NCBI RefSeq assembly: GCF_017813365.1 | Contig: NZ_JAGIZA010000004.1 | Coordinates: 124,001 to 188,000 of the forward strand | Direction: 5' to 3' | Length of the DNA: 64,000 bases | Source: Roseomonas indoligenes | Lineage (GTDB): Bacteria > Pseudomonadota > Alphaproteobacteria > Acetobacterales > Acetobacteraceae | Shown: positions 1 to 64,000 of the stretch, piece by piece | How the letters are laid out: every line of letters begins with the position of its first letter | How positions within the stretch are numbered: position 1 is the stretch's first letter | Position numbers and translations under genes: made by a program | The notes under the pieces: model-generated | Told to the model about the DNA's origin: nothing | The model's database searches: none | Seen by the model: the letters and a program-made list of their open reading frames with translations, nothing else

Positions 1-1774
1 AGGAGCCGACGAGGGTCACGCCGCCGCCCAGCTCCGCCACCGCCTCCAGCTCCAGCCCGCGCACGCGGATCTTGCCGACCGAGACCTGGTTGAAGACGCT
101 GCTCGGGTCGGTGGTCAGCGTGTTCTGCTGGGTCAGATGGAAGGCGCTGGCCTGGATGAAGCTACGCGTGCCGTTCGGCTGGAACTTGATGCCCGCCTCG
201 TACTGCTCGCCCTCGAGCGGATCGTAGGTCGCACCGGAGACGGTGGTGCCGATCTGCGGCTGGAAGGACCGGGCGTAGGAGACGTAGGGCGCGAACCCGT
301 TGTCGAAGAGGTAGATCCCGCCGACGCGCCAGGTGAACTTGCCGTCGTACTGGTAGCTGTTGCCCTCGGTCAGGCGGTTGCGCGTGTCCGCATAGGCGAA
401 ATCCTGCCGGATGCCGCCCAGCAGCACGAGCTGGCCCCAGCGGATCTGGTCCTGCAAATACAGGCCGTACTGGCTGGTGTTCTGCCGGATGTCGCTGAAG
501 CGGGAGGAGAGGCCGGGGATCGGCGCCGCGCCGTAGACCGGGGCGAAGACGTCCAGCCCGTTCGCGAGGGCGAAGGCCTGCCCGTTGCGGTAGGCGACGT
601 AGCTGTAATCGAAGCCGCCGAGGACGGTGTGCGTCAGCGGGCCGGTGGTGAAGTCCGCGCGCAGCTGGTTGTCCAGTTGGAAGGTGGAGACGTCGATGTC
701 CGCCCGGTAGGCGAAGCGGTTCAGCGTGCGCTGGTCGGCCTGCAGGCCGCCGCCATAGACCTGGTTCCAGGCGATGTCGGTGTGGGAGTAGCGCGCGTTC
801 TGCTGGAAGGAGAACACGTTGTTGAAGCGGTGGCTGAACTCGTAGCCGATGCCGGCCTGAGTGCGCGCGAACTTGTCGAAGTCGGGCTCGCCGGTGAAGC
901 GGTTCCGGCTGATGCGGCCGAAGGGCGTCAGCCCCGCCGTACCGTTGAAGGGCAGGAACTGGTTCCCGTTGGTGCTGTCCTGCTGGTAGTAGCCCAGCAC
1001 CGTGAAGGAGGTGTTCGCGTCCGGCCGGAAGGTGAGGGCAGGGGCGACGAAGACGCGGTCATCCCGCGTATGGTCCACTGTCGTCTGGCTCGCGCGGCCG
1101 AGCGCGGTCAGGCTGTAGGACCAGACGCCGTCCGCCGTCAGCGGGCCGCTGCTGGTCGCCTGTGCCTGGGCGCGGCCGTAGCTGCCGGCGGTCAGGCGCA
1201 CCTCGCCCTGCGCCGTGTCCGTCGGCCGGCGGGAGACCATGTTCACCAGGCCGCCCGGCGCGATCTGCCCGTACAGAACCGAGGTGGGGCCGCGCAGGAT
1301 CTCGTAGCGCTCCAGCCCGTAGGTCTCGTACACGTTGCCGGCGTAGCCGGTGTTGTAGCGCAGGCCATTCAGGAAGATGCCGTTGTCCTGGGCGTTGAAG
1401 CCGCGGATCTGGAACCAGTCCGTGCGGCTGTCCGTGCCGTAGTTCTCCACCCGCACGCCGGCGGTGTAGCGCAGCGCCTCGCCGAGCGTCTGGGCCTGGC
1501 GCGCGTCGATCTGGTCGCGCGGCACGACGGAGACGGATTGCGGGTTCTCGATCAGCGGCGTGTCGGTCTTGGTGCCGCTGATCTCCTGCCGCGCGACGAA
1601 GCCGCGCACCGGGTCCAGCGCCCGCTCCGAGCTTCCCGCCACGTCCACCGTGGGAACGCTCACGCTTTCCGTCGCTTCCTGGGCGAAAGCGGCCGAGAGG
1701 GCGACGGTGGTGAGCGCGGTTGCGCTCATCAGCCCTGCCAGCAGGCGCATGGGACGGATAGTGGCGGGGCGCAT
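1..1774 (-). CDS. TonB-dependent siderophore receptor (3' end cut by window edge)
   Basis: Outer-membrane TonB-dependent receptor, probably for a ferric siderophore. About 590 codons are visible; the C-terminal barrel end runs off the left edge. From the ATG at 1774 there is a signal peptide ending near AFAQ. A plug domain follows with GTKTDTPLIENPQSV, YTAGVRVENYG, IRGFNAQDNGIFLNG and LRGPTSVLYGQ, ending at PGGLVNMVSRRP, and then barrel strands. These plug motifs are typical of the FhuA/FpvA siderophore branch. A GGAG lies about 6 nt before the chosen ATG; an in-frame ATG at 1807 would add 11 residues before the signal peptide. No Fur-like operator was recognised in the 188-nt divergent gap to the next gene. 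Exact ligand unknown. Confidence 0.9.
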   Translation of the reverse strand, partial: MRPATIRPMRLLAGLMSATALTTVALSAAFAQEATESVSVPTVDVAGSSERALDPVRGFVARQEISGTKTDTPLIENPQSVSVVPRDQIDARQAQTLGEALRYTAGVRVENYGTDSRTDWFQIRGFNAQDNGIFLNGLRYNTGYAGNVYETYGLERYEILRGPTSVLYGQIAPGGLVNMVSRRPTDTAQGEVRLTAGSYGRAQAQATSSGPLTADGVWSYSLTALGRASQTTVDHTRDDRVFVAPALTFRPDANTSFTVLGYYQQDSTNGNQFLPFNGTAGLTPFGRISRNRFTGEPDFDKFARTQAGIGYEFSHRFNNVFSFQQNARYSHTDIAWNQVYGGGLQADQRTLNRFAYRADIDVSTFQLDNQLRADFTTGPLTHTVLGGFDYSYVAYRNGQAFALANGLDVFAPVYGAAPIPGLSSRFSDIRQNTSQYGLYLQDQIRWGQLVLLGGIRQDFAYADTRNRLTEGNSYQYDGKFTWRVGGIYLFDNGFAPYVSYARSFQPQIGTTVSGATYDPLEGEQYEAGIKFQPNGTRSFIQASAFHLTQQNTLTTDPSSVFNQVSVGKIRVRGLELEAVAELGGGVTLVGS

Positions 1775-1962
1775 GGCGGTCTCCGGTGCCGTCTCGAGAA
1801 AGGTCATCGCGGCGAACCTCGCATTTATGTGACGTGAGAACGCCTCGCAATTGCTCGCTCGTGTAATGTTCCTGTCACCTGCCCGGTGCGGCATTTCGGC
1901 AACGCTCGCCCCGGTGCCGGACCGGTCTATGCTGTCCGGAAAAGTCCAGGAGAGAGCGAGTC

Positions 1963-2925
1963 ATGTCCCTGCCCAGACGGACGGCCCTCGCGGCGCTAGC
2001 GGCGGCCGCCACCCTTCGAGGCGCTGCCGCCCAGTCCGACGCCATCACCCTCGTCGTGCCCACAGCCCCGGCCGGCACCACGGACTTCGCCGCACGCCTC
2101 CTGGCGGAGCCGCTGTCCCGGCAGCTCGGCCAGCCCGTGGTGGTGGAGAACAAGGGCGGCGCCAATGGCGCCCTGGGCACGCAGGACGTGGCCCGCGCCC
2201 GCCCGGATGGCACGCGGCTGCTGGTGCAGTACTCCGGCTATCATGTCGGCACGCCTGCCCTGGTACCGAATATCGGCTACGACGTCCGGAAGGATTTCGC
2301 CCCTGTTTCGCTGCTGCTGGATGCGCCGCAGGTGGTCTTCCTGCACCCCTCCGTCCCCGCCGCCACGATGGGTGAGCTGGTCGCCTACGCGAAGGCGCAT
2401 CCGGGGGAGCTGAATTACGCCTCCTCCGGCAACGGATCCCTCCAGCACCTCGGCACGGAGCTGCTGAAGCTGCGGACGGGCACGCAGATGACGCACGTCT
2501 CCTACCGCGGCACCGGTCCGGCCACGCAGGATCTCGTGGCGGGGCGCGTGCAGCTGATGATCACCACTCCGCCGCCCCTGATGCCCTTTGTCCGGGAGGG
2601 ACGGTTGAAGGCGATCGCCATCACCGCGCCGGAGCGCCACCCCGCGCTCCCGGACGTGCCGACCCTCGCGGAGCAGGGCCTGCCGAACCTTGAGGTGATC
2701 GGGTGGTTCGCCGTCTTCGCCCCCGCTGGCACGCCGGAGGCGGTCCTACGTCGCCTGACGGAAGCCTGCAACGCCGTGGTGGCCACCCCCGAGTTCCGCC
2801 GCCGCGCCGAGGAGCAGGGGGCCATCATCCGCGTCATGCAGCCCCCCGAGATCGAGGCCCGCGTGGGGCGCGAACTGGATGAATGGACCCGCGTGGTGCG
2901 GGAGGCGAGGATCCAGCCCGACTAG
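1963..2925 (+). CDS. Bug-family tripartite tricarboxylate transporter substrate-binding protein
   Basis: Periplasmic solute receptor of the Bug/TctC family, 320 aa, the usual length. The signal peptide ends near GAAAQ (residue 24). Family landmarks are the early VVPTAPAGTTDFAARLL segment, LGQPVVVENKGGANG, DGTRLLV, the YRGTGPATQDLVAGRV loop and VPTLAEQGLPNLEV. An AGGAGAG ribosome-binding site precedes the ATG. No TctA/TctB membrane subunits lie nearby, so it is an orphan receptor, which is common in bacteria that expand this family. The ligand (carboxylate, amino acid or aromatic acid) cannot be read from sequence. Confidence 0.92.
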   Translation: MSLPRRTALAALAAAATLRGAAAQSDAITLVVPTAPAGTTDFAARLLAEPLSRQLGQPVVVENKGGANGALGTQDVARARPDGTRLLVQYSGYHVGTPALVPNIGYDVRKDFAPVSLLLDAPQVVFLHPSVPAATMGELVAYAKAHPGELNYASSGNGSLQHLGTELLKLRTGTQMTHVSYRGTGPATQDLVAGRVQLMITTPPPLMPFVREGRLKAIAITAPERHPALPDVPTLAEQGLPNLEVIGWFAVFAPAGTPEAVLRRLTEACNAVVATPEFRRRAEEQGAIIRVMQPPEIEARVGRELDEWTRVVREARIQPD

Positions 2926-3026
2926 CCGCACGACTGGGAAGGGCGACCCCATAGGCCTTTCCCGTCCGATGCAGTGCACATACATGGCAGGTCTGGCGGC
3001 CTGGCCGCGACGGGGGAGGGCCGCGT

Positions 3027-3581
3027 TTGCCGCTGCTGACGAGGGACGACCTGCGGCGCCATTCGCCCCTGGCCTGGGCCTCCCTCCTCGCCCTCCTCGC
3101 CATGGCCGCCTGGTTCTGGACGCTGCACAAGGGGAATGCTGCCGGCGGCACGGCGCTGGCCGCGCTCGGCTGCTTCGGCCTGATCCTGCCGCCTCGGGAG
3201 AGGATGGCGGCGCTGCCCCGGCGGCTGCGAGCCCTGCCACGGCGCCTGGACGCGGTGCCCGCTTTGGCCTCCCTCGTCTCCAGCCCCGGCTACGGGCTGA
3301 ACTGGTTCTATGGGGAGAACCCCTATGATGAGGTCGTCCACCTCGTCAGTGGCGGTCTTGCCGGGGCGGTGTTCCTGGCCCTGCTCACCGCGGACGGACG
3401 GCCGCGCGACAGGCTGCACCTGATCCTCGCCGCCGCCCTCTTCGGCGTGAATCTCGGAACGATCTGGGAAGCCTTCGAGTACGGCACCCACCTCATCGGG
3501 GACTGGACGGACACCTGGACGGATGTCGCCCTCACCACCTTCGGTGCCGCCCTGGCGGGCCTGCGCCATCCCCGGGCCTGA
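3027..3581 (+). CDS. Small polytopic membrane protein, DUF2238/YjdF-like
   Basis: 184-aa inner-membrane protein with about four hydrophobic segments (near residues 15-33, 40-52, 105-122 and 130-148). Conserved-looking polar residues sit in the second half: the NPYDEVVHLVSGG motif, then WEAFEYGTHLIGDWTDTWTD. This acidic/His pattern between helices resembles the DUF2238 (YjdF) family, whose function is unknown. The start is TTG, supported by a GGGGGAGGG site 6-14 nt upstream. The next gene begins 4 nt after the stop, so the two are probably co-transcribed. Family assignment is from pattern only. Confidence 0.7.
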   Translation: MPLLTRDDLRRHSPLAWASLLALLAMAAWFWTLHKGNAAGGTALAALGCFGLILPPRERMAALPRRLRALPRRLDAVPALASLVSSPGYGLNWFYGENPYDEVVHLVSGGLAGAVFLALLTADGRPRDRLHLILAAALFGVNLGTIWEAFEYGTHLIGDWTDTWTDVALTTFGAALAGLRHPRA

Positions 3582-3585
3582 GCCC

Positions 3586-4284
3586 GTGATCGTCGGCACC
3601 TACAACGTCCATCGCGGCCGCAGCACCGCCGGCATCTTCCGCCCGGGACGGATCGCGCGGGTGATCGCGGAGACCGGCGCGGACCTCGTCGCGCTCCAGG
3701 AGGCGCAGCACTGGCTGCGTCCCGGCCGCGCGATGTTCGACGCGGCCTGGCTGGAACGTGAGGCCGGGCTGCGGCCCCTCTCCGTGACGGATCGCGCGGG
3801 CGAGCAGGGATGGCGCGGCAACGTGCTGCTCGTCCGCCCGGGCGCGAGGGTGCTTCGGCCGCCGATCGGCCTGCGGATCGGCGGGCTGGAGCCGCGCGGG
3901 GCCGTCCTTGCCGAACTGAACCTGGGCTGGGGCGCCTTCCGCGTGGTCGTCACGCATCTCAGCCTCGGCGCCGCGCGCCGGCATCATCAGGCGGAGGCAT
4001 TGCTCGCCGCGATCGCGCAGGGGCCGCCGCTGCCAACGCTGGTGATGGGCGACCTGAACGAGTGGCGCCCTGGCGCCTCCGCTCTCGGCGTTCTGGAGGC
4101 GGTGTTCGGGCACCAGCCGCCCGTCCACACCTTTCCGGCGTTCCGTCCGATGCTGGCGCTGGACCGGATCATGGGCCTGCCGCACGGTCTCGTCACAGAC
4201 CACAGGGCGCACGACACGAAGCTGGCGCGCGGCGCCTCGGATCACCTGCCGCTCCTCGCACGGGTCGAGACGGCGCTGCTCTGA
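3586..4284 (+). CDS. Endonuclease/exonuclease/phosphatase (EEP) family hydrolase
   Basis: 232-aa EEP-fold metal-dependent phosphodiesterase, related to DNase I, exonuclease III and sphingomyelinases. Visible motifs in order are GTYNVHRGR (metal-site Asn), DLVALQEAQ (metal-binding Glu), VVTHLSLGA, GDLNEWRPG (catalytic Asp/Asn) and the C-terminal ASDHLPLLARV (catalytic His). The GTG at 3586 is preferred because it starts right at the first family strand; an ATG at 3523 would overlap the upstream gene by 59 nt. It could act on nucleic acid, phospholipid or a soluble phosphodiester; no signal peptide is seen. The pairing with a membrane protein hints at lipid or envelope work, which is inference. 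Confidence 0.85.
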   Translation: MIVGTYNVHRGRSTAGIFRPGRIARVIAETGADLVALQEAQHWLRPGRAMFDAAWLEREAGLRPLSVTDRAGEQGWRGNVLLVRPGARVLRPPIGLRIGGLEPRGAVLAELNLGWGAFRVVVTHLSLGAARRHHQAEALLAAIAQGPPLPTLVMGDLNEWRPGASALGVLEAVFGHQPPVHTFPAFRPMLALDRIMGLPHGLVTDHRAHDTKLARGASDHLPLLARVETALL

Positions 4285-4287
4285 GAC

Positions 4288-4315
4288 GCCGGCCGGGAGA
4301 GTGCCCCCGGCCGGC
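4288..4315. terminator. Bidirectional hairpin between convergent genes
   Basis: Perfect 10-bp GC stem (arms 4288-4297 and 4306-4315, 8-nt loop) in the 40-nt gap between two convergent genes. There is no long T tract, so the strength as an intrinsic terminator is uncertain. Confidence 0.6.
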
Positions 4316-4324
4316 CGTTCGGCC

Positions 4325-5347
4325 TCAGCCGAGCATCCGCTCCGCCTGCGGCGGCAGGAAGCGGTCGGTGAACAGGTCCGCGAACTTCGGCGGGTTAGAG
4401 ACGCCGTAGGCATCCGCATTCACCTTGATCAGCAGCTCCCCCCGCGCCTGGTCCAGCACGCCGGTGCCGCCGGCCTTCACGTTCGGCGTCAGGATGGAGC
4501 GGTCGCGGGTCATGAACCAGCGGCGCTTCTCGAGCGCCTCGTCAAAGAGGGACTCGCGCTTCTTGAGGGAGGCCATGGCCGCGTCCGGCTCCGCCAGAAG
4601 CAGCTTCAGCCCAGCGATGGAGGACTTCACGAAAGCGGCCGCGACCTGCGGGTTCTTCTCCACCCAGTCGGCGCGGGCGACCACGGCGGAGCCGTAGATG
4701 TCCAGCCCGTTCTCGGCATAGGGCCAGGCGACGATGTCGTCCTCCTTCGTGCCGAGGCCGACGAGGTTGAAGTAGGTTGTGAAGAGGAAGCCGGTGACAG
4801 CATCCACCTGGCCCTGGGCCAGCATCGTGTCGCGCAGGTTTGGCGCCATGCTCGTCCACTTGACGGAGGCGGCGTCGATGCCCGCCACGTTCGCGAAGGC
4901 CGGGAAGAGCATCCGGCTGCCCTCGCCCTCAGGTGCGCCGAGCCGCTTTCCGGCGACGCCCTTCGGGGTGGTGATGCCGGTCTTCTTCAGCGTGATCAGC
5001 GCCGCCGCCGTGCGGTCCAGCACCTGATAGATGGAGACGATCCGCTTGTCCGGGTTCTCCGCGTTGAACTTCACCATGGTGGAGACGTCGGTGTAGCCGA
5101 TTTCGTAGGCGCCGGAGGCGATCTTCACCGTGGTGTCGCCGGAACCGAAGCCGCGGTCCATCCGCAGGTTGATCCCGTTCTGCCGGAACACGCCCCGGTC
5201 GTCCGCGAGGGAGAACATCCCGTGGTTCCCCTGGAGCGCCCAGTCCAGGCAGAAGCGCAAGGGGGCCTGGGCCATGGCAGGGCGGATGGCGGGCATGGCC
5301 AGCGCCCCAGCGCCGGCCGCGATGAGGGTTCGGCGGGAGAGATTCAT
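4325..5347 (-). CDS. ABC transporter substrate-binding protein, NMT1/THI5-like
   Basis: 340-aa periplasmic receptor of the NMT1/THI5-like (SsuA/TauA) superfamily. It begins with a twin-arginine-like leader (NLSRRTLIAAGAG) ending near RPAMAQ, followed by LRFCLDWALQGNHGMFSLADDRGVF, the classic THI5-type opening. IASGAYEIGYTDVSTMV lines the ligand cleft and GLKLLLAEPDAAMASL is near the C-terminus. The ATG at 5347 is chosen over an upstream in-frame start at 5431 because it begins the leader and has a GGAGA about 9 nt before it. No ABC permease or ATPase is adjacent; the nearest set is at 26719-28417. Substrate may be a pyrimidine, sulfonate or aromatic compound. Confidence 0.88.
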   Translation of the reverse strand: MNLSRRTLIAAGAGALAMPAIRPAMAQAPLRFCLDWALQGNHGMFSLADDRGVFRQNGINLRMDRGFGSGDTTVKIASGAYEIGYTDVSTMVKFNAENPDKRIVSIYQVLDRTAAALITLKKTGITTPKGVAGKRLGAPEGEGSRMLFPAFANVAGIDAASVKWTSMAPNLRDTMLAQGQVDAVTGFLFTTYFNLVGLGTKEDDIVAWPYAENGLDIYGSAVVARADWVEKNPQVAAAFVKSSIAGLKLLLAEPDAAMASLKKRESLFDEALEKRRWFMTRDRSILTPNVKAGGTGVLDQARGELLIKVNADAYGVSNPPKFADLFTDRFLPPQAERMLG

Positions 5348-5443
5348 GTTCGGCGTTCTCCGAGTGTCGTGGCGCCCAGGTGATGGGGCGCAGGCCGCGC
5401 GCCCATGCAGGAATGGTGCCGGGCGCGACACTGAAGGGCCGGT

Positions 5444-6319
5444 TCAGCCGGGAACCGGCTCCGCCTCGTCCATGTCCACGCCGACGGTCACGGAATGCCG
5501 GCCGCCGCCAAGGATGATACCCAGAAGAGGCGAGACGTCGCCGAAATCCCGGCCCCAGCCGAGCACCACATGCTCCTCCTCGACGAAGAGGCTGTTGGTC
5601 GGGTCCATCTCCACCCAGCCCGCCTGCTCGCCCAGCCAGGCGGCGACCCAGGCATGGGACTGGTCCGCGCCCACGCGGCGCACCCCGCCCGCCGGCGGGT
5701 GCGTGCGGATGTAGCCGGAGACATAGCGCGCGGGGATGCCGAGCATACGCAGCCCCGTAATCATCAGATGCGCGAAGTCCTGACACACGCCGGCCTTTCG
5801 CCGCAGCACCTCCTCGACAGGGGTGGAGACGGTGGTGACACCGGAGCGGAAGGCCATTGTCTTCCGGAATGCCGCGATCATCTCTGCCGCGGCCTGCCCG
5901 GCCGGACGCCCGGGCGCGAAGTGCGGGGCGAAGAAGGCGCGCGCGCCCTCGACCGGTGGCAGGACGGGGCTTGGGAAGAGGAACTCGGCCACATCCGGAC
6001 GGCGCAGCGCGTCCTCCCGCAGGCTCTCCCATGGCGGGGTGCCGGCCGGAAGCGGCGGGGGCGACGTCACTTCGACCAGGGAGTCGGCCGTGACCGCGAA
6101 GCGCGCGTGCGGCCGGTCCAGGTAGAGCCATGCCGCGCAATTGCCGAAGTGGTCCAGCCCTTCCGCGCGGCGCCCCGGCGCGGGATCGCTGGAGAGGGTG
6201 CTCCGCAGCACGCGCTGCCGTCCCTCAAGGGGGCGCGGCAACAGGTGAAGCAGGTGCGTCGCCATTTCGACAGGCGATTCGTAGACATAGGCCGTGACAT
6301 GGCGGAGCCGGTAGATCAC
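5444..6319 (-). CDS. Transglutaminase-like cysteine protease-fold protein
   Basis: 291-aa cytoplasmic protein with an N-terminal bacterial transglutaminase-associated beta region (residues 1-90) and a transglutaminase-like catalytic core. The triad is visible as Cys179 (KAGVCQDFAH), His222 (DQSHAWV) and Asp239 (VEMDPTN). The start is GTG, overlapping the TGA of the upstream ATP-grasp/alpha-E gene (GTGA), so the two are translationally coupled. This partnership recurs in many bacteria and has been proposed, from comparative genomics, to make and cut isopeptide or peptide tags. The substrate is unknown. Such proteins more likely act as amidases or peptidases than as cross-linkers. Confidence 0.9.
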   Translation of the reverse strand: MIYRLRHVTAYVYESPVEMATHLLHLLPRPLEGRQRVLRSTLSSDPAPGRRAEGLDHFGNCAAWLYLDRPHARFAVTADSLVEVTSPPPLPAGTPPWESLREDALRRPDVAEFLFPSPVLPPVEGARAFFAPHFAPGRPAGQAAAEMIAAFRKTMAFRSGVTTVSTPVEEVLRRKAGVCQDFAHLMITGLRMLGIPARYVSGYIRTHPPAGGVRRVGADQSHAWVAAWLGEQAGWVEMDPTNSLFVEEEHVVLGWGRDFGDVSPLLGIILGGGRHSVTVGVDMDEAEPVPG

Positions 6320-8775
6320 GCCGCGCCCCTTTCAGCCGTGTCCACGCCGAGAAGGCGCGGCGCGGCGATCAGGGTAAAGTAGCGCCGCCCGATCATGTCG
6401 GAGAGGTCGCCGACCGCGTCCTTCAGCGCCAGCAGCCGGGGCGAGAGGCCGTTCGCGGCCGCGGCACCCTCCGGGGAGCGTGTCACCTCGGCCGCCATCG
6501 CCTCCGCGTCCTGTCGCAGCCGGCGCGCGCCGGCGGAAAGGCTGGGATCGCCGCCGCCCTCCACCCCGGCGAGCAGCGCTTCGGCCGCGGCGAGCTGGAA
6601 GGACAGGCCGCGGGGATTGGCAGGATCTGCCATCACCAGGTCCAGGGCCGGGGCGGGCTGCAGCACGTGCAGGTACCGCGTGCGATAGGTGATGACGGAG
6701 TCGCAGAGTTCCAGCGCCAGCGCCAGCGCGCTCTCCATCCGGGCCGGCGGCTCCGCCAGAAGATGGCCGAGCAGGGCCGCGACGCTGACGCCCCGCTCCA
6801 GCCGTCGTCCGAGGTCGAGGAAGCTGTGGGCGCCGCCGCGCACCATGTTCTCCGCGGCCACCCCGGCAACGCCGGAGGCGTAGCGCACCATCCCGCCGAG
6901 CGCCGCGCCGAGCGCGGTCGTGTCCTCGGCACCGAGCAGGGCGGCGCGAGATTCGCGCAGGGGAACGGTGAAGGCGGCGTGCATGTCGCCCGTCAGGCGG
7001 TCCCGCGTGGCTTCCACGAGCCTCGCGACCTCCCCCGTGAGCCGGTGCAGCCGCCCCCCCTCCCGCCCGGCGCGGGCCAGGGCGCGCCGCAGGGCGGCAT
7101 CCTCGCCGGAGCTCGGCCGCTCCTCCTCCGTGATCAGCCGGGCGTCCTGCAGGCAGCGCGCGAGGGCGGCCACTTCCGCCACGTCGTGCGGCAGCATCGG
7201 CGCGCGGTCCAGGCGGGCAAGGGTGGCGCGCATCAGCCGGGCGGAATCGTCCAGGCGCTCCACATAGCGCCCGAGCCAGAAGAGGTTGTCCGCAACCCGG
7301 GAGGGAAGGTCCCCCGCGGCGCGCCGGACCGCCAGGGCCGGAAGGTTCAACGGCCCCGGCCCCCGGATCTCGGCCCGCTCCTCGGAGAGTACCCAGACAT
7401 CCTTGCAGAGCGGCGTCGCCTTGCCCGCCGCATCCGCGACCCGGGCAAGGCCGCCGGGCAGGGCGCGCCATTCCCCGCCGTCGTGCAGCAGGAACATGCG
7501 CAGAACGACCGGGCGCGGCTCCAGCCGTTCAGCGCCGAGCGAGGGGGAGTGGGAGGGCGCCATGCGGGCCACGGCGCACCAGGCGCGCGGATCCGCCTCG
7601 GGCCCCGGTCCCTCGGGCGCGCCGCGCACGGCGGGGCGAAGGGTGTAGCCGTCCGGCGCCGCCGCCACCCGGGCGCGGGCGGCGGGATCGCCCAGCCAAA
7701 GGGTCTCGCGAGAGGGCAGGGCAGGGGCTTCGCCCAGAAGCGCCTCGCAGAGCGCGGGCAGGAAGGCGCCCAGGCCCGGTGCCTCGGCCAGCCCTGTCCC
7801 GGGATGGTTGTGCACGGCCAGGGAACCCGCACGCACGGCGTCCAGCAGCCCGGGCACGCCCATGGAGGTGCGGCCGCCAAGCTCCAGCGGGTCCAGCAGC
7901 GCGCCGTCGACCCGGGAGAGCAGGACGCGCACGGGCTGCAGCCCGCGCAAGGTCTTCAGGTACAGGGCGCCGCCCCGCGCCGTCAGGTCCCCCGCCTCCG
8001 CCAGGGCGCAGGAGAGGTCGCGGGCCAGGGTGACGTGCTCCGCCCAGGCGCGGTGGCCGACGCCAGGAGTCAGCAGGGCCACCGTCGCGGGGCCGGAGGG
8101 GTCGTCCCCGGCGGCGCGGTGCAGCGCGTCCCGCCAGGCGTCCACGAAGGGGCGCAGCGGCCGCATCGGCACGGCACGGGTGCATTCGGGCAGGGTGCGG
8201 GCCATGTGGGCCCGGTTCGTCAGCGCCTGGGCCACGCCCTCCATCGCCACCAGCCGGTCGGCGGTGACGTGCCACTGCCCATCCGGGCCGCGCATCAGGT
8301 CCGCCGCGTAGCCGTGCAGGAAGCGGGGCGGCGTGGCGCCGGGCCGGGGATCGCGGCAGGGCCGCAGGAAGCAGGGATTGGGGAAAACCAGCTCGGGCGG
8401 CAGCCTGCCTTCGGCCAGGAGCCGCTGGGGGCCGTAGAGATCAGCCAGCACCGCCTCCAGCAGCCGGGCGCGCTGGGCCAGCCCCGCGGCCAGCGTCTCG
8501 AAACCCGCCGCGTCCAGCACCAGCGGCACGGGGTCCAGCCGTCGCGCCCGGATCCCCGGCTCGGCGGTGGGCAGCAGCCCGGCCGTGCCCTCCTCCTCGA
8601 AGGCACGGTCCAGCCGCTGGGCCCGGAGCGCGAGTTCCCCTTCCGGCAACCCGCAGATGGCACCGAGCAGGCCGCCCCAGTGGGCGCGCACGCGGCCGCG
8701 CCCGTCGACCATCTCGTCCGGCGCCATCCCCTGCGGGAACGCGATCTCGGGAGGGGGAGCAGCGGCGGCGTCCAT
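6316..8775 (-). CDS. Circularly permuted ATP-grasp / alpha-E domain fusion protein
   Basis: 819-aa fusion of two modules that are often separate genes. The N-terminal part, to roughly residue 480, is a circularly permuted ATP-grasp amidoligase domain (DUF404/DUF407 type; LEAVLADLYGPQRLL and CFLRPCRDPRPG are recognisable). The C-terminal part is an all-helical alpha-E (DUF403) domain opening with SRVADNLFWLGRYVERLDDSARL. ATP-grasp enzymes form amide bonds from an acyl-phosphate. The alpha-E partner has no known activity. The gene is coupled by a 3-nt overlap to the transglutaminase-like gene. The ATG at 8775 is chosen because the extra 18 residues from 8829 look non-conserved; neither start has a strong ribosome-binding site. 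Confidence 0.88.
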   Translation of the reverse strand: MDAAAAPPPEIAFPQGMAPDEMVDGRGRVRAHWGGLLGAICGLPEGELALRAQRLDRAFEEEGTAGLLPTAEPGIRARRLDPVPLVLDAAGFETLAAGLAQRARLLEAVLADLYGPQRLLAEGRLPPELVFPNPCFLRPCRDPRPGATPPRFLHGYAADLMRGPDGQWHVTADRLVAMEGVAQALTNRAHMARTLPECTRAVPMRPLRPFVDAWRDALHRAAGDDPSGPATVALLTPGVGHRAWAEHVTLARDLSCALAEAGDLTARGGALYLKTLRGLQPVRVLLSRVDGALLDPLELGGRTSMGVPGLLDAVRAGSLAVHNHPGTGLAEAPGLGAFLPALCEALLGEAPALPSRETLWLGDPAARARVAAAPDGYTLRPAVRGAPEGPGPEADPRAWCAVARMAPSHSPSLGAERLEPRPVVLRMFLLHDGGEWRALPGGLARVADAAGKATPLCKDVWVLSEERAEIRGPGPLNLPALAVRRAAGDLPSRVADNLFWLGRYVERLDDSARLMRATLARLDRAPMLPHDVAEVAALARCLQDARLITEEERPSSGEDAALRRALARAGREGGRLHRLTGEVARLVEATRDRLTGDMHAAFTVPLRESRAALLGAEDTTALGAALGGMVRYASGVAGVAAENMVRGGAHSFLDLGRRLERGVSVAALLGHLLAEPPARMESALALALELCDSVITYRTRYLHVLQPAPALDLVMADPANPRGLSFQLAAAEALLAGVEGGGDPSLSAGARRLRQDAEAMAAEVTRSPEGAAAANGLSPRLLALKDAVGDLSDMIGRRYFTLIAAPRLLGVDTAERGAA

Positions 8776-8980
8776 GCCGGGTGTTTCGGCCTTTTTCTGG
8801 CGGGGGCAGGCGATAAGGGGGCGCAGCATAGCGGCCGGAGCGCGGGGAGATAGCCTGGGTTAGGGCAGGGCGGGAAGGCCGTGCTTCCGCGGGGGACCGG
8901 GGCATGCGATCCAGGGGCGGATCGCGCATCGGCGTGGGCATCGGGCCCACGGCCGGAACCGGCCTCCGAAGGGGACTACA

Positions 8981-9991
8981 ATGGGTACCAAATACCGCAT
9001 CGACCGCCGCCGCCTCCTGGCGGGCGGCTCCGCCCTGGTCCTCGTGCCGGGGGCGAGGGTCTCCGCCCAGACGCTCGACAAGGTGGTCTTCCAGACGGAC
9101 TGGCGCGCGCAGGCCGAGCACGGCGGCTACTACCAGGCCGTCGCCGGTGGCATCTACCGGAAGTACGGGATCGAATGCGACCTGCGCCAGGGCGGGCCGC
9201 AGCAGAACCCGGCGCAGATGCTCGTGGGCGGGCGCGCGGACATGATCATGTCCAACCCCTTCCAGGCGCTGAACTACGCGCGGGACGGGATGCCCTTCCT
9301 CTGCATCGCCGCGATCTTCCAGAAGGACCCGGTGATCCTCATGACGCATGAGGAGGCGGGGATCGACAGCTTCGAGAAGATGCGCGGCAAGCCGATCAGC
9401 CTCAGCGCTGCCGGCCGCGTGACGCACTGGCCTTTCCTGCGAAGCCGCTTCGGCTTCGACGACGCGCAGATCCGCCCGAAGACCGCGGGGCTGCAGGGCT
9501 ACATGGCGAACAGGGAGGCGATCTGGCAGGGCTTCGTCTCCTCCGAGCCCTTCTCCGCCATGCAGGCGGGCGCGCATCCGCGCGTCCATCTCCTCGCCGA
9601 TGCGGGCTACGAGGCCTACAACACCACGATCGACATCTCCGCGAAGATGGTCGCCGAGCGGCGGGACCTGGTGCAGCGCTTCATCGACGCGACGGTGGAG
9701 GGTTGGACCGAATACATGAAGGGCACCGACGTCGCGGCCGCCAACGCCCTTATCAAACAGCACAACCCGGAGATGCCGGACGACCTCCTCGCCTACGGGC
9801 TGCGCGCCATGAACGAGCGCGGCATCGTCCGCTCCAACGAGGCGCTGACGCTCGGTGTGGGCGCCATGACGCACGAGCGCTGGGACCGCTTCTACGGGAT
9901 CATGCGGGAGACCGGCGTGTATCCTGCCGGGCTCGACCCGCGGCGCGGCTACTCCCTGGATTTCGTGAACCGGCGGGTCGGGCTGGGCTGA
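8981..9991 (+). CDS. ABC transporter substrate-binding protein, NMT1/THI5-like (second copy)
   Basis: 336-aa periplasmic receptor with a twin-arginine-like leader (RIDRRRLLAGGSA) cleaved near RVSAQ. The opening VVFQTDWRAQAEHGGYYQAVAGGIYRKYGIE, the QMLVGGRADMIMSNP cleft segment and AERRDLVQRFIDATVEGW are characteristic of NMT1/THI5-like receptors. An AGGGGA site lies about 6 nt before the ATG. It differs clearly from the receptor at 4325-5347, so it is not a recent duplicate. It is also an orphan, with no permease or ATPase beside it; the downstream Mrp operon is unrelated. Confidence 0.88.
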   Translation: MGTKYRIDRRRLLAGGSALVLVPGARVSAQTLDKVVFQTDWRAQAEHGGYYQAVAGGIYRKYGIECDLRQGGPQQNPAQMLVGGRADMIMSNPFQALNYARDGMPFLCIAAIFQKDPVILMTHEEAGIDSFEKMRGKPISLSAAGRVTHWPFLRSRFGFDDAQIRPKTAGLQGYMANREAIWQGFVSSEPFSAMQAGAHPRVHLLADAGYEAYNTTIDISAKMVAERRDLVQRFIDATVEGWTEYMKGTDVAAANALIKQHNPEMPDDLLAYGLRAMNERGIVRSNEALTLGVGAMTHERWDRFYGIMRETGVYPAGLDPRRGYSLDFVNRRVGLG

Positions 9992-10063
9992 AGCATCGCC
10001 TTCCCGGCACGGGAAACCCACCCCCGTTTCCCCGAGTTGGGGGCAGGGGAGAGGGGTGCCGTG

Positions 10064-10519
10064 ATGCTGTGGCGCTGGGCGTTGCTGTCGGGGGCCTACC
10101 TGCTCATGGCGGGGTCCGTGCAGGGGGCGGAGGTCGCGGCCGCCGTGATCGGTGGCGGGGCGGCCGCGGCATTCTCCATGGCGCTCCGCCGCTGCGCGCC
10201 GGACCCTTTCTCCTTCGGCGCCGTTCGCTGGCGCGCTTTCGCATCGCTGCCGGGCACGCTGGTCAGGGAAACGGCCACCGTTGCGGCGGTCCTTCTCCGT
10301 GCACTGTTTCGCGCTGAAGGCGAACGCGGATCGGTCGCTGAACAGCCTTTCGAGCACGGGCCAGACTCGCCGGAGGAAGCGGCCCGGCGTGCATTCTCCG
10401 TGCTCGGTCTTTCGCTGGCCCCGAACAGCTACGTCCTCGACGAGCCGGTTCCGGGCGCCCTAGCACTGCATCGCCTCTCGCCCCAGCCGCCTGTGCCCGA
10501 CCGGCGATGGCCGCTGTGA
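10064..10519 (+). CDS. mrpE: Mrp/Mnh-type cation:proton antiporter subunit E
   Basis: First gene of a seven-gene membrane operon. The 151-aa protein has two N-terminal membrane helices (WALLSGAYLLMAG and AAAVIGGGAAAAFSMAL) followed by a cytoplasmic part with NSYVLDEPVPGALALHRL, the conserved C-terminal MrpE stretch. The ATG at 10064 follows a GGGGAGAGGGG ribosome-binding region; a TTG at 10037 would lie upstream of that site. The 3' end overlaps mrpF by 13 nt. MrpE is an accessory subunit of multi-subunit antiporters, equivalent to MbhA in membrane-bound hydrogenases. Confidence 0.85.
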   Translation: MLWRWALLSGAYLLMAGSVQGAEVAAAVIGGGAAAAFSMALRRCAPDPFSFGAVRWRAFASLPGTLVRETATVAAVLLRALFRAEGERGSVAEQPFEHGPDSPEEAARRAFSVLGLSLAPNSYVLDEPVPGALALHRLSPQPPVPDRRWPL

Positions 10520-10770
10520 CGGGGATCTGGCTGGCGGCGGCCCTTGCTCTCCTCCCGCCCTTCGCGCTCGCCGCCATGCTCGCGATGCGCGGGGAGGTTG
10601 CCGGGCGGCTGGTGGCGGCGCAGCTCGCCTCCTCCCTCGCCGTGCCCGTGCTCTTCGCCATGAGCTACGCCTTCGACCAGCCCTCCATGGCGGACCTGCC
10701 GCTGACCCTTGTCCTGCTCACCCTGCCCGGCACGCTGCTGATGGCCATCTTTCTGGAGCGGTGGCTATGA
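10507..10770 (+). CDS. mrpF: Mrp-type antiporter subunit F
   Basis: 87-aa protein with three transmembrane helices, the normal size and topology for MrpF. The position between E and G, the conserved Asp in SYAFDQPSMADLPL and the final TLLMAIFLERW helix support the call. It overlaps mrpE by 13 nt and mrpG by the ATGA tetranucleotide. Confidence 0.85.
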   Translation: MAAVTGIWLAAALALLPPFALAAMLAMRGEVAGRLVAAQLASSLAVPVLFAMSYAFDQPSMADLPLTLVLLTLPGTLLMAIFLERWL

Positions 10771-11051
10771 CCGCATGGATCGTGGCCGCGCTGCTCGCGG
10801 TGATGGCGCTCGCCGCTTGGCTCGGCGTAGCGGGGGCGGCCCGCCTGCGGGGGCCGCTGGCACGGCTGCATGCCGTGGCCTTCGTGAACATCGCTTGCGG
10901 CGCACCGCTCGCCGCCGCCGCGCTGGTAACGGACGGCATCTCCGGCCGCTCCGTCAAGGTCGTCTCGGCGGTGCTGCTGAGCTGGCTGGTGGGGGCCGCC
11001 ACCGCCCATGCTACCGGCCGCGCCCTGGTGAAGAGGGAGGATGCACGATGA
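10767..11051 (+). CDS. mrpG: Mrp-type antiporter subunit G
   Basis: 94-aa, three-helix membrane protein. The motif RLRGPLARLHAVAFVNIACGAPLAAAAL matches the MrpG/PhaG signature (kfpDvytRlHaatk in typical members). The ATG at 10767 gives an ATGA overlap with mrpF and is preferred to the GTG two codons earlier. The stop overlaps the next start by ATGA. Confidence 0.84.
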   Translation: MTAWIVAALLAVMALAAWLGVAGAARLRGPLARLHAVAFVNIACGAPLAAAALVTDGISGRSVKVVSAVLLSWLVGAATAHATGRALVKREDAR

Positions 11052-11323
11052 CGGCGCTGCTCGCCGGGCTGCTCCTCCTTGTCGCCGCGACCGGCACGGG
11101 GGTCGTGCTGTCGCGCCGCCCAGAGCGGCAGGTGATGGCGATGGCAGCCAACGGGCTGGCCCTCGCCCTTCTCTTCGCCGCGCTGCAAGCGCCGGACGTG
11201 GCCTTCTCCCAGCTCGTGGTGGGCACGGCGGCGGTGCCGCTACTCTTCCTCGCCGTGCTGGCGAGCATTCGGTTGCACCGGCCCGAGGAGAGGCCTGGGG
11301 ATAGGCCGGAGAAGGGGGCATGA
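11048..11323 (+). CDS. DUF4040 / MbhD-like small membrane subunit
   Basis: 91-aa, three-helix protein resembling the DUF4040 domain, which in classical Mrp systems forms the tail of MrpA and in membrane-bound hydrogenases is the separate subunit MbhD. The diagnostic segment is NGLALALLFAALQAPDVAFSQLVVGTAAVPLL (split here: QAPDVAFSQ is the conserved core). The ATG at 11048 overlaps the mrpG stop, and the TGA overlaps the next ATG. As a free-standing gene it places this operon closer to the MBH arrangement than to standard Mrp operons. Confidence 0.8.
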   Translation: MTALLAGLLLLVAATGTGVVLSRRPERQVMAMAANGLALALLFAALQAPDVAFSQLVVGTAAVPLLFLAVLASIRLHRPEERPGDRPEKGA

Positions 11324-12081
11324 GCCGGCGCGCGCGCGGCATCCTCGCCGCCATCGCGGCCCTGGCGCTCGCGCCCGGTGCTCTGGCGGTGGTCCGGGCC
11401 ATGCCACCCCTCGGCGACCACCCGCTGCCCTATGGCGACGCCGTGAACCGCGTTGCGCCGGCGGAGCGGGCTGTCTCCAACATGGTCACCGCCGTGAACT
11501 TCGACCTGCGCGGCTTCGATACCCTGGGCGAGGAGGTGATGCTGCTCGCCGCCGTTGTGGGCGCGGTGGTGGTGCTGCGCGGGGCCCGCGGAGAGGGGGT
11601 AGGGGACCGCCCGGCCCGCTGCGGCAGCCGCCCGATCCCGCCACGCTCGGACGCTGTGGTGCTGCTCTGCCGGATGACGGCGCCGCTGACGCTCATCTAT
11701 GGCCTTTATGTTGTGCTGCACGCGGCGCTCACGCCCGGCGGCGGCTTCCAGGGCGGCGCCATCATCGGCTCCGGCCTGGTGCTCGTCTGGCTGGGGGAGG
11801 GATACAATGCCTGGCGGCGCATGGTGCCGGGTGTCGTGCTCCACGCGCTCGAAGGTGGCGGCGCGGGCCTCTACGCCCTGGCGGGCTTCGGCGCGATGCT
11901 CACCGGCGCCGCCTATCTGGCCAACATGCTGCCGCTCGGCGATTGGGGCTCGATCCTGTCCGGGGGCATGATCCCCGTGGTGAACTTCGGCGTCGGTCTC
12001 GCCGTGTCGGGCGCCTTCGGGATGCTCTTCCTCGAATTCCTGGAGGAGACGCGCGAGCCGGAGAAGGGGGAGGAGCAGTGA
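11320..12081 (+). CDS. mrpB: MrpA C-terminal (MbhE-like) domain fused to MrpB
   Basis: 253-aa membrane protein of two parts. Residues 1 to about 90 form an MbhE-like region (leader helix, loop with NMVTAVNFDLRGFDTLGEE, second helix), which normally sits at the MrpA C-terminus. Residues 110-253 are MrpB (LYVVLHAALTPGGGFQGGAII, where TPGGGFQGG is the signature). Between them is a basic/Gly-rich linker. It overlaps its neighbours by ATGA and GTGA. The fusion is found in several MrpA-less clusters. Confidence 0.84.
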   Translation: MSRRARGILAAIAALALAPGALAVVRAMPPLGDHPLPYGDAVNRVAPAERAVSNMVTAVNFDLRGFDTLGEEVMLLAAVVGAVVVLRGARGEGVGDRPARCGSRPIPPRSDAVVLLCRMTAPLTLIYGLYVVLHAALTPGGGFQGGAIIGSGLVLVWLGEGYNAWRRMVPGVVLHALEGGGAGLYALAGFGAMLTGAAYLANMLPLGDWGSILSGGMIPVVNFGVGLAVSGAFGMLFLEFLEETREPEKGEEQ

Positions 12082-12422
12082 GCGCGCTGCCCTGGTCGGT
12101 CGCCCTCTGGCTCTTCGCGATCGGTTTCTACGGGATGATCACCAGCCGGCACTACGTTCACCTCATCGGCTGCCTCAGCGTCATGCAGTCCGGCACCTAT
12201 GTTCTGCTGCTGTCAGCGGGGTTCCGCTGGGGCGCGGGCCCGCCGGTCTTCGCCGACCATCCACCGGGCACGCCCGCCGTGGACCCGGTGGTCCAGGCGC
12301 TGGTGCTGACCGACATCGTGGTCGGCGCCGCCGTCACCGCCCTGCTGCTGGCGCTCGCCCTGCAACTGCACAAGCGCCGGGGCACGCTGGATCCCGAGGA
12401 GCTGAGGCCGATGCGGCGATGA
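12078..12422 (+). CDS. mrpC: Mrp-type antiporter subunit C (NuoK-like)
   Basis: 114-aa three-helix protein related to NuoK. Visible features are IGFYGMITSRHYVHLIGCLSVMQSGTYVLLL, the VDPVVQALVLTDIVVGAAVTALLLAL helix and a cytoplasmic basic tail; DPVVQALVLTDIVVG is the MrpC signature. The GTG start overlaps the TGA of the upstream gene (GTGA) and the stop overlaps mrpD (ATGA). Confidence 0.87.
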   Translation: MSALPWSVALWLFAIGFYGMITSRHYVHLIGCLSVMQSGTYVLLLSAGFRWGAGPPVFADHPPGTPAVDPVVQALVLTDIVVGAAVTALLLALALQLHKRRGTLDPEELRPMRR

Positions 12423-14179
12423 TCTCCTCGCTCCCACCCCTGGCCGCGGCCGGGCCGATCCTTGTCGCCGCCACCCTGCTCGCGCTCGGGCGCCACCTGC
12501 CCGGGCGCGTGCCGGATGTCATCGCGATCGTCGCGGCGCTGGCCGTCGCGGCGCTCGGCGCGCTGATGGCGTTTCGTGCCGGGGATGGCGTACTGCTGCA
12601 CTGGTTCGGCGGCTGGTCGCCACGGGAAGGGATGCCGATCGGCATCGCCTTCCAGGCCGATGTCGCGGGCTCCGTGATGGTGGCGCTGGTCGGAATCCTC
12701 TTCGTCGCATCTTTCGTCTTCGCCTGGGGCTTCTTCGAGGAGGTGGGCGTGCAGTTCCATGTCCTCATGCTCGTCTTCATGGCGGCCATGTGCGGCTTCT
12801 GCCTGACGCGGGACCTGTTCAACCTCTTCGTGTGGTTCGAGGTGATGAGCGTCGCCGCCTTCGCGCTCACCGCTTACCGGCTGGAGGCATCGGCGCTGGA
12901 GGGGGCGCTGAACTTCACCGTCACCAACTCGCTCGGCTCCATGATGATGCTTGCGGGGATCGGGCTGCTCTATGCAAGGCTTGGCCGGCTCGACATGCTC
13001 GCGCTGGGTGAGGAAGCCGCGAAGGCGGCGGGCGATCCCGTGATCCCCGGCGCATTCTGCCTGCTGGCGGCGGCCCTGCTGATCAAGGGCGCGACCGTGC
13101 CCTTCCATCTCTGGCTGGCCGATGCCCACGCCGTCGCGCCCTCGCCCGTTTCCATGGTCTTCTCCGGCGGCATGGTCGCGATGGGCGTCTTCGGCCTGGC
13201 GCGCCTGACCTGGACGGTCTTCGCCCCGGTGGAGGCTGTGACGGAGGCGCTGCACGCCGTGGTGCTCTGGCTGGGCGCCGCGACCTCCGTGCTGGGCGGG
13301 ATGCTCTGCCTCGGGCAAAGGCACGTGAAGCGGATGCTCGCCTTTTCCACCATCTCCCACACGGGCATCCTGCTGATGGGGGTGGCGCTTCTCTCGGCGG
13401 ACGGGCTGGCCGGGACGCTGACCTACCTCGTCGGCCACGGGCTGGTGAAGGCGGCGCTCTTTGCCCTGGCGGGCGTTCTGATGGCCCGGCTGGGCGGCAT
13501 TGACGAGATCGGCCTGCGCGGCCGCGGGCGAGAGATCTGGCCCGCGAGGATCGCCTTCGCCGCTGGCGGTCTGCTGCTGGCCGGCCTGCCGGTCGGGTTG
13601 ATGGAGGAGGGTGCGACGCTGCTCGACGCCGCGGCGGGGGCAGAATCCTTTCGCTGGGTGATCCTCGCCGTGCCTATCGGCGCGGGGCTGACGGGCGCCG
13701 CTGTCCTGCGCGCCGCCGGACGGATCTTCCTCGGCTGGGGGAAGGTGGACGGCGAGGAGGAAGGCGCGCCGAGCGAGCAGGAAGCCGAGAAGGCGAACCG
13801 CCCGCTGCCGCTGATGCTGGCGCCCGTGGCAGTTCTGCTGCTGCTGGCCTCGGCGGTGCCGGGCCACCTTGCCGAGGAGGCCGCGCAGCACGCCGCGTCG
13901 GCGATGATGCAGCCGGGCATCGTACCTGCCCCGGTATCTCCGGGCGAGGTGCCGGAACGGCTACCGCTGGGATGGATGAGCCTCTCCCTCGCCCTCCTCG
14001 TCGCGGGTTGGCACCTCGGGCGCCACCACCTGCCGGCGATCCTCTCGAACGGCGTGCAGGCGCTGACCGCGCCGGTCTTCGCGGGTCTGGAACGCCTGCA
14101 CAGCGGGGTGACCGGGGATGAGCTGGTCTGGATCCTCGCCGGGCTCGCGCTGCTTTCGCTGGGACTCTGGCTGGCCTGA
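12419..14179 (+). CDS. mrpD: Mrp-type antiporter subunit D (NuoN/NuoL-like proton channel)
   Basis: 586-aa polytopic protein, the only large proton-translocating subunit in this operon. Key elements are RDLFNLFVWFEVMSVAAF (conserved Glu in transmembrane helix 5), KGATVPFHLWLADAHAVAPSPVSMVFSG (conserved Lys and the discontinuous helix) and HVKRMLAFSTISHTG. This is the complex I-like antiporter fold. It is longer than a typical MrpD (about 490-500 aa) because of an acidic loop near residue 450 (KVDGEEEGAPSEQEAEK) and extra C-terminal helices. It is the last gene of the operon, ending 3 nt before the convergent phosphatase gene. Confidence 0.87.
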   Translation: MISSLPPLAAAGPILVAATLLALGRHLPGRVPDVIAIVAALAVAALGALMAFRAGDGVLLHWFGGWSPREGMPIGIAFQADVAGSVMVALVGILFVASFVFAWGFFEEVGVQFHVLMLVFMAAMCGFCLTRDLFNLFVWFEVMSVAAFALTAYRLEASALEGALNFTVTNSLGSMMMLAGIGLLYARLGRLDMLALGEEAAKAAGDPVIPGAFCLLAAALLIKGATVPFHLWLADAHAVAPSPVSMVFSGGMVAMGVFGLARLTWTVFAPVEAVTEALHAVVLWLGAATSVLGGMLCLGQRHVKRMLAFSTISHTGILLMGVALLSADGLAGTLTYLVGHGLVKAALFALAGVLMARLGGIDEIGLRGRGREIWPARIAFAAGGLLLAGLPVGLMEEGATLLDAAAGAESFRWVILAVPIGAGLTGAAVLRAAGRIFLGWGKVDGEEEGAPSEQEAEKANRPLPLMLAPVAVLLLLASAVPGHLAEEAAQHAASAMMQPGIVPAPVSPGEVPERLPLGWMSLSLALLVAGWHLGRHHLPAILSNGVQALTAPVFAGLERLHSGVTGDELVWILAGLALLSLGLWLA

Positions 14180-14182
14180 CCC

Positions 14183-14896
14183 CTACCAGGGCAGGTCCAC
14201 CCAGGAGAGGTGGCCGCCCTTGCCGGCCCCCGTATCCATGAACACCGCCGCGCCACCGCCGGCGCCGACCTGCATGTAGGGCCGGCCATCCGCGCTGCGC
14301 AGCTCGTGCCCGCAATAGATGGTGAAGCCCTGGGGGATACGGTCCACCCAATCGTGCAGGCGCTCCGGGTAGCCATCGTCCCGCATCCGGCTGGTCACCT
14401 GGCCGAAGAGAGCGCGGGGAACCAGCCCCTCCGGCTTGCGCGCGCCCGCATCCGGCGGCGGCGGCGCGTGCAGCATGCGCGGATGGAACCCGCCATGGAC
14501 AAAGAGGCGCTGGTCGATCCGCAGCCAGGCCGGCGCCCGGCCGATCTCCTCCACCGCGCGGCGGCGAAGGCTCTCCGCATCACCGGCGGCGCCGATCTGC
14601 TCCAGCGTCCGACCGAGGCCGTTCGCCTCGATGCGGAGGGAGGCGCCCTCCAGCGCGCGGCGCAGCTTGTGGTCGTGGTTGCCGAGCATGAACAGGCCGC
14701 GGCCCTCCGCGCGCAGCGCGAAGGCGCGGCGCAGCACAGCCGCCCCGTCGGACCCGCCATCCGTCAGGTCGCCGAGCTGGATCACGAAGAGCCGCTCCGC
14801 CGCGGCGCCCTCCACGGCGGCCTGGAAGGCCTCGGCGTCGCCATGGACGTCGCCGACCACGCGAATTCCCTCGAAGCGGCCGCGCAGGTCCCTCAA
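14183..14896 (-). CDS. Metallophosphoesterase, serine/threonine phosphatase (PPP)-like
   Basis: 237-aa calcineurin-like phosphoesterase of the PPP type. All metal motifs are present: GDVHGD near residue 15, GDLTDGG near 42, GNHDHK near 72, the VHGG His near 134, and the CGHELRS His near 196. TTG at 14896 is the start, with a GGAGGGCGGGGC site just upstream. It sits 31 nt after pdeM, so it likely belongs to the same transcript. Relatives include bacterial PrpE/ApaH-like phosphatases; the substrate is not evident. Confidence 0.84.
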   Translation of the reverse strand: MRDLRGRFEGIRVVGDVHGDAEAFQAAVEGAAAERLFVIQLGDLTDGGSDGAAVLRRAFALRAEGRGLFMLGNHDHKLRRALEGASLRIEANGLGRTLEQIGAAGDAESLRRRAVEEIGRAPAWLRIDQRLFVHGGFHPRMLHAPPPPDAGARKPEGLVPRALFGQVTSRMRDDGYPERLHDWVDRIPQGFTIYCGHELRSADGRPYMQVGAGGGAAVFMDTGAGKGGHLSWVDLPW

Positions 14897-14927
14897 GCCC
14901 CGCCCTCCGCCCGTGTCGGATGGCGGA

Positions 14928-15623
14928 TCACGCCACCGCCTCCGGGCGCCGGCGCATCGGGGCCATGGGCACGCTGAACAGCCGGTCCGGCCCCAGCAGG
15001 AAGACCCGCCCTCCGCGCGGGAACAGCCCGCCCAGCGCCGGGTCCCGCACGTCCAGCCCGCCCGTATAGGCGCCGAAGGCCGGCAGGATCACCCGACGGG
15101 CGTCGGTGGCGAAGCAGGGGCGGGAAATCCCGCCGGCGCGCGTCGCCAGCGTGGCCTTGGGGTGGAAATGGCCGCTCATTTCGCCGAGGGCGCGCGGATC
15201 GGCCTCGTGCCGGAAGGTGAGGGGGCCATCCACCAGCGCGTCCACGGCGATCCCGGGCAGGCCGCGCGGCGCCACGGGGTCGTGATTGCCGAGCACCCAG
15301 ACCACCTCCTCCACCGATGCGAGGATCCGCTGCAGGGCGGCGCAATCGGCCGGCGCCATGCGGTCGCACCCCATCGGATCGTGGAAGCTGTCCCCCAGCA
15401 GGACGAGGCGCGCCGGCCCGTAGCGCCGCAGAACGAGGGTAAGCTTCGCCAGCGTCTCCCGCGTGTCGTAGGGCGGCACGAAGCGGCCGCGCGCGGCGAA
15501 GTGGCTGCCCTTCTCCAGGTGCAGGTCGGAGACGACGAGCGTGCGCCGTGCCGGCCAGGAGACAACGCCCGCGGGGTCGAGCATCAGCCGCTCGCCCGCC
15601 AAGTGAAGCGGGGCGGGGGTCAC
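14928..15623 (-). CDS. pdeM: Ligase-associated DNA damage response endonuclease PdeM
   Basis: 231-aa calcineurin-like nuclease. Motifs are VVSDLHLEKGSHF, VLLGDSFHDP, VWVLGNHDP and the C-terminal MSGHFHPK, which together with ILPAFGAYTGGLDV are typical of the ligase-associated phosphoesterase family. GTG at 15623 overlaps the TGA of the helicase gene (GTGA), fixing the start and proving co-translation. In other bacteria this gene sits with an ATP-dependent DNA ligase, an MBL-fold exonuclease and the DEXH helicase; only the helicase is here. Confidence 0.88.
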   Translation of the reverse strand: MTPAPLHLAGERLMLDPAGVVSWPARRTLVVSDLHLEKGSHFAARGRFVPPYDTRETLAKLTLVLRRYGPARLVLLGDSFHDPMGCDRMAPADCAALQRILASVEEVVWVLGNHDPVAPRGLPGIAVDALVDGPLTFRHEADPRALGEMSGHFHPKATLATRAGGISRPCFATDARRVILPAFGAYTGGLDVRDPALGGLFPRGGRVFLLGPDRLFSVPMAPMRRRPEAVA

Positions 15624-18169
15624 GAGGCCAGGCCCTTGGCGCTGCGGACGAAGCGGCGCGGCGGCGGGCGGCGCTTCCTGTCCTGTCGTCGGGGGCGGTC
15701 CACCACGCCTGAACGCACGCGGACGCCCTCCGTCACCTCCGCAAGAACGTCGGCGAAGTGTTCGGCGCCGTCCGTCGCCTCCTCCACCAGCGCGGCGGCC
15801 TCGGCCAGCAACGCGTCCTCCGCGCCGCCCGCCACCCATTCGCGCCCCTCCTCGATCAGGGCGGGGACGGCGAGGGGCGAGACGCGGTCCAGGCGGCGGA
15901 CGCGGATATGGCCCTGCACGCGCGCCAGCAGGGTGGCGATGCGGGACACGTCGGTCAGGCCGTGCGCCGCCTCGGCCCGGGTGGCGCGCAACAGGATGTG
16001 GTCGGGCTCGTGCTTCCGCAGCACGTCGTAGATCAGGTCGGAATTCATCGTCATCTGTCGGCCGGACTTCTCCTGCCCGGGGTGGTTCTTCTCGATCAGC
16101 CCGGCGATCGTCGCGATGTTGCGGAAGGTGCGGCGGAGCATGGAACTTTCCGCGATCCACTCCTCCAGCTCCTCCCCCAGGATGTCCTCCTCGAAGAGGC
16201 GCTCGGGGTCCGTGGGCTCGAAGGCGGACCAGGTGGCCAGCACGTAATCCGTGCCGAGATAGCCCATGGGTGCGAAGCCCAGCCGATCCATCCGCTTGGT
16301 GACGAGCATCCCCAGCGTCTGGTGCGCCAGCCGTCCTTCGAAGCAGTAGGCGACCATGAACCAGCGCCCGCCCTTGGGGAAAACCTCGATCAGCATCCCA
16401 TCCCGCTGCGGCATCTCCGACCGGCGCTGCTGCAGGCGCAGCCAGTCCCGCACGGGATCCGGCAGGGCGCGCCAGCGGCGCGGGTCCGCGAGGATGGAGC
16501 GGACGCGGAAGGAGAGGTTGGTGGAGAGCGGCAGCCTTGCCCCGGCATAGGTGGGCACGCGCGGATCGCCCTCTCCGCCGCGGGAGACGACCATGGTGAG
16601 CGCGTCGATGCCCTCGTAGCGAAGGGTCTGGCCGGCGAAGATGAAGCTGTTCCCCGGCTCCAGCGTGGAGGCGAACCATTCCTCGACCTCGCCGAGCACC
16701 GGGCCGCCGCGCAGCCGCACCTTGATCATCGGCGTGTCGACGATCGTGCCGAGATTCATCCGGGCCTGCCGCGCCACGCGGAGGTCGCGCACATGGACCA
16801 GCCCCTCGGAATCCGTGAAGAGGCGGCGGAAGCGTTCATAGGCGCGCAGGGCGTAGCCGCCATCCTCCACGAAGCGCAGCACGTCGTCGAAGTCGCGCCG
16901 GGAGAGGGTGGCATAGGCCCCGGCCCGCGTGACCTCGGCGTAGAGGTCGTCCGGCCTGAACGGCGACTGGCAGGCCATGGCAAGGATGTGCTGCGCCAAC
17001 ACGTCCAGCCCGCCGGGGCGGGGTGGATCGCCGTCCAGCTCATGGGCGCGCACCGCCTCGCTCGCGGCGACGCACTCGATCACCTCGAAGCGGTTCGCCG
17101 GCACCAGCACGGCCTTTGAGGGCTCGTCCATCCGGTGGTTGGCGCGGCCGATGCGCTGGAGCAGGCGGGAGACGCCCTTGGGCGCCCCGACATGGATCAT
17201 CTGGTCCACCGCGCCCCAGTCGATGCCCAGGTCGAGAGAGGCGGTGGCCACCACGGCGCGCAGCTTCCCCGCCGCCATGGCGGCCTCCACCTTCCGGCGC
17301 TGCGTGATCTCCAGCGAGCCGTGGTGCAGGGCGATGGGCAGGTTTTCTTCGTTGATCTTCCAGAGCGCGGCGAAGATGAGCTCCGACTGGGCCCGGGTAT
17401 TGACGAAAACGATCGTTACCCCCGCCTCCGCGATGCGGGCCAGCACGCCGGGCGCGGAGGCGATGCCCATGTGCCCGCCCCAGGGCAGGTGCCCCTCCGG
17501 TAGCATCAGGCTCATATCCGGATCCGCCCCGCCGCGGCCGACCACCAGCCGCACGTCTTCCGCCAGGGCAGTGGGGGAGAGCCAGGCGCGCAGGGCCTCG
17601 GGATGGGCGACGGTCGCCGACAGGCCGACCCGGCGTAGGCCGGGTGCCAGCACGTCCAGCCGGGCCATGCAGAGGGAGAGCTGGTCCCCCCGCTTGGTTC
17701 CGGCCATCGCATGGGCCTCGTCCACCACGATGCTCCGCAGGCCCGCAAAGAGTTCCGGCGCCTCCGGGTTCGCGAGCAGGACGGCGAGGCTCTCCGGCGT
17801 GGTCAGGAGGATCTGCGGCGGGGTCTCCCGCTGTCGGGCGCGGCGGTTCTGGGGGGTGTCGCCCGTGCGGGTCTCGATCCGGATGGGCAGGTCCATCTCG
17901 CTCACCGGGTCCATCAGGTTGCGGGCGATGTCCACCGCCAGCGCCTTGAGCGGGGAGACGTAGAGGGTGTGCAGCCCCTCTCTCGGCGCCGCGTGCAGCT
18001 CCAGGAGGCTGGGCAGGAAGCCCGCAAGCGTCTTACCGCCACCCGTCGGGGCGATCAGCAGGGCACTTTCCCCTGCGCGCGCGGACTTCCAGAGAGCCAG
18101 CTGATGAGGTCGCGGGGTCCAGCCGCGCGCGGCGAACCAGCCCGCGAAGGGTTCCGGCAATGTTCCCAT
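15620..18169 (-). CDS. Ligase-associated DEXH-box DNA helicase (Lhr family)
   Basis: 849-aa superfamily 2 helicase. Walker A is LLIAPTGGGKT (Lys46), followed by YVSPLKALAVD (Ia), TTPESLAVLL, the VVDEAHAM DEAH box and the LSATV motif III. The second RecA domain carries IVFVNTRAQSEL, HHGSLEITQR, VVATASLDLGIDWG and LLQRIGRANHR. The C-terminal half contains the winged-helix and Lhr-core beta-barrel region. ATG at 18169 is chosen; an upstream in-frame start at 18226 adds 19 poorly conserved residues. It is coupled to pdeM by a 3-nt overlap and acts in DNA damage response. Confidence 0.92.
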   Translation of the reverse strand: MGTLPEPFAGWFAARGWTPRPHQLALWKSARAGESALLIAPTGGGKTLAGFLPSLLELHAAPREGLHTLYVSPLKALAVDIARNLMDPVSEMDLPIRIETRTGDTPQNRRARQRETPPQILLTTPESLAVLLANPEAPELFAGLRSIVVDEAHAMAGTKRGDQLSLCMARLDVLAPGLRRVGLSATVAHPEALRAWLSPTALAEDVRLVVGRGGADPDMSLMLPEGHLPWGGHMGIASAPGVLARIAEAGVTIVFVNTRAQSELIFAALWKINEENLPIALHHGSLEITQRRKVEAAMAAGKLRAVVATASLDLGIDWGAVDQMIHVGAPKGVSRLLQRIGRANHRMDEPSKAVLVPANRFEVIECVAASEAVRAHELDGDPPRPGGLDVLAQHILAMACQSPFRPDDLYAEVTRAGAYATLSRRDFDDVLRFVEDGGYALRAYERFRRLFTDSEGLVHVRDLRVARQARMNLGTIVDTPMIKVRLRGGPVLGEVEEWFASTLEPGNSFIFAGQTLRYEGIDALTMVVSRGGEGDPRVPTYAGARLPLSTNLSFRVRSILADPRRWRALPDPVRDWLRLQQRRSEMPQRDGMLIEVFPKGGRWFMVAYCFEGRLAHQTLGMLVTKRMDRLGFAPMGYLGTDYVLATWSAFEPTDPERLFEEDILGEELEEWIAESSMLRRTFRNIATIAGLIEKNHPGQEKSGRQMTMNSDLIYDVLRKHEPDHILLRATRAEAAHGLTDVSRIATLLARVQGHIRVRRLDRVSPLAVPALIEEGREWVAGGAEDALLAEAAALVEEATDGAEHFADVLAEVTEGVRVRSGVVDRPRRQDRKRRPPPRRFVRSAKGLAS

Positions 18170-18244
18170 GGGCCCCCGGTATATGGCATGGATTTGACGC
18201 GGTGCGAGAGCCGCCCCGCAAGACATTGAGTCGGAACCTTCCGA

Positions 18245-19678
18245 ATGGCCGAACTGAGCCCGTTTCTGCCCCTGATCCTGGCCGGTCTGGCGCTGCTGGT
18301 CGCGGTGGCGCTGCTATTCCGGCGGAACGGGTCCGGCAGTGGGGAAGCCCTGGCCGTGCTCTCCTCCAAGCTGGATTCGCTGGGGGCGGCGCAGGAGCGC
18401 GGGGCGGCGGGGGCCGCCGAGCGCGCCGCAGCCGCCGAGCGCCTGATGGGCGACCGGCTGGCCGAAGCGCGGCTGGCGACGGAGGCGGCGCTGGCCGCCC
18501 AGCGGGAGCGGCTCGGCACGACGGAGCAGGTCCTGGCCGACCGCCTCTCCGAGGCGACGCGGGCGATGGCCGATGCCCTGGCGGCCCAGGGCCTGGCAGT
18601 CGCCAATTCCAGCGCCGCCCAGAACGAGCGCCTGGCCGCGCAGGAGAAGGTGCTGGCGGAGCGCCTCGCCGCCTCCTCGCTCGCCCTGACGGAGACGTTG
18701 GCGAACGCCCTTGCCGCGCAGAACGAACGGCTGGCCGCTCAGGAGAAGGCCCTGGCGGACCGGCTGGCCGCGTCGCAGGAGGCCCTCGGTGCGGCCGTGG
18801 CAGCCCAGAACGAGCGGCTCGGCCGGGTCCTGAACGAGAATGCGGTGAAGGCTGAGGAAACGGCCGGCAAGATCCATGAGCGGCTGGCGGTGATCGACGC
18901 CGCCCGTGCGAACATGGAGGCGCTGGGGGCCCAGGTGGGCAGCCTGGCGCAGATCCTCGGCAACAAGCAGTCCCGCGGCGCCTTCGGCGAGGTTCAGCTG
19001 CGCCAGATCGTGGAGGACCGCCTGCCGCCGGACGGCTTTTCCTGGCAGCACACCCTGGCTAACCGGACGCGCTGCGACGTGCTGATCCGGCTGCCCCATC
19101 CGCCCGGCCCCATCGCCGTCGACAGCAAGTTCCCGCTGGAAGCCTGGCTCGCCGCGCGCGACGCCGGGGATGACGGCGCCCGGATCGCGGCCACCAAACG
19201 CTTCGCGGCGGATGTGACGCGCCACGTGGACGACATCGCCGGCAAGTACATCTGCCCCGGGGAGACGGCGGAGGGCGCGCTGCTCTTCGTGCCGTCCGAG
19301 GCGATCTACGCCGACCTGCACGCCGCCCACGCCCCGGTGGTGGACCGGGCCGCACGGATGGGGGTCTACATCGTCTCCCCCAGCACCATGTGGGCGGTGC
19401 TCGGCACCATGCGCGCCCTGATGCAGGACGTGCGGATCCGGGCGGAGGCCGGGCAGATCAAGGCGCAGGTGGCGGAGCTGGTGAAGGATGTCGGCCGGCT
19501 CGACGACCGCGTGACGAAGCTGCGGAAGCACTTCGTGGACATCCAGACCGACGTGCAGCAGATCGAGATCACCACCGGCAAGATCGCCCGCCGCGGCGTG
19601 GCGATCGAGGCGGTTGAACTGAGCGATACCCCCGTCCTCTCCTCCTCCGGCGGGCTTCTGGCGCCGGCGGCGGACTGA
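18245..19678 (+). CDS. rmuC: DNA recombination protein RmuC
   Basis: 477-aa RmuC homologue. An N-terminal membrane anchor (about residues 7-25) is followed by a long Ala/Glu-rich coiled coil (33-240), then the nuclease-like RmuC domain with GNKQSRGAFGEVQLRQIVED, IAVDSKFPLEAW, ALLFVPSEAIYADLHA and VSPSTMWAVLGTMRALMQD. E. coli RmuC limits inversions at short inverted repeats; the domain is PD-(D/E)XK-like. The coiled coil contains imperfect tandem copies of AAQNERLAAQEKxLAxRLAAS. It is divergent from the ligase-associated helicase gene by 75 nt. Confidence 0.93.
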   Translation: MAELSPFLPLILAGLALLVAVALLFRRNGSGSGEALAVLSSKLDSLGAAQERGAAGAAERAAAAERLMGDRLAEARLATEAALAAQRERLGTTEQVLADRLSEATRAMADALAAQGLAVANSSAAQNERLAAQEKVLAERLAASSLALTETLANALAAQNERLAAQEKALADRLAASQEALGAAVAAQNERLGRVLNENAVKAEETAGKIHERLAVIDAARANMEALGAQVGSLAQILGNKQSRGAFGEVQLRQIVEDRLPPDGFSWQHTLANRTRCDVLIRLPHPPGPIAVDSKFPLEAWLAARDAGDDGARIAATKRFAADVTRHVDDIAGKYICPGETAEGALLFVPSEAIYADLHAAHAPVVDRAARMGVYIVSPSTMWAVLGTMRALMQDVRIRAEAGQIKAQVAELVKDVGRLDDRVTKLRKHFVDIQTDVQQIEITTGKIARRGVAIEAVELSDTPVLSSSGGLLAPAAD

Positions 19679-19696
19679 ACGGGAGAAGGGCGCGGC

Positions 19697-20989
19697 TCAG
19701 GCGGGCGCGGCACCCCGCAAGGCGGCCGCCATCTCGGCCGGCGTGGGCACCCCGGCGACCCGGACCAGGTGCCCCATCCCGATTTCCCGCGGCGACTGCA
19801 GGCCAAGGAAGGCGACGTTGCGGTTCACCTCGGAGGAGAGCAGCTCGATCCCGTGCCGCACCCCGGCCTCCCCGCCCACCGCGGCGGCGTAGAGGAAGGG
19901 CCGGCCGACGAAGACGAAGTCCGCCCCCATGGCCAGCGCCTTCAGAACGTCCGTGCCCCGGCGGACGCCGCCATCCATCATCACGGTCATCCCACCTGCC
20001 GACGCCTTCACCTCCGGGAGGGCGCGGAAGGCGGAGATGGCGCCATCCAGCTGCCGCCCGCCGTGGTTGGAAACGACCACGCCATCGGCGCCTTCCTCCG
20101 CCGCACGGCGGGCGTCATGGCCGGTCAGAATGCCCTTCACGACTAGCCGGCCCTTCCACTGGCGCCGGATCTGGGCGAAGTGCGACCAGTTCAGATGGTC
20201 ACGGGCGCCGAAGTCGCGCTCGACATGCCGCGCAATGATGGGCGCGCCGCGCGTGGCGTAGGAGTTCTCGAAATGCGGCATCCCGTGGTGCCGCAGCGTG
20301 CGGAACAGCGTGTTCCAGAGCCAGTGCGGCCGGATGGCGCCGTCCCAGGCCAGCCGCAGCCCGGGCTTCAGCGGCGTGGAAAAGCCGGTGCGGACGTTGT
20401 TCTCCCGGTTGCCGAGGGTGGTCGTGTCCACTGTCAGCAGCAGCGTTCCGAAGCCGGCCTTTGCCACCCGGTCCACCAGCGCCTCGATCCGCGCGGGCTC
20501 CCCGGGCAGGTAGGCCTGGAACCAGGCGCGGGGATACTCCTGCGCGACCTCCTCCATCCGGATGAGGGAGGATCCGCTCATGATCATCGGAAGCCCCGCC
20601 TCACGCGCCGCGCGCGCGAGCACGAGATCGCCGCGATAGGCCATGATCGCGCTGATCCCCATGGGCGCGATGCCGAACGGCGCTTTGAACTCCTCGCCGA
20701 AGAGGGTGGTTTTCATGCTGCGGCGGGACACGTCGATCAGGTAGTTCGGCTTGAAGGCCCATTCCCCGAACACCGTGCGGTTGTCCGTGCGGGAGGCGTT
20801 GGTCTCCACCGCGCCGGCAATATAGCCGAAGAGCGGCCGCGGCAGACGCCGACGCGCCGCATCCTCGAAGTCGTCCAGCGCCAGGATCGGCCGCAGCGCG
20901 CGCGGCGTGTTCTTCGAGACGGTGCGGTAGACGCTCTGGGCCGGAGGGGGGACGGGAGCCGCGGGTTGGGTGGGGGTGCCGTCGGCCAT
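19697..20989 (-). CDS. FMN-dependent alpha-hydroxy-acid dehydrogenase (lactate dehydrogenase-like)
   Basis: 430-aa TIM-barrel flavoenzyme oxidising 2-hydroxy acids (L-lactate, mandelate or glycolate). Seen are the APMGISAIM segment, TVDTTTLGNRENNVRTGF, KGILTGHDARRA (catalytic-site Lys), VVSNHGGRQLDGA (catalytic His in SNHGGRQLD), DGGVRRGTDVLKALAMGA and the VGRPFLYA FMN-phosphate site. ATG at 20989 has an ideal GGAGGAG site 7 nt upstream. An N-terminal Pro/Ala-rich extension of about 30 residues precedes the domain. Electron acceptor unknown: cytochrome, quinone or oxygen. Confidence 0.9.
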   Translation of the reverse strand: MADGTPTQPAAPVPPPAQSVYRTVSKNTPRALRPILALDDFEDAARRRLPRPLFGYIAGAVETNASRTDNRTVFGEWAFKPNYLIDVSRRSMKTTLFGEEFKAPFGIAPMGISAIMAYRGDLVLARAAREAGLPMIMSGSSLIRMEEVAQEYPRAWFQAYLPGEPARIEALVDRVAKAGFGTLLLTVDTTTLGNRENNVRTGFSTPLKPGLRLAWDGAIRPHWLWNTLFRTLRHHGMPHFENSYATRGAPIIARHVERDFGARDHLNWSHFAQIRRQWKGRLVVKGILTGHDARRAAEEGADGVVVSNHGGRQLDGAISAFRALPEVKASAGGMTVMMDGGVRRGTDVLKALAMGADFVFVGRPFLYAAAVGGEAGVRHGIELLSSEVNRNVAFLGLQSPREIGMGHLVRVAGVPTPAEMAAALRGAAPA

Positions 20990-21669
20990 GCCGTTCTCCT
21001 CCGGTCGTGCGGGATCGCTTTCCGGCATTATCGGGGAGAGGAGGGGAACGGGGTAGTCGCCGGCAGTCGATTTGCCGTGCCGACGCCTCGCTGGAGGAAG
21101 CCCGCATCGCTGGGAGAGCCGGGCCCCGGATCTATGAGCGACAGAATTCGACTGGCTACTTCCTGACGGGACAATCGGTCGGCCGGGCCGATGCTGGGCA
21201 ATTCGAGGAAGCAGCCCTGGAGGTTCCACTACTCTCGAACGGCGCACTGGACGGCAACGAGATGTATGGTCCCTTTGCCTACACCAGTTCCCTGGGCCGA
21301 GAGAGATCGACGTTTGCCTTCGGCTCGCCGCTGGATTTAACGATCACCAAGGTATCCTTCATGGCTCACATGTTAGCCGGGCGAATCCATGCATTCACGA
21401 CCATTTGAGGGTGCCACGTCCGGTCAGAAAGCAGCCCTGCAAAACTGATTTTTTCCGATCACGTTCGGAAAATTACCCTGCTCCATTCCAGTTCGGACAT
21501 TGAAATCGGTCCAGCGAGCCTTGAGGGATGAACCTCCATCAACTTCGATTATAGGAGCCCCAATAAGGCGTTTCCTCCTCCTCGGGCGGCGTGTCAGGAC
21601 TTCTTACAACCAGCCGTAAAGCGCTCATAAAAATACCGCATCTATCTGATTTTCCTGATGTTTTATAGG
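20990..21669. other. Gene-poor, less GC-rich stretch
   Basis: About 680 nt between the divergent flavoenzyme and PEP-CTERM genes. It is visibly less GC-rich than its surroundings, especially 21400-21665. A 133-codon open frame (21007-21408, GTG start, no recognisable domain, no clear ribosome-binding site) is not supported as a gene. The stretch contains the palindrome at 21451-21472 described separately. Confidence 0.6.
21451..21472. repeat. Perfect palindrome, candidate activator-binding site
   Basis: TTTTCCGA (21451-21458), 6-nt spacer TCACGT, then its exact complement TCGGAAAA (21465-21472). It lies about 200 bp upstream of the sigma-54 promoter, a usual distance for an enhancer-binding-protein site. 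The activator is unknown; it could alternatively be a hairpin at the end of an unrecognised transcript. Confidence 0.5.
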
Positions 21670-21685
21670 TGGCACGGGCATTGCT
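21670..21685 (+). promoter_or_regulatory. Sigma-54 (RpoN) promoter
   Basis: TGGCACGGGCATTGCT matches the -24/-12 consensus TGGCACG-N4-TTGCW at every defined base, with the required GG-N10-GC spacing. Transcription should begin near 21696, giving a leader of about 37 nt before the ATG at 21733. It is correctly oriented for the PEP-CTERM gene. Confidence 0.85.
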
Positions 21686-21732
21686 GTAAGAGCGATGGCA
21701 GCATCCCGCTGCAGGCGAACGAGGAAGCTACT

Positions 21733-22362
21733 ATGGCAAGCAAGATGATGACGTTGGCGATCGGTGCCTTCGCGCTCCTGGGGACGGCTGTGTCGGCGAA
21801 CGCCGCGCTGATTTCGGCGAACAGCTCGCTCAGCTTCACGGGCGTTGCGAACTGCACGGCAAGCGCCTGCACCATCGTGGATTCTAACATTTCCCCGCTC
21901 AGCAACAGCACCCTGAACGTTGCCACGGGTTCTTACTCGACGGTTGGCTTCCAGAACGGGCAGGGCGCGAACCTTAACAGCTTCACCTACAACCCCTTCT
22001 CTGCCTTCGTTCCCTACACGGCGTTCTCGGGCATCAATTCCGATCTCGGCGCGCTGAACCGGAGCGCCTCTTTCCAGGCGACCGGGCTGGTGAGTGCCGA
22101 GCGCACGGCTGTCGGCGCCCTCTTCATCACGAACATCGTCTTCTCCGGCATCGCGCGCCTCGAAGGCTTTGACCCGACGCCGGGCCTCTACGCTTTCACC
22201 GCGAACCAGTTCGGCCAGTTCTCCGGCACCTTCTCGTCGACGAGCACCATCACGCCGGTCCCCGAGCCCGCCTCCATGGCCCTGCTCGGCGCCGGTCTGC
22301 TGGGTCTCGGCTTCGTGCGGCGCCGTGGCGCCAAGAAGTCTGCCAACACGATGGCCGCCTGA
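21733..22362 (+). CDS. PEP-CTERM sorting domain protein
   Basis: 209-aa exported protein. The signal peptide spans residues 1-24 (TLAIGAFALLGTAVSANA). The central region (25-180) is rich in Ser, Thr, Asn, Phe and Gly with a Cys pair (NCTASAC) and few charges, as in secreted matrix proteins. The C-terminus carries PVPEPASMALLGAGLLGLGF followed by RRRG, the PEP-CTERM signal recognised by exosortase (XrtA/EpsH). ATG at 21733 has GAGGAA upstream and lies just downstream of the predicted sigma-54 start site, ruling out the longer frame from 21658. It stands alone, with no exosortase or EPS genes in the window. Likely role: exopolysaccharide-associated surface protein. Confidence 0.9.
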   Translation: MASKMMTLAIGAFALLGTAVSANAALISANSSLSFTGVANCTASACTIVDSNISPLSNSTLNVATGSYSTVGFQNGQGANLNSFTYNPFSAFVPYTAFSGINSDLGALNRSASFQATGLVSAERTAVGALFITNIVFSGIARLEGFDPTPGLYAFTANQFGQFSGTFSSTSTITPVPEPASMALLGAGLLGLGFVRRRGAKKSANTMAA

Positions 22363-22700
22363 GACCTTGGCCCTGCATGCTGCAAAGCCAAGCGGGGCCT
22401 AGCCTCAACTGCTACCGTGTCTGAAACTTAGGTGACGGATGTGGCCCAGTCGGTTCCGCCGGCTGGGCGAGTTTAGCCGCTCTAGGTCAGTCAGGGCTGG
22501 CCTGCCCTCTCTAAGTGGCAGGCCTTCCCGGGCCGGGCGAGCGCAAAGCTTCTCCACTCGTGTAAAGTGTCGACGCTTTTCGAGCCTCAATGCTCTGCGT
22601 CATAGTTGGTGGGGCGTGAATACGGCGGTAGCGGTCGAAGCAGACGGGATGGGGAGTGTCTCCGACCGATCCCTCGCAATCCGCACAACCCGTGAAGCGG
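22363..22700. other. Intergenic stretch with two hairpins, no supported gene
   Basis: Between convergent PEP-CTERM and pcaB genes. It holds two inverted repeats: GCCCAG/CTGGGC at 22444-22468 and the stronger GGCCTGCC/GGCAGGCC at 22499-22524. A 134-codon open frame on the plus strand from 22439 runs antisense into pcaB and shows no domain; it is not called. Confidence 0.6.
22499..22524. terminator. Candidate terminator hairpin
   Basis: Perfect 8-bp stem GGCCTGCC/GGCAGGCC with a 10-nt loop followed by TTCCC, between convergent genes. Moderate support only, since there is no long U tract. Confidence 0.45.
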
Positions 22701-24119
22701 TTATCCAGCCGGTCGTAGCTCCCTCGCCGAGAGGTCGCCCGACTCTCCCAGCCAGCTTGACGCCGCCCCCGACCTCTCTGCCCGTTCTAATACCCGATCG
22801 ACGAACAAGCCCGCGCTGCCGAGATAGCTCGACGGATCGGTGATGCGGGTGATCTCCTCGGCCGACAGCTCCTTCAAGACACTCTCGTCGCGGGAGAGGG
22901 CCTGGGCCAGCGGGATCCGCTCTGCCAGGGCGAGGTCGCAGGCGTGATGCACGGCATCATGGGCGGCGCCACGGCCGAGCTTCGGGGCCAGCCCCATCAT
23001 CACCGCCTCCGCCATGATCGCCCCACCGGTGGCATCGAGGTTCCGGCGCATGCGGGCGGCGTCCACCGTCATGCCCGCCGCGATCTGCCGCGCCTGATCC
23101 AGCGCGCCGTGTGTCAGAAGCAGCGCCTGCGGGATCGCCAGCGGCTCGGCCTGCCAGGGACCCGTCCCGCGCTCATGGTCCAGCGCCATGGCCGACATCA
23201 CCTGCGGCACCAGCGCGTGTACGCCGCGGGCCTGGGCCAGCACGTACTCGCAGGCGATGGGATTGCGCTTCTGCGGCATGGTGGAGGAACCGCCGCGGCC
23301 CGCCTCGTGCGGCTCGAACACCTCGGCCACCTCGGTCTGCATCAGCAACATCACGTCTGTCGCCGTTTTTGACAGGGCGCCGCAGAGGATGCCGCACCAA
23401 CACACGGCCTCCGTCACCGTGTCCCGCGCGACGTGCCAGGGGATCTCCGGCACGGCGAGGTCCAGTTCCCGCGCCAGCGCCTCCGCCACCGCCGGCCCCT
23501 GCTCCCCGAGCGAGGCTAGGGTGCCCACGGCGCCGCCGAACTGCACCCGCAGCAGGCGCGGCAGAAGGGCGTCCAGCGTCTCCCGCGCGTTGATCAGCGG
23601 GGCCAGCCAGACGGCACATTTGTAGCCGAAGGTGACGGGGAGGGCGTGCTGCAGGTGGGTGCGACCGGCCATCACGGTATCCCGGTGTTCCCGCGCCCGC
23701 GCGGCCAGCGCCGCGATCGTGGCCTCCAAGTCTTGCCGGATCAGGGCGAAGGCGTCGCGCAGGGCCAAAACGAGCGCCGTATCAAGGATGTCCTGCGTGG
23801 TGGCGCCCCAATGCGTCCAGCGCGCCGCTTCTTCGCCCGCCAGCGCGCCGAGCTGTTTCACCAGCCCCACCACGGGATAGCCCGTGTTGCGCGTCGCGGC
23901 CGCCAGCTTCGGCAGGTCCAGCCGGTCGGCGCGCGCGGCCTCTGTGATGGCCCGCGCGGCCTCCTCCGGCACGATGCCGAGCCCGGCCTGGGCGCGGGCC
24001 AGCGCCGCCTCCACGTCCAGCATCCGCTGGAGCAGCGCCGCCTCGCCCACCGTCGCCCGCATGGTGTCCGTGCCGTAGAGGACGCCCCAGACCGTCGCGT
24101 CCGCCGGATTGACGCTCAT
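22701..24119 (-). CDS. pcaB: 3-carboxy-cis,cis-muconate cycloisomerase
   Basis: 472-aa fumarase/aspartase-superfamily enzyme converting 3-carboxy-cis,cis-muconate to 4-carboxymuconolactone in the protocatechuate branch of the beta-ketoadipate pathway. Signature GGSSTMPQKRNP is present, with HWGATTQDILDTA, AGRTHLQHALPVTFG and the long helical core. ATG at 24119 starts 2 nt after the pcaG stop codon region. It is the last gene of the pcaL-H-G-B operon. It is slightly longer than the usual 350-450 aa, with a Ser/Gly-rich tail after about residue 445. Confidence 0.93.
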   Translation of the reverse strand: MSVNPADATVWGVLYGTDTMRATVGEAALLQRMLDVEAALARAQAGLGIVPEEAARAITEAARADRLDLPKLAAATRNTGYPVVGLVKQLGALAGEEAARWTHWGATTQDILDTALVLALRDAFALIRQDLEATIAALAARAREHRDTVMAGRTHLQHALPVTFGYKCAVWLAPLINARETLDALLPRLLRVQFGGAVGTLASLGEQGPAVAEALARELDLAVPEIPWHVARDTVTEAVCWCGILCGALSKTATDVMLLMQTEVAEVFEPHEAGRGGSSTMPQKRNPIACEYVLAQARGVHALVPQVMSAMALDHERGTGPWQAEPLAIPQALLLTHGALDQARQIAAGMTVDAARMRRNLDATGGAIMAEAVMMGLAPKLGRGAAHDAVHHACDLALAERIPLAQALSRDESVLKELSAEEITRITDPSSYLGSAGLFVDRVLERAERSGAASSWLGESGDLSARELRPAG

Positions 24120-24120
24120 G

Positions 24121-24741
24121 CTAGACGGCCATCCAGACGGTCTCGCCCTCGCCCTGCAGGCGGAGGTCCAGCGTCCACTCGCCGGGACGGGCGGGCTTCG
24201 CGAGGAGGGTGCCGCGCCGCGCCTCCGGCACGGCCTTCAGCACGGGATCGGCCGCGTTCAGTGCCTCGCCCTCGAAATAAAGGCGGGTGGAAAGGTGCTG
24301 CAGGAGCCCGCGCGCGAAGACGGCCAGGGCGATGTGCGGCGCCTGCATTGCGTTGCCCTGGGAATGTGGGCCCACCGGCACCGGGCCGGGCTTCAACGTG
24401 ACGAAGCGGAAGCGCCCGCCCTTGTCCGTCGCGCAGCGGCCATAGCCCTGGAAGGCCGTGGGGTCGCCGTTCTGGTCGGGGTAGCGGCCGGCGGGATCGG
24501 CGTGCCAGATCTCCACCATCGCGTCCGTGACGAGGTCGCCGTTCCCGTCCCGCAGCGTGCCGCTGACGGTGATGCGCTCCGCGCCATCGGGCAGGGCGTC
24601 CGCGAAGTGGCGCGTGGTGTCCGCCCATTCCGGGAAGTCCACCAGGTGCCAGTAGGGGCCCGCGGTCTGATGTGCGGAAGCGATCGTCGCCTCGGAGGGG
24701 GCCAGCTCTGGCGTGGCGCTGGAGGCGGTTCCCTCAGTCAT
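24121..24741 (-). CDS. pcaG: Protocatechuate 3,4-dioxygenase alpha subunit
   Basis: 206-aa intradiol dioxygenase alpha chain, partner of PcaH. TAGPYWHLVDFPEW, VSGTLRDGNGDLVTDAMVEIWHADPAGRYPD and GNAMQAPHIALAVFARGL identify it. The alpha chain lacks the full set of iron ligands (its equivalent of the catalytic His-x-His is PHIAL), as expected. It overlaps the pcaH stop by 8 nt. Confidence 0.93.
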   Translation of the reverse strand: MTEGTASSATPELAPSEATIASAHQTAGPYWHLVDFPEWADTTRHFADALPDGAERITVSGTLRDGNGDLVTDAMVEIWHADPAGRYPDQNGDPTAFQGYGRCATDKGGRFRFVTLKPGPVPVGPHSQGNAMQAPHIALAVFARGLLQHLSTRLYFEGEALNAADPVLKAVPEARRGTLLAKPARPGEWTLDLRLQGEGETVWMAV

Positions 24742-25456
24742 GGTGGTTCTCCTCCATCGGGGTCGCCTCGCGCCCGCGCAGCACGATATCGAATCGGTAG
24801 CCTAGGGCGTGCTCGGGCCGGGTGATGTCGAGGTCGAAGCGGGAGACCAGCCGGTTGCGCGCCGCCTCATCCGAGACGGTGTTGAAGATCGGGTCCAGCG
24901 GCAGCAGCGGGTCGCCCGGGAAGTACATCTGGGTGATCATGCGCTGCGCGAACCCCTGGCCGAAGAGGGAGTAGTGGATGTGGTTCGGCCGCCATGCGTT
25001 GTGGTGGTTGCGCCAGGGATAGGCACCCGGCCTTATGGTGAGATAGCGGTACCAGCCGTCCTCGTCCGTGAAGACGCGGCCCATGCCCCGGAAGTTCGGG
25101 TCCAGCGGGGCGTCGTGCTGGTCGCCCTCGTGGTTGTAGCGGCCGGCGGCATTGGCCTGCCACACCTCCACCATGGCGTGGCGCACGGGGCGGCCATCCT
25201 CGTCCGTCAGCCGGCCGGCGACGATGATGCGCTCGCCCATGGCATGGCCGGCGCCGTTCTCGAGAACCGTCAGGTCGGCCACCTCCGGGTAGCGCGCCGG
25301 GGTGAAGATCGGGCTGCTCGTCTCCGTCAGCGTGTGCGGCAATTCCAGCAGCGGCTGCTGCGGGTGGCGCGCGCGCGTGCTGCCATAGGCCGGGGAGTTC
25401 AGCGGCGGCTGGTGCGCCTCGTTCGGGCGGCGATAGCCGTGGACGACCTCGCTCAT
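24734..25456 (-). CDS. pcaH: Protocatechuate 3,4-dioxygenase beta subunit
   Basis: 240-aa catalytic chain that opens the ring of protocatechuate between the two hydroxyl groups using non-haem Fe(III). The four iron ligands are Tyr107 (AGRYNHE), Tyr146 (RPGAYPW), His159 and His161 (RPNHIHYSLFG). The start overlaps the upstream pcaL stop by ATGA, and the end overlaps pcaG by 8 nt, so subunit synthesis is coupled. Confidence 0.95.
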   Translation of the reverse strand: MSEVVHGYRRPNEAHQPPLNSPAYGSTRARHPQQPLLELPHTLTETSSPIFTPARYPEVADLTVLENGAGHAMGERIIVAGRLTDEDGRPVRHAMVEVWQANAAGRYNHEGDQHDAPLDPNFRGMGRVFTDEDGWYRYLTIRPGAYPWRNHHNAWRPNHIHYSLFGQGFAQRMITQMYFPGDPLLPLDPIFNTVSDEAARNRLVSRFDLDITRPEHALGYRFDIVLRGREATPMEENHHD

Positions 25457-26616
25457 GACGTCTTCTCCATTTCCGCCAGGATGGTTTTGGCGATCTTCAG
25501 CGCGTGGTTTGCGACCGGCACGCCGGCATAGGCGCCGACCTGCAGCAGGACTTCCGCGATCTCCTCCGGCGTCACGCCGGTGTTGCGCGTTGCCCGCACA
25601 TGCAGGCCGAACTCCCCTTCCCGCGCCAGGGCGGCGGTGACGGCGAGGGTGAGGAGGGAGCGGGTGTGGCGCGGCAGGCCCGGGCGGGTCCAGATCTGCC
25701 CCCAGACGTTGCGGGTGATGTAGTTCTGGAAGGGGGCATCCAGCGGCGTGACGGCCGCCTGCGCGCGGGCGACATGCTCCTCTCCCAGCACCGCCTTGCG
25801 CACGGCGAGCCCGGCGTCCAGGGGATCGTCGGCGGGAACCGGCGCGAGATGAGCCTGCAAGGCCGCCGTCACCTCGTCCGCAGCCTCGAAGGTCGGGATA
25901 TGCGCCCGGCCGGGCAGCACGGTCAGGCTGCTGCCGGGAATGGCGTCACGGATCGCTTCGGCGGCGGAAACGGGGGAGGCCTGGTCCAGCTCCCCCACCA
26001 CAACCGTCGCGGGACCACGGAGCCGGCCGAGGAGGGGTTCCGCCCGCGCGTCCCGCAGCGCCTCCGCGCCGCCGATATAGCCCTCGGACGGCGTGGCCAG
26101 CAGCATGGAGAGAAGCGCGCGGGAGGAGGGCAGGGCGGGGTCCACCACCCAGCGCGCCATCACCCCATCCGCCACCGAGGCCACGCCGCCCGCGCGTACC
26201 GCATCGATGCGGGTCTGCCAGTTGGAGGCCGGGGCGAATTCCAGCGCCGTATCCAGGAGAAACAGGGAGAGCACGCGCTCGGGTCGGGTCGCCGCCATTT
26301 CCATGGCGATGCGCCCGCCGATCGAGATCCCAGCCAGATGCGCGGCGCGGACGCCCAGCGCGTCCAGCACCGCAAAGGCATCTTCCGCCAGGGAGGCCAT
26401 GCTGCCCTCGGCGGCCGCGGCGCCAGGATCGTTGGAGGTCAAACCATGCCCGCGTTGGTCGAAGCGGATGACGCGGTGCGTCCGGGCCATGGCCTCCGCC
26501 TGGGGATCCCAGACATGCAGGCCGGTGCCGAGGCTGTGGAGCATCAGAAGGGGCGGGGCGCCCGGCGGGCCCTCGACCCGCACATGCACCGCCATGCCGC
26601 GTAGCGCGATGAACAT
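25453..26616 (-). CDS. pcaL: Fused 3-oxoadipate enol-lactonase / 4-carboxymuconolactone decarboxylase (PcaDC, PcaL)
   Basis: 387-aa two-domain enzyme. Residues 1 to about 262 are an alpha/beta hydrolase (PcaD) with the oxyanion region HSLGTGLHVWDPQ, nucleophile elbow GISIGGR (Ser98), GELDQASP (acid) and GRAHIPTFE (His). Residues about 263-387 are the carboxymuconolactone decarboxylase (PcaC) with NVWGQIWTRPGLPRHTRSLLTL and HVRATRNTGVTPEEIAEVLLQ. Together they carry out the two steps after PcaB in reversed gene order. It is the first gene of the operon; no pca regulator is adjacent. Confidence 0.93.
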   Translation of the reverse strand: MFIALRGMAVHVRVEGPPGAPPLLMLHSLGTGLHVWDPQAEAMARTHRVIRFDQRGHGLTSNDPGAAAAEGSMASLAEDAFAVLDALGVRAAHLAGISIGGRIAMEMAATRPERVLSLFLLDTALEFAPASNWQTRIDAVRAGGVASVADGVMARWVVDPALPSSRALLSMLLATPSEGYIGGAEALRDARAEPLLGRLRGPATVVVGELDQASPVSAAEAIRDAIPGSSLTVLPGRAHIPTFEAADEVTAALQAHLAPVPADDPLDAGLAVRKAVLGEEHVARAQAAVTPLDAPFQNYITRNVWGQIWTRPGLPRHTRSLLTLAVTAALAREGEFGLHVRATRNTGVTPEEIAEVLLQVGAYAGVPVANHALKIAKTILAEMEKTS

Positions 26617-26718
26617 CCGGCCGTCCTTCTCCCCGGCCTTCCCCGCATGAGAGGTTCGCTGCAGGGAAACGCCGGCCCGAGGCCTAGCACGGCGTTCCCC
26701 GGGAGGAAAAGCGGGAGC

Positions 26719-27585
26719 TCAGACCCCGGCCACGGTGACCTGCCCGGAATCCTGCCCGCGCATGGCCCAGCCCGTGGTGCGGTTCTCGATCGCGACAGCC
26801 ACGACGTACATGATGACGCCCATCACGCCCGTGATGATGAGGCCGGCGAAGACCAGCGGCACGTCGAAGCGGGAGGAGGCGAGCATCATTAGGTGCCCGA
26901 TTCCTTTATTGGCCGCGACCGTCTCCGCGATGATGGAGCCGACGAAGGCAACGGTGATGGCAATCTTCAGCGAGGCGAAGAAGTAGGGCATGGCCCGCGG
27001 CAGGCCGACCTTGCGGATGATGTCCGTGGGCCGGGCGCCCAGCGCCCGCAGCACGTCCCGCAGCTCCGGCTCGACCGTCGCAATTCCCGTCGCCACGTTC
27101 ACCACGATGGGAAAGAAGGAGATGAGGAAGGCGGTGATCACGGCCGGGACCGTGCCGATGCCGAACCAGATCACGAGGATCGGCACCACCGCCACCTTCG
27201 GTACGGAGTTGAAGGCGATCAGCAGCGGGTAAAGCCCGTGATAGAGCAGGCTGGAGGAGCCGATCGCCACGCCAAGAAGCAGGCCGAAGACGATGGCGAA
27301 GGCAAAGCCGATCAGCGTCGTCATCAGCGTCTGCCAGGAGTTGTCCAGCAGCGGCAGCCACCACTTCCACATGCTGGCGGCGATGGCGGAGGGCGCGGGC
27401 AGGATGAACTGCGGGATCTGGAAGGCTTGGCAGACCACCTCCCACACCACGAAGGTGCCGACGATGATGATCCAGGGCAGGGCGGTCTGCAGGCGTCGGC
27501 GGCGTCGCGCCGCGGCGGCCATCGCCTCCACCCGGAGCTGGGCGGCGGTCGGGGCCGAGGTCTTGGGGGAGGCGTCAAGCGGCAT
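26719..27585 (-). CDS. NitT/TauT-type ABC transporter permease
   Basis: 288-aa inner-membrane permease with six predicted helices. The EAA coupling loop is ELRDVLRALGARPTDIIRKVGLPRAMPYFFASLKIAI. FNSVPKVAVVPILVIWFG and AFVGSIIAETVAANKGIGHLM are typical of the SsuC/TauC/NrtB group. The start overlaps the ATPase gene by 11 nt. No substrate-binding protein is adjacent; the two NMT1/THI5-like receptors at 4325-5347 and 8981-9991 belong to the matching receptor class. Confidence 0.92.
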   Translation of the reverse strand: MPLDASPKTSAPTAAQLRVEAMAAAARRRRRLQTALPWIIIVGTFVVWEVVCQAFQIPQFILPAPSAIAASMWKWWLPLLDNSWQTLMTTLIGFAFAIVFGLLLGVAIGSSSLLYHGLYPLLIAFNSVPKVAVVPILVIWFGIGTVPAVITAFLISFFPIVVNVATGIATVEPELRDVLRALGARPTDIIRKVGLPRAMPYFFASLKIAITVAFVGSIIAETVAANKGIGHLMMLASSRFDVPLVFAGLIITGVMGVIMYVVAVAIENRTTGWAMRGQDSGQVTVAGV

Positions 27586-28417
27586 GGGGTGCCTCCTGCA
27601 CGGGGGAGGCGGACACCTCCGCGCCGCGCCGCGCGGCGCTGATGTGCTCGCGCAACTCGTGGACCAGCGCCTGGAAGGGTTGGGTATAGGTGATGTCGAG
27701 GCTGCGCGGCCGCTCGAAGGGCACGGTGCGCTCGGCGATAATCCGGCCCGGGCGGGCGGACATGATCAGCACGCGATCCGCCAGGAACACCGCCTCCTTG
27801 AGGTCGTGGGTGACCAGGATGACGGTGGGCTTCAGGATGCGGCAGACCTCCGCCATCTGCTCCCACAGCTCCTCGCGCGTGAAGACGTCCAGGGCACCGA
27901 AGGGCTCGTCCAGCATCAGCAGCTGCGGATCGTGGATCAGCGCGCGGCAGAGGCTGGCGCGCTGCTGCATGCCGCCAGAGAGCTGGTGCGGCGTCTTCTC
28001 CTCGAAGCCCGCCAGGCCGACCAGGGCCAGCAGCTTGCGCGCCTTCTCCTCGTACATGGACCGCTCGCCACGAAGGCGGCGGCGATGCGGCTCCACCACC
28101 TCCAGCGGCAGCATCACGTTCTGCAGGATGGTGCGCCAGGGCAGCATCGTCGGTGCCTGGAAGGCCATGCCCGCGATGGAGAGCGGACCGGCGACTTCCT
28201 TCCCCGCCACGATCACGCTGCCCGCCGAGCAGGGCCAGAGCCCCGTGACCAGCCGCATCAGCGTCGATTTTCCGCAGCCGGACGGACCGACCACCGCGAC
28301 GAACTCTCCTTTTGCAATCCGCATGGAGGTGTGCCGCAGGGCCAGCGTGCCCTCCGCGCCGCCATAGCGCATGGAGACGTCGTCGATCTCCACGAAGGAC
28401 CTTTCGAACCCGGTCAT
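27575..28417 (-). CDS. NitT/TauT-type ABC transporter ATP-binding protein
   Basis: 280-aa ABC ATPase. Walker A is GPSGCGKST (about residues 44-52), the Q-loop MAFQAPTMLPWRT, signature LSGGMQQR, Walker B LLMLDEPFGALD and switch His in VTHDLKEA. SsuB/TauB-like. The stretch between Q-loop and signature (EVVEPHRRRLRGERSMYEEKA) is longer than usual. The C-terminal extension after ITYTQPFQALVHELREHI is common in this group. First gene of a two-gene operon. Confidence 0.93.
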   Translation of the reverse strand: MTGFERSFVEIDDVSMRYGGAEGTLALRHTSMRIAKGEFVAVVGPSGCGKSTLMRLVTGLWPCSAGSVIVAGKEVAGPLSIAGMAFQAPTMLPWRTILQNVMLPLEVVEPHRRRLRGERSMYEEKARKLLALVGLAGFEEKTPHQLSGGMQQRASLCRALIHDPQLLMLDEPFGALDVFTREELWEQMAEVCRILKPTVILVTHDLKEAVFLADRVLIMSARPGRIIAERTVPFERPRSLDITYTQPFQALVHELREHISAARRGAEVSASPVQEAPHAA

Positions 28418-28586
28418 CCCCGTTACACTCTCCCAGCCAGCCCCGCCTGGGGCCTGTCAGCCGTCCATTGCCGGCATCCCGGGCGAGTTCCTTGCAAGCC
28501 GCGCGCCAGCGGCACGGGGCAGGGCCCCTGGCGCGAGCCCGCCGCGGCGCCTATCTGCCCCGACCATACAAACCTGAGGATGCGCC

Positions 28587-29000
28587 ATGACGGTCGAGGA
28601 TATCTCCCCCGAGGACAGCTACGAGGCGCTGCGGACCGATCCCGATACGATGCTCGTGGACGTCCGGACGGACGCCGAATGGAACTTCGTGGGAATTCCC
28701 GACCTTTCCGCCACCGGCAAGCAGCCCGTCCTCATTCCCTGGCAGCTCTACCCGTCGATGCAGGTCAACGGTGCCTTCGTGGAGCAGCTCCGCCGCGCGG
28801 GCGCGACGCCACTGACGAAGCTACACTTCCTCTGCCGTTCGGGCGCCCGTTCCCTCGCCGCCGCCCAGGCCGCTCAGGCATCGGGCTTCCCGAACGCCTA
28901 CAATGTGGCCGACGGGTTCGAGGGACCGGTGGACGGCGATGGCCACCGCGGAAGGGTTGCGGGCTGGAAGGCGAGCGAGCTGCCCTGGCGGCAGCGCTGA
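28587..29000 (+). CDS. Rhodanese-like sulfurtransferase
   Basis: 137-aa single-domain rhodanese. It has VDVRTDAEWNFVG and the active-site loop FLCRSGARSLAAAQAA, with the persulfide-forming Cys in CRSGARS, followed by NVADGFEGPVDGDGHRG. Small single-domain rhodaneses move sulfane sulfur in the cytoplasm. A GAGGATGCGCC region precedes the ATG. It is monocistronic and divergent from the ABC operon. Confidence 0.9.
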   Translation: MTVEDISPEDSYEALRTDPDTMLVDVRTDAEWNFVGIPDLSATGKQPVLIPWQLYPSMQVNGAFVEQLRRAGATPLTKLHFLCRSGARSLAAAQAAQASGFPNAYNVADGFEGPVDGDGHRGRVAGWKASELPWRQR

Positions 29001-29005
29001 GGTAC

Positions 29006-29042
29006 CCGGTGGGCGGGACGGCCCTGCCGCCCCGCCCACCGG
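29006..29042. terminator. Bidirectional terminator hairpin
   Basis: Perfect 12-bp stem (arms 29006-29017 and 29031-29042, 13-nt loop) in the 48-nt gap between the convergent rhodanese and Bug-receptor genes. Confidence 0.65.
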
Positions 29043-29048
29043 CTGCGG

Positions 29049-30032
29049 CTACTCGACCCGGATGTCCGCCTTCCGGGCGACATCGCCCCAGCGCTTCGTC
29101 TCGGCCGCCACGAAGTCCCGGAAGGCCTCCGGCGAGAAGGTGCCGGCGGTGATGCCGAGTTCCTCGTAGCGGGCCTTCACCTCCGGGCTGGCCAGGGCGG
29201 CCAGAGCCTCGCGGTTCAGGCGCGCGACGATCGCGGGCGGGGTCGCGGCGGGCGCGAAGATGCCATGCCAGGACACGCTCTCGAAGCCGGGCAGGGTCTC
29301 GGCGATGGTCGGCACGTCCGGGGCCTGGGGGACACGCTGCAGGCTGCCTACGCCGATGGCGCGGATCCGGCCTTCCCTGGCATGCGGCCAGCCCGAAGAG
29401 AAGTTGTCGAAGGCCATGGGCAGCGTGCCGGACAGCATGTCCGTCATGATCTGCCCGCTGCTGCGGTATGGCACGTGGACGGCGGTGGTGCCGGTGAGCT
29501 GGGTGAAGAGCTCGCCGGCCAGGTGGATGGAGGTACCGACGCCGGAGGAGCCGTAGTTGATCTGCCCGGGGCGCTGCTTCATCAGCGCGATCAGCTCCGG
29601 CACCGTGCGGGCCGGGATGTTGTTCGCGACGACCAGCATGTTCGGCTGGCTGCCGAGCAGAGCGACAGGGGCGAAGTCCCGGAGATTGTCGAAGGGAATG
29701 CGTGGGTAGATCGAGGCGTTGATCGCGTGGCTGCTGATCGTGCCCATGCAGATCGTGTAGCCGTCCGGCGCGGCCTTGGCGCAGGCTTCCGCGCCGATAT
29801 TTCCGCCCGCACCGGCGCGGTTGTCCACCACCACCGGCTGGCCGAGGCGCCGGGACATCTCCCCGCCGACGAGGCGCCCGATGAGGTCCGTGGTGCCGCC
29901 GGCCGCGAAGGGTACGATCATGCGGATGGGCCGGTTCGGATAGGCATCCTGCGCGAATGAGGGCAGGGGAGCGAGGGCGAGCGCGCAGGCCGCCCCCATG
30001 AGGGCGCGACGCATCGGGCCTTGCATAGGCAT
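29049..30032 (-). CDS. Bug-family tripartite tricarboxylate transporter substrate-binding protein (second copy)
   Basis: 327-aa periplasmic receptor. The signal peptide ends at PSFAQ, followed by PNRPIRMIVPFAAGGTTDLIGRLV, LGQPVVVDNRAGAGGNIGAE, DGYTICMGT, VHVPYRSSGQIMTDMLSG and VPTIAETLPGFESVSW, all Bug-family landmarks. ATG at 30032 is selected because of the AGGAAAGGA just upstream; alternative ATGs lie at 30026 and 30014. It is clearly diverged from the first Bug receptor at 1963-2925. It has no transporter subunits nearby. Confidence 0.92.
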   Translation of the reverse strand: MPMQGPMRRALMGAACALALAPLPSFAQDAYPNRPIRMIVPFAAGGTTDLIGRLVGGEMSRRLGQPVVVDNRAGAGGNIGAEACAKAAPDGYTICMGTISSHAINASIYPRIPFDNLRDFAPVALLGSQPNMLVVANNIPARTVPELIALMKQRPGQINYGSSGVGTSIHLAGELFTQLTGTTAVHVPYRSSGQIMTDMLSGTLPMAFDNFSSGWPHAREGRIRAIGVGSLQRVPQAPDVPTIAETLPGFESVSWHGIFAPAATPPAIVARLNREALAALASPEVKARYEELGITAGTFSPEAFRDFVAAETKRWGDVARKADIRVE

Positions 30033-30193
30033 TCCAGTCCTTTCCTGGGCGCGTTCGGCGCGCACCGTTTCCATCGTGAGGCTGGGCGAGTGGCCCCGAG
30101 GGGTCAAGCGAGCCGGCCGCATCTGCCATAGCACATCGTCGCGAACCCGTGCAGGGCTGGAGCGTTCCGAGTGCATTCCACAAGGAGGAATGC

Positions 30194-30943
30194 ATGCCCG
30201 CGACCGTCAGGAACCCCTCAGGGCCGCGGGAAAAGCTCGTCGAGGTCCACCACCGCCTCTGCAGGGTCTATGGCTGCCCGATCGGCTACTTCCATGAGCA
30301 CGGTCCGATGGACGAGCTGGTCTCCTCCCTGCTTTCCCACCGCACCCGGAATGCCGATAGCGCCCGCGCCTTCCGAAACCTGCGGGAACGCTTCCCAGAC
30401 TGGGCGGCCGTGCGGGATGCGCCGGTGGACGCGGTGCGGGAGGCGCTAGCCCCCTGCACCTGGCCCGAGGCGAAGGCGCCGGCGCTGCAGCGGATCCTGC
30501 AGATCATCACTGCGCGACGCGGGTCGCTCGAGCTCGACCACCTTGCGGACATGCCGGTGCCGGAGGCGCGGGAGTGGCTCGAATCCCTGCCGGGCGTAGG
30601 ACCGAAGACGAGCGCCGCCGTCCTGTCCTTCTCGTCCCTGCGCCGGCGCGCCCTGCCGGTGGACAGCCACCATCACCGGGTGGCGCAACGCCTCGGCCTC
30701 ATCCCCGCCAGCCTCTCGGTCGGGCCGTCCCACCGGGTCCTGGAAGCGATGTTGCCCGGCGAATGGGACGCACAGGAGGTCTATGACGACCATGAGGTGC
30801 TGATGCTGCACGGACAGCGGGTTTGCCACTTCCGGGCCCCCGCCTGTGGCCGCTGCGTTCTGCTGGACCTCTGCCCTACGGGGCAGGCCCGATCTGCGCC
30901 GGAGTCGTCGCTGCGGCAGCCCGCATTTCATTCGCCTGCGTAA
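30194..30943 (+). CDS. Endonuclease III-like [4Fe-4S] DNA glycosylase
   Basis: 249-aa HhH-GPD superfamily base-excision enzyme. The helix-hairpin-helix is LPGVGPKTSAAVL with catalytic Lys138, and catalytic Asp157 is in LPVDSHHHRV. The iron-sulfur loop is C211-X6-C218-X2-C221-X5-C227, the exact Nth spacing. An AAGGAGG site is 5 nt before the ATG. It is longer than E. coli Nth (211 aa), with an N-terminal extension. SHRTRNADSARAF aligns with the LSAQTTD region of Nth, but the Gln in that motif is replaced, suggesting a paralogue with altered lesion specificity. Confidence 0.87.
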   Translation: MPATVRNPSGPREKLVEVHHRLCRVYGCPIGYFHEHGPMDELVSSLLSHRTRNADSARAFRNLRERFPDWAAVRDAPVDAVREALAPCTWPEAKAPALQRILQIITARRGSLELDHLADMPVPEAREWLESLPGVGPKTSAAVLSFSSLRRRALPVDSHHHRVAQRLGLIPASLSVGPSHRVLEAMLPGEWDAQEVYDDHEVLMLHGQRVCHFRAPACGRCVLLDLCPTGQARSAPESSLRQPAFHSPA

Positions 30944-30975
30944 ATCTGGGGATGCTAGCTGAACATGGCCGGGCT

Positions 30976-30995
30976 GCGCGAAGATTTGCGCGCGC
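30976..30995. repeat. 20-bp GC-rich imperfect palindrome, copy A
   Basis: GCGCGAAGATTTGCGCGCGC in the gap between the endonuclease III-like gene and a small membrane gene. It matches 18 of 20 bases of a second intergenic copy at 42234-42253. Function unknown. Confidence 0.45.
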
Positions 30996-31096
30996 CACGT
31001 TTCGGCCATGATCCGGTCCTGCCTTTGCCGCGCCGCGGGGGCCTGATTCACCTCGTGCCCGTCCGAATCACCTCGGCGGGCCGGGAGCCCCCCGCT

Positions 31097-31285
31097 ATGC
31101 ACCGCATCGCCCTCGCCCTGATCGCCACGGGTCTCGTGCTTATCCTCACCATCGTCGGCGCCGTTCTCGGCGGGGCGGCGATGGACATCTCCGCCTATGC
31201 GGCGGCCGGCGCGGCGCTGTCGGGTCTGGTGATCGTGGCCGGGCTGGCGGTGCTGGAGCGGAGCACCTTCGCCCGGACTGCCTGA
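31097..31285 (+). CDS. Small two-helix membrane protein
   Basis: 62-aa hypothetical protein made almost entirely of two hydrophobic helices (about residues 4-26 and 33-54) with a short Glu/Arg C-terminus. ATG at 31097 begins the first helix. There is no clear ribosome-binding site, so expression is uncertain. It ends 2 nt before the convergent mtnA stop. Confidence 0.5.
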   Translation: MHRIALALIATGLVLILTIVGAVLGGAAMDISAYAAAGAALSGLVIVAGLAVLERSTFARTA

Positions 31286-31287
31286 CG

Positions 31288-32379
31288 CTAAACCTTCTCG
31301 GGGTAGAGCGCGGAAAGGGCTTCCTCGCTCGCCCCGCAGCGCCCGCGCTCGGTGATCAATCCCGTCACCAGCCGGGCGGGCGTCACGTCGAAGGCCGGGT
31401 TGGCGGCGGGCGAGGATTCGGGCGCCACGCGGATCGCACCGACCCCACCCTTCGGTAGCCGCCCCGTCGTCGCCGTCACTTCGGCGGACGAGCGCTCCTC
31501 GATCGGTATCTCCGTCAGCCCGTCCCGTACCGACATGTCCAGCGTGGAATGGGGCAACGCGACCCAGAAGGGGATGTCGTTGTCCTTCGCCGCCAGCGCC
31601 TTCAGGTAGGTGCCGATCTTGTTCGCCACGTCGCCGTTCCGCGTCACCCGGTCCGTGCCGACGATAACGATGTCGACCATCCCGTGCTGCATCAGGTGGC
31701 CGCCGGCATTGTCCGTGACGAAGGTGTGCGGCACCCCATGCGAGCCGAGTTCCCAGGCCGTCAGCGCGCCCTGGTTGCGCGGCCGGGTCTCGTCGACCCA
31801 GACATGAACATCCATTCCCGCGTCATGGGCCTGGTAGATGGGCGAGAGGGCGGTGCCGTAATCCACCGTGGCGATCCAGCCCGCATTGCAATGGGTCAGG
31901 ACCCGCACCGGCTCCCCGGGTGGCTTCCGGGCGGCAATCTCCTTCAGCAGCTCCAGCCCGTGCTCGCCGATCTTGCGGTTCGTTTCCACATCGTCGTCGC
32001 AGATCGCTGCCGCCTCAGCATAGGCGGCCTCGGCCCGGCGCTCCGGCGGGTGATTGCGGACGGCGGCGCAGATGCGGTCCAGCGCCCATTTCAGGTTGAC
32101 CGCGGTCGGGCGCGTCTCGTTCAGCATCGCCGCGCTCCGCTCCAGGTTCTCGATGGAGGGATCGCGCCGCAGCGCCATGGCCAGCCCATAGGCCCCCACC
32201 GCACCAATCAACGGCGCGCCGCGCACCTGCATGGAGCGGATGGCATGCGCCACGGCCTCCTCATCCGAGAGGACCAGCTCCTCCACTGCCCAGGGCAGCC
32301 TCGTCTGGTCGAAGATGCGGATGGATCGGCCATCAGCATCGAGCCAGACGCTGCGGTACGGGGTGCCGTTGATCTTCAA
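31288..32379 (-). CDS. mtnA: S-methyl-5-thioribose-1-phosphate isomerase
   Basis: 363-aa eIF2B-like isomerase of the methionine salvage pathway, turning methylthioribose-1-phosphate into methylthioribulose-1-phosphate. It has the QVRGAPLIG substrate-binding loop, catalytic Cys164 (LTHCNAGWIA) and catalytic Asp243 (VGTDRVTRNGDVANKIGTY). Length is standard. No other methionine-salvage genes are adjacent. It follows the UPF0262 gene by 3 nt on the same strand. Confidence 0.94.
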   Translation of the reverse strand: MKINGTPYRSVWLDADGRSIRIFDQTRLPWAVEELVLSDEEAVAHAIRSMQVRGAPLIGAVGAYGLAMALRRDPSIENLERSAAMLNETRPTAVNLKWALDRICAAVRNHPPERRAEAAYAEAAAICDDDVETNRKIGEHGLELLKEIAARKPPGEPVRVLTHCNAGWIATVDYGTALSPIYQAHDAGMDVHVWVDETRPRNQGALTAWELGSHGVPHTFVTDNAGGHLMQHGMVDIVIVGTDRVTRNGDVANKIGTYLKALAAKDNDIPFWVALPHSTLDMSVRDGLTEIPIEERSSAEVTATTGRLPKGGVGAIRVAPESSPAANPAFDVTPARLVTGLITERGRCGASEEALSALYPEKV

Positions 32380-32382
32380 GTT

Positions 32383-32880
32383 CTAGATCCGTTGATGCAG
32401 GGCGCAGACGAGGGTGAAAAGGCGTCGTGCCGTCTCGAAGTCAAGCTCGACCCGACCCTCCAGCCGTTCGCGCAGCAGCTCGGCGGCCTCGTTGTGCAGG
32501 CCGCGGCGGCCCATGTCGATCGCCTGGATGCGGGCATCGGCCGCACCCTCCACCACCGCCTGCTCATGGCCCTCAATGACCATGCCGTAGTCCTTGATCA
32601 GCCGCCGGAAGGGACCGAGGGCGAGGGCATAGGCATGTAGCGGCGCGTCCGCCTCGTCACGGACGTCCAGCACCAGACGGCCGTCGCGAAGACAGAGATG
32701 CAGCGCGTAGGGACCGGGCGGAAGGCCCGCAGGCAGGAACCGATTTCCGGTCAGCAGGTCCGCCACCGCCTGCTGCCGGTCCGCCTCCGCGAAAGGAGAG
32801 GGCAGGGGGGCGTTGTGGCCCAGCTCGATCCGGACGATGTCGCGCACGGCCGCCTCGGTTGCCATCGCCAACTCAGCCAT
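32383..32880 (-). CDS. UPF0262 family protein
   Basis: 165-aa protein matching the alphaproteobacterial UPF0262 family, function unknown. Recognisable segments are PLHAYALALGPFRRLIKDYGMVIEGHEQAVV, DARIQAIDMGRRGLHNEAAELLRERL and DFETARRLFTLVCALHQR. ATG at 32880 overlaps the end of the DUF983 gene by 8 nt; an alternative ATG is 15 nt downstream. Co-transcribed with the DUF983 gene and mtnA. Confidence 0.88.
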   Translation of the reverse strand: MAELAMATEAAVRDIVRIELGHNAPLPSPFAEADRQQAVADLLTGNRFLPAGLPPGPYALHLCLRDGRLVLDVRDEADAPLHAYALALGPFRRLIKDYGMVIEGHEQAVVEGAADARIQAIDMGRRGLHNEAAELLRERLEGRVELDFETARRLFTLVCALHQRI

Positions 32881-33352
32881 CGCGGGAAGGGCCGTTGGCG
32901 GGGGGAGCGTCGTCGACGGGGCTGGCAGGGCTCGCGAAGCCCAGCTTCCACATCCATCCCACCACCCCACCCTTCACGGGCCGCAACAGCAGCGTGCAGA
33001 TCACGGCAAAGAGCGGCAGCCACACTGCCATCTGCAGCCACATCGCCGGCTCATAGGCCCTTTCGATCCAGAAGATCGGCGGGAGCAGCAGGTGGCCGGT
33101 CAGGAAAATCACGATGTAGGGGGGCGCATCGTCCGCCCGCAGGGTGCCCAGCGGGGCCTGGCAGACCCGGCATTCCGGCACCACGCGCAGGAAACCCTGG
33201 AAGACCGGACCTTCGCCACAATTGGGGCAGCGATTCGTGATGCCCCGGCCAATGGCGCCGAGCATCGTCGTGCCCCCGGTGGCAACCTCGGGCGGCGCGC
33301 TCGGGCGCCAGGTGACCTGGGCGGGCTCGGGCGGGGCTTGCTGGCTGGGCAT
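32873..33352 (-). CDS. DUF983 family membrane protein
   Basis: 159-aa protein with a zinc-ribbon-like start (NRCPNCGEGPVFQG and ECRVCQAPLG, two CxxC pairs) followed by two membrane helices and a cytoplasmic tail. This is the DUF983 arrangement seen across alphaproteobacteria. The N-terminal 35 residues are Pro/Gln-rich. ATG at 33352 is the first in-frame start without a long unconserved extension. It is divergent from the racemase gene. Confidence 0.88.
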   Translation of the reverse strand: MPSQQAPPEPAQVTWRPSAPPEVATGGTTMLGAIGRGITNRCPNCGEGPVFQGFLRVVPECRVCQAPLGTLRADDAPPYIVIFLTGHLLLPPIFWIERAYEPAMWLQMAVWLPLFAVICTLLLRPVKGGVVGWMWKLGFASPASPVDDAPPANGPSRDG

Positions 33353-33488
33353 GGATGCGGTCCTCCCGGGGACAGGGTTCCGAACGTGCCCTGCCAATCT
33401 TTGTTGCATTGCAATATGGAGCGCTGGACGCCGCTGCACAAGCGCAACGGGGGTTGCAGCGGACTGCCCGCGACATCACCCTTGCGGG

Positions 33489-34130
33489 ATGGAACGGCGC
33501 ATTCTCGTGATCAACCCGAACAAGGATGCCGCCTGTACGGCTGGGATCGCCGCAGCGGTCGCGCCCTATGCCAAGCCTGGCTACGCCCGCTTCGACACGG
33601 TGCAGCTGAAGGATGGGCCTGACGCCATCGCTTCCTGGCGCGACTGGTACAGCGTGGCGCTGCCGCTCTGCGACGTAGTCCAGGCGGAACCTGCCGACGC
33701 CTATGTCATCGCCTGCGTCTCGGATCCTGGCGTCGAGGCGGTGCGGGAGATTACGGACCGGCCGGTGCTCGGGCCCTTCCGCGCCTCCGTGCTCGCTGCC
33801 CTTGCGCGCACGGATCGCTTCGGCGTCATCGCCTTCGTCGATGCCAGCAAGGAGCGGCAGCGCCGCGTGCTCCTCTCGCTCGGCGTTGAATCCCGTCTGT
33901 CCGGTTCGGAGGCTTTGAACCTGCCGATGGCCGCCCTCACGGACCCGGAGGCCCCGCGCACGGCGCTGATGAAGGCCGGGCGAAAGCTGGTTGAGGCAGG
34001 GAGCAGGGCCGTGGTGCTGGGCTGCACCGGCATGGCCAGTCACCGCGGCTACTTGGAAGAAGAACTTGGCGTCCCGGTGATCGAGCCGTGCGCGGCCGTT
34101 GCCGCGCAGGCACTGCTCACCGTCAGCTGA
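33489..34130 (+). CDS. Aspartate/glutamate/hydantoin racemase family protein
   Basis: 213-aa cofactor-independent racemase. It opens with RILVINPNKDAACTAGI; the two catalytic Cys lie in VIACVSDPGVEAV and VVLGCTGMA, and the FGVIAFVDASKERQRRVLLSLGV segment matches hydantoin racemases better than Asp/Glu racemases. Context agrees, since a D-carbamoylase and a hydantoinase-like enzyme lie 1.3-4 kb downstream on the opposite strand. Family substrates also include allantoin and maleate (cis-trans isomerisation), so the exact substrate is open. Confidence 0.85.
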   Translation: MERRILVINPNKDAACTAGIAAAVAPYAKPGYARFDTVQLKDGPDAIASWRDWYSVALPLCDVVQAEPADAYVIACVSDPGVEAVREITDRPVLGPFRASVLAALARTDRFGVIAFVDASKERQRRVLLSLGVESRLSGSEALNLPMAALTDPEAPRTALMKAGRKLVEAGSRAVVLGCTGMASHRGYLEEELGVPVIEPCAAVAAQALLTVS

Positions 34131-34146
34131 GGGTGCGCCTGCCGGC

Positions 34147-34443
34147 CTAACGGGCGGCGAGGCTGCGGCTGGACACATCCGTCGAAAGTGCCGCTCCGGG
34201 CGTTGGCTGGGCCGCCGCGCTCTGTGACATGCGCGCCCGCTCGCGCTCCCAGTACTCACGCCGCAGGTTACGCGTCTCACGCTCCCGGTCGCGCATGTCC
34301 TGGCTCTCACCTGCCTTGGGCGCCTCGGAGCTACTAAGGCGGCCGAAGAGGTTGCCGAACAAGGTGTCCTCCGCGCGCGCGTCCGGAGCACCCACGGCGG
34401 CGAGGCCTGCTACGGCTAGAACGGCAAGGGTTCGCTTCAGCAT
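34147..34443 (-). CDS. Small exported hypothetical protein
   Basis: 98 aa. Signal peptide 1-24 (RTLAVLAVAGLAAVGAPDARA), then LFGNLFGRL and a highly charged helix DRERETRNLRREYWERERARM, ending in a Ser/Ala-rich tail. No known domain. It is the last of three consecutive small exported genes on this strand. Confidence 0.7.
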   Translation of the reverse strand: MLKRTLAVLAVAGLAAVGAPDARAEDTLFGNLFGRLSSSEAPKAGESQDMRDRERETRNLRREYWERERARMSQSAAAQPTPGAALSTDVSSRSLAAR

Positions 34444-34474
34444 GGGGTGATCTCCTGCCCATGCAACGCAAGTT

Positions 34475-34503
34475 GGCGGGCGGGGGTTGCCCGTCCGCCC
34501 GCC
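34475..34503 (-). terminator. Hairpin downstream of small exported gene
   Basis: GGCGGGCGG / CCGCCCGCC, 9-bp perfect stem with an 11-nt loop, in the gap just after the 154-aa gene on the minus strand. No T tract. Confidence 0.4.
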
Positions 34504-34511
34504 GGCGCTGC

Positions 34512-34976
34512 TCAGCGCCGCCGCTCGTCCGCGAGACGACGGCGCTCGTCGTCGAGACGGCGCTGCTGGTCGTCAAGCTGGCGTTGCCGATCCGCTGCCT
34601 GACGGTCGCGGTCGAAGGACTGGCGGTCACGGTCAAAGCGGGCGCGCTCGTCCGGAGATATACGCTCGCCGCGGCTCTCACGCCGCGCCCGGTCGCGCTC
34701 CCAGGCCTCGCGGCGGCGCTCGGCCTCCATGCGCTCCTCCTCCCCGCGGCGGCGGTCGCGTTCGCCGGCCCAGCGGCGCTCCTCGTCGCTGTCACGCCGG
34801 GCTTCGTCGCGGCGCCGGCGATCCTCATCCTCCGCACGGCGGATGCCGTCATCCCGGTTGCCGCCGAACTGGCGCAGGGCCTCGCCTACCAGCCCGTTGA
34901 TGTCCTGCGCGCCAGCGGGCGCGGCGCCGAGGGCGACCAGGGCAAGGGGGATCGTCAGCAGGGCGCGACGGCGCAT
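34512..34976 (-). CDS. Exported Arg/Asp/Glu-rich protein
   Basis: 154 aa. Signal peptide 1-23 (RALLTIPLALVALGAAPAGA), a short ordered region DINGLVGEALRQFGGNRDDG, then about 110 residues composed almost wholly of Arg, Asp, Glu, Gln and Ala. The end has heptad-like repeats FDRDRQSFDRDRQAADRQRQ and LDDQQRRLDDERRRLADERRR. It is probably a single long charged helix in the periplasm. No family recognised. Low-complexity translation on both strands makes the coding strand slightly uncertain, but the signal peptide supports this one. Confidence 0.68.
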   Translation of the reverse strand: MRRRALLTIPLALVALGAAPAGAQDINGLVGEALRQFGGNRDDGIRRAEDEDRRRRDEARRDSDEERRWAGERDRRRGEEERMEAERRREAWERDRARRESRGERISPDERARFDRDRQSFDRDRQAADRQRQLDDQQRRLDDERRRLADERRR

Positions 34977-35074
34977 GGCATCCTCCAGAATTCGGCCCGC
35001 AGTGGGCCATGTGGGGAGGAAACGCCCCTTCCGTGTCGACGTTGCGGCGCCGGCATGGCCGATCCGGGGCGGCC

Positions 35075-35377
35075 TCAGCGCTGGGGGTTATCGCTCAGCA
35101 ACGGAAGATTCGTGCCGCCGGGCTGCTGGGGGGAGGCGTTGCGCGATTCGATGCGGCCCGGCTCCAGCGTCGGGCGTGTCCGATTCATGTCGTCCACCAC
35201 GCCGGGCGTGCTGGGGCCGCCGCGCTCCAGGTCGCGGGCCACTTCGGTAACGCGGTCCTGGCGCTGGTCACTCTCCACCTGCCGCTGCGCCTGCTCCTGG
35301 GCGGGGCTGGCGGCCTGGGCGGCTCCAGTGACGAGCGGCATGGAAAGAACGGTGAGAACGAGAAGGGTGCGGCGCAT
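35075..35377 (-). CDS. Small exported hydrophilic protein
   Basis: 100 aa. Signal peptide (RRTLLVLTVLSMPLVTGAAQA), then a Gln/Arg/Asp-rich segment EQAQRQVESDQRQDRVTEV and a Pro/Asn-rich tail. ATG at 35377 has GGAGG about 8 nt upstream. It is the first of three similar small exported genes and follows the D-carbamoylase gene by 72 nt. Confidence 0.68.
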   Translation of the reverse strand: MRRTLLVLTVLSMPLVTGAAQAASPAQEQAQRQVESDQRQDRVTEVARDLERGGPSTPGVVDDMNRTRPTLEPGRIESRNASPQQPGGTNLPLLSDNPQR

Positions 35378-35449
35378 GAGGTACCTCCGCCCCTTCAACG
35401 CGGCCCGGCGCCGAAAGGTTCGGGCCGGGGAACGGCAAGCGCCGACGCC

Positions 35450-36418
35450 TCAGCCGGCCGAGGGCGCCCAGTCCTGCGGTGCCTCCGCCCCCGTCTGCCC
35501 GGTGATGCGGCCATAGGCCTCTACGCGGCGATGGGCGGCGAAGTTGAAGATTGTGCTCCGTCCGAGCTCGCACATGCCGAGGTCGAGATCCGCGGTGATC
35601 AGCTCGTCGTCCCAGGAGGTGGCCTGGGCCATGATCTCGCCTTGCGGGTTGACGATGATGGAATGGCCGAACAGCTCGTGCCCGTCCTCAACCCCTGCCT
35701 TCGCCGTGGCGACCCCGAAGCAGGCGTTCTGGTAGCAGCCCGCCTGAATGGACAGGTGAGAGTGCAGCACGCGGAGGTGATGCGCCTCGAAGCCACGGTT
35801 GTCCTGGTTCAGGCTCGGCGTGTTGTAGCCGAGCATGACCAGCTCGACGCTCTGCAGCCCCAGCACGCGCCAGGCCTCTGGCCAGCGGCGGTCGTTGCAG
35901 ATGAGCATGCCGACGTTCACCGGCCCCGCGCCGCCGACCGGCGCCCGCACCACGGGGAAGCCGAGGTCGCCCACCTCGAAATAGCGCTTCTCCAGGTGCT
36001 GCACCGTGCGGACCGGATCGTAATCCTTGTGCCCGGGCAGGTGCACCTTGCGGTACTTCAGCACCATCTCGCCCGAGGGGTGGAAGAAACCGGCGGTGTT
36101 GAAGCGGCGCCCGTCCGGCGTCTTCTCGGCATAACCGAGGTGGAAGGCGATGTTGTATTTCCGCGCCGCCTCGAAGAGCGGGGCGGTCTGGTTCGAGGGG
36201 AGCGCGGTCTCGTACCAGTCGTCGGCGGCGGCGATGTCCTCCTCGTACCAGCGCGGGAAGAAGGTTGTCAGCGCCAGCTCCGGGAAGACCACCACCTCCA
36301 CGCCGCGCTGGTGTGCGCGCTCCATCAGCCGGACCATGCGGCCCACGGAGACGTCGCGGCCCTCCGCCTTCTGGATGGGGCCGAGCTGCGCGGCGGCGAC
36401 GGTGAGGCGGCGGGTCAT
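35450..36418 (-). CDS. N-carbamoyl-D-amino-acid hydrolase (D-carbamoylase), nitrilase superfamily
   Basis: 322-aa CN-hydrolase. Catalytic triad Glu47 (FPELALTTFFPRW), Lys124 (KYRKVHLPGH) and Cys174 (LICNDRRWPE). FPELALTTFFPRW, HLEKRYFEVGDLGFPV, NDRRWPEAWRV and SIQAGCYQN closely match Agrobacterium D-carbamoylases, which hydrolyse N-carbamoyl-D-amino acids to D-amino acid, CO2 and ammonia. AGAGGACG precedes the ATG. An AT-rich patch (36464-36473) could hold a -10 element. It is downstream of a hydantoinase-like gene and two small membrane genes on the same strand. Confidence 0.92.
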   Translation of the reverse strand: MTRRLTVAAAQLGPIQKAEGRDVSVGRMVRLMERAHQRGVEVVVFPELALTTFFPRWYEEDIAAADDWYETALPSNQTAPLFEAARKYNIAFHLGYAEKTPDGRRFNTAGFFHPSGEMVLKYRKVHLPGHKDYDPVRTVQHLEKRYFEVGDLGFPVVRAPVGGAGPVNVGMLICNDRRWPEAWRVLGLQSVELVMLGYNTPSLNQDNRGFEAHHLRVLHSHLSIQAGCYQNACFGVATAKAGVEDGHELFGHSIIVNPQGEIMAQATSWDDELITADLDLGMCELGRSTIFNFAAHRRVEAYGRITGQTGAEAPQDWAPSAG

Positions 36419-36506
36419 GCTCTACGTCCTCTCGGGTGCGCGCCGCTCCCGCGGCCTGCGCACATATAATAGATGGATCCTGCGCCCAGCCCGGGGCGGC
36501 GGCGGT

Positions 36507-36776
36507 TTAGTCCCGCCCCTCGGGCTTGCGCCAGGGGGCCGCGTCCGCCGGCGGCGGGGCACGGCGGCCCGTTGGCGGCGGGATCGGCGCGGGGGGCGGA
36601 ACCTCGCTCTCCGGCAGGACAAGGGCCGCAAGCCACCAGGCAAGCCGCCCGCAGGCGATCGCGCAGACCAGGGCAATCAGCGCGTTCGGCACGGAGGTGC
36701 CAGGCCCCGTGAGCCAGATCCAGCCGGCGAAGCCGAGCAGCGCGCCGACGATCGCGATGAGGAGCGAGCGCGTCAT
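36507..36776 (-). CDS. Small membrane protein, two helices and Pro-rich tail
   Basis: 89-aa hypothetical protein. Helices at about residues 3-22 and 30-53, then a Pro-rich cytoplasmic tail (PPPAPIPPPTGRRAPPP). ATG at 36776 overlaps the stop of the upstream 60-aa gene (ATGA). It has no recognised family; its place between hydantoinase and carbamoylase genes suggests a link to ureide metabolism or transport, which is inference. Confidence 0.62.
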   Translation of the reverse strand: MTRSLLIAIVGALLGFAGWIWLTGPGTSVPNALIALVCAIACGRLAWWLAALVLPESEVPPPAPIPPPTGRRAPPPADAAPWRKPEGRD

Positions 36777-36955
36777 CGACGCCTCCGCAGCAATCCGAAG
36801 GCGCCAACGGCGATGGCGATCATGAGGTACCCCAGGAAGTGCGCCATCCCGAAGCCGCCGAAACCGAGGCCGAATGCGACGAAGAGCCCCAGGCCGAGCA
36901 CCGCGATCATCGCGATCAGCAGGCCCGGTGTCTCCGGCGGCCGCATTCTCCTCAT
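36773..36955 (-). CDS. Small two-helix membrane protein
   Basis: 60 aa with two hydrophobic helices (about 11-33 and 36-54, Gly/Phe-rich) ending in RRRR. Both ends overlap neighbours by ATGA: with the hydantoinase-like gene upstream and the 89-aa gene downstream. The tight coupling supports it as a real gene despite its size. Confidence 0.62.
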   Translation of the reverse strand: MRRMRPPETPGLLIAMIAVLGLGLFVAFGLGFGGFGMAHFLGYLMIAIAVGAFGLLRRRR

Positions 36956-38334
36956 GCCAGGGCCACGGGCCGGTTGTGCTGGCGCGGCACGAAGCGGCCA
37001 TGGCCCGGCTTCGCCAGCACCGCTTCGCCGTCCCAGATGCGGCGGCCGCGCAGGTAGGTGGCGGCCACGCGGCCCTTCAGGGCGCGGCCGTGATAGGCGG
37101 AGTGCCGGAACTCCGGCCGGTCCAGGATTTTCGCCTCGTCGAAGGTGAAGTCGCCCCGCTCGATCACGCAGAGGTCGGCGTCGGAGCCGACCGCGATGGA
37201 GCCCTTCTTCGGGTCCAGCCCGTGGTAGCGCGCCGGCTCCGCCGCGCAGTACTTGGCCATGAGAGTGGGCGAGAGCCCGCGCTCCTCCAGCAGCGTGAAC
37301 ATGACCGGCGCGAAGCTCTGCATCCCCGTCAGCCCGGCGCCGAGAGCGAAGATGTCGCCCTTGTAGATCTTACGGTCGCGCTGCCAGGGGGCGTGATCGG
37401 TGGAGATATAGGCGCACTTGCCGGCCAGCAGCGCGGCCCACATGCGCTCCACCTCATCCCCGGTGCGGAAGGGCGGGTTGCACTTCCCGAAGCCCTCCAG
37501 GCGAACGATGTCATCCTCCGTCATGCAGAAATAGTGCAGGCATCCCTCGCCGGAGGAACGGGCGCCGTGGGAGCGGAAGTCCTCCGCGATCTCGAAGCCG
37601 CGGGCGAGGGAGGAATGGGCGATGTGGACATGCGCCCCCGTCTCAAGCCCGATCTCGAAGATGGCGAGGTTCGCCAGGTTCTCCGCCAGCGGCGGGCGGG
37701 TGCGGCAGTGCCAGATCGGATCGGTGTGCCCGGCCGCCTTCGCCTCGGCGGTAAGCTTCACCACCAGCTCCTGGTCCTCATTATGGACCGCGACCATGAG
37801 GTTGGTCTTCGCGATCTCCGCGAATGCCTCTCGCATCAGCCCCGGCTCGATCCGGGGGAAGCGCACGGCATCGTACTCATAGGTGGAGAACTTGAAGGAG
37901 CAGGCGCCGGCCTCGGCCAGCGGAGCGATCGCCTCGACACCGCCATCCTTCTTGATTGTGCCATAGAGTGCCACGTCCACATGGGCCAGCCGGTGCAGCC
38001 ACTCCACCTTGTCGCGGAAGATCGTGGCGTCCGTGACGGGCAGGGGAATGTCGTAGGGCATGTCAACGCAGGTCGTCACGCCGCCGGCAGCGGCGGAGAG
38101 GGTGGCGCCCTCGATCCCCGGCCAACCGATGGAGCTGGCCGTGTGCATGTGGCCGTCCACCAGACCTGGGAAGACGAGGCGGCCGGACTGGTCCTCCGTT
38201 TCCATAGCCGGCGGCGGCTCGCCCTGGCCGATGGCCGCAATGGTCTCCCCGCGCACGGCGACGTAGCCGCCCTTCATCACCCCCTCCGGCAGGACAAGGT
38301 CACCGAGGATCACGCGGTCATAGGGCTGGCTCAT
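36952..38334 (-). CDS. Hydantoinase/dihydropyrimidinase/allantoinase-type amidohydrolase
   Basis: 460-aa amidohydrolase-superfamily enzyme for cyclic amides. Metal ligands visible: His-x-His in VDGHMHTASS, the carboxylated Lys in CSFKFSTYEY, His in VAVHNEDQEL, His in VHIAHSSLA and Asp in ISTDHAPW. The C-terminal beta-sandwich includes GSIAVGSDADLCVIE. KFST and STDHAPW lean towards allantoinase, but the D-carbamoylase and racemase nearby fit hydantoinase. It is the first gene of a coupled run with two small membrane genes and the carbamoylase. Confidence 0.87.
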   Translation of the reverse strand: MSQPYDRVILGDLVLPEGVMKGGYVAVRGETIAAIGQGEPPPAMETEDQSGRLVFPGLVDGHMHTASSIGWPGIEGATLSAAAGGVTTCVDMPYDIPLPVTDATIFRDKVEWLHRLAHVDVALYGTIKKDGGVEAIAPLAEAGACSFKFSTYEYDAVRFPRIEPGLMREAFAEIAKTNLMVAVHNEDQELVVKLTAEAKAAGHTDPIWHCRTRPPLAENLANLAIFEIGLETGAHVHIAHSSLARGFEIAEDFRSHGARSSGEGCLHYFCMTEDDIVRLEGFGKCNPPFRTGDEVERMWAALLAGKCAYISTDHAPWQRDRKIYKGDIFALGAGLTGMQSFAPVMFTLLEERGLSPTLMAKYCAAEPARYHGLDPKKGSIAVGSDADLCVIERGDFTFDEAKILDRPEFRHSAYHGRALKGRVAATYLRGRRIWDGEAVLAKPGHGRFVPRQHNRPVALA

Positions 38335-38369
38335 GCGGCATCCAGGTTTTGCTGCGGGGCAGCGAGAGG

Positions 38370-39299
38370 TTAGGGCAGATCGGCGGGCGGGTGTATCCCA
38401 CCCGGTGCGGGGAAAAGCTTCTCGGCCAGGGAAAGCGCCAGTCCCGCCGCCTCGCTCTCCCGTTCCGCGTTCCAGGCCAGGGCGACGCCGACGGCACGGA
38501 TCGGCCCGGCCAGCGTGCGGAAGGCGACCCCGGGCGGCCGCAGCCGCGCCATGCCGGACGAGACCAGGGCGACGCCCAGCCCCGCCGCCACGAAGCCGAG
38601 CTGCGCCATGGCCGAACCCACCTCCCGCAAGGTCCGCGGCGCGAAGCCGGCGTTTCGGCAGGCAGCGACCATGGCATCGGCATAAGCGGGGGAGATGGCG
38701 CGGGGCAGCAGAAGCATCGGCTCGTCCGCCAGCAGCGCGAGCGGTAGCGGATCGGGCGCTTGGAGCAGCGCGTGGCCCGCCGGCAGCGCCGCGAGGAGGT
38801 GGTCGTCCCCCAGGGGCCGAATGCGGATGGGCGGGCGGGCGCGGTCGTCGCGCAACAGGGCAATGTCCACCTCGCCGCGCCGCAGCGCCTCCAGCGCGTC
38901 CGCCGTGTCCATCTCCCGCACGGAAACCGCCGCTTCCGGCCGCTCCGCGGAGATGGAGCGGACCAGCGGCGGGAGTTCATCGAACAGGGCGGAGGTGACG
39001 CAGGCGATCGCGACCGGCGCATGGCGGCCCGCGCGCAGCTCCCGCGCCAACGCCTCCAGCGCGCCGGCATCCTCGGCCAGGCGACGGGCCAGCGGCAGCA
39101 GCGCCTCTCCCGCGCGCGTCGGGCGCGTGCCGCGTCCCGTGCGCTCCAGCAGGCGCACGCCCAGCTCCTTCTCCAGCGCCTGGATCTGCGCGGTCAGCGG
39201 CGGCTGGGAGAGGCCGAGCCGGGCGGCGGCGCGCCCGAAATGCCCTTCCTCCGCGACGGCGAGAAAATGGCCGAGGCGTCGGACGAGGCGGAAATCCAT
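38370..39299 (-). CDS. LysR-family transcriptional regulator
   Basis: 309 aa. The N-terminal winged helix-turn-helix is RRLGHFLAVAEEGHFGRAAARLGLSQPPLTAQIQALEKELG (core FGRAAARLGLSQPPLT), and the C-terminal region is a periplasmic-binding-like effector domain (VAIACVTSALFDELPPLV through GFVAAGLGVALV). ATG at 39299 begins the canonical MDFRLVRRL; an in-frame start at 39335 is less likely. It is divergent from prpD with a 100-nt gap, so it is the likely regulator of prpDC, though its 3' neighbour is the hydantoinase operon. Confidence 0.92.
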   Translation of the reverse strand: MDFRLVRRLGHFLAVAEEGHFGRAAARLGLSQPPLTAQIQALEKELGVRLLERTGRGTRPTRAGEALLPLARRLAEDAGALEALARELRAGRHAPVAIACVTSALFDELPPLVRSISAERPEAAVSVREMDTADALEALRRGEVDIALLRDDRARPPIRIRPLGDDHLLAALPAGHALLQAPDPLPLALLADEPMLLLPRAISPAYADAMVAACRNAGFAPRTLREVGSAMAQLGFVAAGLGVALVSSGMARLRPPGVAFRTLAGPIRAVGVALAWNAERESEAAGLALSLAEKLFPAPGGIHPPADLP

Positions 39300-39399
39300 G
39301 CGCGATACGGAAACGCTATCGCGCGCCGCCGTCAATCGGATTGGACGATGATCCGGCCGGGGTGCAGAACCGCGCTCCCAAGAGAGGAAGGAAAGCCCG

Positions 39400-40929
39400 G
39401 TGCAGACGCATCCCGTGAAGGTCTACCCGTCCAAGGCGCTGCTGAAGCGCGAGGACCAGCTCGCCTGGAAGATCGCGGCGGTGGCCGCCGACCCGGTGGC
39501 CGTGCCCCACGACACGGCAGCCATGATCATCAACCGCGTGATCGACAACGCCGCCGTTGCCATCGCGGCCATCAACCGCTCCGCCCCCACCTCCGCGCGC
39601 CAGATGGCGCTGGGGCATCCGCGGCCGGGCGGCGCGACGGTGTTCGGCGTCGATCCCTCCGTCCGCGTTTCGCCGGAATGGGCGGCCTGGGCGAACGGCA
39701 CCGCGGTGCGCGAGCTGGACATGCACGACACCTTCCTGGCCGCCGACTACTCCCACCCCGGCGACAACATCCCGCCGATCCTCGCCGTGGCCCAGACCAT
39801 GAAGAAGGACGGCGCGGCGCTGATGCGGGCCCTCGCGACGGGATACGAGATCCACATCGACCTGGTGCGGGCCATCTGCCTGCACGAGCACAAGGTGGAC
39901 CATATCGCCCATCTCTGCCCCGCCCAGGCCGCCGGTCTCGGCACGCTGCTAGGGCTGGACCAGGTGACGATCTTCCAGGCCGTGCAACAGGCCCTGCATG
40001 TCAGCGTGACCTTCCGCCAGAGCCGCAAGGGCGAGATCAGCAGCTGGAAGGCCTTTGCCCCCGCCCATGCCGGAAAGCTGGCGGTGGAGGCGGTGGACCG
40101 CGCCATGCGCGGGGAGGGGGCACCGAGCCCGATCTACGAAGGCGAGGACTCCGTGATCGCCTGGGTGCTGTCCGGCCGGACCCACCGCTACCAGGGCGAC
40201 GTGTACGAGCCCGTCTACTACGAGGTGCCCCTTCCCGCTGCAGGCGAGGCGAAGCGCGCTATCCTCGACAGCTACACGAAGGAGCACTCGGCCGAGTACC
40301 AGTCCCAGGCCCTCATCGACCTCGCCTTCCGCATGCGGGACAAGATCAAGGACCTGGAGCAGGTGGAGAAGATCCTTCTTCATACCTCCCATCACACCCA
40401 CTACGTCATCGGCACGGGCGCCAACGACCCGCAGAAGATGGATCCCACCGCCAGCCGCGAGACGCTGGACCACTCCATCATGTACATCTTCACCGTCGCT
40501 CTGCAGGACGGGCGCTGGCACCACGTGGACAGCTACGCGCCGGAGCGCGCCGCCCGGTCCGACACCGTCCGCCTCTGGCACAAGATGGAGACGCGCGAGG
40601 ATCCGGAGTGGACGCGCCGCTACCACTCCCGCGACCCGAACGAGCTCGCCTTCGGCGGCCGGGTGGAGATCACCCTGAAGGACGGCACGGTGCTGGTGGA
40701 CGAGCTGGCCGTCGCCAACGCCCACCCGCTTGGGGCGAAGCCCTTCGGCCGCGCTGACTACATCCGCAAGTTCCGCATCCTGACGGACGGGATCGTGGAC
40801 GCGGCCGAGGCCGACCGCTTCATCGCCGCGGCGGAGAACCTGCCGAACCTCAAGGCCGGGGAGCTGGATCAACTCACCGTCCGCCTGCCGGAGGGCAAGC
40901 TGGCCGTCGGCAGGCCCGGCATCTTCTGA
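39400..40929 (+). CDS. prpD: MmgE/PrpD-family 2-methylcitrate dehydratase
   Basis: 509-aa PrpD-family lyase, dehydrating 2-methylcitrate to cis-2-methylaconitate in propionate catabolism. Recognised by [29 protein letters not shown] ([17 protein letters not shown] is the PrpD signature), [17 protein letters not shown] and [24 protein letters not shown] start with AGAGGAAGGAAAG upstream. It is followed by prpC. PrpD homologues also include itaconate-type dehydratases, but prpC downstream supports this function. Confidence 0.92.
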
Positions 40930-40936
40930 GCCAGGC

Positions 40937-40965
40937 CCGCGCCGCCGGACCGCCCGGCGGCGCGG
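40937..40965 (+). terminator. Hairpin in the prpD-prpC gap
   Basis: Perfect 12-bp GC stem (40937-40948 / 40954-40965) with a 5-nt loop, followed by the prpC ribosome-binding site. No T tract, so it is more likely an mRNA-stabilising or attenuating element than a full terminator. Confidence 0.5.
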
Positions 40966-40996
40966 CCGCACCGAACGACAATCAGGAGGAAGAACC

Positions 40997-42133
40997 ATGA
41001 GCGAAGCCCAGCCCGACATCCGCAAGGGCCTTGTCGGCGTCATCGCCGACGTTTCCGCCGTCTCCAAGGTGATGCCGGAGACGAACAGCCTCACCTATCG
41101 CGGCTACCCCGTGCAGGACCTGGCGGAGGAATGTTCCTTCGAGGAGGTCGCCTATCTCCTCTGGAACGGGGAGCTGCCGAACGCCACGCAGCTCGCCGAG
41201 TTCCGGCGGGAGGAGGCCTCCCAGCGCGCGCTGACGCCGGCGCTGCTGGAGGTGATCCGCGCCTTCCCGCGCGACGCCCACCCGATGGACGCCATCCGCA
41301 CCGCCGTCTCCTTCCTCGGTATGGAGGATCCGGACACGGCCGACGTGTCCGAGCCCGCCACCCGCCGCAAGGCGATGCGGCTGCTGGCGAAGATCCCGAC
41401 CGCGATTGCGGCGGCCCACCGCGCCTCCAAGGGGCTGGATCCGGTGGCGCCCGATCCCTCCCTCACCTTCGCGGAGAACTTCTTCCACGTCGTCTTCGGC
41501 AAGGTGCCGCAGCCCGAGGTGGTGAAGGCCTTCGACGTTTCCCTCATCCTCTACGCGGAGCACGGGTTCAACGCCTCCACCTTCACCGCCCGCCTCATCA
41601 CCTCCACCGGCGGGGACCTGCACGGGGCGGTGACGGGCGGCATCGCCGCGCTGAAAGGCCCGCTGCATGGCGGCGCCAACGAGGCGGTGATGCACATGCT
41701 GACGGAAATCGGCCAGCCGGAGGCGGCGGTGGAATGGCTGCAATCCCGCTTCGACCACAAGGCGCTGGTGATGGGCTTTGGCCACCGCGTCTACAAGAAC
41801 GGCGACAGCCGCGTCCCCACCATGACGAAATACGCCGAGAAGATGGCAGAGGTGGTGGGCGATCGCCGCTGGATGGAGATGTCCCGCCTGCTGGCGGGTG
41901 AGATGCTGACGAAGAAGAACATCCACCCGAACCTGGATTTCCCGGCAGGGCCCGCCTACCACCTGATGGGCTTCGACATCCCGCTCTTCACGCCGATCTT
42001 CGTCGCCTCCCGCATCACCGGATGGGCGGCGCACGTGATCGAGCAGGCCGCCGACAACCGTCTTATCCGCCCGCTCTCGCACTACACGGGCGCGGCGCAG
42101 CGCGCGGTTCCCGCGATGGCGGAGCGCGGCTGA
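40997..42133 (+). CDS. prpC: 2-methylcitrate synthase / citrate synthase family
   Basis: 378-aa citrate-synthase-fold enzyme condensing propionyl-CoA with oxaloacetate. Catalytic residues are in LYAEHGFNASTF (His), MGFGHRVYKNGD (His) and NLDFPAGPAYHLMG (Asp). LKGPLHGGANEAVM and length match the short PrpC-type enzymes. CAGGAGGAAG precedes the ATG. It is the second gene of the prpDC operon; no prpB (methylisocitrate lyase) is in the window. Confidence 0.93.
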   Translation: MSEAQPDIRKGLVGVIADVSAVSKVMPETNSLTYRGYPVQDLAEECSFEEVAYLLWNGELPNATQLAEFRREEASQRALTPALLEVIRAFPRDAHPMDAIRTAVSFLGMEDPDTADVSEPATRRKAMRLLAKIPTAIAAAHRASKGLDPVAPDPSLTFAENFFHVVFGKVPQPEVVKAFDVSLILYAEHGFNASTFTARLITSTGGDLHGAVTGGIAALKGPLHGGANEAVMHMLTEIGQPEAAVEWLQSRFDHKALVMGFGHRVYKNGDSRVPTMTKYAEKMAEVVGDRRWMEMSRLLAGEMLTKKNIHPNLDFPAGPAYHLMGFDIPLFTPIFVASRITGWAAHVIEQAADNRLIRPLSHYTGAAQRAVPAMAERG

Positions 42134-42137
42134 CGGG

Positions 42138-42178
42138 GTCGCGTGCGGGCGGTACGACGCGCACCGCCCGCACGCGAC
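42138..42178 (+). terminator. Long terminator hairpin after prpC
   Basis: Perfect 16-bp stem (42138-42153 / 42163-42178) with a 9-nt loop, 4 nt after the prpC stop. No U tract follows, but the stem is strong and position fits the end of the prp operon. Confidence 0.65.
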
Positions 42179-42233
42179 GACCAGCACAGGACAGCATGGC
42201 GCGACGCAACGTGCGACGATGCGAGTCGGATGC

Positions 42234-42253
42234 GCGCGAAAATCTGCGCGCGC
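42234..42253. repeat. 20-bp GC-rich imperfect palindrome, copy B
   Basis: GCGCGAAAATCTGCGCGCGC, matching 18 of 20 bases of copy A at 30976-30995, also intergenic. The reverse complement aligns to copy A nearly as well because the motif is quasi-palindromic. Confidence 0.45.
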
Positions 42254-42267
42254 GCAAAGTCTTTTCG

Positions 42268-42296
42268 TTGACAAGCTGGAGTACGCTGAAGATAGC
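42268..42296 (+). promoter_or_regulatory. Sigma-70-type promoter candidate
   Basis: Perfect -35 TTGACA (42268-42273), 17-nt spacer, and a weak -10 GATAGC (42291-42296). Oriented toward the H1-like gene, with an unusually long implied leader of about 380 nt. Confidence 0.45.
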
Positions 42297-42683
42297 GTGC
42301 AGCGCGCAAGAACCATCCCACGCGATTCGCGCGCTATGCTGTCAAGCAGGCTGTGCAGTCACGATGCACCCGGCAGGACAGCAACGCGACAAAGGACGGG
42401 GAGGTGATCGGCGCGACGCAACGCGAAAGGACGGTTCTTGGATTTCCGTACACGGGAAGTCTCAAGCCGGATGAGAGGAAGGGCAGGGGATGCGGCGACA
42501 GGATCGCCCGCCGAGCCGCCCAGGAGCGCGAGGCCGGAGACGGCACGACGCGGCCACTCCATCACCTCGCGCGGCGGAACCAGACCCTGTGATGCCTTCC
42601 CCCCGAGAGGTGGGCGCGCCCGCGGGTCCAGACCGATCCATGACGCGAACCCACCAGGCACGAACGATCAGGAGATCCAGCAC

Positions 42684-43433
42684 GTGAGCGATGAACAGAC
42701 CCCCCGCGCCGCCGCCATGGCGATGAGCACCACGCGCCGCAGCGCCGGGACGCGCAAGGCGAGCACCGCCGGCCGCGCCAAGCCCGCCGCCAAGGCGGCG
42801 CCGAAGGCGACAAAGGCTGCGGCCGCGAAGAAGCCGGCCGCGAAGAAGGCCGCCCCTGCGGCGAAGAAGACGACCGCCGCGCGCAAGACCACGGCCTCCC
42901 GTACCACGACGGCGAAGAAGGCCGCCCCGGCCCGCAAGGCCGCGCCCGCCCGCAAGGCCGCCGCGAGCAAGACCACCACCGCGCGCAAGACCACGGGCAC
43001 CCGCACCGCCGCCGCGAAGAAGGCCGCCCCGGCCCGCAAGCCCGCGGCGAGCCGCGCTGCCCCGGCGAAGCGCGCCACCACGGCCCGCACCGCTGCGAAG
43101 TCCGCCACCGCGCGCCGCCCGGCCGCCAAGCGCACCACCGCGGCGGCCACCACCGCCCGCAAGGCCGCGCCGAAGCGCGCCGCTGCCAAGCCCGCGGCGA
43201 AGACCACCACCGCGCGCACGACGGCCCGCAAGGCCCCGGCTTCCCGCACGACGGCCACCCGCGCTGCTGCCAGCCGCAGCACGGGCGCCCGGAAGAGCGC
43301 CGCGCCGAGCGCGCGTAGCGAAGCCGCGAAGAAGGGCGCCGAGACCCGCGCTCGCCGCAAGGCCGAGGCTGCCGCCGCGCAGGAGGCTCCCGCGCAGGAG
43401 ACCGAGGCGCAGAACGCCGGCGACCAGACCTAA
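42684..43433 (+). CDS. Histone H1-like Ala/Lys-rich DNA-binding protein
   Basis: 249-aa protein of near-repetitive sequence. After about 30 residues it is almost all Ala, Lys, Arg, Thr and Pro, built from degenerate units such as AAKKAAPARK and TTTARKTT. It ends in an acidic/Gln tail (EAPAQETEAQNAGDQT). This resembles bacterial H1-like proteins (chlamydial HC2, Pseudomonas AlgP, PhaF C-termini) that bind DNA through basic tails. GTG at 42684 follows AGGAG by about 9 nt. No globular domain is visible. The acidic C-terminus is unusual for pure tails. A perfect intrinsic terminator follows, so it is monocistronic. Confidence 0.82.
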   Translation: MSDEQTPRAAAMAMSTTRRSAGTRKASTAGRAKPAAKAAPKATKAAAAKKPAAKKAAPAAKKTTAARKTTASRTTTAKKAAPARKAAPARKAAASKTTTARKTTGTRTAAAKKAAPARKPAASRAAPAKRATTARTAAKSATARRPAAKRTTAAATTARKAAPKRAAAKPAAKTTTARTTARKAPASRTTATRAAASRSTGARKSAAPSARSEAAKKGAETRARRKAEAAAAQEAPAQETEAQNAGDQT

Positions 43434-43454
43434 TCAGCTGGCCGTCACGACGAA

Positions 43455-43480
43455 GGGGGCGCCGCGGCGCCCCCTTTTTT
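43455..43480 (+). terminator. Intrinsic terminator of the H1-like gene
   Basis: Self-complementary GGGGGCGCCGCGGCGCCCCC (43455-43474) followed by TTTTTT (43475-43480). Classic rho-independent structure, the best in the window. Confidence 0.92.
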
Positions 43481-43489
43481 GTCCGTCGT

Positions 43490-44353
43490 CTAGTGCCGGG
43501 GCAGTGCAAGCAGGTCCGTGTGCCCTACCACGGCGCGAAGCGCGCCACGCCGCGCCTGCGCCGCCCGCATGGCCGACCAGGCGCGAATCGTTCCAGCGCC
43601 CCGTGGTGTCCAGCGTAGGGCGGCCTCAGCATGTCCCTTCGCAAGCGCATTGAGCATGCGCGTGTCCGCCGGCCCGATCCGCCAGGGAGAGGGCGCGGTG
43701 GTCACGCCGAAGCCCTGCGCGCGGAAGGCGGCGGCGGCGACTCGCGCCGCCTCGCTTCCCAGGGCAGGTCCTTCGAAGCCCTTCTCTCGCCGCTGGTCGC
43801 GCCGGAAGCCGCGCGCCACGGCTCCGTCGGAGGGATGAGGCGGAAGGAAGCGCGCGTCCCCCGCGACGTTCAGCGCCGCGTAGAAGGGCAGGCGCAGGCC
43901 TTCTGCCACCCGCTCCGCCCAGCGGCGGGACACCAGGTCGAGGAGAGCCGAGCAGACCACGCCGTCCGCCTTGCCCAGCGGCAGCCCGTCCGGCGCGTCG
44001 GCCAGGTCCCGCACCAGGCCATCCACCCGCCAGGCGCCGGAGGGCGTGTGGACGAGCAGCGTGCGCTTGTTCGGCGCCGAGACCTCGAAGCCCACCTCCA
44101 CCGCGCGCATGGCAATAGTGTCGAACGCGAACTCGATGAGGGTGACGTCCGCATCCACCAGGGTCCAGGCCTGCGGCCGGTTCAGCAGGGGCGCGAGCCA
44201 GCGGAACAGGCTGCCCGTGCCCGCCCCGAGGTCGAGCAGCCGCGGCCTTGCCGGCAAGGCCGCGGAAAGGGCGAAGGCCAAGTCGAAATCGCGCGCGCGC
44301 GCGTCGAAGGGCTCCCGCAGCTCGAGCCAGTCCGCGTCGAAGCTCTCGCTCAT
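43490..44353 (-). CDS. Class I SAM-dependent methyltransferase
   Basis: 287-aa methyltransferase. Motif I is RLLDLGAGTGSL near residue 40, with an acidic residue after the next strand (WTLVDADVTLIEFA) and DGVVCSALLDLVS as motif IV region. The C-terminal part (ARGFRRDQRREKGFEGPALG onward) is specific and has no known function. ATG at 44353 overlaps the glycosyltransferase stop by ATGA. It is the last gene of a five-gene overlapping cluster with a pterin-synthase-like protein; substrate unknown. Confidence 0.82.
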   Translation of the reverse strand: MSESFDADWLELREPFDARARDFDLAFALSAALPARPRLLDLGAGTGSLFRWLAPLLNRPQAWTLVDADVTLIEFAFDTIAMRAVEVGFEVSAPNKRTLLVHTPSGAWRVDGLVRDLADAPDGLPLGKADGVVCSALLDLVSRRWAERVAEGLRLPFYAALNVAGDARFLPPHPSDGAVARGFRRDQRREKGFEGPALGSEAARVAAAAFRAQGFGVTTAPSPWRIGPADTRMLNALAKGHAEAALRWTPRGAGTIRAWSAMRAAQARRGALRAVVGHTDLLALPRH

Positions 44354-45405
44354 GCCCCGGCTCCGGACATGGCGGCCTCGATCTCGCGGGCGAAGGCCTC
44401 CGCCCGGTCGGACCAGCGCGGCAGGCGCTCCCCGGCGCGCCAGGCGGCATCCGCCATCGCCTCGCGCAGCCCGGCATCAAAGATTGGCCGGCGCATGGCG
44501 CGGGACAGGCTGTTGCTGTCACCGGGCGCCGCGATCACGGCAGCGTCGCGCGGCGCCAGGTCGGCCAGCGCACCGCCGGCGGTAACGGCCAGCGGCAGGC
44601 CCCGCGCCAGCGCCTCCGCCACGGCCATCCCATATCCCTCCCAGTGGCTTGCAGAGGCGAAGAGGTCGGCTCTGTCGTACAGCGCTTCCAGCGCCGCGCC
44701 CTCCACCTCGCCGGCGAAGGCGACGCGCTGCGCGATGCCCAGTTCCTCCGCGAGGGCGCGCAGCCCCTCGGCATGGACCGCGTCGCGCACAGGCCCGGCG
44801 ACGGTGAGGCGCCACTCCAGGTCTGTCAGCCGCCCGAGCGCGCGCAGCAGCACGTCATATCCCTTGCGTGCCACGACCGTGCCCACAGAGAGGATGGCGC
44901 AGCCCGGGCCGCCGGAGCCCCGGGCGCGCGGCGCGGGATCGGTGCCCGGCTCAACCGTGCCGATGCGCCCGGGATCGGCGCCGAACTCCGGCGCCAGCCG
45001 CTGCGCCGTGAGGCGGGAAGTGGTGACTAGACGTCCCAGGCGGGGGAAGAGCTCGCGCTCACGCGCCCGCAAGGCCTCGCGCTCCTCCTCGGAGAAGCCG
45101 GTTTCCAGCGCCGTGGGGTGGTGGATCAGTCCGACGGCCCGGGCGAGGGCAGGGGATGCAGCGATCGGCGCGAAGGCCGGTAGGCCGAGCCCGTCCACCA
45201 CCAGCGCCTCCGTCGCGAGGAGCCGGTCCACCACGCCGCGCGCGGCGGCCTCCGCCTCCGCGTCCGGCAGGGGATGGCGGCCGGGCATTTCCTCCACGCG
45301 CATCTCGTGGCCGGCCGCGCGCAGTCCCTCGAGGATGCGCCGATCATAGGCATAGCCGCCGCTCGTAGCGGAGAGCGGCGCCGGGACGGCGAGGACGAGC
45401 CTCAC
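44350..45405 (-). CDS. GT4-type glycosyltransferase
   Basis: 351-aa GT-B fold glycosyltransferase. The N-terminal domain has the SGGYAYDRRILEGLRAAGHE acceptor-side motif. The C-terminal domain has LSVGTVVARKGYDVLLRALG (nucleotide-sugar domain start) and the E-x7-E motif EGYGMAVAEALARGLP. GTG start overlaps the upstream stop (GTGA). As the only sugar-transfer gene in its operon, it may glycosylate the product of the neighbouring pterin/purine-like enzymes; family members more often build envelope glycans. Confidence 0.88.
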   Translation of the reverse strand: MRLVLAVPAPLSATSGGYAYDRRILEGLRAAGHEMRVEEMPGRHPLPDAEAEAAARGVVDRLLATEALVVDGLGLPAFAPIAASPALARAVGLIHHPTALETGFSEEEREALRARERELFPRLGRLVTTSRLTAQRLAPEFGADPGRIGTVEPGTDPAPRARGSGGPGCAILSVGTVVARKGYDVLLRALGRLTDLEWRLTVAGPVRDAVHAEGLRALAEELGIAQRVAFAGEVEGAALEALYDRADLFASASHWEGYGMAVAEALARGLPLAVTAGGALADLAPRDAAVIAAPGDSNSLSRAMRRPIFDAGLREAMADAAWRAGERLPRWSDRAEAFAREIEAAMSGAGA

Positions 45406-45854
45406 GCCGTTGCGGCCTTCCGAAGCGGGGCGTCATAGGACGCCCAGGCCAGCGGGCTCTCCCGAAGCAGCACCTTTACCGACTGCACGGCCTTGCCGCC
45501 CTCGCCCAGCTTCCCCTGCGCGAGCGCGGCGCAGAGCAGGCCGTGGACGTGGAAGCAGAGGAACTCCGTGCTCGTGTTCTGGCCGGCGAACTGGGGCAGG
45601 TTGTCCAGGTTGTCGTAGTCGAAGCTGTCGAGGGTGCGGCGCAGCTCCACGCGGGCCGCGGCGATGTCCACCAGCAGGTTGGCGTTGTCCAGCGCCGGCG
45701 CGCGGAACTCCGCCTCCACCACGAAGGTCGCGCCGTGAACGCGCTGGGCGGGGCCGAAGGCCTCTCCCTTGAAGGAGTGCGCGATCATCACGTGGTCGGC
45801 GACGGTCAGGCTGTACATCGGGATCTCGTCCAAGGTTCGCAGGTCAGGGTTCAT
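45402..45854 (-). CDS. 6-pyruvoyl-tetrahydropterin synthase-like protein with altered active site
   Basis: 150-aa T-fold protein resembling PTPS/QueD. ADHVMIAHSFKGEAFGPAQRVHGATF aligns with the QueD opening. Numbering from the internal Met (start 45818), zinc ligands His14 and His28 are kept but the third (HGH) is Ala30, the catalytic Cys position is Ala24, and the Asp-His pair (LDH) reads FDY. Only the Glu of TSTEF remains as pterin anchor. So it is unlikely to be a normal PTPS or QueD. Start is either 45854 (11-nt overlap with the upstream gene) or 45818 (better ribosome-binding site, GGACGAG). Confidence 0.8.
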   Translation of the reverse strand: MNPDLRTLDEIPMYSLTVADHVMIAHSFKGEAFGPAQRVHGATFVVEAEFRAPALDNANLLVDIAAARVELRRTLDSFDYDNLDNLPQFAGQNTSTEFLCFHVHGLLCAALAQGKLGEGGKAVQSVKVLLRESPLAWASYDAPLRKAATA

Positions 45855-46845
45855 AGGTGACGACGGGCAGCAACGGCGCCGCCTCCCCCTCGGGCGGGGC
45901 GCCGAGCAGGCCGGGCATGGCCCGCGGCAGGTCGCGGAAGGCGACCATGGGGCCGCAGAGCGCGTCCAGCGCCGGATCTGCAAGAAGGGAGAGGGCGAGC
46001 GCCATCCGCTCCGCATGGCTGCGCCGCCCGCGCATCGGCGCCGCGACATGCCCGACCTGGGTGGACCGCAAGGTGACGCGATGGGCGTGGAAGGCTTCGC
46101 CCAGCGGCAGGGCGCATTCCGCGGCACCAAACCAGGACGCTTCCAGGATCCGCGCCTCGAAGCCCGCACAGCGCAGCGCGGTCCGCAGCCCTTCCGGATT
46201 CCCGGAGCCGTGGAGGATCAGGTCCCGGTTGTCAGGCGCGTCCTCCGGCGCCACCAGCCGAAGCCCCAGGCGCTGTGCGACGGGCGCGCGCAGCGGGTCG
46301 GGATCGGCCACCGCCAGCTCCAGCGCCGGGAAGCGCGACAGCAACCAGGCACAGAGCAGCCCGACCACCCCAGCACCGATCACCAGCGCGCGCTCACCCG
46401 CCAGGGGCTGCGCGTCCCAGATCACGTTCAGCGCCGTTTCCATGTTCGCGGCCAGCACCGCGCGCCACTCCGGCACCCGGTCCGGCACGATGGCGCACAT
46501 GGAAACCGGCGCGACGAACCGGTCCTGGTGGGGGTGCAGGCAGAAGACGCGCTGACCCAGCCACTCCTCCGGACCTTCCTCCACCACGCCCACCGCCGCG
46601 TAGCCGTACTTCACGGGAAAGGGAAAGGCGCCGGCCTGCATCGGGCCGCGCATGCGCGCCCACTCGCTCTCCGGGACGCGGCCGTTGAACACCAATCGCT
46701 CCGTGCCGCGGCTGATGCCGCTGGCGAGGGTCCGCACCAGCACCTCCCCCGGTCCGGGGGGCCGCAGCGTCTCGCCGTGGATCGCGCCCTCGCCGGGGCC
46801 GGTGGTCCAGAAGGCTGTGGCGGTGCCAGCGGCGGCGGCGGTCAA
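45844..46845 (-). CDS. Zinc-independent MDR-family dehydrogenase (BchC-like)
   Basis: 333-aa medium-chain dehydrogenase. The GroES-like half has LASGISRGTERLVFNG, the motif of BchC-type members that lack the usual catalytic zinc Cys. The Rossmann half has ALVIGAGVVGLLCAWLL and LAVADPDPLR (acidic end of strand 2, NAD preference). TTG at 46845 overlaps the reductase stop (TTGA). It sits second in the five-gene overlapping cluster. The substrate is probably the pathway intermediate, not an alcohol in general metabolism. Confidence 0.82.
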   Translation of the reverse strand: MTAAAAGTATAFWTTGPGEGAIHGETLRPPGPGEVLVRTLASGISRGTERLVFNGRVPESEWARMRGPMQAGAFPFPVKYGYAAVGVVEEGPEEWLGQRVFCLHPHQDRFVAPVSMCAIVPDRVPEWRAVLAANMETALNVIWDAQPLAGERALVIGAGVVGLLCAWLLSRFPALELAVADPDPLRAPVAQRLGLRLVAPEDAPDNRDLILHGSGNPEGLRTALRCAGFEARILEASWFGAAECALPLGEAFHAHRVTLRSTQVGHVAAPMRGRRSHAERMALALSLLADPALDALCGPMVAFRDLPRAMPGLLGAPPEGEAAPLLPVVTYEP

Positions 46846-47645
46846 GCGCCCTCGCAGACGCGCGGGCGCGTGCGGCGCAGGGGGATGTCGAAAAGGATGT
46901 CGCCGCCCTCCAGGGGATAAGGTGTCCAGTTGAAGCGCAGGCCGTCGGCGATGCGCCCGGCCTCCGGCAGGATGAAGGCCGCCCGGCCGGAGCCGAGGAT
47001 GACGGGTGCGATCGTGACGTGCAGCCGATCCAGCAGGCCCGCGGCGAGAAAGGCGGAAACCGTGATCCCCCCGCCCTCCACGAACAGCCGGGACAGGCCC
47101 CGCGCGTGCAGGGCGCGCAGCAGCGCGGCCAAATCCATCCCCTCCGCGCCGCGCGGAAGGCGCAGTACCTCCGCCGCCCCGTGGCGATCCCCGCCGGCCG
47201 CATCCTCCAGGCAGGCGAGCAGCGTCCGCGGGTCGCCGTCGCAGAAGATGCGGTGCGACGGTGCCAGACGCCGCCGCGGATCGAGCACCACGCGGACCGG
47301 GTTCACCCCCGCCACCTCGCGCGTCGTCAGGCGCGGATCGTCCTTCTCCACCGTGCCCGCGCCCACCAGCACCGCGTCGCACAGCGCGCGCAGACGGTGC
47401 GTGTGGAGGATGTCGCCGCGCCCGCCGATCCACTGGCTGGAACCGCCGGCCGTGGCGATTCGCCCATCCAGCGTCTGCGCCAGGCGCCCGACAAGCGTGC
47501 ATCCATCCATTCCCGCGCCGCCGGCGAGAACGGGCGCGAAGAGAGAGGACAGAGGATGCTCCGGCAGGGGCGCGACATCACCGGCGCGCCGCGCCAGCAG
47601 CGCCGCCCAGGCCTGTTCCGATGCACTGTCCGCCGTGGCGTTCAT
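46842..47645 (-). CDS. RibD C-terminal-domain (DHFR-fold) reductase
   Basis: 267-aa NADPH-dependent reductase related to the RibD reductase half. Diagnostic segments are VGRLAQTLDGRIATAGGSSQWI, DAVLVGAGTVEKDDPRLTTR (AGTVxxDDPxLT signature) and RLFVEGGGITVSAFLAAGLLDRLHV. No deaminase domain is fused. In riboflavin synthesis this fold reduces a ribose of a pyrimidine intermediate; related free-standing proteins act in antibiotic and pterin chemistry. First gene of the five-gene cluster; divergent neighbours are flagellar genes. Confidence 0.86.
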   Translation of the reverse strand: MNATADSASEQAWAALLARRAGDVAPLPEHPLSSLFAPVLAGGAGMDGCTLVGRLAQTLDGRIATAGGSSQWIGGRGDILHTHRLRALCDAVLVGAGTVEKDDPRLTTREVAGVNPVRVVLDPRRRLAPSHRIFCDGDPRTLLACLEDAAGGDRHGAAEVLRLPRGAEGMDLAALLRALHARGLSRLFVEGGGITVSAFLAAGLLDRLHVTIAPVILGSGRAAFILPEAGRIADGLRFNWTPYPLEGGDILFDIPLRRTRPRVCEGA

Positions 47646-47725
47646 TCCCCGCAGCTATGCCCCAGCGCCGCGCGCCGCGCCAGCAGCCCGCCCCACGCAC
47701 GGCGAAACGCGTTCACGCCAGTGTT

Positions 47726-48157
47726 TCAGGCCCTGGCGGCGAGGGCGAGGGATGGCACCTGCCGCGGCAACGCGCGCTGGCCCAGGCCACCATAGGTAGC
47801 AGGTCTGCTCGCAGGGATGGCCGCGCCCGCGATCGTCTCGATCACCCGGGACTGCAAGGTAATAGCGCGCTCCAGCAAGCGCCGGTTCTCGTCGGAGAGG
47901 TCGCGCAGCCCCAGCGCGAGCCGCTCCGCCGCCGTGCGCAGCTCGCCCGCCATGCCCGCCGGGCCAGTGCCGGTCTTCGTCGCGGCGCCATAGGCGGCAG
48001 CGAAGGCGTCGCTCGCCTGCACCTTCGCGGTGGCAAGTGTCGCGGCGCGGCCGAGGTCCAGCCGTCCCAAGGCCTCGTTCTCCGCGCGCAGCGCCTCCGC
48101 CAGGCGCTGGCCGGCCACGAGAAGCGCCTGGACGATGGGGGCAGGGGTCTGGTTCAT
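47726..48157 (-). CDS. FlgN-like flagellar export chaperone (tentative)
   Basis: 143-aa helical protein without signal peptide, with long heptad-like helices (ALLVAGQRLAEALRAENEALGRLDLGRAATL and GELRTAAERLALGLRDLSDENRRLLERAI). Position right after the rod-binding gene, length and coiled-coil pattern match FlgN-type chaperones for hook-associated proteins. Sequence identity to FlgN is not directly evident. ATG at 48157 overlaps the rod-binding gene stop (ATGA). Confidence 0.6.
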   Translation of the reverse strand: MNQTPAPIVQALLVAGQRLAEALRAENEALGRLDLGRAATLATAKVQASDAFAAAYGAATKTGTGPAGMAGELRTAAERLALGLRDLSDENRRLLERAITLQSRVIETIAGAAIPASRPATYGGLGQRALPRQVPSLALAARA

Positions 48158-48441
48158 GCGGTCTCTCCGGGTTGGAGGCCCTGCGCGGCGGACTGCGCGC
48201 GCAGCAATTCGCGGTACACGGCGTTGGCGATGCCCACCCCGCCCTTGTTCGACCAGCCCTGGGCATACTGCTCGACGAGCATCGGCCGCCACTGCTCCTC
48301 CGCAGCACCGGCGGAGAGAAGCCCCTTCGGCGCCGCGCCAAAAACCGGCTTGAGAAGCGCGCCGAGCGCCTGCATCTCGAAGCGGCGGGCCACGCGGGCG
48401 AGCGCGGCGTGCGTAGCGGCGGCGGCAGCGGCTTCCATCAC
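48154..48441 (-). CDS. Rod-binding protein (FlgJ N-terminal domain)
   Basis: 95-aa protein matching only the rod-binding half of FlgJ: ARRFEMQALGALLKPVF, MLVEQYAQGWSNKGGVGIANAVYRELLR (the GGxGIA signature). The muramidase half is absent, as in other alphaproteobacteria. GTG at 48441 overlaps the flgI stop; an ATG follows immediately at 48438. It acts at the periplasmic flagellar rod. Confidence 0.84.
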   Translation of the reverse strand: MMEAAAAAATHAALARVARRFEMQALGALLKPVFGAAPKGLLSAGAAEEQWRPMLVEQYAQGWSNKGGVGIANAVYRELLRAQSAAQGLQPGETA

Positions 48442-49520
48442 CGCACCTCCAGCTCGGCCTGCAGCGCGCCGGCCGCCTTCACGGATTGCAGGATGGTGAT
48501 GAGGTCGCGCGGCCCGACGCCGAGGGAATTCAGCCCGCGCACCAACTCCTCCAGCGTAACGGACCGCGGCAGGATGCCAAGACGCCGGTCGCGCGCGTCG
48601 TCGACCTCGATCCCGCTGCGCGGCACCACCGCCGTCTGGCCGCTGGAAAGGGGGGCGGGCTGGCTCACCTGCGGCGTCTCCGTCACGCGGATGGTGAGGT
48701 TGCCCTGCGCGATGGCGACCGTGGAGACGCGGACATTGGCGCCCATGACGATGGTGCCCGAGGCTTCCTCGATCACCACCTTCGCCGCCTGATCGGGCTC
48801 CACGCGGATACCTTCTATTTCCGTCAGCAGCCGCGCCACGTCCCGGCCGCCCGCCAGCAGCACCACCGTGCGCGGGTCCGTTGCCGTCGCGCTGCCTGCG
48901 CCCGCCACGTGGTTGATGGCGGCGGCCATGCGCTGCGCCGTGGTCAGGTCCGGGTTGCGGAGGGAGAGGCGGATGCGGTCGCGTCCCGCGAGCTGGAAGG
49001 GCAGCTCCCGCTCCACCACCGCACCGGAGGAAATCCGGGCGGAGGTCGGCACGCCCCGCTGCACGGAGGAGGCCTGGCCGCGTGCCGCGATGGCTCCGGT
49101 GGCCACGGCACCCTGCGCTACCGCATAGACTTCCCCGTCAGCACCGAGCAGCGGCGTGACCAGCAGCGTCCCGCCGGTGAGGTTCGTGGCGTCGCCGAGG
49201 GAGGACACGGCGATGTCCAGCCGGCTGCCTGGCCGGGCGAAGGCCGGCAGGTTCGCCGTGACCATCACCGCGGCCACGTTGCGCGTGTCCAGCTTCGTCT
49301 CCTGGTCGCGCGTGTTCACCCCCAGCCGTTCCAGCATCCCGACCAGCGACTGGCGCGTGAACACCGCCGACCGCAACCGGTCCCCGGTGCCGGGCAGCCC
49401 GACCACGAGCCCGTAGCCGACGAGCTGGTTGTCCCGGATGCCCTCGATATCCGCGATGTCCTTGATCCGCACCTGCGCGGCCGCCAGCGCCGGCCAGAGC
49501 AGGGCGAGGAAAAGGATCAT
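48438..49520 (-). CDS. flgI: Flagellar P-ring protein FlgI
   Basis: About 360-aa P-ring subunit, exported to the periplasm (leader FLALLWPALAAAQ). Family segments RIKDIADIEGIRDNQLVGYGLVVGLPGTGD, NVAAVMVTANLPAFARPGSRLDIAVSSLGDA and LGVGPRDLITILQSVKAAGALQAELEV are complete. ATG at 49520 gives a short leader without a good ribosome-binding site; a TTG at 49556 would add a basic n-region and is possible. First of the flgI-rod-binding-flgN-like run, divergent from fliX. Confidence 0.94.
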   Translation of the reverse strand: MILFLALLWPALAAAQVRIKDIADIEGIRDNQLVGYGLVVGLPGTGDRLRSAVFTRQSLVGMLERLGVNTRDQETKLDTRNVAAVMVTANLPAFARPGSRLDIAVSSLGDATNLTGGTLLVTPLLGADGEVYAVAQGAVATGAIAARGQASSVQRGVPTSARISSGAVVERELPFQLAGRDRIRLSLRNPDLTTAQRMAAAINHVAGAGSATATDPRTVVLLAGGRDVARLLTEIEGIRVEPDQAAKVVIEEASGTIVMGANVRVSTVAIAQGNLTIRVTETPQVSQPAPLSSGQTAVVPRSGIEVDDARDRRLGILPRSVTLEELVRGLNSLGVGPRDLITILQSVKAAGALQAELEVR

Positions 49521-49711
49521 CGCCGTCTTCGCGCTTCGGAAACCGGTCCGGGGCAAGCTGGCCTCCAACAAATCCTGCGTCCCCGAGCGCAACGCCCGTG
49601 CCAGGGCCTGGCGGGGATGGGACGGCAGGCTTTGCCGGGGGAGGGGAGTTCCCTTCCCCCGCGCGGCAGAAAGCGTCGGGGCGCGGCGGCAAGAGGCGGC
49701 AGGAGGCTGCG

Positions 49712-50134
49712 ATGGGTATGGTGGGGATCGGCGGTGTCGGGTGGGCGGCAGGGTCGCAGCGGCCGCGCGCCGCGGCACGCGCGGGCGGGGCCTTCCGTCT
49801 GCCGGATGCTGCCCTATCGGCGTCGGAGGCGCGGGAGTCAGGGCCCACGGCCTCCGTGGCAGCGGTCGGGTTTCTCGTTGTGCAGGCGACAGACGAGGCA
49901 GCGGAGCGGGACCGGCGCGGCGCCGCCCGGGCGCGGGACCTGCTCAAGGAGCTCTCGGCCATGCAGGCCGGGCTGCTGCGCGGCGTGGCCGATCCTGATG
50001 GCCTGGCCCGGTTGGCAGCCCTGGCCGAGGGCGAGTCGCCCGACGACCCCATGCTGGCGGACGCGCTGGCCGGCATCGCCCTGCGTGCTCGCGTGGAGCT
50101 GGCGCGCCGTGGCATAATGGTTGCAGGAACGTGA
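49712..50134 (+). CDS. fliX: Flagellar assembly regulator FliX
   Basis: 140 aa. In Caulobacter FliX couples completion of early flagellar structures to sigma-54 activator FlbD. The C-terminal core RGAARARDLLKELSAMQAGLLRGVADPDGLARLAAL and PMLADALAGIALRARVELARR fit the family, and location beside flgI and dksA is typical. ATG at 49712 follows AGGAGG. Presence suggests a FlbD-like regulator elsewhere in this genome. Confidence 0.85.
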   Translation: MGMVGIGGVGWAAGSQRPRAAARAGGAFRLPDAALSASEARESGPTASVAAVGFLVVQATDEAAERDRRGAARARDLLKELSAMQAGLLRGVADPDGLARLAALAEGESPDDPMLADALAGIALRARVELARRGIMVAGT

Positions 50135-50264
50135 AAAGCCGCGAAGGAAAGCCGTGGGCGCCCGCCCGGCAGGGCGTTCCCCTTGTTTTGCTCGCGGTGC
50201 CGTCGCTATACGCGGCTGCCAGACCGGCCGGGGGGACCGGAGTGGTCGGGGCCAGGCCATCGGG

Positions 50265-50690
50265 ATGCAAGCCATGCTCATCACCCTGCCGCCGGATTAC
50301 AAGCCCTCGGAAGACGAGGCCTTCATGAACCCCCGGCAGCTCGCCTATTTCCGGCAGAAGCTGCTGCGCTGGCGCCAGGACCTCCTGCGTGAGGCCGGCG
50401 AGACCCTCTCCTCCATGGGGCAGGGCGGAATCGTGGAAGCCGACCTGACGGACCGGGCCAGCGTCGAGACCGACCGGGCCCTGGAACTCCGGACCCGCGA
50501 CCGGGCCCGCAAGCTCGTCTCCAAGATCGACCAGGCGCTGGAGCGGGTGGACAACGGCACCTACGGCTACTGCGAGGAGACCGGTGAGCCGATCGGTCTG
50601 CGCCGCCTGGAGGCCCGCCCGATCGCTACCCTGTCCATCGAGGCCCAGGAGCGCCACGAGCGCATGGAGCGCGTCCACCGGGACGATTGA
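50265..50690 (+). CDS. dksA: RNA polymerase-binding transcription factor DksA
   Basis: 141-aa DksA (138 if the ATG at 50274 is used). The coiled-coil tip with acidic residues (IVEADLTDRASVETDRALELRTRDR) is present. The C4 zinc-finger is reduced to one Cys (GTYGYCEETGEPIGLRRLEARPIATLSIEAQERHE), the usual state in many alphaproteobacteria. It binds the RNA polymerase secondary channel with ppGpp. The gap to fliX is 130 nt. Confidence 0.93.
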   Translation: MQAMLITLPPDYKPSEDEAFMNPRQLAYFRQKLLRWRQDLLREAGETLSSMGQGGIVEADLTDRASVETDRALELRTRDRARKLVSKIDQALERVDNGTYGYCEETGEPIGLRRLEARPIATLSIEAQERHERMERVHRDD

Positions 50691-51020
50691 ACGGTCTCGG
50701 TAAGGCACTCGCGGCCCTGATTTGCGGCCCAGGCAGCTCTAACGCCCCTCGGGAAGCTTGCAAAACGTCGCCCGAGAGAGCATGTGTCCGCCCGCAGTAC
50801 GGGCGCGGTAGCGGCGCCCGGCGGCATCAGGCAGGTCGGATCAGGTCACGGGCGCGGCGATGGATCGCCACGGCCCGTTACGCCACATCCGGAACGCCCG
50901 CCGCGCGGCCACACCGCCGAGCGACCCAAGCGGCGGCGAGCCGCATGACCATGACGCGGCCGAGCCGCATTACCTTCGCGGCCATTGCCCCACCGGGGGC
51001 CGCGACCAACGGAGGCCCAA
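50691..51020. other. Intergenic region upstream of fusA
   Basis: 330 nt with no supported gene. A weak inverted repeat CTCGGG/CCCGAG (50748-50776, 17-nt loop) lies after dksA. The GGAGG at 51011-51015 is the fusA ribosome-binding site. No clear promoter consensus or tRNA seen. Confidence 0.55.
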
Positions 51021-53102
<2,082 letters not shown>

Positions 53103-53107
53103 TCCTC

Positions 53108-53131
53108 CCGGCCCCGCTTCGGCGGGGCCGG
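53108..53131 (+). terminator. fusA terminator hairpin 1
   Basis: Perfect 10-bp stem CCGGCCCCGC / GCGGGGCCGG with a stable TTCG tetraloop, 6 nt after the fusA stop. No U tract. Confidence 0.7.
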
Positions 53132-53142
53132 ACCCCTTCCGG

Positions 53143-53172
53143 ACGGCGCGGGCGAGACATCGCCCGCGCCGT
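53143..53172. terminator. Terminator hairpin 2, bidirectional
   Basis: Perfect 13-bp stem (53143-53155 / 53160-53172) with a 4-nt loop, between convergent fusA and MaoC-like genes. Second of two tandem hairpins. Confidence 0.68.
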
Positions 53173-53179
53173 TCGCGTT

Positions 53180-53629
53180 TCAGCGCCTGAGGTGGTGCAG
53201 CCCGGTCGCGTCCAGCACGATGACCCCGTCCGCCACCCGGGTCGCCACGTAGCGCAGCCGGGCGGAGCCGCGGTCATTCCGCGCACGGGAGGTTTTCACC
53301 TCCACCACTTCCACGGTCACCACGACCTCCTCATCCGGCCGCAGGGCAGCGGGCCAGCGGACATCCATGGCAGACCCGGCAAGGCTGATGTCGCGGAGAA
53401 GTGGCCCGCCCATCAACAGCCCGAAACAGGCCGAGAGGGTGTGCAGCCCCGCCGCCACCACCGTGCCGAAAACCGAATCCTTTGCCGCCTCTTCATCCAG
53501 GTGGAAGGGCTGAGGGTCGTAGCGCTCGGCAAACTCACGGATCTCCGCGAGAGAGAGGGAGAGGCGCCCCAGCTCATAGCGGTCGCCGGGGTGCAGCTCA
53601 TTGAGGGAACGCAGGCGTGGAGGGCTCAT
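53180..53629 (-). CDS. MaoC-like hotdog-fold dehydratase
   Basis: 149-aa single-domain MaoC-type protein. EIREFAERYDPQPFHLDEEAAKDSVFGTVVAAGLHTLSACFGLL contains the hydratase-2 pattern (Asp in YDPQPFH, His in AAGLHT). ALRPDEEVVVTVEVVEVKTSR is the hotdog continuation. Members hydrate enoyl-CoA in fatty-acid or PHA metabolism. Start overlaps none; it is divergent from a small membrane gene. Confidence 0.87.
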   Translation of the reverse strand: MSPPRLRSLNELHPGDRYELGRLSLSLAEIREFAERYDPQPFHLDEEAAKDSVFGTVVAAGLHTLSACFGLLMGGPLLRDISLAGSAMDVRWPAALRPDEEVVVTVEVVEVKTSRARNDRGSARLRYVATRVADGVIVLDATGLHHLRR

Positions 53630-53670
53630 GCCCTTCCTCTAATCCCGCCGGGGGGCCCCTTGAAGCCGCG

Positions 53671-54015
53671 ATGAAGCGCGGCAACATGCCAATCATGCTC
53701 CAGGCTCCACACCAGCCCCCGGTCCTCGATATGACGCCGGAGGGTGAATTCCGCGACGCGCCGCAGGCTCCGCGCCGCGGCTCCCGGCTGGACCGGGTGC
53801 TGATCCGGCTGGGCGGGGCAGCGGTGCTGGCCGCCGTGGTCGCGGGCGGCCTGGTGATGGCGGCCTCCGCCGTGCTGCTGCTGGGTCTGCTGATTCCCGT
53901 GGTAATCGTGGCCGGGTTGGTCGGCTTTGCGACGCTCTGGTGGCGTGCGCGCCGCGCCGGGGGGCGGCCGGGCGGTGGCCCTGGCATGCCGGCCTTCGTG
54001 ATCATCCGCCGTTAA
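53671..54015 (+). CDS. Small membrane protein, two helices
   Basis: About 114-aa hypothetical protein. A Pro-rich N-terminus, then LIRLGGAAVLAAVVAGGLVMAASAVLLLGLLIPVVIVAGLVGFATLWW forming two close helices, and a Gly/Arg tail. ATG at 53671 chosen; ATGs at 53686 and 53695 are alternatives. No family recognised. Confidence 0.6.
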   Translation: MKRGNMPIMLQAPHQPPVLDMTPEGEFRDAPQAPRRGSRLDRVLIRLGGAAVLAAVVAGGLVMAASAVLLLGLLIPVVIVAGLVGFATLWWRARRAGGRPGGGPGMPAFVIIRR

Positions 54016-54018
54016 GGC

Positions 54019-54384
54019 TTGCGGGCTTCTCACCCGGAACGCCCCGCGGGCTTCGAGCCCGATCCGGGCCGCCTCTATGAGGTGGGCCGCGATGGCAGGC
54101 CTTATACGCTCGAACCTGAGCCGCCGGGGGCCGCCGAAGCCCTGGAAAACCTCGCCCGGCGCTGGTGGGTCGCGGCGGTTTTAGTGAATGCCACGACCAT
54201 GGGGTTCGCCGCTGCCTCGGCCATGCTGGCGCCGAGAGGGGTGGCGGCGCTCTCCGGAGTCCTGGCGATCCTGACAGCACCGCTCCTGCTCGCCGCGCCG
54301 ATCCTTCGGCGGAGGGGGCTGAGGCGGCAGCGGCATATCCACCGTCACCGCCCCGAGGACTTCCCGCCGCCGCTCGAGGGCTGA
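54019..54384 (+). CDS. Hypothetical membrane protein
   Basis: 121-aa frame starting with TTG 3 nt after the preceding stop. An N-terminal soluble part (GRLYEVGRDGRPYTLEPEPPG) leads to two helices (AAVLVNATTMGFAAASAML and VLAILTAPLLLAAPIL) and a His/Arg-rich tail. Likely coupled to the upstream gene. No domain recognised. Confidence 0.52.
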   Translation: MRASHPERPAGFEPDPGRLYEVGRDGRPYTLEPEPPGAAEALENLARRWWVAAVLVNATTMGFAAASAMLAPRGVAALSGVLAILTAPLLLAAPILRRRGLRRQRHIHRHRPEDFPPPLEG

Positions 54385-54654
54385 CCTACATGTAGCGTGG
54401 CACGCCGGACGCGGTGCGGCCGAGCCCTTCGCCTGCTCCGCCGGCATGGAAAGGCGTACGACGCCCCCGTCGAGCCCGGCCACCGTGCTCCGGGGTATGT
54501 AGCGATGCACTCCGCCCGAGGTCGGGTCGCTCTTGGCGAGCTTGATGAAGTCGCCCTCGACATGGTCGACAATGCCGAATGGCTCGCCGCCGCTGCCGAT
54601 GACGGGCATACGGTCCGCGATCTCGCCGGCGGCGAGTTTGTCAGCATTCGCCAT
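54181..54654 (-). CDS. DUF2171-type protein, probable one-base frameshift near its C-terminus
   Basis: The N-terminal 75 residues are a PRC-barrel-like DUF2171 domain (DRMPVIGSGGEPFGIVDHVEGDFIKL, HRYIPRSTVAGLDGGVVRLSMPAEQAK). As written the frame runs 157 codons to 54181, but its last 68 residues are low-complexity and antisense to the 121-aa gene. Restoring one base after AEQAK would give a tail GLGRTASGVPRYM and a TAG at 54386-54388, just past the convergent stop at 54384. The true gene is therefore probably 54386-54654, with a deletion in the genome or the assembly. GGGGAGC precedes the ATG. Confidence 0.6.
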   Translation of the reverse strand: MANADKLAAGEIADRMPVIGSGGEPFGIVDHVEGDFIKLAKSDPTSGGVHRYIPRSTVAGLDGGVVRLSMPAEQAKGSAAPRPACHATCRSALERRREVLGAVTVDMPLPPQPPPPKDRRGEQERCCQDRQDSGERRHPSRRQHGRGSGEPHGRGIH

Positions 54655-54666
54655 GGTCCAGCTCCC

Positions 54667-54860
54667 CTAGCGCCCGTCGGACCGAGACGTCTCGCCGCGG
54701 CCCCGGTTGTTGGAGGAGGGATCCGCGCCACGCAGCTTCACGTTGCCGACGATGTCGCCGGGATCACCGCCCGGCTTGCTGTTGCCGCCACCCTTGCTGT
54801 TACCGGCCGAGGGCATCTGGCCAGCATGTCGTCGTAGGTGCTCTTTTTCTTATCAGCCAC
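54667..54860 (-). pseudogene. Small basic Gly/Ser/Asn-rich gene with apparent one-base deletion
   Basis: GTG at 54860 with a strong GGGAGG 6 nt upstream encodes ADKKKSTYDDMLAR and then shifts frame. The neighbouring frame continues with MPSAGNSKGGGNSKPGGDPGDIVGNVKLRGADPSSNNRGRGETSRSDGR and ends at a TAG, 54667-54669. The total length is one base short of 65 codons, and adding one base at the junction (GCCAGATG to GCCAAGATG) joins the two. The product would be a 64-aa disordered protein. It is upstream of the DUF2171 gene by 12 nt and shows the same kind of lesion. Confidence 0.55.
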
Positions 54861-54935
54861 GGCAAACCTCCCGCGTGAACCGTGGAACGGTGGTTCAACG
54901 CGAGAGGGAGAGTCGCTGTTGCGGCGTCTAGAACG

Positions 54936-55886
54936 TCAGGCGGCGCGGCTGATCCCGCCCACATCGGCCCGCTTGTCGAAGCGCGCCACGCGGGAGAGCA
55001 GGTAGTCCACCTCCGCCCGTGCCTTGGCCGAGAGGGCCACGCCGGGGCGGCGCTGGGCGTCGCTGGCCAGGACGCCACGCCGCATCAGCACGTACTTGCG
55101 AACCGCAAGGCCCGTCGGCCCTTGCTGCTGTTCGTAGCGCAGGAGAGGCAGATGGGCGTCGAACAGGTCGTGCGCCTCGTCCCGCTTTCCCTCGGCCTGC
55201 AGGCGAACCAGGTCGGATAGCATGTCGGGGAAGGCATAGCCGGTCATGGCGCCATCCGCCCCGCGCTCGCACTCGAAGTCGATGAAGAGGCCACCATTCC
55301 CGCAAAGGATGGAGATGTGCTTCATCGATCCGTCCGCCTCGAAGCCGCGCAGGGCGGAAATCTTCTCCAGCCCCGGCCAGTCCTCGTGCTTGATCATCAC
55401 GCAGTTCGGGCTGGCCTGGACGATCCGGCGGATCACGCCGGGGGTCATGATCACGCTGAAGGTCTGCGGGAAGTCCTGGACCACGAAGGGCACGTCCGTC
55501 CCGATCGCCTCCGCCGCCTGGGCGTAGTAGCCGACGATCTGGTCGTCCGTCCGCAGCGTGTTCGGCGGTGCGATCATCACCCCCGCAGCGCCCGCATCCA
55601 TGACCGCCTTCGTCAGGGAGGTCATGGCGGCAAAGCCCGGCGCGGACACGCCGACGATGACGGGAATTCCGGCCCGCTTGATCATGCGGGAGGCGAGGGA
55701 GACGCTCTCCGTCATGTCCAGCTTCGGGGCCTCGCCCATCACGCCCAGCACGGTGATGCCGGTGCAGCCGCTCTCGACGCAGAAGTCGGTGTAGCGGTCA
55801 TTGGAGGCCTCATCGACCCACCCGTCCTCGTGGAAGGCGGTAGGGGCGATGGCGTAGACGCCCTTGGCCGCCGTCAGGTCGGTCAT
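54936..55886 (-). CDS. DapA-like (N-acetylneuraminate lyase superfamily) aldolase
   Basis: 316-aa class I aldolase-fold protein. Schiff-base Lys166 is in NCVMIKHEDWPGLEK and the GVMGEAPKL loop replaces the GTTGE of true DapA. The position of the conserved active-site Tyr (YNVP in DapA) reads QDFP, so a lysine-pathway role is unlikely. Related proteins split 4-hydroxy-2-oxo acids or sugar acids. The gene starts with ATG at 55886, overlapping the upstream RraA-like gene (ATGA), which suggests a shared catabolic route. Confidence 0.86.
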   Translation of the reverse strand: MTDLTAAKGVYAIAPTAFHEDGWVDEASNDRYTDFCVESGCTGITVLGVMGEAPKLDMTESVSLASRMIKRAGIPVIVGVSAPGFAAMTSLTKAVMDAGAAGVMIAPPNTLRTDDQIVGYYAQAAEAIGTDVPFVVQDFPQTFSVIMTPGVIRRIVQASPNCVMIKHEDWPGLEKISALRGFEADGSMKHISILCGNGGLFIDFECERGADGAMTGYAFPDMLSDLVRLQAEGKRDEAHDLFDAHLPLLRYEQQQGPTGLAVRKYVLMRRGVLASDAQRRPGVALSAKARAEVDYLLSRVARFDKRADVGGISRAA

Positions 55887-56593
55887 GCCTGCTGCTCCTT
55901 CTTCCAGGCCTCGTAGCGCGCCTTGTTCTCGGCGTTCGGGGGATAGAGGCCGGGGAGGGAGGCGCCGCTATCCACCTGGGTCATGATCCAGGTCTCCTGC
56001 CGCTCCTGCTCCACCGCATCGGCCACCACGGCCTCCAGCAGGTCCTGGGGGATCAGCACGGCGCCGTCCTGGTCCACCACCACCACGTCACCCGGAAAAA
56101 CGGCCACCCCGCCGCAGCCGATCGGCTGGTCCCAGGCCACGAAGGTCAGGCCGGCGACGGAGGGCGGGGCCGCCGCGCCCTGGCACCACACCGGGAGGCC
56201 GGTGCCGAGCACGCCCGCGAGGTCACGCACCACGCCATCCGTGATGAGGGCGGCGACGCCCCGCTTCTCCATCCGGGCGCAGAGGATGTCGCCGAAGATC
56301 CCGGCATCGGTGCAGCCCATGGCGTCCACCACGGCGATGCAGCCCTCCGGCATCGCCTCGATGGCGGCGCGGGTCGAGATCGGGTTGGACCAGGAGGCCG
56401 GGGTCGCCAAATCCTCCCGTGCCGGGACGAAGCGCAGGGTGAAGGCGCGGCCGACCAGGCGGGGCTGGCCTTCCCGAATAGGCCGGGTGCCGCGCATCCA
56501 GACGTTGCGGAGGCCCTTCTTGAGCAGCACCGTCGTGAGGGTGGCCGTGGAGACGCCTTCCAGCGCCGCCTTGATCTGGGGGTCGAGGTTCAA
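55883..56593 (-). CDS. RraA-like / 4-hydroxy-4-methyl-2-oxoglutarate aldolase family protein
   Basis: 236-aa protein of the RraA/HMG-aldolase family. CIAVVDAMGCTDAGIFGDILCARMEKRGVAALITDGVVRD contains the metal-site and substrate-binding motif (GD-x20-RD). TTG at 56593 follows GGAGGAGACC. True RraA regulators lack this coupling; next to a DapA-like aldolase, class II pyruvate aldolase activity is more likely than RNase E regulation. Such aldolases close protocatechuate 4,5-cleavage pathways, but this window carries only the 3,4-cleavage pca genes. Confidence 0.87.
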   Translation of the reverse strand: MNLDPQIKAALEGVSTATLTTVLLKKGLRNVWMRGTRPIREGQPRLVGRAFTLRFVPAREDLATPASWSNPISTRAAIEAMPEGCIAVVDAMGCTDAGIFGDILCARMEKRGVAALITDGVVRDLAGVLGTGLPVWCQGAAAPPSVAGLTFVAWDQPIGCGGVAVFPGDVVVVDQDGAVLIPQDLLEAVVADAVEQERQETWIMTQVDSGASLPGLYPPNAENKARYEAWKKEQQA

Positions 56594-56719
56594 GCGGGTC
56601 TCCTCCGGTCGCGCTATCTGTTCCGGGATTCGCGCGGTGGCGGTGCTGCGTCAAGCTTCGGCGCAAAAGGTTGCGGGTCGGGGTTGGTTAGAGTGCCGCG
56701 CCGCACCATCTGCCGCGGC

Positions 56720-57322
56720 ATGATCGGCACCCGTTGTCTCGTCGGCCTCAGCCTGGGGGCGCTGCTGGCCGGACCGGCCCTGTGGCCCGAAGCGGCCCAG
56801 GCGCAGGAGAGGCGCTTCTTCCAAGTGACGCCTGGTCCTAGGACCGAGCCGCCGCGCCTGGACACCAGCCTCAGCACTGGCGGGGGCCGGCTGCAGCAGG
56901 TGATGGTGATGGACCGCGCCTCCATCGCCCGCTGGCTCTGCCCCAATGGCGGCACGCCCGCGCGCGGCCGGCCCGGTCGGTGCGATGGGCGCGGGGTCGC
57001 GCGTGGGGGTGCTGGCACGGGCGTGGATGCCGATGTGGCCGGCTGGCACGCGGATCTCGCTCCGGCTAGCCACCGGCAGCTGGCCTGCCCGCTTGGCACG
57101 GTGCCCACCCCAGCGCGGTTCAACCCGGGCACGGTCCGGTGCATGCCCGGCGCCCCGGCCGATGCTGCGGCGAAGCCGGAAGAGGCCGGCAAGCCGGTGG
57201 AGGCTGCCAGGGCTGCCTCAGCGGCACCTCCTGCTGCGGCGCCTCCAGCCTCCCCGGCACCGCAGCCCTCATCCCCCCAGGCCGCAGCCGCCGGAGCCCC
57301 AGCGGGCCCTTCGGGATCGTAG
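56720..57322 (+). CDS. Exported Ala/Pro-rich hypothetical protein
   Basis: About 200 aa. Signal peptide (CLVGLSLGALLAGPALWPEAAQAQ), a small central part with four Cys (WLCPNGG, GRCDGR, LACPLG, VRCMPG) probably paired as disulfides, then a low-complexity Ala/Pro tail (about 70 residues). ATG at 56720 starts the leader; a TTG at 56684 is possible. No recognised family. Confidence 0.65.
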   Translation: MIGTRCLVGLSLGALLAGPALWPEAAQAQERRFFQVTPGPRTEPPRLDTSLSTGGGRLQQVMVMDRASIARWLCPNGGTPARGRPGRCDGRGVARGGAGTGVDADVAGWHADLAPASHRQLACPLGTVPTPARFNPGTVRCMPGAPADAAAKPEEAGKPVEAARAASAAPPAAAPPASPAPQPSSPQAAAAGAPAGPSGS

Positions 57323-57338
57323 AGCCTTATCGTTCCCT

Positions 57339-57369
57339 AACCGCCCCGGCCGATCCGACCGGGGCGGTT
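57339..57369. terminator. Bidirectional terminator hairpin
   Basis: Perfect 11-bp stem AACCGCCCCGG / CCGGGGCGGTT (57339-57349 / 57359-57369) with a 9-nt loop between convergent genes. TTCTCATTT follows on the plus strand. Confidence 0.7.
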
Positions 57370-57386
57370 CTCATTTCAGCCGCAGA

Positions 57387-58328
57387 TCATTCGTGAATGC
57401 GTTGTGACTTGGCCAGGTTCGGGCTTCCTCGAAAGACCTGCCGAAGGCCCCACCAAACCCCCGAGATCGCGGCGGCGGCAAGGCCGGCAACCAGCACCCA
57501 GACGGCCGGCCGGATCTCGAATTCGAGGTCGAAATTCGCCTTGAAGATCTCCGCGGCCGGAAGGTTCGTCGCCAGCGCGTACCAGAGATACTCCAGCCCC
57601 GCTGCTCCGGCCGCCGCCAGCGGTGCCATGGCGAAAAGGGGCCAGGGCAGCGCCCTCCACCGGGACGGGACCACCCGCCAGAGGAGAAGGAACAGGAAGA
57701 AGCCGGTCATCAGCACCGGCTCCGACACATTGATCTTCGATTGAATGTAGAAGTGCAGGATCCCCAGCGCGATGATCGGATAGACCAGCTTGTGAAGCGG
57801 CTTCCATTCACGGCCGAGGCGCCGCAGGGCCGTGTCGGTCGAGGTCCAACCCAGTACCGCCAGCCCGATCAGCGCCGTGAAGCCGATGGAAAGGTAGGGC
57901 CGCTTTACGATCTCCAGCACCACGTGCCAGAGGCGGAGGTTCTCGTTCCCGATGTAAAGGGCGAGGTGCACGAGGGCATAGCCCAGCGCCGCCAGCCCGA
58001 TCATCCGCCGCACCTGCATCGCGCGCGGCCAGTCCAGCACCCAGCGCGCCGGGGTGACGACCAGGCTGATGAGAAGAAAGCGGATGCACCAGTCGCCGGT
58101 CTCATGCGTGGCCAGTGCCAGGGGCTCCGGCCCCATCCCTCCACTCGCCCATAGCCAGACGAGCCAGAGCGCCGGGGCCAAGCACCCCAGCAAGACGGCT
58201 GACTTGAAGACCGAGAAGCGCCCGCCCCGGTCAAGCCAGGGCCAGGGGCCGTGCTTCGGCGGCGGCGGGACGTCCCGCCGGGCCCGGCGCGGCCGGGCGG
58301 TGGGGGAGGGGAGGGCCGCCTCGCTCAC
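57387..58328 (-). CDS. msrQ: Ferric-reductase-like haem protein MsrQ
   Basis: 313-aa inner-membrane cytochrome b with six helices. GYALVHLALYIGNENLRLWHVVLEIVKRPYLSIGFTALIGLAVLGWTSTDTALRRLGREWKPLHKLVYPIIALGILHFYIQ contains the MsrQ haem His residues and the LGREWKPLHKLVY loop. MsrQ normally feeds electrons to MsrP, the periplasmic Met-sulfoxide reductase. No msrP is adjacent; GTG overlaps the stop of an exported protein gene (GTGA). The C-terminal third (after about residue 225) extends beyond a normal MsrQ. Confidence 0.86.
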   Translation of the reverse strand: MSEAALPSPTARPRRARRDVPPPPKHGPWPWLDRGGRFSVFKSAVLLGCLAPALWLVWLWASGGMGPEPLALATHETGDWCIRFLLISLVVTPARWVLDWPRAMQVRRMIGLAALGYALVHLALYIGNENLRLWHVVLEIVKRPYLSIGFTALIGLAVLGWTSTDTALRRLGREWKPLHKLVYPIIALGILHFYIQSKINVSEPVLMTGFFLFLLLWRVVPSRWRALPWPLFAMAPLAAAGAAGLEYLWYALATNLPAAEIFKANFDLEFEIRPAVWVLVAGLAAAAISGVWWGLRQVFRGSPNLAKSQRIHE

Positions 58329-58951
58329 ATCGGCGGTACCACGCCGTCCCGGGACACGGTGACCCGGGCAACGTTGAGGGTGCCGTCGGCCGCCGTCGTC
58401 GCGGAGAGGAAGACCTGGGCGCCGGGCTTCAGGTCCTCCATCGCGCCTGGGATCAGCGTCACCACCGGCACATCGGGCGGAACCACCACCTTCACCTGCT
58501 GTCCGCGCGCGGTCAGCGTCAGGCTGCGACCGTCATTGCCCTCCACCGCCGAATCCACCGTGGCGTTGGTCATTGAGGAACTGGGTGTGAGGTCCCAGGC
58601 AAAATGGCCCTCGCCGGTGCCGCGCATGGCTTCCGGGAAGACCAGCACCTCCAGGGCGCGCAGCACCCCGTCCGGTCCGGGCTCGGCCGCCGTACCGATG
58701 AAGCTGCCGGGCTTCACGTCCGCAAGGGTCATCCGCCGCAGCGCGGAGACGCCGACATTGTCGGCCAGGCGCAGCGCCACCGTGCTCCCTTCCCGCGTTG
58801 CCACAACCATTTCCTGACCGTTGATCGACTGGATGGTGCCGCGGATCCGGCGCGGTGGGGTGACCTGGGCCGCCGTGACCTGCGCCAGTGCGGGCAGGGC
58901 ACCCGCGAGAGAGAGGGCCGAGAGGCCGAGCAGAACGCCGCGCCGGTTCAT
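58325..58951 (-). CDS. Exported protein with two DUF5666-like OB-fold repeats
   Basis: 208 aa. Leader (GLSALSLAGALPALAQ) followed by two similar domains: RRIRGTIQSINGQEMVVATREG to DGVLRALEVLVFPEA, and SLTLTARGQQVKVVVPP to DGTLNVARVTVSRDG. The pattern of beta strands ending in (L/V)KPG matches DUF5666. Periplasmic or lipid-facing role is unknown. Its GTGA coupling to msrQ makes it a candidate partner of that haem protein. Confidence 0.72.
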   Translation of the reverse strand: MNRRGVLLGLSALSLAGALPALAQVTAAQVTPPRRIRGTIQSINGQEMVVATREGSTVALRLADNVGVSALRRMTLADVKPGSFIGTAAEPGPDGVLRALEVLVFPEAMRGTGEGHFAWDLTPSSSMTNATVDSAVEGNDGRSLTLTARGQQVKVVVPPDVPVVTLIPGAMEDLKPGAQVFLSATTAADGTLNVARVTVSRDGVVPPM

Positions 58952-59047
58952 GAGGTCGCTCCAGTTTGTCGCAGGTTAACGTGGCAGTGCCTGGAGCGGG
59001 TGCAAGCCCGCTTCCCGTGACAGATGGGCCATGCCACATCGGGGGAC

Positions 59048-60040
59048 ATGCGCATTCATGTCCAGAACCCCGCCAACGATCCCCATTTCGCGGTGACGGA
59101 GGCGCAGTGGCGCGACGCCGTCTCCCGCAGCCCCGACATGGCGGGGCTCCAGGTCTCCTTCGCCAGTGACGAGGAGGGCCTTACCCGCGCCCTGCCCGAG
59201 GCGGAGGTGCTGCTGAGCTGGGTGCGCCCGCTTCGCCAGCGTTTTCCCGTCGGTGCCCTGCCGGCCGCGGCACCGAGGCTGCGGATCATCGCCTGCACCT
59301 CCGCCGGCGTGGACAGCGCGGCCCCCTTCGACTGGCTGCCCGAATCCATTGCCCTGCTGAACAACAGCGGCACCCACGCGGACAAGGCCGGCGAGTTCGG
59401 GATTATGGCAATCCTGATGCTGAACACGGGGATGCCCGCCTTCGCCGACGCGCAGCGGCGCGGCGAGTGGAAGCCGATCTTCGCCTCCACCCTGGCGGGG
59501 CGGCGGGTGGTGATCGTCGGGATGGGCTCGCTCGGCGGCGGCGTGGCGCGCCAAGCCCGGGCCTTCGGGATGCAGGTCATCGGCGTGCGGAACGGGCCGG
59601 AGCCCCACCCGGACTGCGACGAGACGCACACCACCGGGGCACTGGACTCCGTCCTGCCCCGGGCGGAGTTCCTGGTGCTGGCCTGCCCGCTCACGGACCA
59701 GACCCGCAACCTCCTCTCGCGCGAGCGGATCGCGCTGCTGCCGCGTGGGGCGGGCATCGTGAACATCGCCCGTGGCGCGGTCTGGGACCAGGACGCCGTC
59801 TGCGACGCACTGGAGGCCGGGCATCTCGGCGGCTGCGTGACGGACGTGGCCGTGCCGGAGCCGCTGCCGACGGAGAGCCGGCTCTGGCGCACCCCGGGCA
59901 TGGTGGTCACCCCCCATGTCTCCGCCGATGACCGGGCCCGCTACAACGACCGCACGCTGGACATCCTGTTCGAGAACATCCGCGCGCTGCGTGAGAGCCG
60001 GCCGCTGCCGAACCGGGTCGATCCCGCGAAGGGTTATTAG
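59048..60040 (+). CDS. D-2-hydroxyacid dehydrogenase family protein
   Basis: 330-aa NAD(P)-dependent dehydrogenase (glyoxylate/hydroxypyruvate reductase-like). Rossmann motif VVIVGMGSLGGGVARQA, catalytic Arg in NIARGAVWD, Glu in PEPLPTES and His in VTPHVSADD. NNSGTHADKAGEFGIMAILML is the coenzyme-binding domain entry. An ATG at 59048 is used; an earlier in-frame start at 59024 is possible. It precedes an MBL-fold hydrolase gene by 45 nt on the same strand. Confidence 0.88.
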   Translation: MRIHVQNPANDPHFAVTEAQWRDAVSRSPDMAGLQVSFASDEEGLTRALPEAEVLLSWVRPLRQRFPVGALPAAAPRLRIIACTSAGVDSAAPFDWLPESIALLNNSGTHADKAGEFGIMAILMLNTGMPAFADAQRRGEWKPIFASTLAGRRVVIVGMGSLGGGVARQARAFGMQVIGVRNGPEPHPDCDETHTTGALDSVLPRAEFLVLACPLTDQTRNLLSRERIALLPRGAGIVNIARGAVWDQDAVCDALEAGHLGGCVTDVAVPEPLPTESRLWRTPGMVVTPHVSADDRARYNDRTLDILFENIRALRESRPLPNRVDPAKGY

Positions 60041-60085
60041 CCGCCACGTCCAAACCCTGCCGCGAAACCCGCGTTTGACCGGGCT

Positions 60086-60913
60086 ATGCGGATCCATGTC
60101 ATCGAGTGCGGCTCCATGCGCCCCTATGGCGGGCGGCTCTGGGACGGTTCGACGCCGGGCATAGGCCCGGCGCACCTGGCCTGCCGCTGCCTCCTCGTCG
60201 AGACGGAGGAGGGGCTGGTGCTGGTGGACACGGGGTTCGGGCTGGACGACGTGAACCGCCCCGTGCCCCGGCTAAGCCGGGCATTCCTCGTCGCGGACCG
60301 GATCCATCTGGAGGCGGACGAGACCGCCATCTCCCGCATCCGGCAGCTGGGATTTAGCCCCAGCGACGTGCGCCATGTCGTGATGACGCATCTGGATTTC
60401 GACCATGCCGGCGGGCTGACGGATTTTCCCGGAGCCCGGGTCCATGTCTCCGCCGCCGAGGCCGCAGCATCGCGGGCACGGACGACGCCGAAGGCCCGCG
60501 GCCGGTACCGCCCGGCTCAGCTTGCCCACCCCATGAGGGAGTATGATCAGCCGGGCGAGCCCTGGTTCGGCCTGCCCACGCTGCGCGCGCTGGACGGCTT
60601 GCCGGAAGGGATCTTTCTTGTCCCGCTGCCCGGCCATACCGCCGGGCATTGCGGCGTGGCGCTGGATACCGGCGACGGCTGGGTGCTGCACGCGGGCGAC
60701 ACCGTGTTCGTCCACGCGGAGCTGGACGAGCCGCTCCGGATGCCGCCGCTCGCCTCGGCCTATGCCAACTTCATGCAGGTGGACCGGGACGCCCGGCTGG
60801 AGAGCCGGGAAAGGCTGCGCGCCCTGGCCCGGGCGCATGGGGAGGAGGTGACGATCCTCTGCACCCACGACCCCGCCCTGCCGCCGGGGGCAGGGCGCAG
60901 GGTCCTGGCCTGA
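60086..60913 (+). CDS. MBL-fold metallohydrolase, lactonase-like
   Basis: 275-aa metallo-beta-lactamase-fold enzyme. The metal motif reads His102-x-Asp104-x-Asp106-His107 (MTHLDFDHAGG), with Asp replacing the second His of the usual HxHxDH. Further ligands are in PLPGHTAGHCGV (His) and LHAGDTVFVH (Asp), and CTHDP (His). Similar to AHL-lactonase-type proteins. It may open a lactone; substrate unknown. Its TGA and the pgk TCA form a small palindrome, so the genes end head-on with 4 nt between. Confidence 0.86.
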   Translation: MRIHVIECGSMRPYGGRLWDGSTPGIGPAHLACRCLLVETEEGLVLVDTGFGLDDVNRPVPRLSRAFLVADRIHLEADETAISRIRQLGFSPSDVRHVVMTHLDFDHAGGLTDFPGARVHVSAAEAAASRARTTPKARGRYRPAQLAHPMREYDQPGEPWFGLPTLRALDGLPEGIFLVPLPGHTAGHCGVALDTGDGWVLHAGDTVFVHAELDEPLRMPPLASAYANFMQVDRDARLESRERLRALARAHGEEVTILCTHDPALPPGAGRRVLA

Positions 60914-60917
60914 CGCG

Positions 60918-62114
<1,197 letters not shown>

Positions 62115-62153
62115 GGGCGGGGTATCCGGAAAGGCGGGGTCGCGGAACGGGAA

Positions 62154-62173
62154 GGGGGCGCCGAAGCGCCCCC
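62154..62173 (-). terminator. Hairpin between gap and pgk
   Basis: On the minus strand: GGGGGCGC, TTCG tetraloop, GCGCCCCC, then TTCCCG. Could reduce pgk expression relative to gap or mark an mRNA end. Confidence 0.6.
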
Positions 62174-62185
62174 TTGTTGGTCAGG

Positions 62186-63232
62186 TCAGAGCGTGCCGAG
62201 AAGGGCGGCCGTGTCGCTCATCCGGTTGGAGAAGCCCCACTCGTTGTCATACCAGGACATCACGCGGACCAGCCCGCCATCGACCACCTGCGTCTGGGTG
62301 GCGTCGAAGGTCGAGGAGTGGCTGTCGTGGTTGAAGTCGATGGAGACCAGCGGCGCCGTGTTGTAGCCGAGGATGCCCTTCAGCTCAGGGGACTCGGAGG
62401 CCTCCTTCATCGCCGCGTTAATCGCCTCCTTCGTCAGCCCCTCGGTCTTGGCCGGCACGAAGTCGAGCGAGACGAGGGAGACGTTCGGGGTGGGGATGCG
62501 GATGGCCGTGCCATCCAGCTTGCCCTTGAGCTCCGGCAGCACCAGGCCCACGGCCTTGGCCGCGCCCGTGGAGGTAGGGATGGCCGAGACCGCCGCGGCA
62601 CGGGCGCGGTGCAGGTCCTTGTGCAGCGTGTCCACCGTGTTCTGGTCACCCGTATAGGCGTGGATGGTGACCATGTAGCCGCGCAGGATGCCAAACTTCT
62701 CGTGCAGCACCTTCGCGATCGGCGCGAGGCAGTTGGTGGTGCAGGAGGCGTTGGAGACGATCTTGTGCTCGGGCTTCAGCGTCTTGTGGTTCACGCCGTA
62801 CACGATCGTCGCCTGGGCGGAAGCGTCCGCATAGGCTTCGCCCCAGGTCACGGGGGCAGAAACCAGCACCTTGCGCGCGCCGGACTGCAGCAGCAGCGAA
62901 GCCTTTGCCGTGTCGGTGAAGATGCCCGTGCACTCGGCGGCCACGTCCACGCCCTGCCAGGGGAGCTTGGTGGGGTCGCGCTCGGCCGTCACCTTGATCG
63001 GCTTGTGGGTCTTGCCGTGGACGGTGATAATCAGGCTGTCGCCCTCGACCTTCACCTCGCCGGGGAAGCGGCCATGGACGGAGTCGTAGCGGAAAAGGTG
63101 CGCGTTCGCCTCGACGGAGCCGAGGTCGTTGATGTGGGTGAACTCCACGTCGTCGCGGCCGCTCTCCATCGCCGCGCGCAGGACCAGGCGGCCGATGCGC
63201 CCGAAGCCGTTGATGCCAACCTTGACCGCCAT
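62186..63232 (-). CDS. gap: Glyceraldehyde-3-phosphate dehydrogenase, type I
   Basis: 348-aa GAPDH. NAD-binding GINGFGRIGRLVLR, catalytic Cys164 in VSNASCTTNCLAP, His in IHAYTGDQNTVD, and C-terminal SWYDNEWGFSNRM. Asp36 in INDLG at the end of strand 2 favours NAD. 30 nt separate it from tkt; it is the second gene of the operon. Confidence 0.96.
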   Translation of the reverse strand: MAVKVGINGFGRIGRLVLRAAMESGRDDVEFTHINDLGSVEANAHLFRYDSVHGRFPGEVKVEGDSLIITVHGKTHKPIKVTAERDPTKLPWQGVDVAAECTGIFTDTAKASLLLQSGARKVLVSAPVTWGEAYADASAQATIVYGVNHKTLKPEHKIVSNASCTTNCLAPIAKVLHEKFGILRGYMVTIHAYTGDQNTVDTLHKDLHRARAAAVSAIPTSTGAAKAVGLVLPELKGKLDGTAIRIPTPNVSLVSLDFVPAKTEGLTKEAINAAMKEASESPELKGILGYNTAPLVSIDFNHDSHSSTFDATQTQVVDGGLVRVMSWYDNEWGFSNRMSDTAALLGTL

Positions 63233-63262
63233 GTTCGTTCCTTCTCTTCCGTCCGTGTCGTT

Positions 63263-64000
63263 CTAGTTCACGCGCCGCTTCACCGCCGCCACCACGGCAT
63301 CCGCGGTGATGCCGAAGTGCTTGTAGAGCTCGTCGGCCGGTGCGCTGGCGCCGAATCCGGTCATGCCGACGAAGATGCCATCGGGGCCCAGCCAGCGCGA
63401 CCACCCGAACTCCAGGGCCGCCTCGATCCCCACGCGCGGCGCGGTGCCGAGGATCGTCTCCTGGTAGGTCGGATCCTGCAGCGCGAAGAGCTCCCAGCAG
63501 GGCATGGAGACGACGGTGGTCGGGATCCCCGCCTCCTCCAGCATCTCCCGCGCGGCGATGGCAAGGGACACCTCGGAACCGGTGGCGATCAGCGTCGCCC
63601 GCCGCTCGCCGGAGGCCTCGGCCAGCACGTAGCCGCCGCGCGCCGTGTGGTTCTCCCCGGCCTCGCTCCGCAGCGTTGGCAGGTTCTGGCGGGACAGCGC
63701 CAGCACGCTCGGGCCGTCCGCGCGCTTGACCGCGAGCTCCCAGGCCTCGGCCGTTTCCACCACGTCTGCGGGGCGGAAGACGTAGAGGTTCGGGATGGCG
63801 CGCAACGCCGCCAGCGTCTCCACGGGCTGGTGGGTCGGCCCGTCCTCGCCCAGCCCGATGCTGTCATGCGTCAGCACGTGGATCACGCGCTGCCGCATCA
63901 GCGCCGCCAGGCGGATGGCCGGGCGCATGTAGTCTGAGAAGACCAGGAAGGTGCCGGAATAGGGGATGATGCCGCCGTGCAGCGCCATGCCGTTCATGGC
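63263..64000 (-). CDS. tkt: Transketolase, C-terminal part (cut by window edge)
   Basis: The last about 245 codons of transketolase; the thiamine-binding N-terminal part lies beyond the right edge. [59 protein letters not shown] and [17 protein letters not shown] are standard. ATG codons near the edge are internal. It is the first gene of the tkt-gap-pgk operon, an arrangement found in bacteria that use either glycolysis or the Calvin cycle. Confidence 0.93.

Follow-up and report, generated by a model that had tools for sequence, protein, structure and literature searches.

A conserved gene set around a T-fold protein of the FGPAQ subfamily may specify a GTP-derived pterin- or pyrimidine-type compound

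What might a reductase, a dehydrogenase, a pterin synthase-like protein, a glycosyltransferase and a methyltransferase make together? The question is raised by five genes at positions 43490-47645 of a 64,000-nt window, the whole stretch of DNA analysed, from Roseomonas indoligenes contig NZ_JAGIZA010000004.1; all coordinates below refer to this window. The genes, RIBD, DH, PTPS, GT and MT, all lie on the minus strand and an ORF check found them free of internal stops. Neighbours in this order overlap by 4, 11, 4 and 4 nt, and the overlapping series of the original prediction, TTGA, an 11-nt stretch, GTGA and ATGA, was confirmed exactly.

The original prediction also held that genes coupled so strictly serve one pathway. 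A co-occurrence search supports this, as the genes behave as one unit and recur far beyond close relatives, with all five together in 54 of the 81 loci that have sufficient flank (19 of 100 loci, whose flank on one side fell short of 4.5 kb, were left out). Other genomes of the same order contain all five in 24 of 29 loci, each only ~3.4 kb long; L012, L022, L023 and L024 have four genes and L029 has three. At L022-L024 a gap of ~800 nt separates PTPS from GT, the content of which resembles by eye a VapBC pair and not a pathway gene. In other families of the same class, DH, PTPS and GT occur together in 27 of 29 short loci and MT also in 25, with RIBD inside only 12 of them. Recurrence in alphaproteobacteria had been predicted, which was correct but too narrow: DH-PTPS-GT-MT is also found in Gammaproteobacteria, one Gemmatimonadales bin and Actinomycetota, and the set stands in conserved order on named replicons as well. 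Since gene order is kept across phyla, chance or lineage-specific adjacency can be rejected. The Palleronia locus L194 departs from the usual order, with GT upstream of a gene for GTP cyclohydrolase II (GCHII). The pairwise distances of the five genes, which include shared species history, correlate with r = 0.71-0.91 over up to 31 loci, the acetobacterial loci having been thinned to every fifth. The distribution is patchy: among 150 genomes from the order, 45 gave a match, which was weak in 2 cases, and 105 gave none.

The central protein, PTPS-IV (45402..45854, ATG..TGA, 150 aa), matches the PTPS family of Pfam (4e-18) and scores below the QueD and PTPS cut-offs of NCBIfam. Its AlphaFold2 model (mean pLDDT 88.8) has the T-fold of PTPS/QueD and is closest to 3d7j, the solved structure of SCO6650 from Streptomyces coelicolor (7.3e-40; TM 0.86/0.96), with which it shares the fold and 52% identity in the structure alignment; QueD/PTPS chains follow at ranks 3-30 of the structure match list with query TM 0.60-0.71. 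According to passages of PMC5445326, the signature FGPAQ defines the PTPS-IV subfamily of COG0720, and F33-G-P-A-Q37 is invariant in 25/25 aligned members. So are A36, H40, G41 and A42, which form, in place of the C-x3/5-HGH motif of solved QueD/PTPS, an A-x3-HGA motif at codons 36-42 (45729..45749, minus strand); both the catalytic Cys and the third zinc His are thus Ala in 25/25 members, and the catalytic His of the LDH..NLD stretch is replaced by Tyr or Phe in all of them. Glu97 (45564..45566, minus strand), invariant in 25/25 members, aligns to the TTE/STE of solved PTPS. This conserved Glu is the pterin anchor in PTPS. Lacking the catalytic Cys and His as well as the third zinc His, PTPS-IV is probably no ordinary pterin synthase as judged from its residues. 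Members of the subfamily carry the name '6-carboxytetrahydropterin synthase' in 14 of 20 plasmid records.

The reductase RIBD (46842..47645, ATG..TGA, 267 aa) is a RibD_C-type protein (Pfam, 4.6e-44) that has no deaminase domain. Its best solved relative is 6p8c, a 2,5-diamino-6-ribosylamino-4(3H)-pyrimidinone 5'-phosphate reductase (2.9e-31), and it reaches neither the equivalog cut-off for that activity (TIGR01508, 115.8 vs 186.45 bits) nor that for bifunctional RibD (TIGR00326, 109.9 vs 156.35 bits, matching only profile positions 144-341 of 343). A full RibD is present separately in the genome, with the riboflavin genes (G000:C23). RIBD lies near 3 of 19 actinobacterial loci and the Streptomyces clusters lack it; not every cluster therefore encodes the reduction step in cis.

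The remaining enzymes are typed more broadly. DH (45844..46845, TTG..TGA, 333 aa) has no Pfam match, and its best NCBIfam match, bchC (3.8e-14), stays below the equivalog cut-off (TIGR01202, 52.5 vs 291.25 bits); ADH_zinc_N is found in 7 of 12 DH homologues, not in the window's own protein. A profile of these 12 homologues matches 18 solved chains, mainly over the nucleotide-binding part; the best are RspB and an alcohol dehydrogenase, not polyol dehydrogenases, and 6 of the 18 are polyol/diol dehydrogenases. By sequence, DH is one of the medium-chain dehydrogenases. A single-sequence structure prediction for DH had a mean pLDDT of 40.0 and was set aside. GT (44350..45405, GTG..TGA, 351 aa) is a GT4 glycosyltransferase (Glycos_transf_1, 3.8e-25, 88.8 bits against a gathering score of 26.4), with best NCBIfam matches to EpsE (2.1e-18) and MshA (1.1e-16), both below cut-off; MshA is also the best match of the Streptomyces homologue in L132 (7.1e-26, below cut-off). 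MT (43490..44353, ATG..TAG, 287 aa) is a SAM methyltransferase-like protein with two weak methyltransferase matches in Pfam (20.8 and 21.4 bits against a gathering score of 27), among them Methyltransf_23 (3.4e-4, below its gathering score), and the DLg.G.G motif is retained in an alignment of 11 divergent homologues.

Genes that join the set elsewhere point to its starting material. Neighbours were counted over 86 loci (19 of 105, with less than 4.5 kb on one side, were left out), with lineage groups set, as for the 81 loci above, by record titles and locus number ranges; the group of the window, 40 loci, includes several MAGs. GCHII lies near the cluster in 30/86 loci, one of them (L155) with only a degenerate match, and a creatininase-type hydrolase often joins the set outside the window's lineage; within that lineage neither was found near the cluster (0/40 loci each). 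The genome of R. indoligenes encodes a Tyr-type GCHII and two creatininase-family proteins, all on contigs other than that of the cluster. With L155 left out because its match is degenerate, creatininase shares the locus in 18/18 cases where the switch residue of GCHII is not Tyr and in 3/12 where it is (Fisher p = 1.5e-5), the three exceptions being L152, L158 and L159; Met-type GCHII accounts for 15 Streptomyces loci, including L196 of S. fungicidicus, among the 18. The pairing fits what a formyl intermediate would need, in a contrast that is confounded with descent as all 18 non-Tyr loci are from Actinomycetota. The predicted pterin- or pyrimidine-like metabolite thus stands in part: the nearest relatives of RIBD and the recurring GCHII support the substrate class, and the altered residues of PTPS-IV speak against a pterin-synthase reaction of known type.

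Could the set simply belong to ordinary pterin or queuosine metabolism in a diverged form, with PTPS-IV replacing QueD or PTPS and the glycosyltransferase acting as in cyanobacterial pterin glycosides? The retained T-fold and Glu would agree with this, as would the glycosylated pterins that excerpts of the literature describe in cyanobacteria and Chlorobium. However, the lost catalytic residues, the scores below the QueD and PTPS cut-offs and a recurring cyclohydrolase that is GCHII make such a replacement improbable. One review, citing unpublished work, assigns PTPS-IV to the synthesis of coenzyme F420 (deazaflavin), which we regard as highly improbable for this set. Judging from the passages of PMC5445326, the PTPS-IV of that review is not certainly the FGPAQ group so named there; no F420 biosynthesis gene was among the recurring neighbour families identified in a scan of part of the neighbours; and CofD gave 0 matches in the genome of R. 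indoligenes in a search that was positive in 10 of 14 control genomes, by which we judge a role in F420 synthesis excluded for this genome.

A different possibility is an envelope product, namely a polyol-phosphate or pterin-bearing phospholipid or glycolipid head group with the sugar and methyl groups as decorations and PTPS-IV as a binding or scaffold subunit. Companion genes argue for it: a CDP-alcohol phosphatidyltransferase occurs in 28/86 loci, a flippase-like LPG_synthase_TM protein in 22, sulfatase-family genes in 7, MdoH-like genes in 7 and FkbM-type genes in 5. The CDP-alcohol and FkbM proteins were counted with separate probes, a first family clustering having mixed them, apparently via a joined reading frame. 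On Agrobacterium pAt Yub001, genes for sulfatase, flippase-like, CDP-alcohol, RibA, DH, PTPS, GT, MT and RibD proteins stand in one row, and the similarity of the CDP-alcohol protein of L151 to PgsA and archaetidylinositol phosphate synthase stays below cut-offs. Yet none of these envelope-type genes, including CDP-alcohol phosphatidyltransferase and the flippase-like protein, occurs in the 40 loci of the window's lineage, and a one-probe search run without a positive control found no CDP-alcohol homologue in the genome of R. indoligenes. For the set as a whole, we consider this reading rather unlikely.

The reading that we favour, at about even chances, is a dedicated GTP-derived route, separate from those to riboflavin, folate, queuosine and F420, whose product would be a pterin- or pyrimidine-type compound bearing a sugar and a methyl group and, in some lineages, linked to lipid. 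We infer every reaction of this route, the order of the reactions and the product. GCHII would make 2,5-diamino-6-ribosylamino-4-pyrimidinone 5'-phosphate from GTP, and in lineages with a formyl-retaining GCHII the creatininase-like hydrolase would remove the formyl group. RIBD would then reduce the ribosyl arm to ribityl and, as it lacks a deaminase domain, preserve the 2-amino group typical of pterins. DH may oxidise a hydroxyl on the polyol arm, which at C2' would allow the 5-amino group to close a dihydropterin ring; PTPS-IV would bind the 2-amino-4-oxo ring via its conserved Glu and, without using the Cys/His chemistry known from PTPS, guide ring closure or tautomerisation. GT would glycosylate the compound and MT would methylate it. 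Where CDP-alcohol phosphatidyltransferase and the flippase-like protein are encoded, the polyol phosphate could then be mounted on a lipid. Several observations speak against this reading: the patchy distribution, the missing RIBD of the Streptomyces clusters, the lack of GCHII and creatininase beside the cluster in the window's lineage, the confounded Tyr contrast with its three exceptions, the best structural matches of DH and the negative CDP-alcohol search. The genome of R. indoligenes also encodes GCHI, which would make another path to plain dihydroneopterin superfluous. Taken furthest, the product would represent a novel molecular class, a GCHII-derived pterin- or pyrimidine-ribitol with sugar and methyl groups that in many bacteria is joined to lipid through its polyol phosphate and flipped to serve as a redox-active or light-absorbing envelope head group, with PTPS-IV as a re-purposed ring-closing enzyme; we offer this as speculation that is quite unlikely to hold in full.

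Parts of the system are already in print. ArfC and RIB7 are names for the archaeal/fungal type of riboflavin reductase, likewise a stand-alone RibD_C reductase for a 2,5-diamino substrate; in contrast to it, RIBD is below the equivalog cut-off and linked to DH, PTPS-IV, GT and MT, with the riboflavin genes separate. Biopterin-type pterins are made through GCHI. The pteridine glycosides of cyanobacteria and Chlorobium, which in published excerpts combine pterin and sugar as our proposed product does, derive from such pterins, whereas the set described here goes with recurring GCHII and RibD_C genes. SCO6655, the neighbour of SCO6650, is said to have been described by Spoonamore in 2006 as a formyl-retaining GCHII, and the gene order of the Streptomyces cluster (CDP-alcohol, DH, PTPS, GT, MT, flippase-like, creatininase, GCHII) appears to fit the SCO numbers. 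PMC3509567 cites this study by title and remarks on a change of GCHII activity among three Streptomyces genes. Unlike that locus, the window's set has RIBD and lacks creatininase and CDP-alcohol genes in its vicinity, and the Tyr-type GCHII is encoded on another contig. The FGPAQ subfamily was reported with the same signature and the same neighbourhood of RibD_C and PF00925 (PMC5445326); the passages of that paper drawn on here give no pathway, name none of the partners (dehydrogenase, glycosyltransferase, methyltransferase, creatininase, CDP-alcohol protein) and do not say that catalytic residues are lost. In agreement with the original prediction, we found no characterised pathway with this enzyme set in the literature collection that we searched.

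That bacteria ranging from Streptomyces to alphaproteobacteria of 1.4-1.6 Mb genome size have kept this set suggests that a generally useful cofactor, pigment or lipid is still missing from the known repertoire. The pathway proposed here would correct the '6-carboxytetrahydropterin synthase' annotations of the FGPAQ subfamily. Furthermore, it would assign a function to the solved structure 3d7j and explain why Streptomyces has a formyl-retaining GCHII.

Five genes on the minus strand span 47645 to 43490 of the window, and their exact computed ends bear out the serial overlaps of the original prediction (TTGA, an 11-nt stretch, GTGA and ATGA; 4, 11, 4 and 4 nt). Family scans identify a RibD_C reductase (RIBD), a weakly BchC-like dehydrogenase (DH), a PTPS-family T-fold protein (PTPS-IV), a GT4 glycosyltransferase (GT) and, by a weak match, a methyltransferase (MT). 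By eye, a convergent gene for a Lys/Ala-rich histone-H1-like protein (42438-43433) adjoins the cluster and precedes a GC-rich hairpin (about 43455-43484) that resembles a terminator and has a T run.

Co-occurrence in other genomes, proposed as a check on a single five-gene pathway, was found: of 100 loci, 81 have flanks of 4.5 kb or more on each side, and among these all five genes lie together at 54, all but RIBD at 17, all but MT at 6 and fewer at 4. The order RIBD-DH-PTPS-GT-MT occurs 39 times at these 81 loci, and DH-PTPS-GT-MT with RIBD facing 13 times. Sequence distances of the five genes increase jointly (r = 0.71 to 0.91, shared species history still included). The PTPS protein is matched in 45 of 150 genomes of the source order (43 at E < 1e-30, the source genome counted), in 45 of 385 genomes of the class (E <= 1e-8; 24 families, counted from the table) and, by profile, in 19 of 299 genomes of the phylum (E <= 1e-20), of which six belong to other classes. 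In an order whose genomes are small, 64 of 100 match; two 20-kb stretches of that order have a GC content of 26 and 28%. In a named-contig search, at least 593 of 596 stretches among the matches listed encode a relative, the best 80 of the 593 including Streptomyces, Lentzea, Amycolatopsis, Chromatiaceae, Larsenimonas and a Gemmatimonadales bin. At three loci (L022, 1880-2720; L023, 1900-2740; L024, 690-1510) a VapBC-like toxin-antitoxin pair, by eye a ribbon-helix antitoxin and a PIN-type protein, separates the PTPS and GT genes.

The catalytic machinery of PTPS comprises the Cys of the C-x3-HGH motif, an Asp-His pair and three zinc-binding His, and a conserved Glu holds the pterin in this family. 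In all 25 aligned T-fold members, A-x3-HGA stands at the position of C-x3-HGH in QueD; in this alignment the His of the PTPS LDH-x-NLD stretch is replaced by Tyr or Phe, and Glu97 is retained. The sole close solved relative is 3d7j (SCO6650, S. coelicolor), a kinship with which the AlphaFold2 model agrees (mean pLDDT 88.8). In the available parts of PMC5445326, FGPAQ is the PTPS-IV signature, and RibD_C and PF00925 are noted among its neighbours. The accessible text of PMC5041015 assigns PTPS-IV an F420 role, citing unpublished work; against this, CofD has zero matches in the source genome.

Partners were identified by clustering neighbouring frames and by Pfam, then counted over 86 loci: GTP cyclohydrolase II (GCHII) at 30 (including a degenerate match, L155), a CDP-alcohol phosphatidyltransferase at 28, a creatininase-family protein at 23 and a flippase-like LPG_synthase_TM protein at 22. 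The window's lineage, represented by 40 of the grouped loci, has none of these four there. The same families occur on annotated replicons of Palleronia (where GT lies upstream, departing from the usual order), Methylosinus trichosporium OB3b (none of the four partners on the replicon) and Streptomyces fungicidicus, and on a Microbacterium and an Agrobacterium pAt plasmid. The Streptomyces order, without RIBD, is CDP-alcohol, DH, PTPS, GT, MT, flippase-like, creatininase, GCHII. FkbM-type methyltransferase genes lie near the cluster at five of the 86 loci (L123, L146, L153, L160, L194) and MdoH-like glucosyltransferase genes at seven. Plasmid-borne sets are those of pAt (L198), pOB3b1 of M. trichosporium (L195) and the mobilizable Microbacterium plasmid (L197).

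SCO6655, an S. coelicolor GCHII, reportedly halts at the formyl compound, Met replacing Tyr being the said cause. At this switch column we found Met in 15 Streptomyces, His in three Pseudonocardiales and Tyr in 12 proteobacterial sequences. A creatininase gene shares the locus in 18 of 18 Met/His cases vs three of 12 Tyr cases (L152, L158, L159; Fisher p = 1.5e-5), a comparison confounded by descent since all 18 Met/His loci are from Actinomycetota. Palleronia (L194), S. fungicidicus (L196) and Agrobacterium (L198), examined last, once the pattern had been noticed, all fit.

No paper describing the five-gene pathway was found in a literature search spanning few subscription papers, and the portions of related literature available held no description of the gene combination, the catalytic-residue loss or the GCHII/creatininase pattern. 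The finding is not wholly new, since the subfamily was already known, as were one structure and a partner enzyme. On Streptomyces GCHII, PMC3509567 cites Spoonamore 2006.

RIBD lacks the deaminase half and best matches 6p8c, a solved 2,5-diamino-6-ribosylamino-4(3H)-pyrimidinone 5'-phosphate reductase; a complete RibD lies apart from the cluster, alongside the riboflavin genes. Two GCHII matches were found in the source genome (61 contigs, 5.8 Mb), RibBA beside the riboflavin genes and, on another contig, a stand-alone protein that carries the switch Tyr and an intact Cys motif (the pair at G000:C60:134663-135766 and G000:C23:136721-137347). Because the GCHII domain of RibBA is degenerate, of the two only the stand-alone enzyme appears intact. 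The genome also has two creatininase-family genes, both on contigs other than that of the cluster.

We propose that GCHII would open GTP, the formyl group would be removed where needed and RIBD would reduce at the 2,5-diamino stage. The ribityl arm would then be oxidised by DH, a medium-chain dehydrogenase whose profile matches 18 solved chains (best RspB; six polyol/diol dehydrogenases), closure to a pterin-like ring would be guided by the T-fold protein, and GT and MT would complete the product. The demonstrated part of this scheme is the gene-level facts alone. In this organism the stand-alone GCHII may feed both riboflavin synthesis and the five-gene pathway. One CDP-alcohol protein shows below-cut-off similarity to PgsA and archaetidylinositol phosphate synthase; the presence of a CDP-alcohol protein and a flippase-like protein with the set suggests that in some bacteria the product is mounted on lipid.
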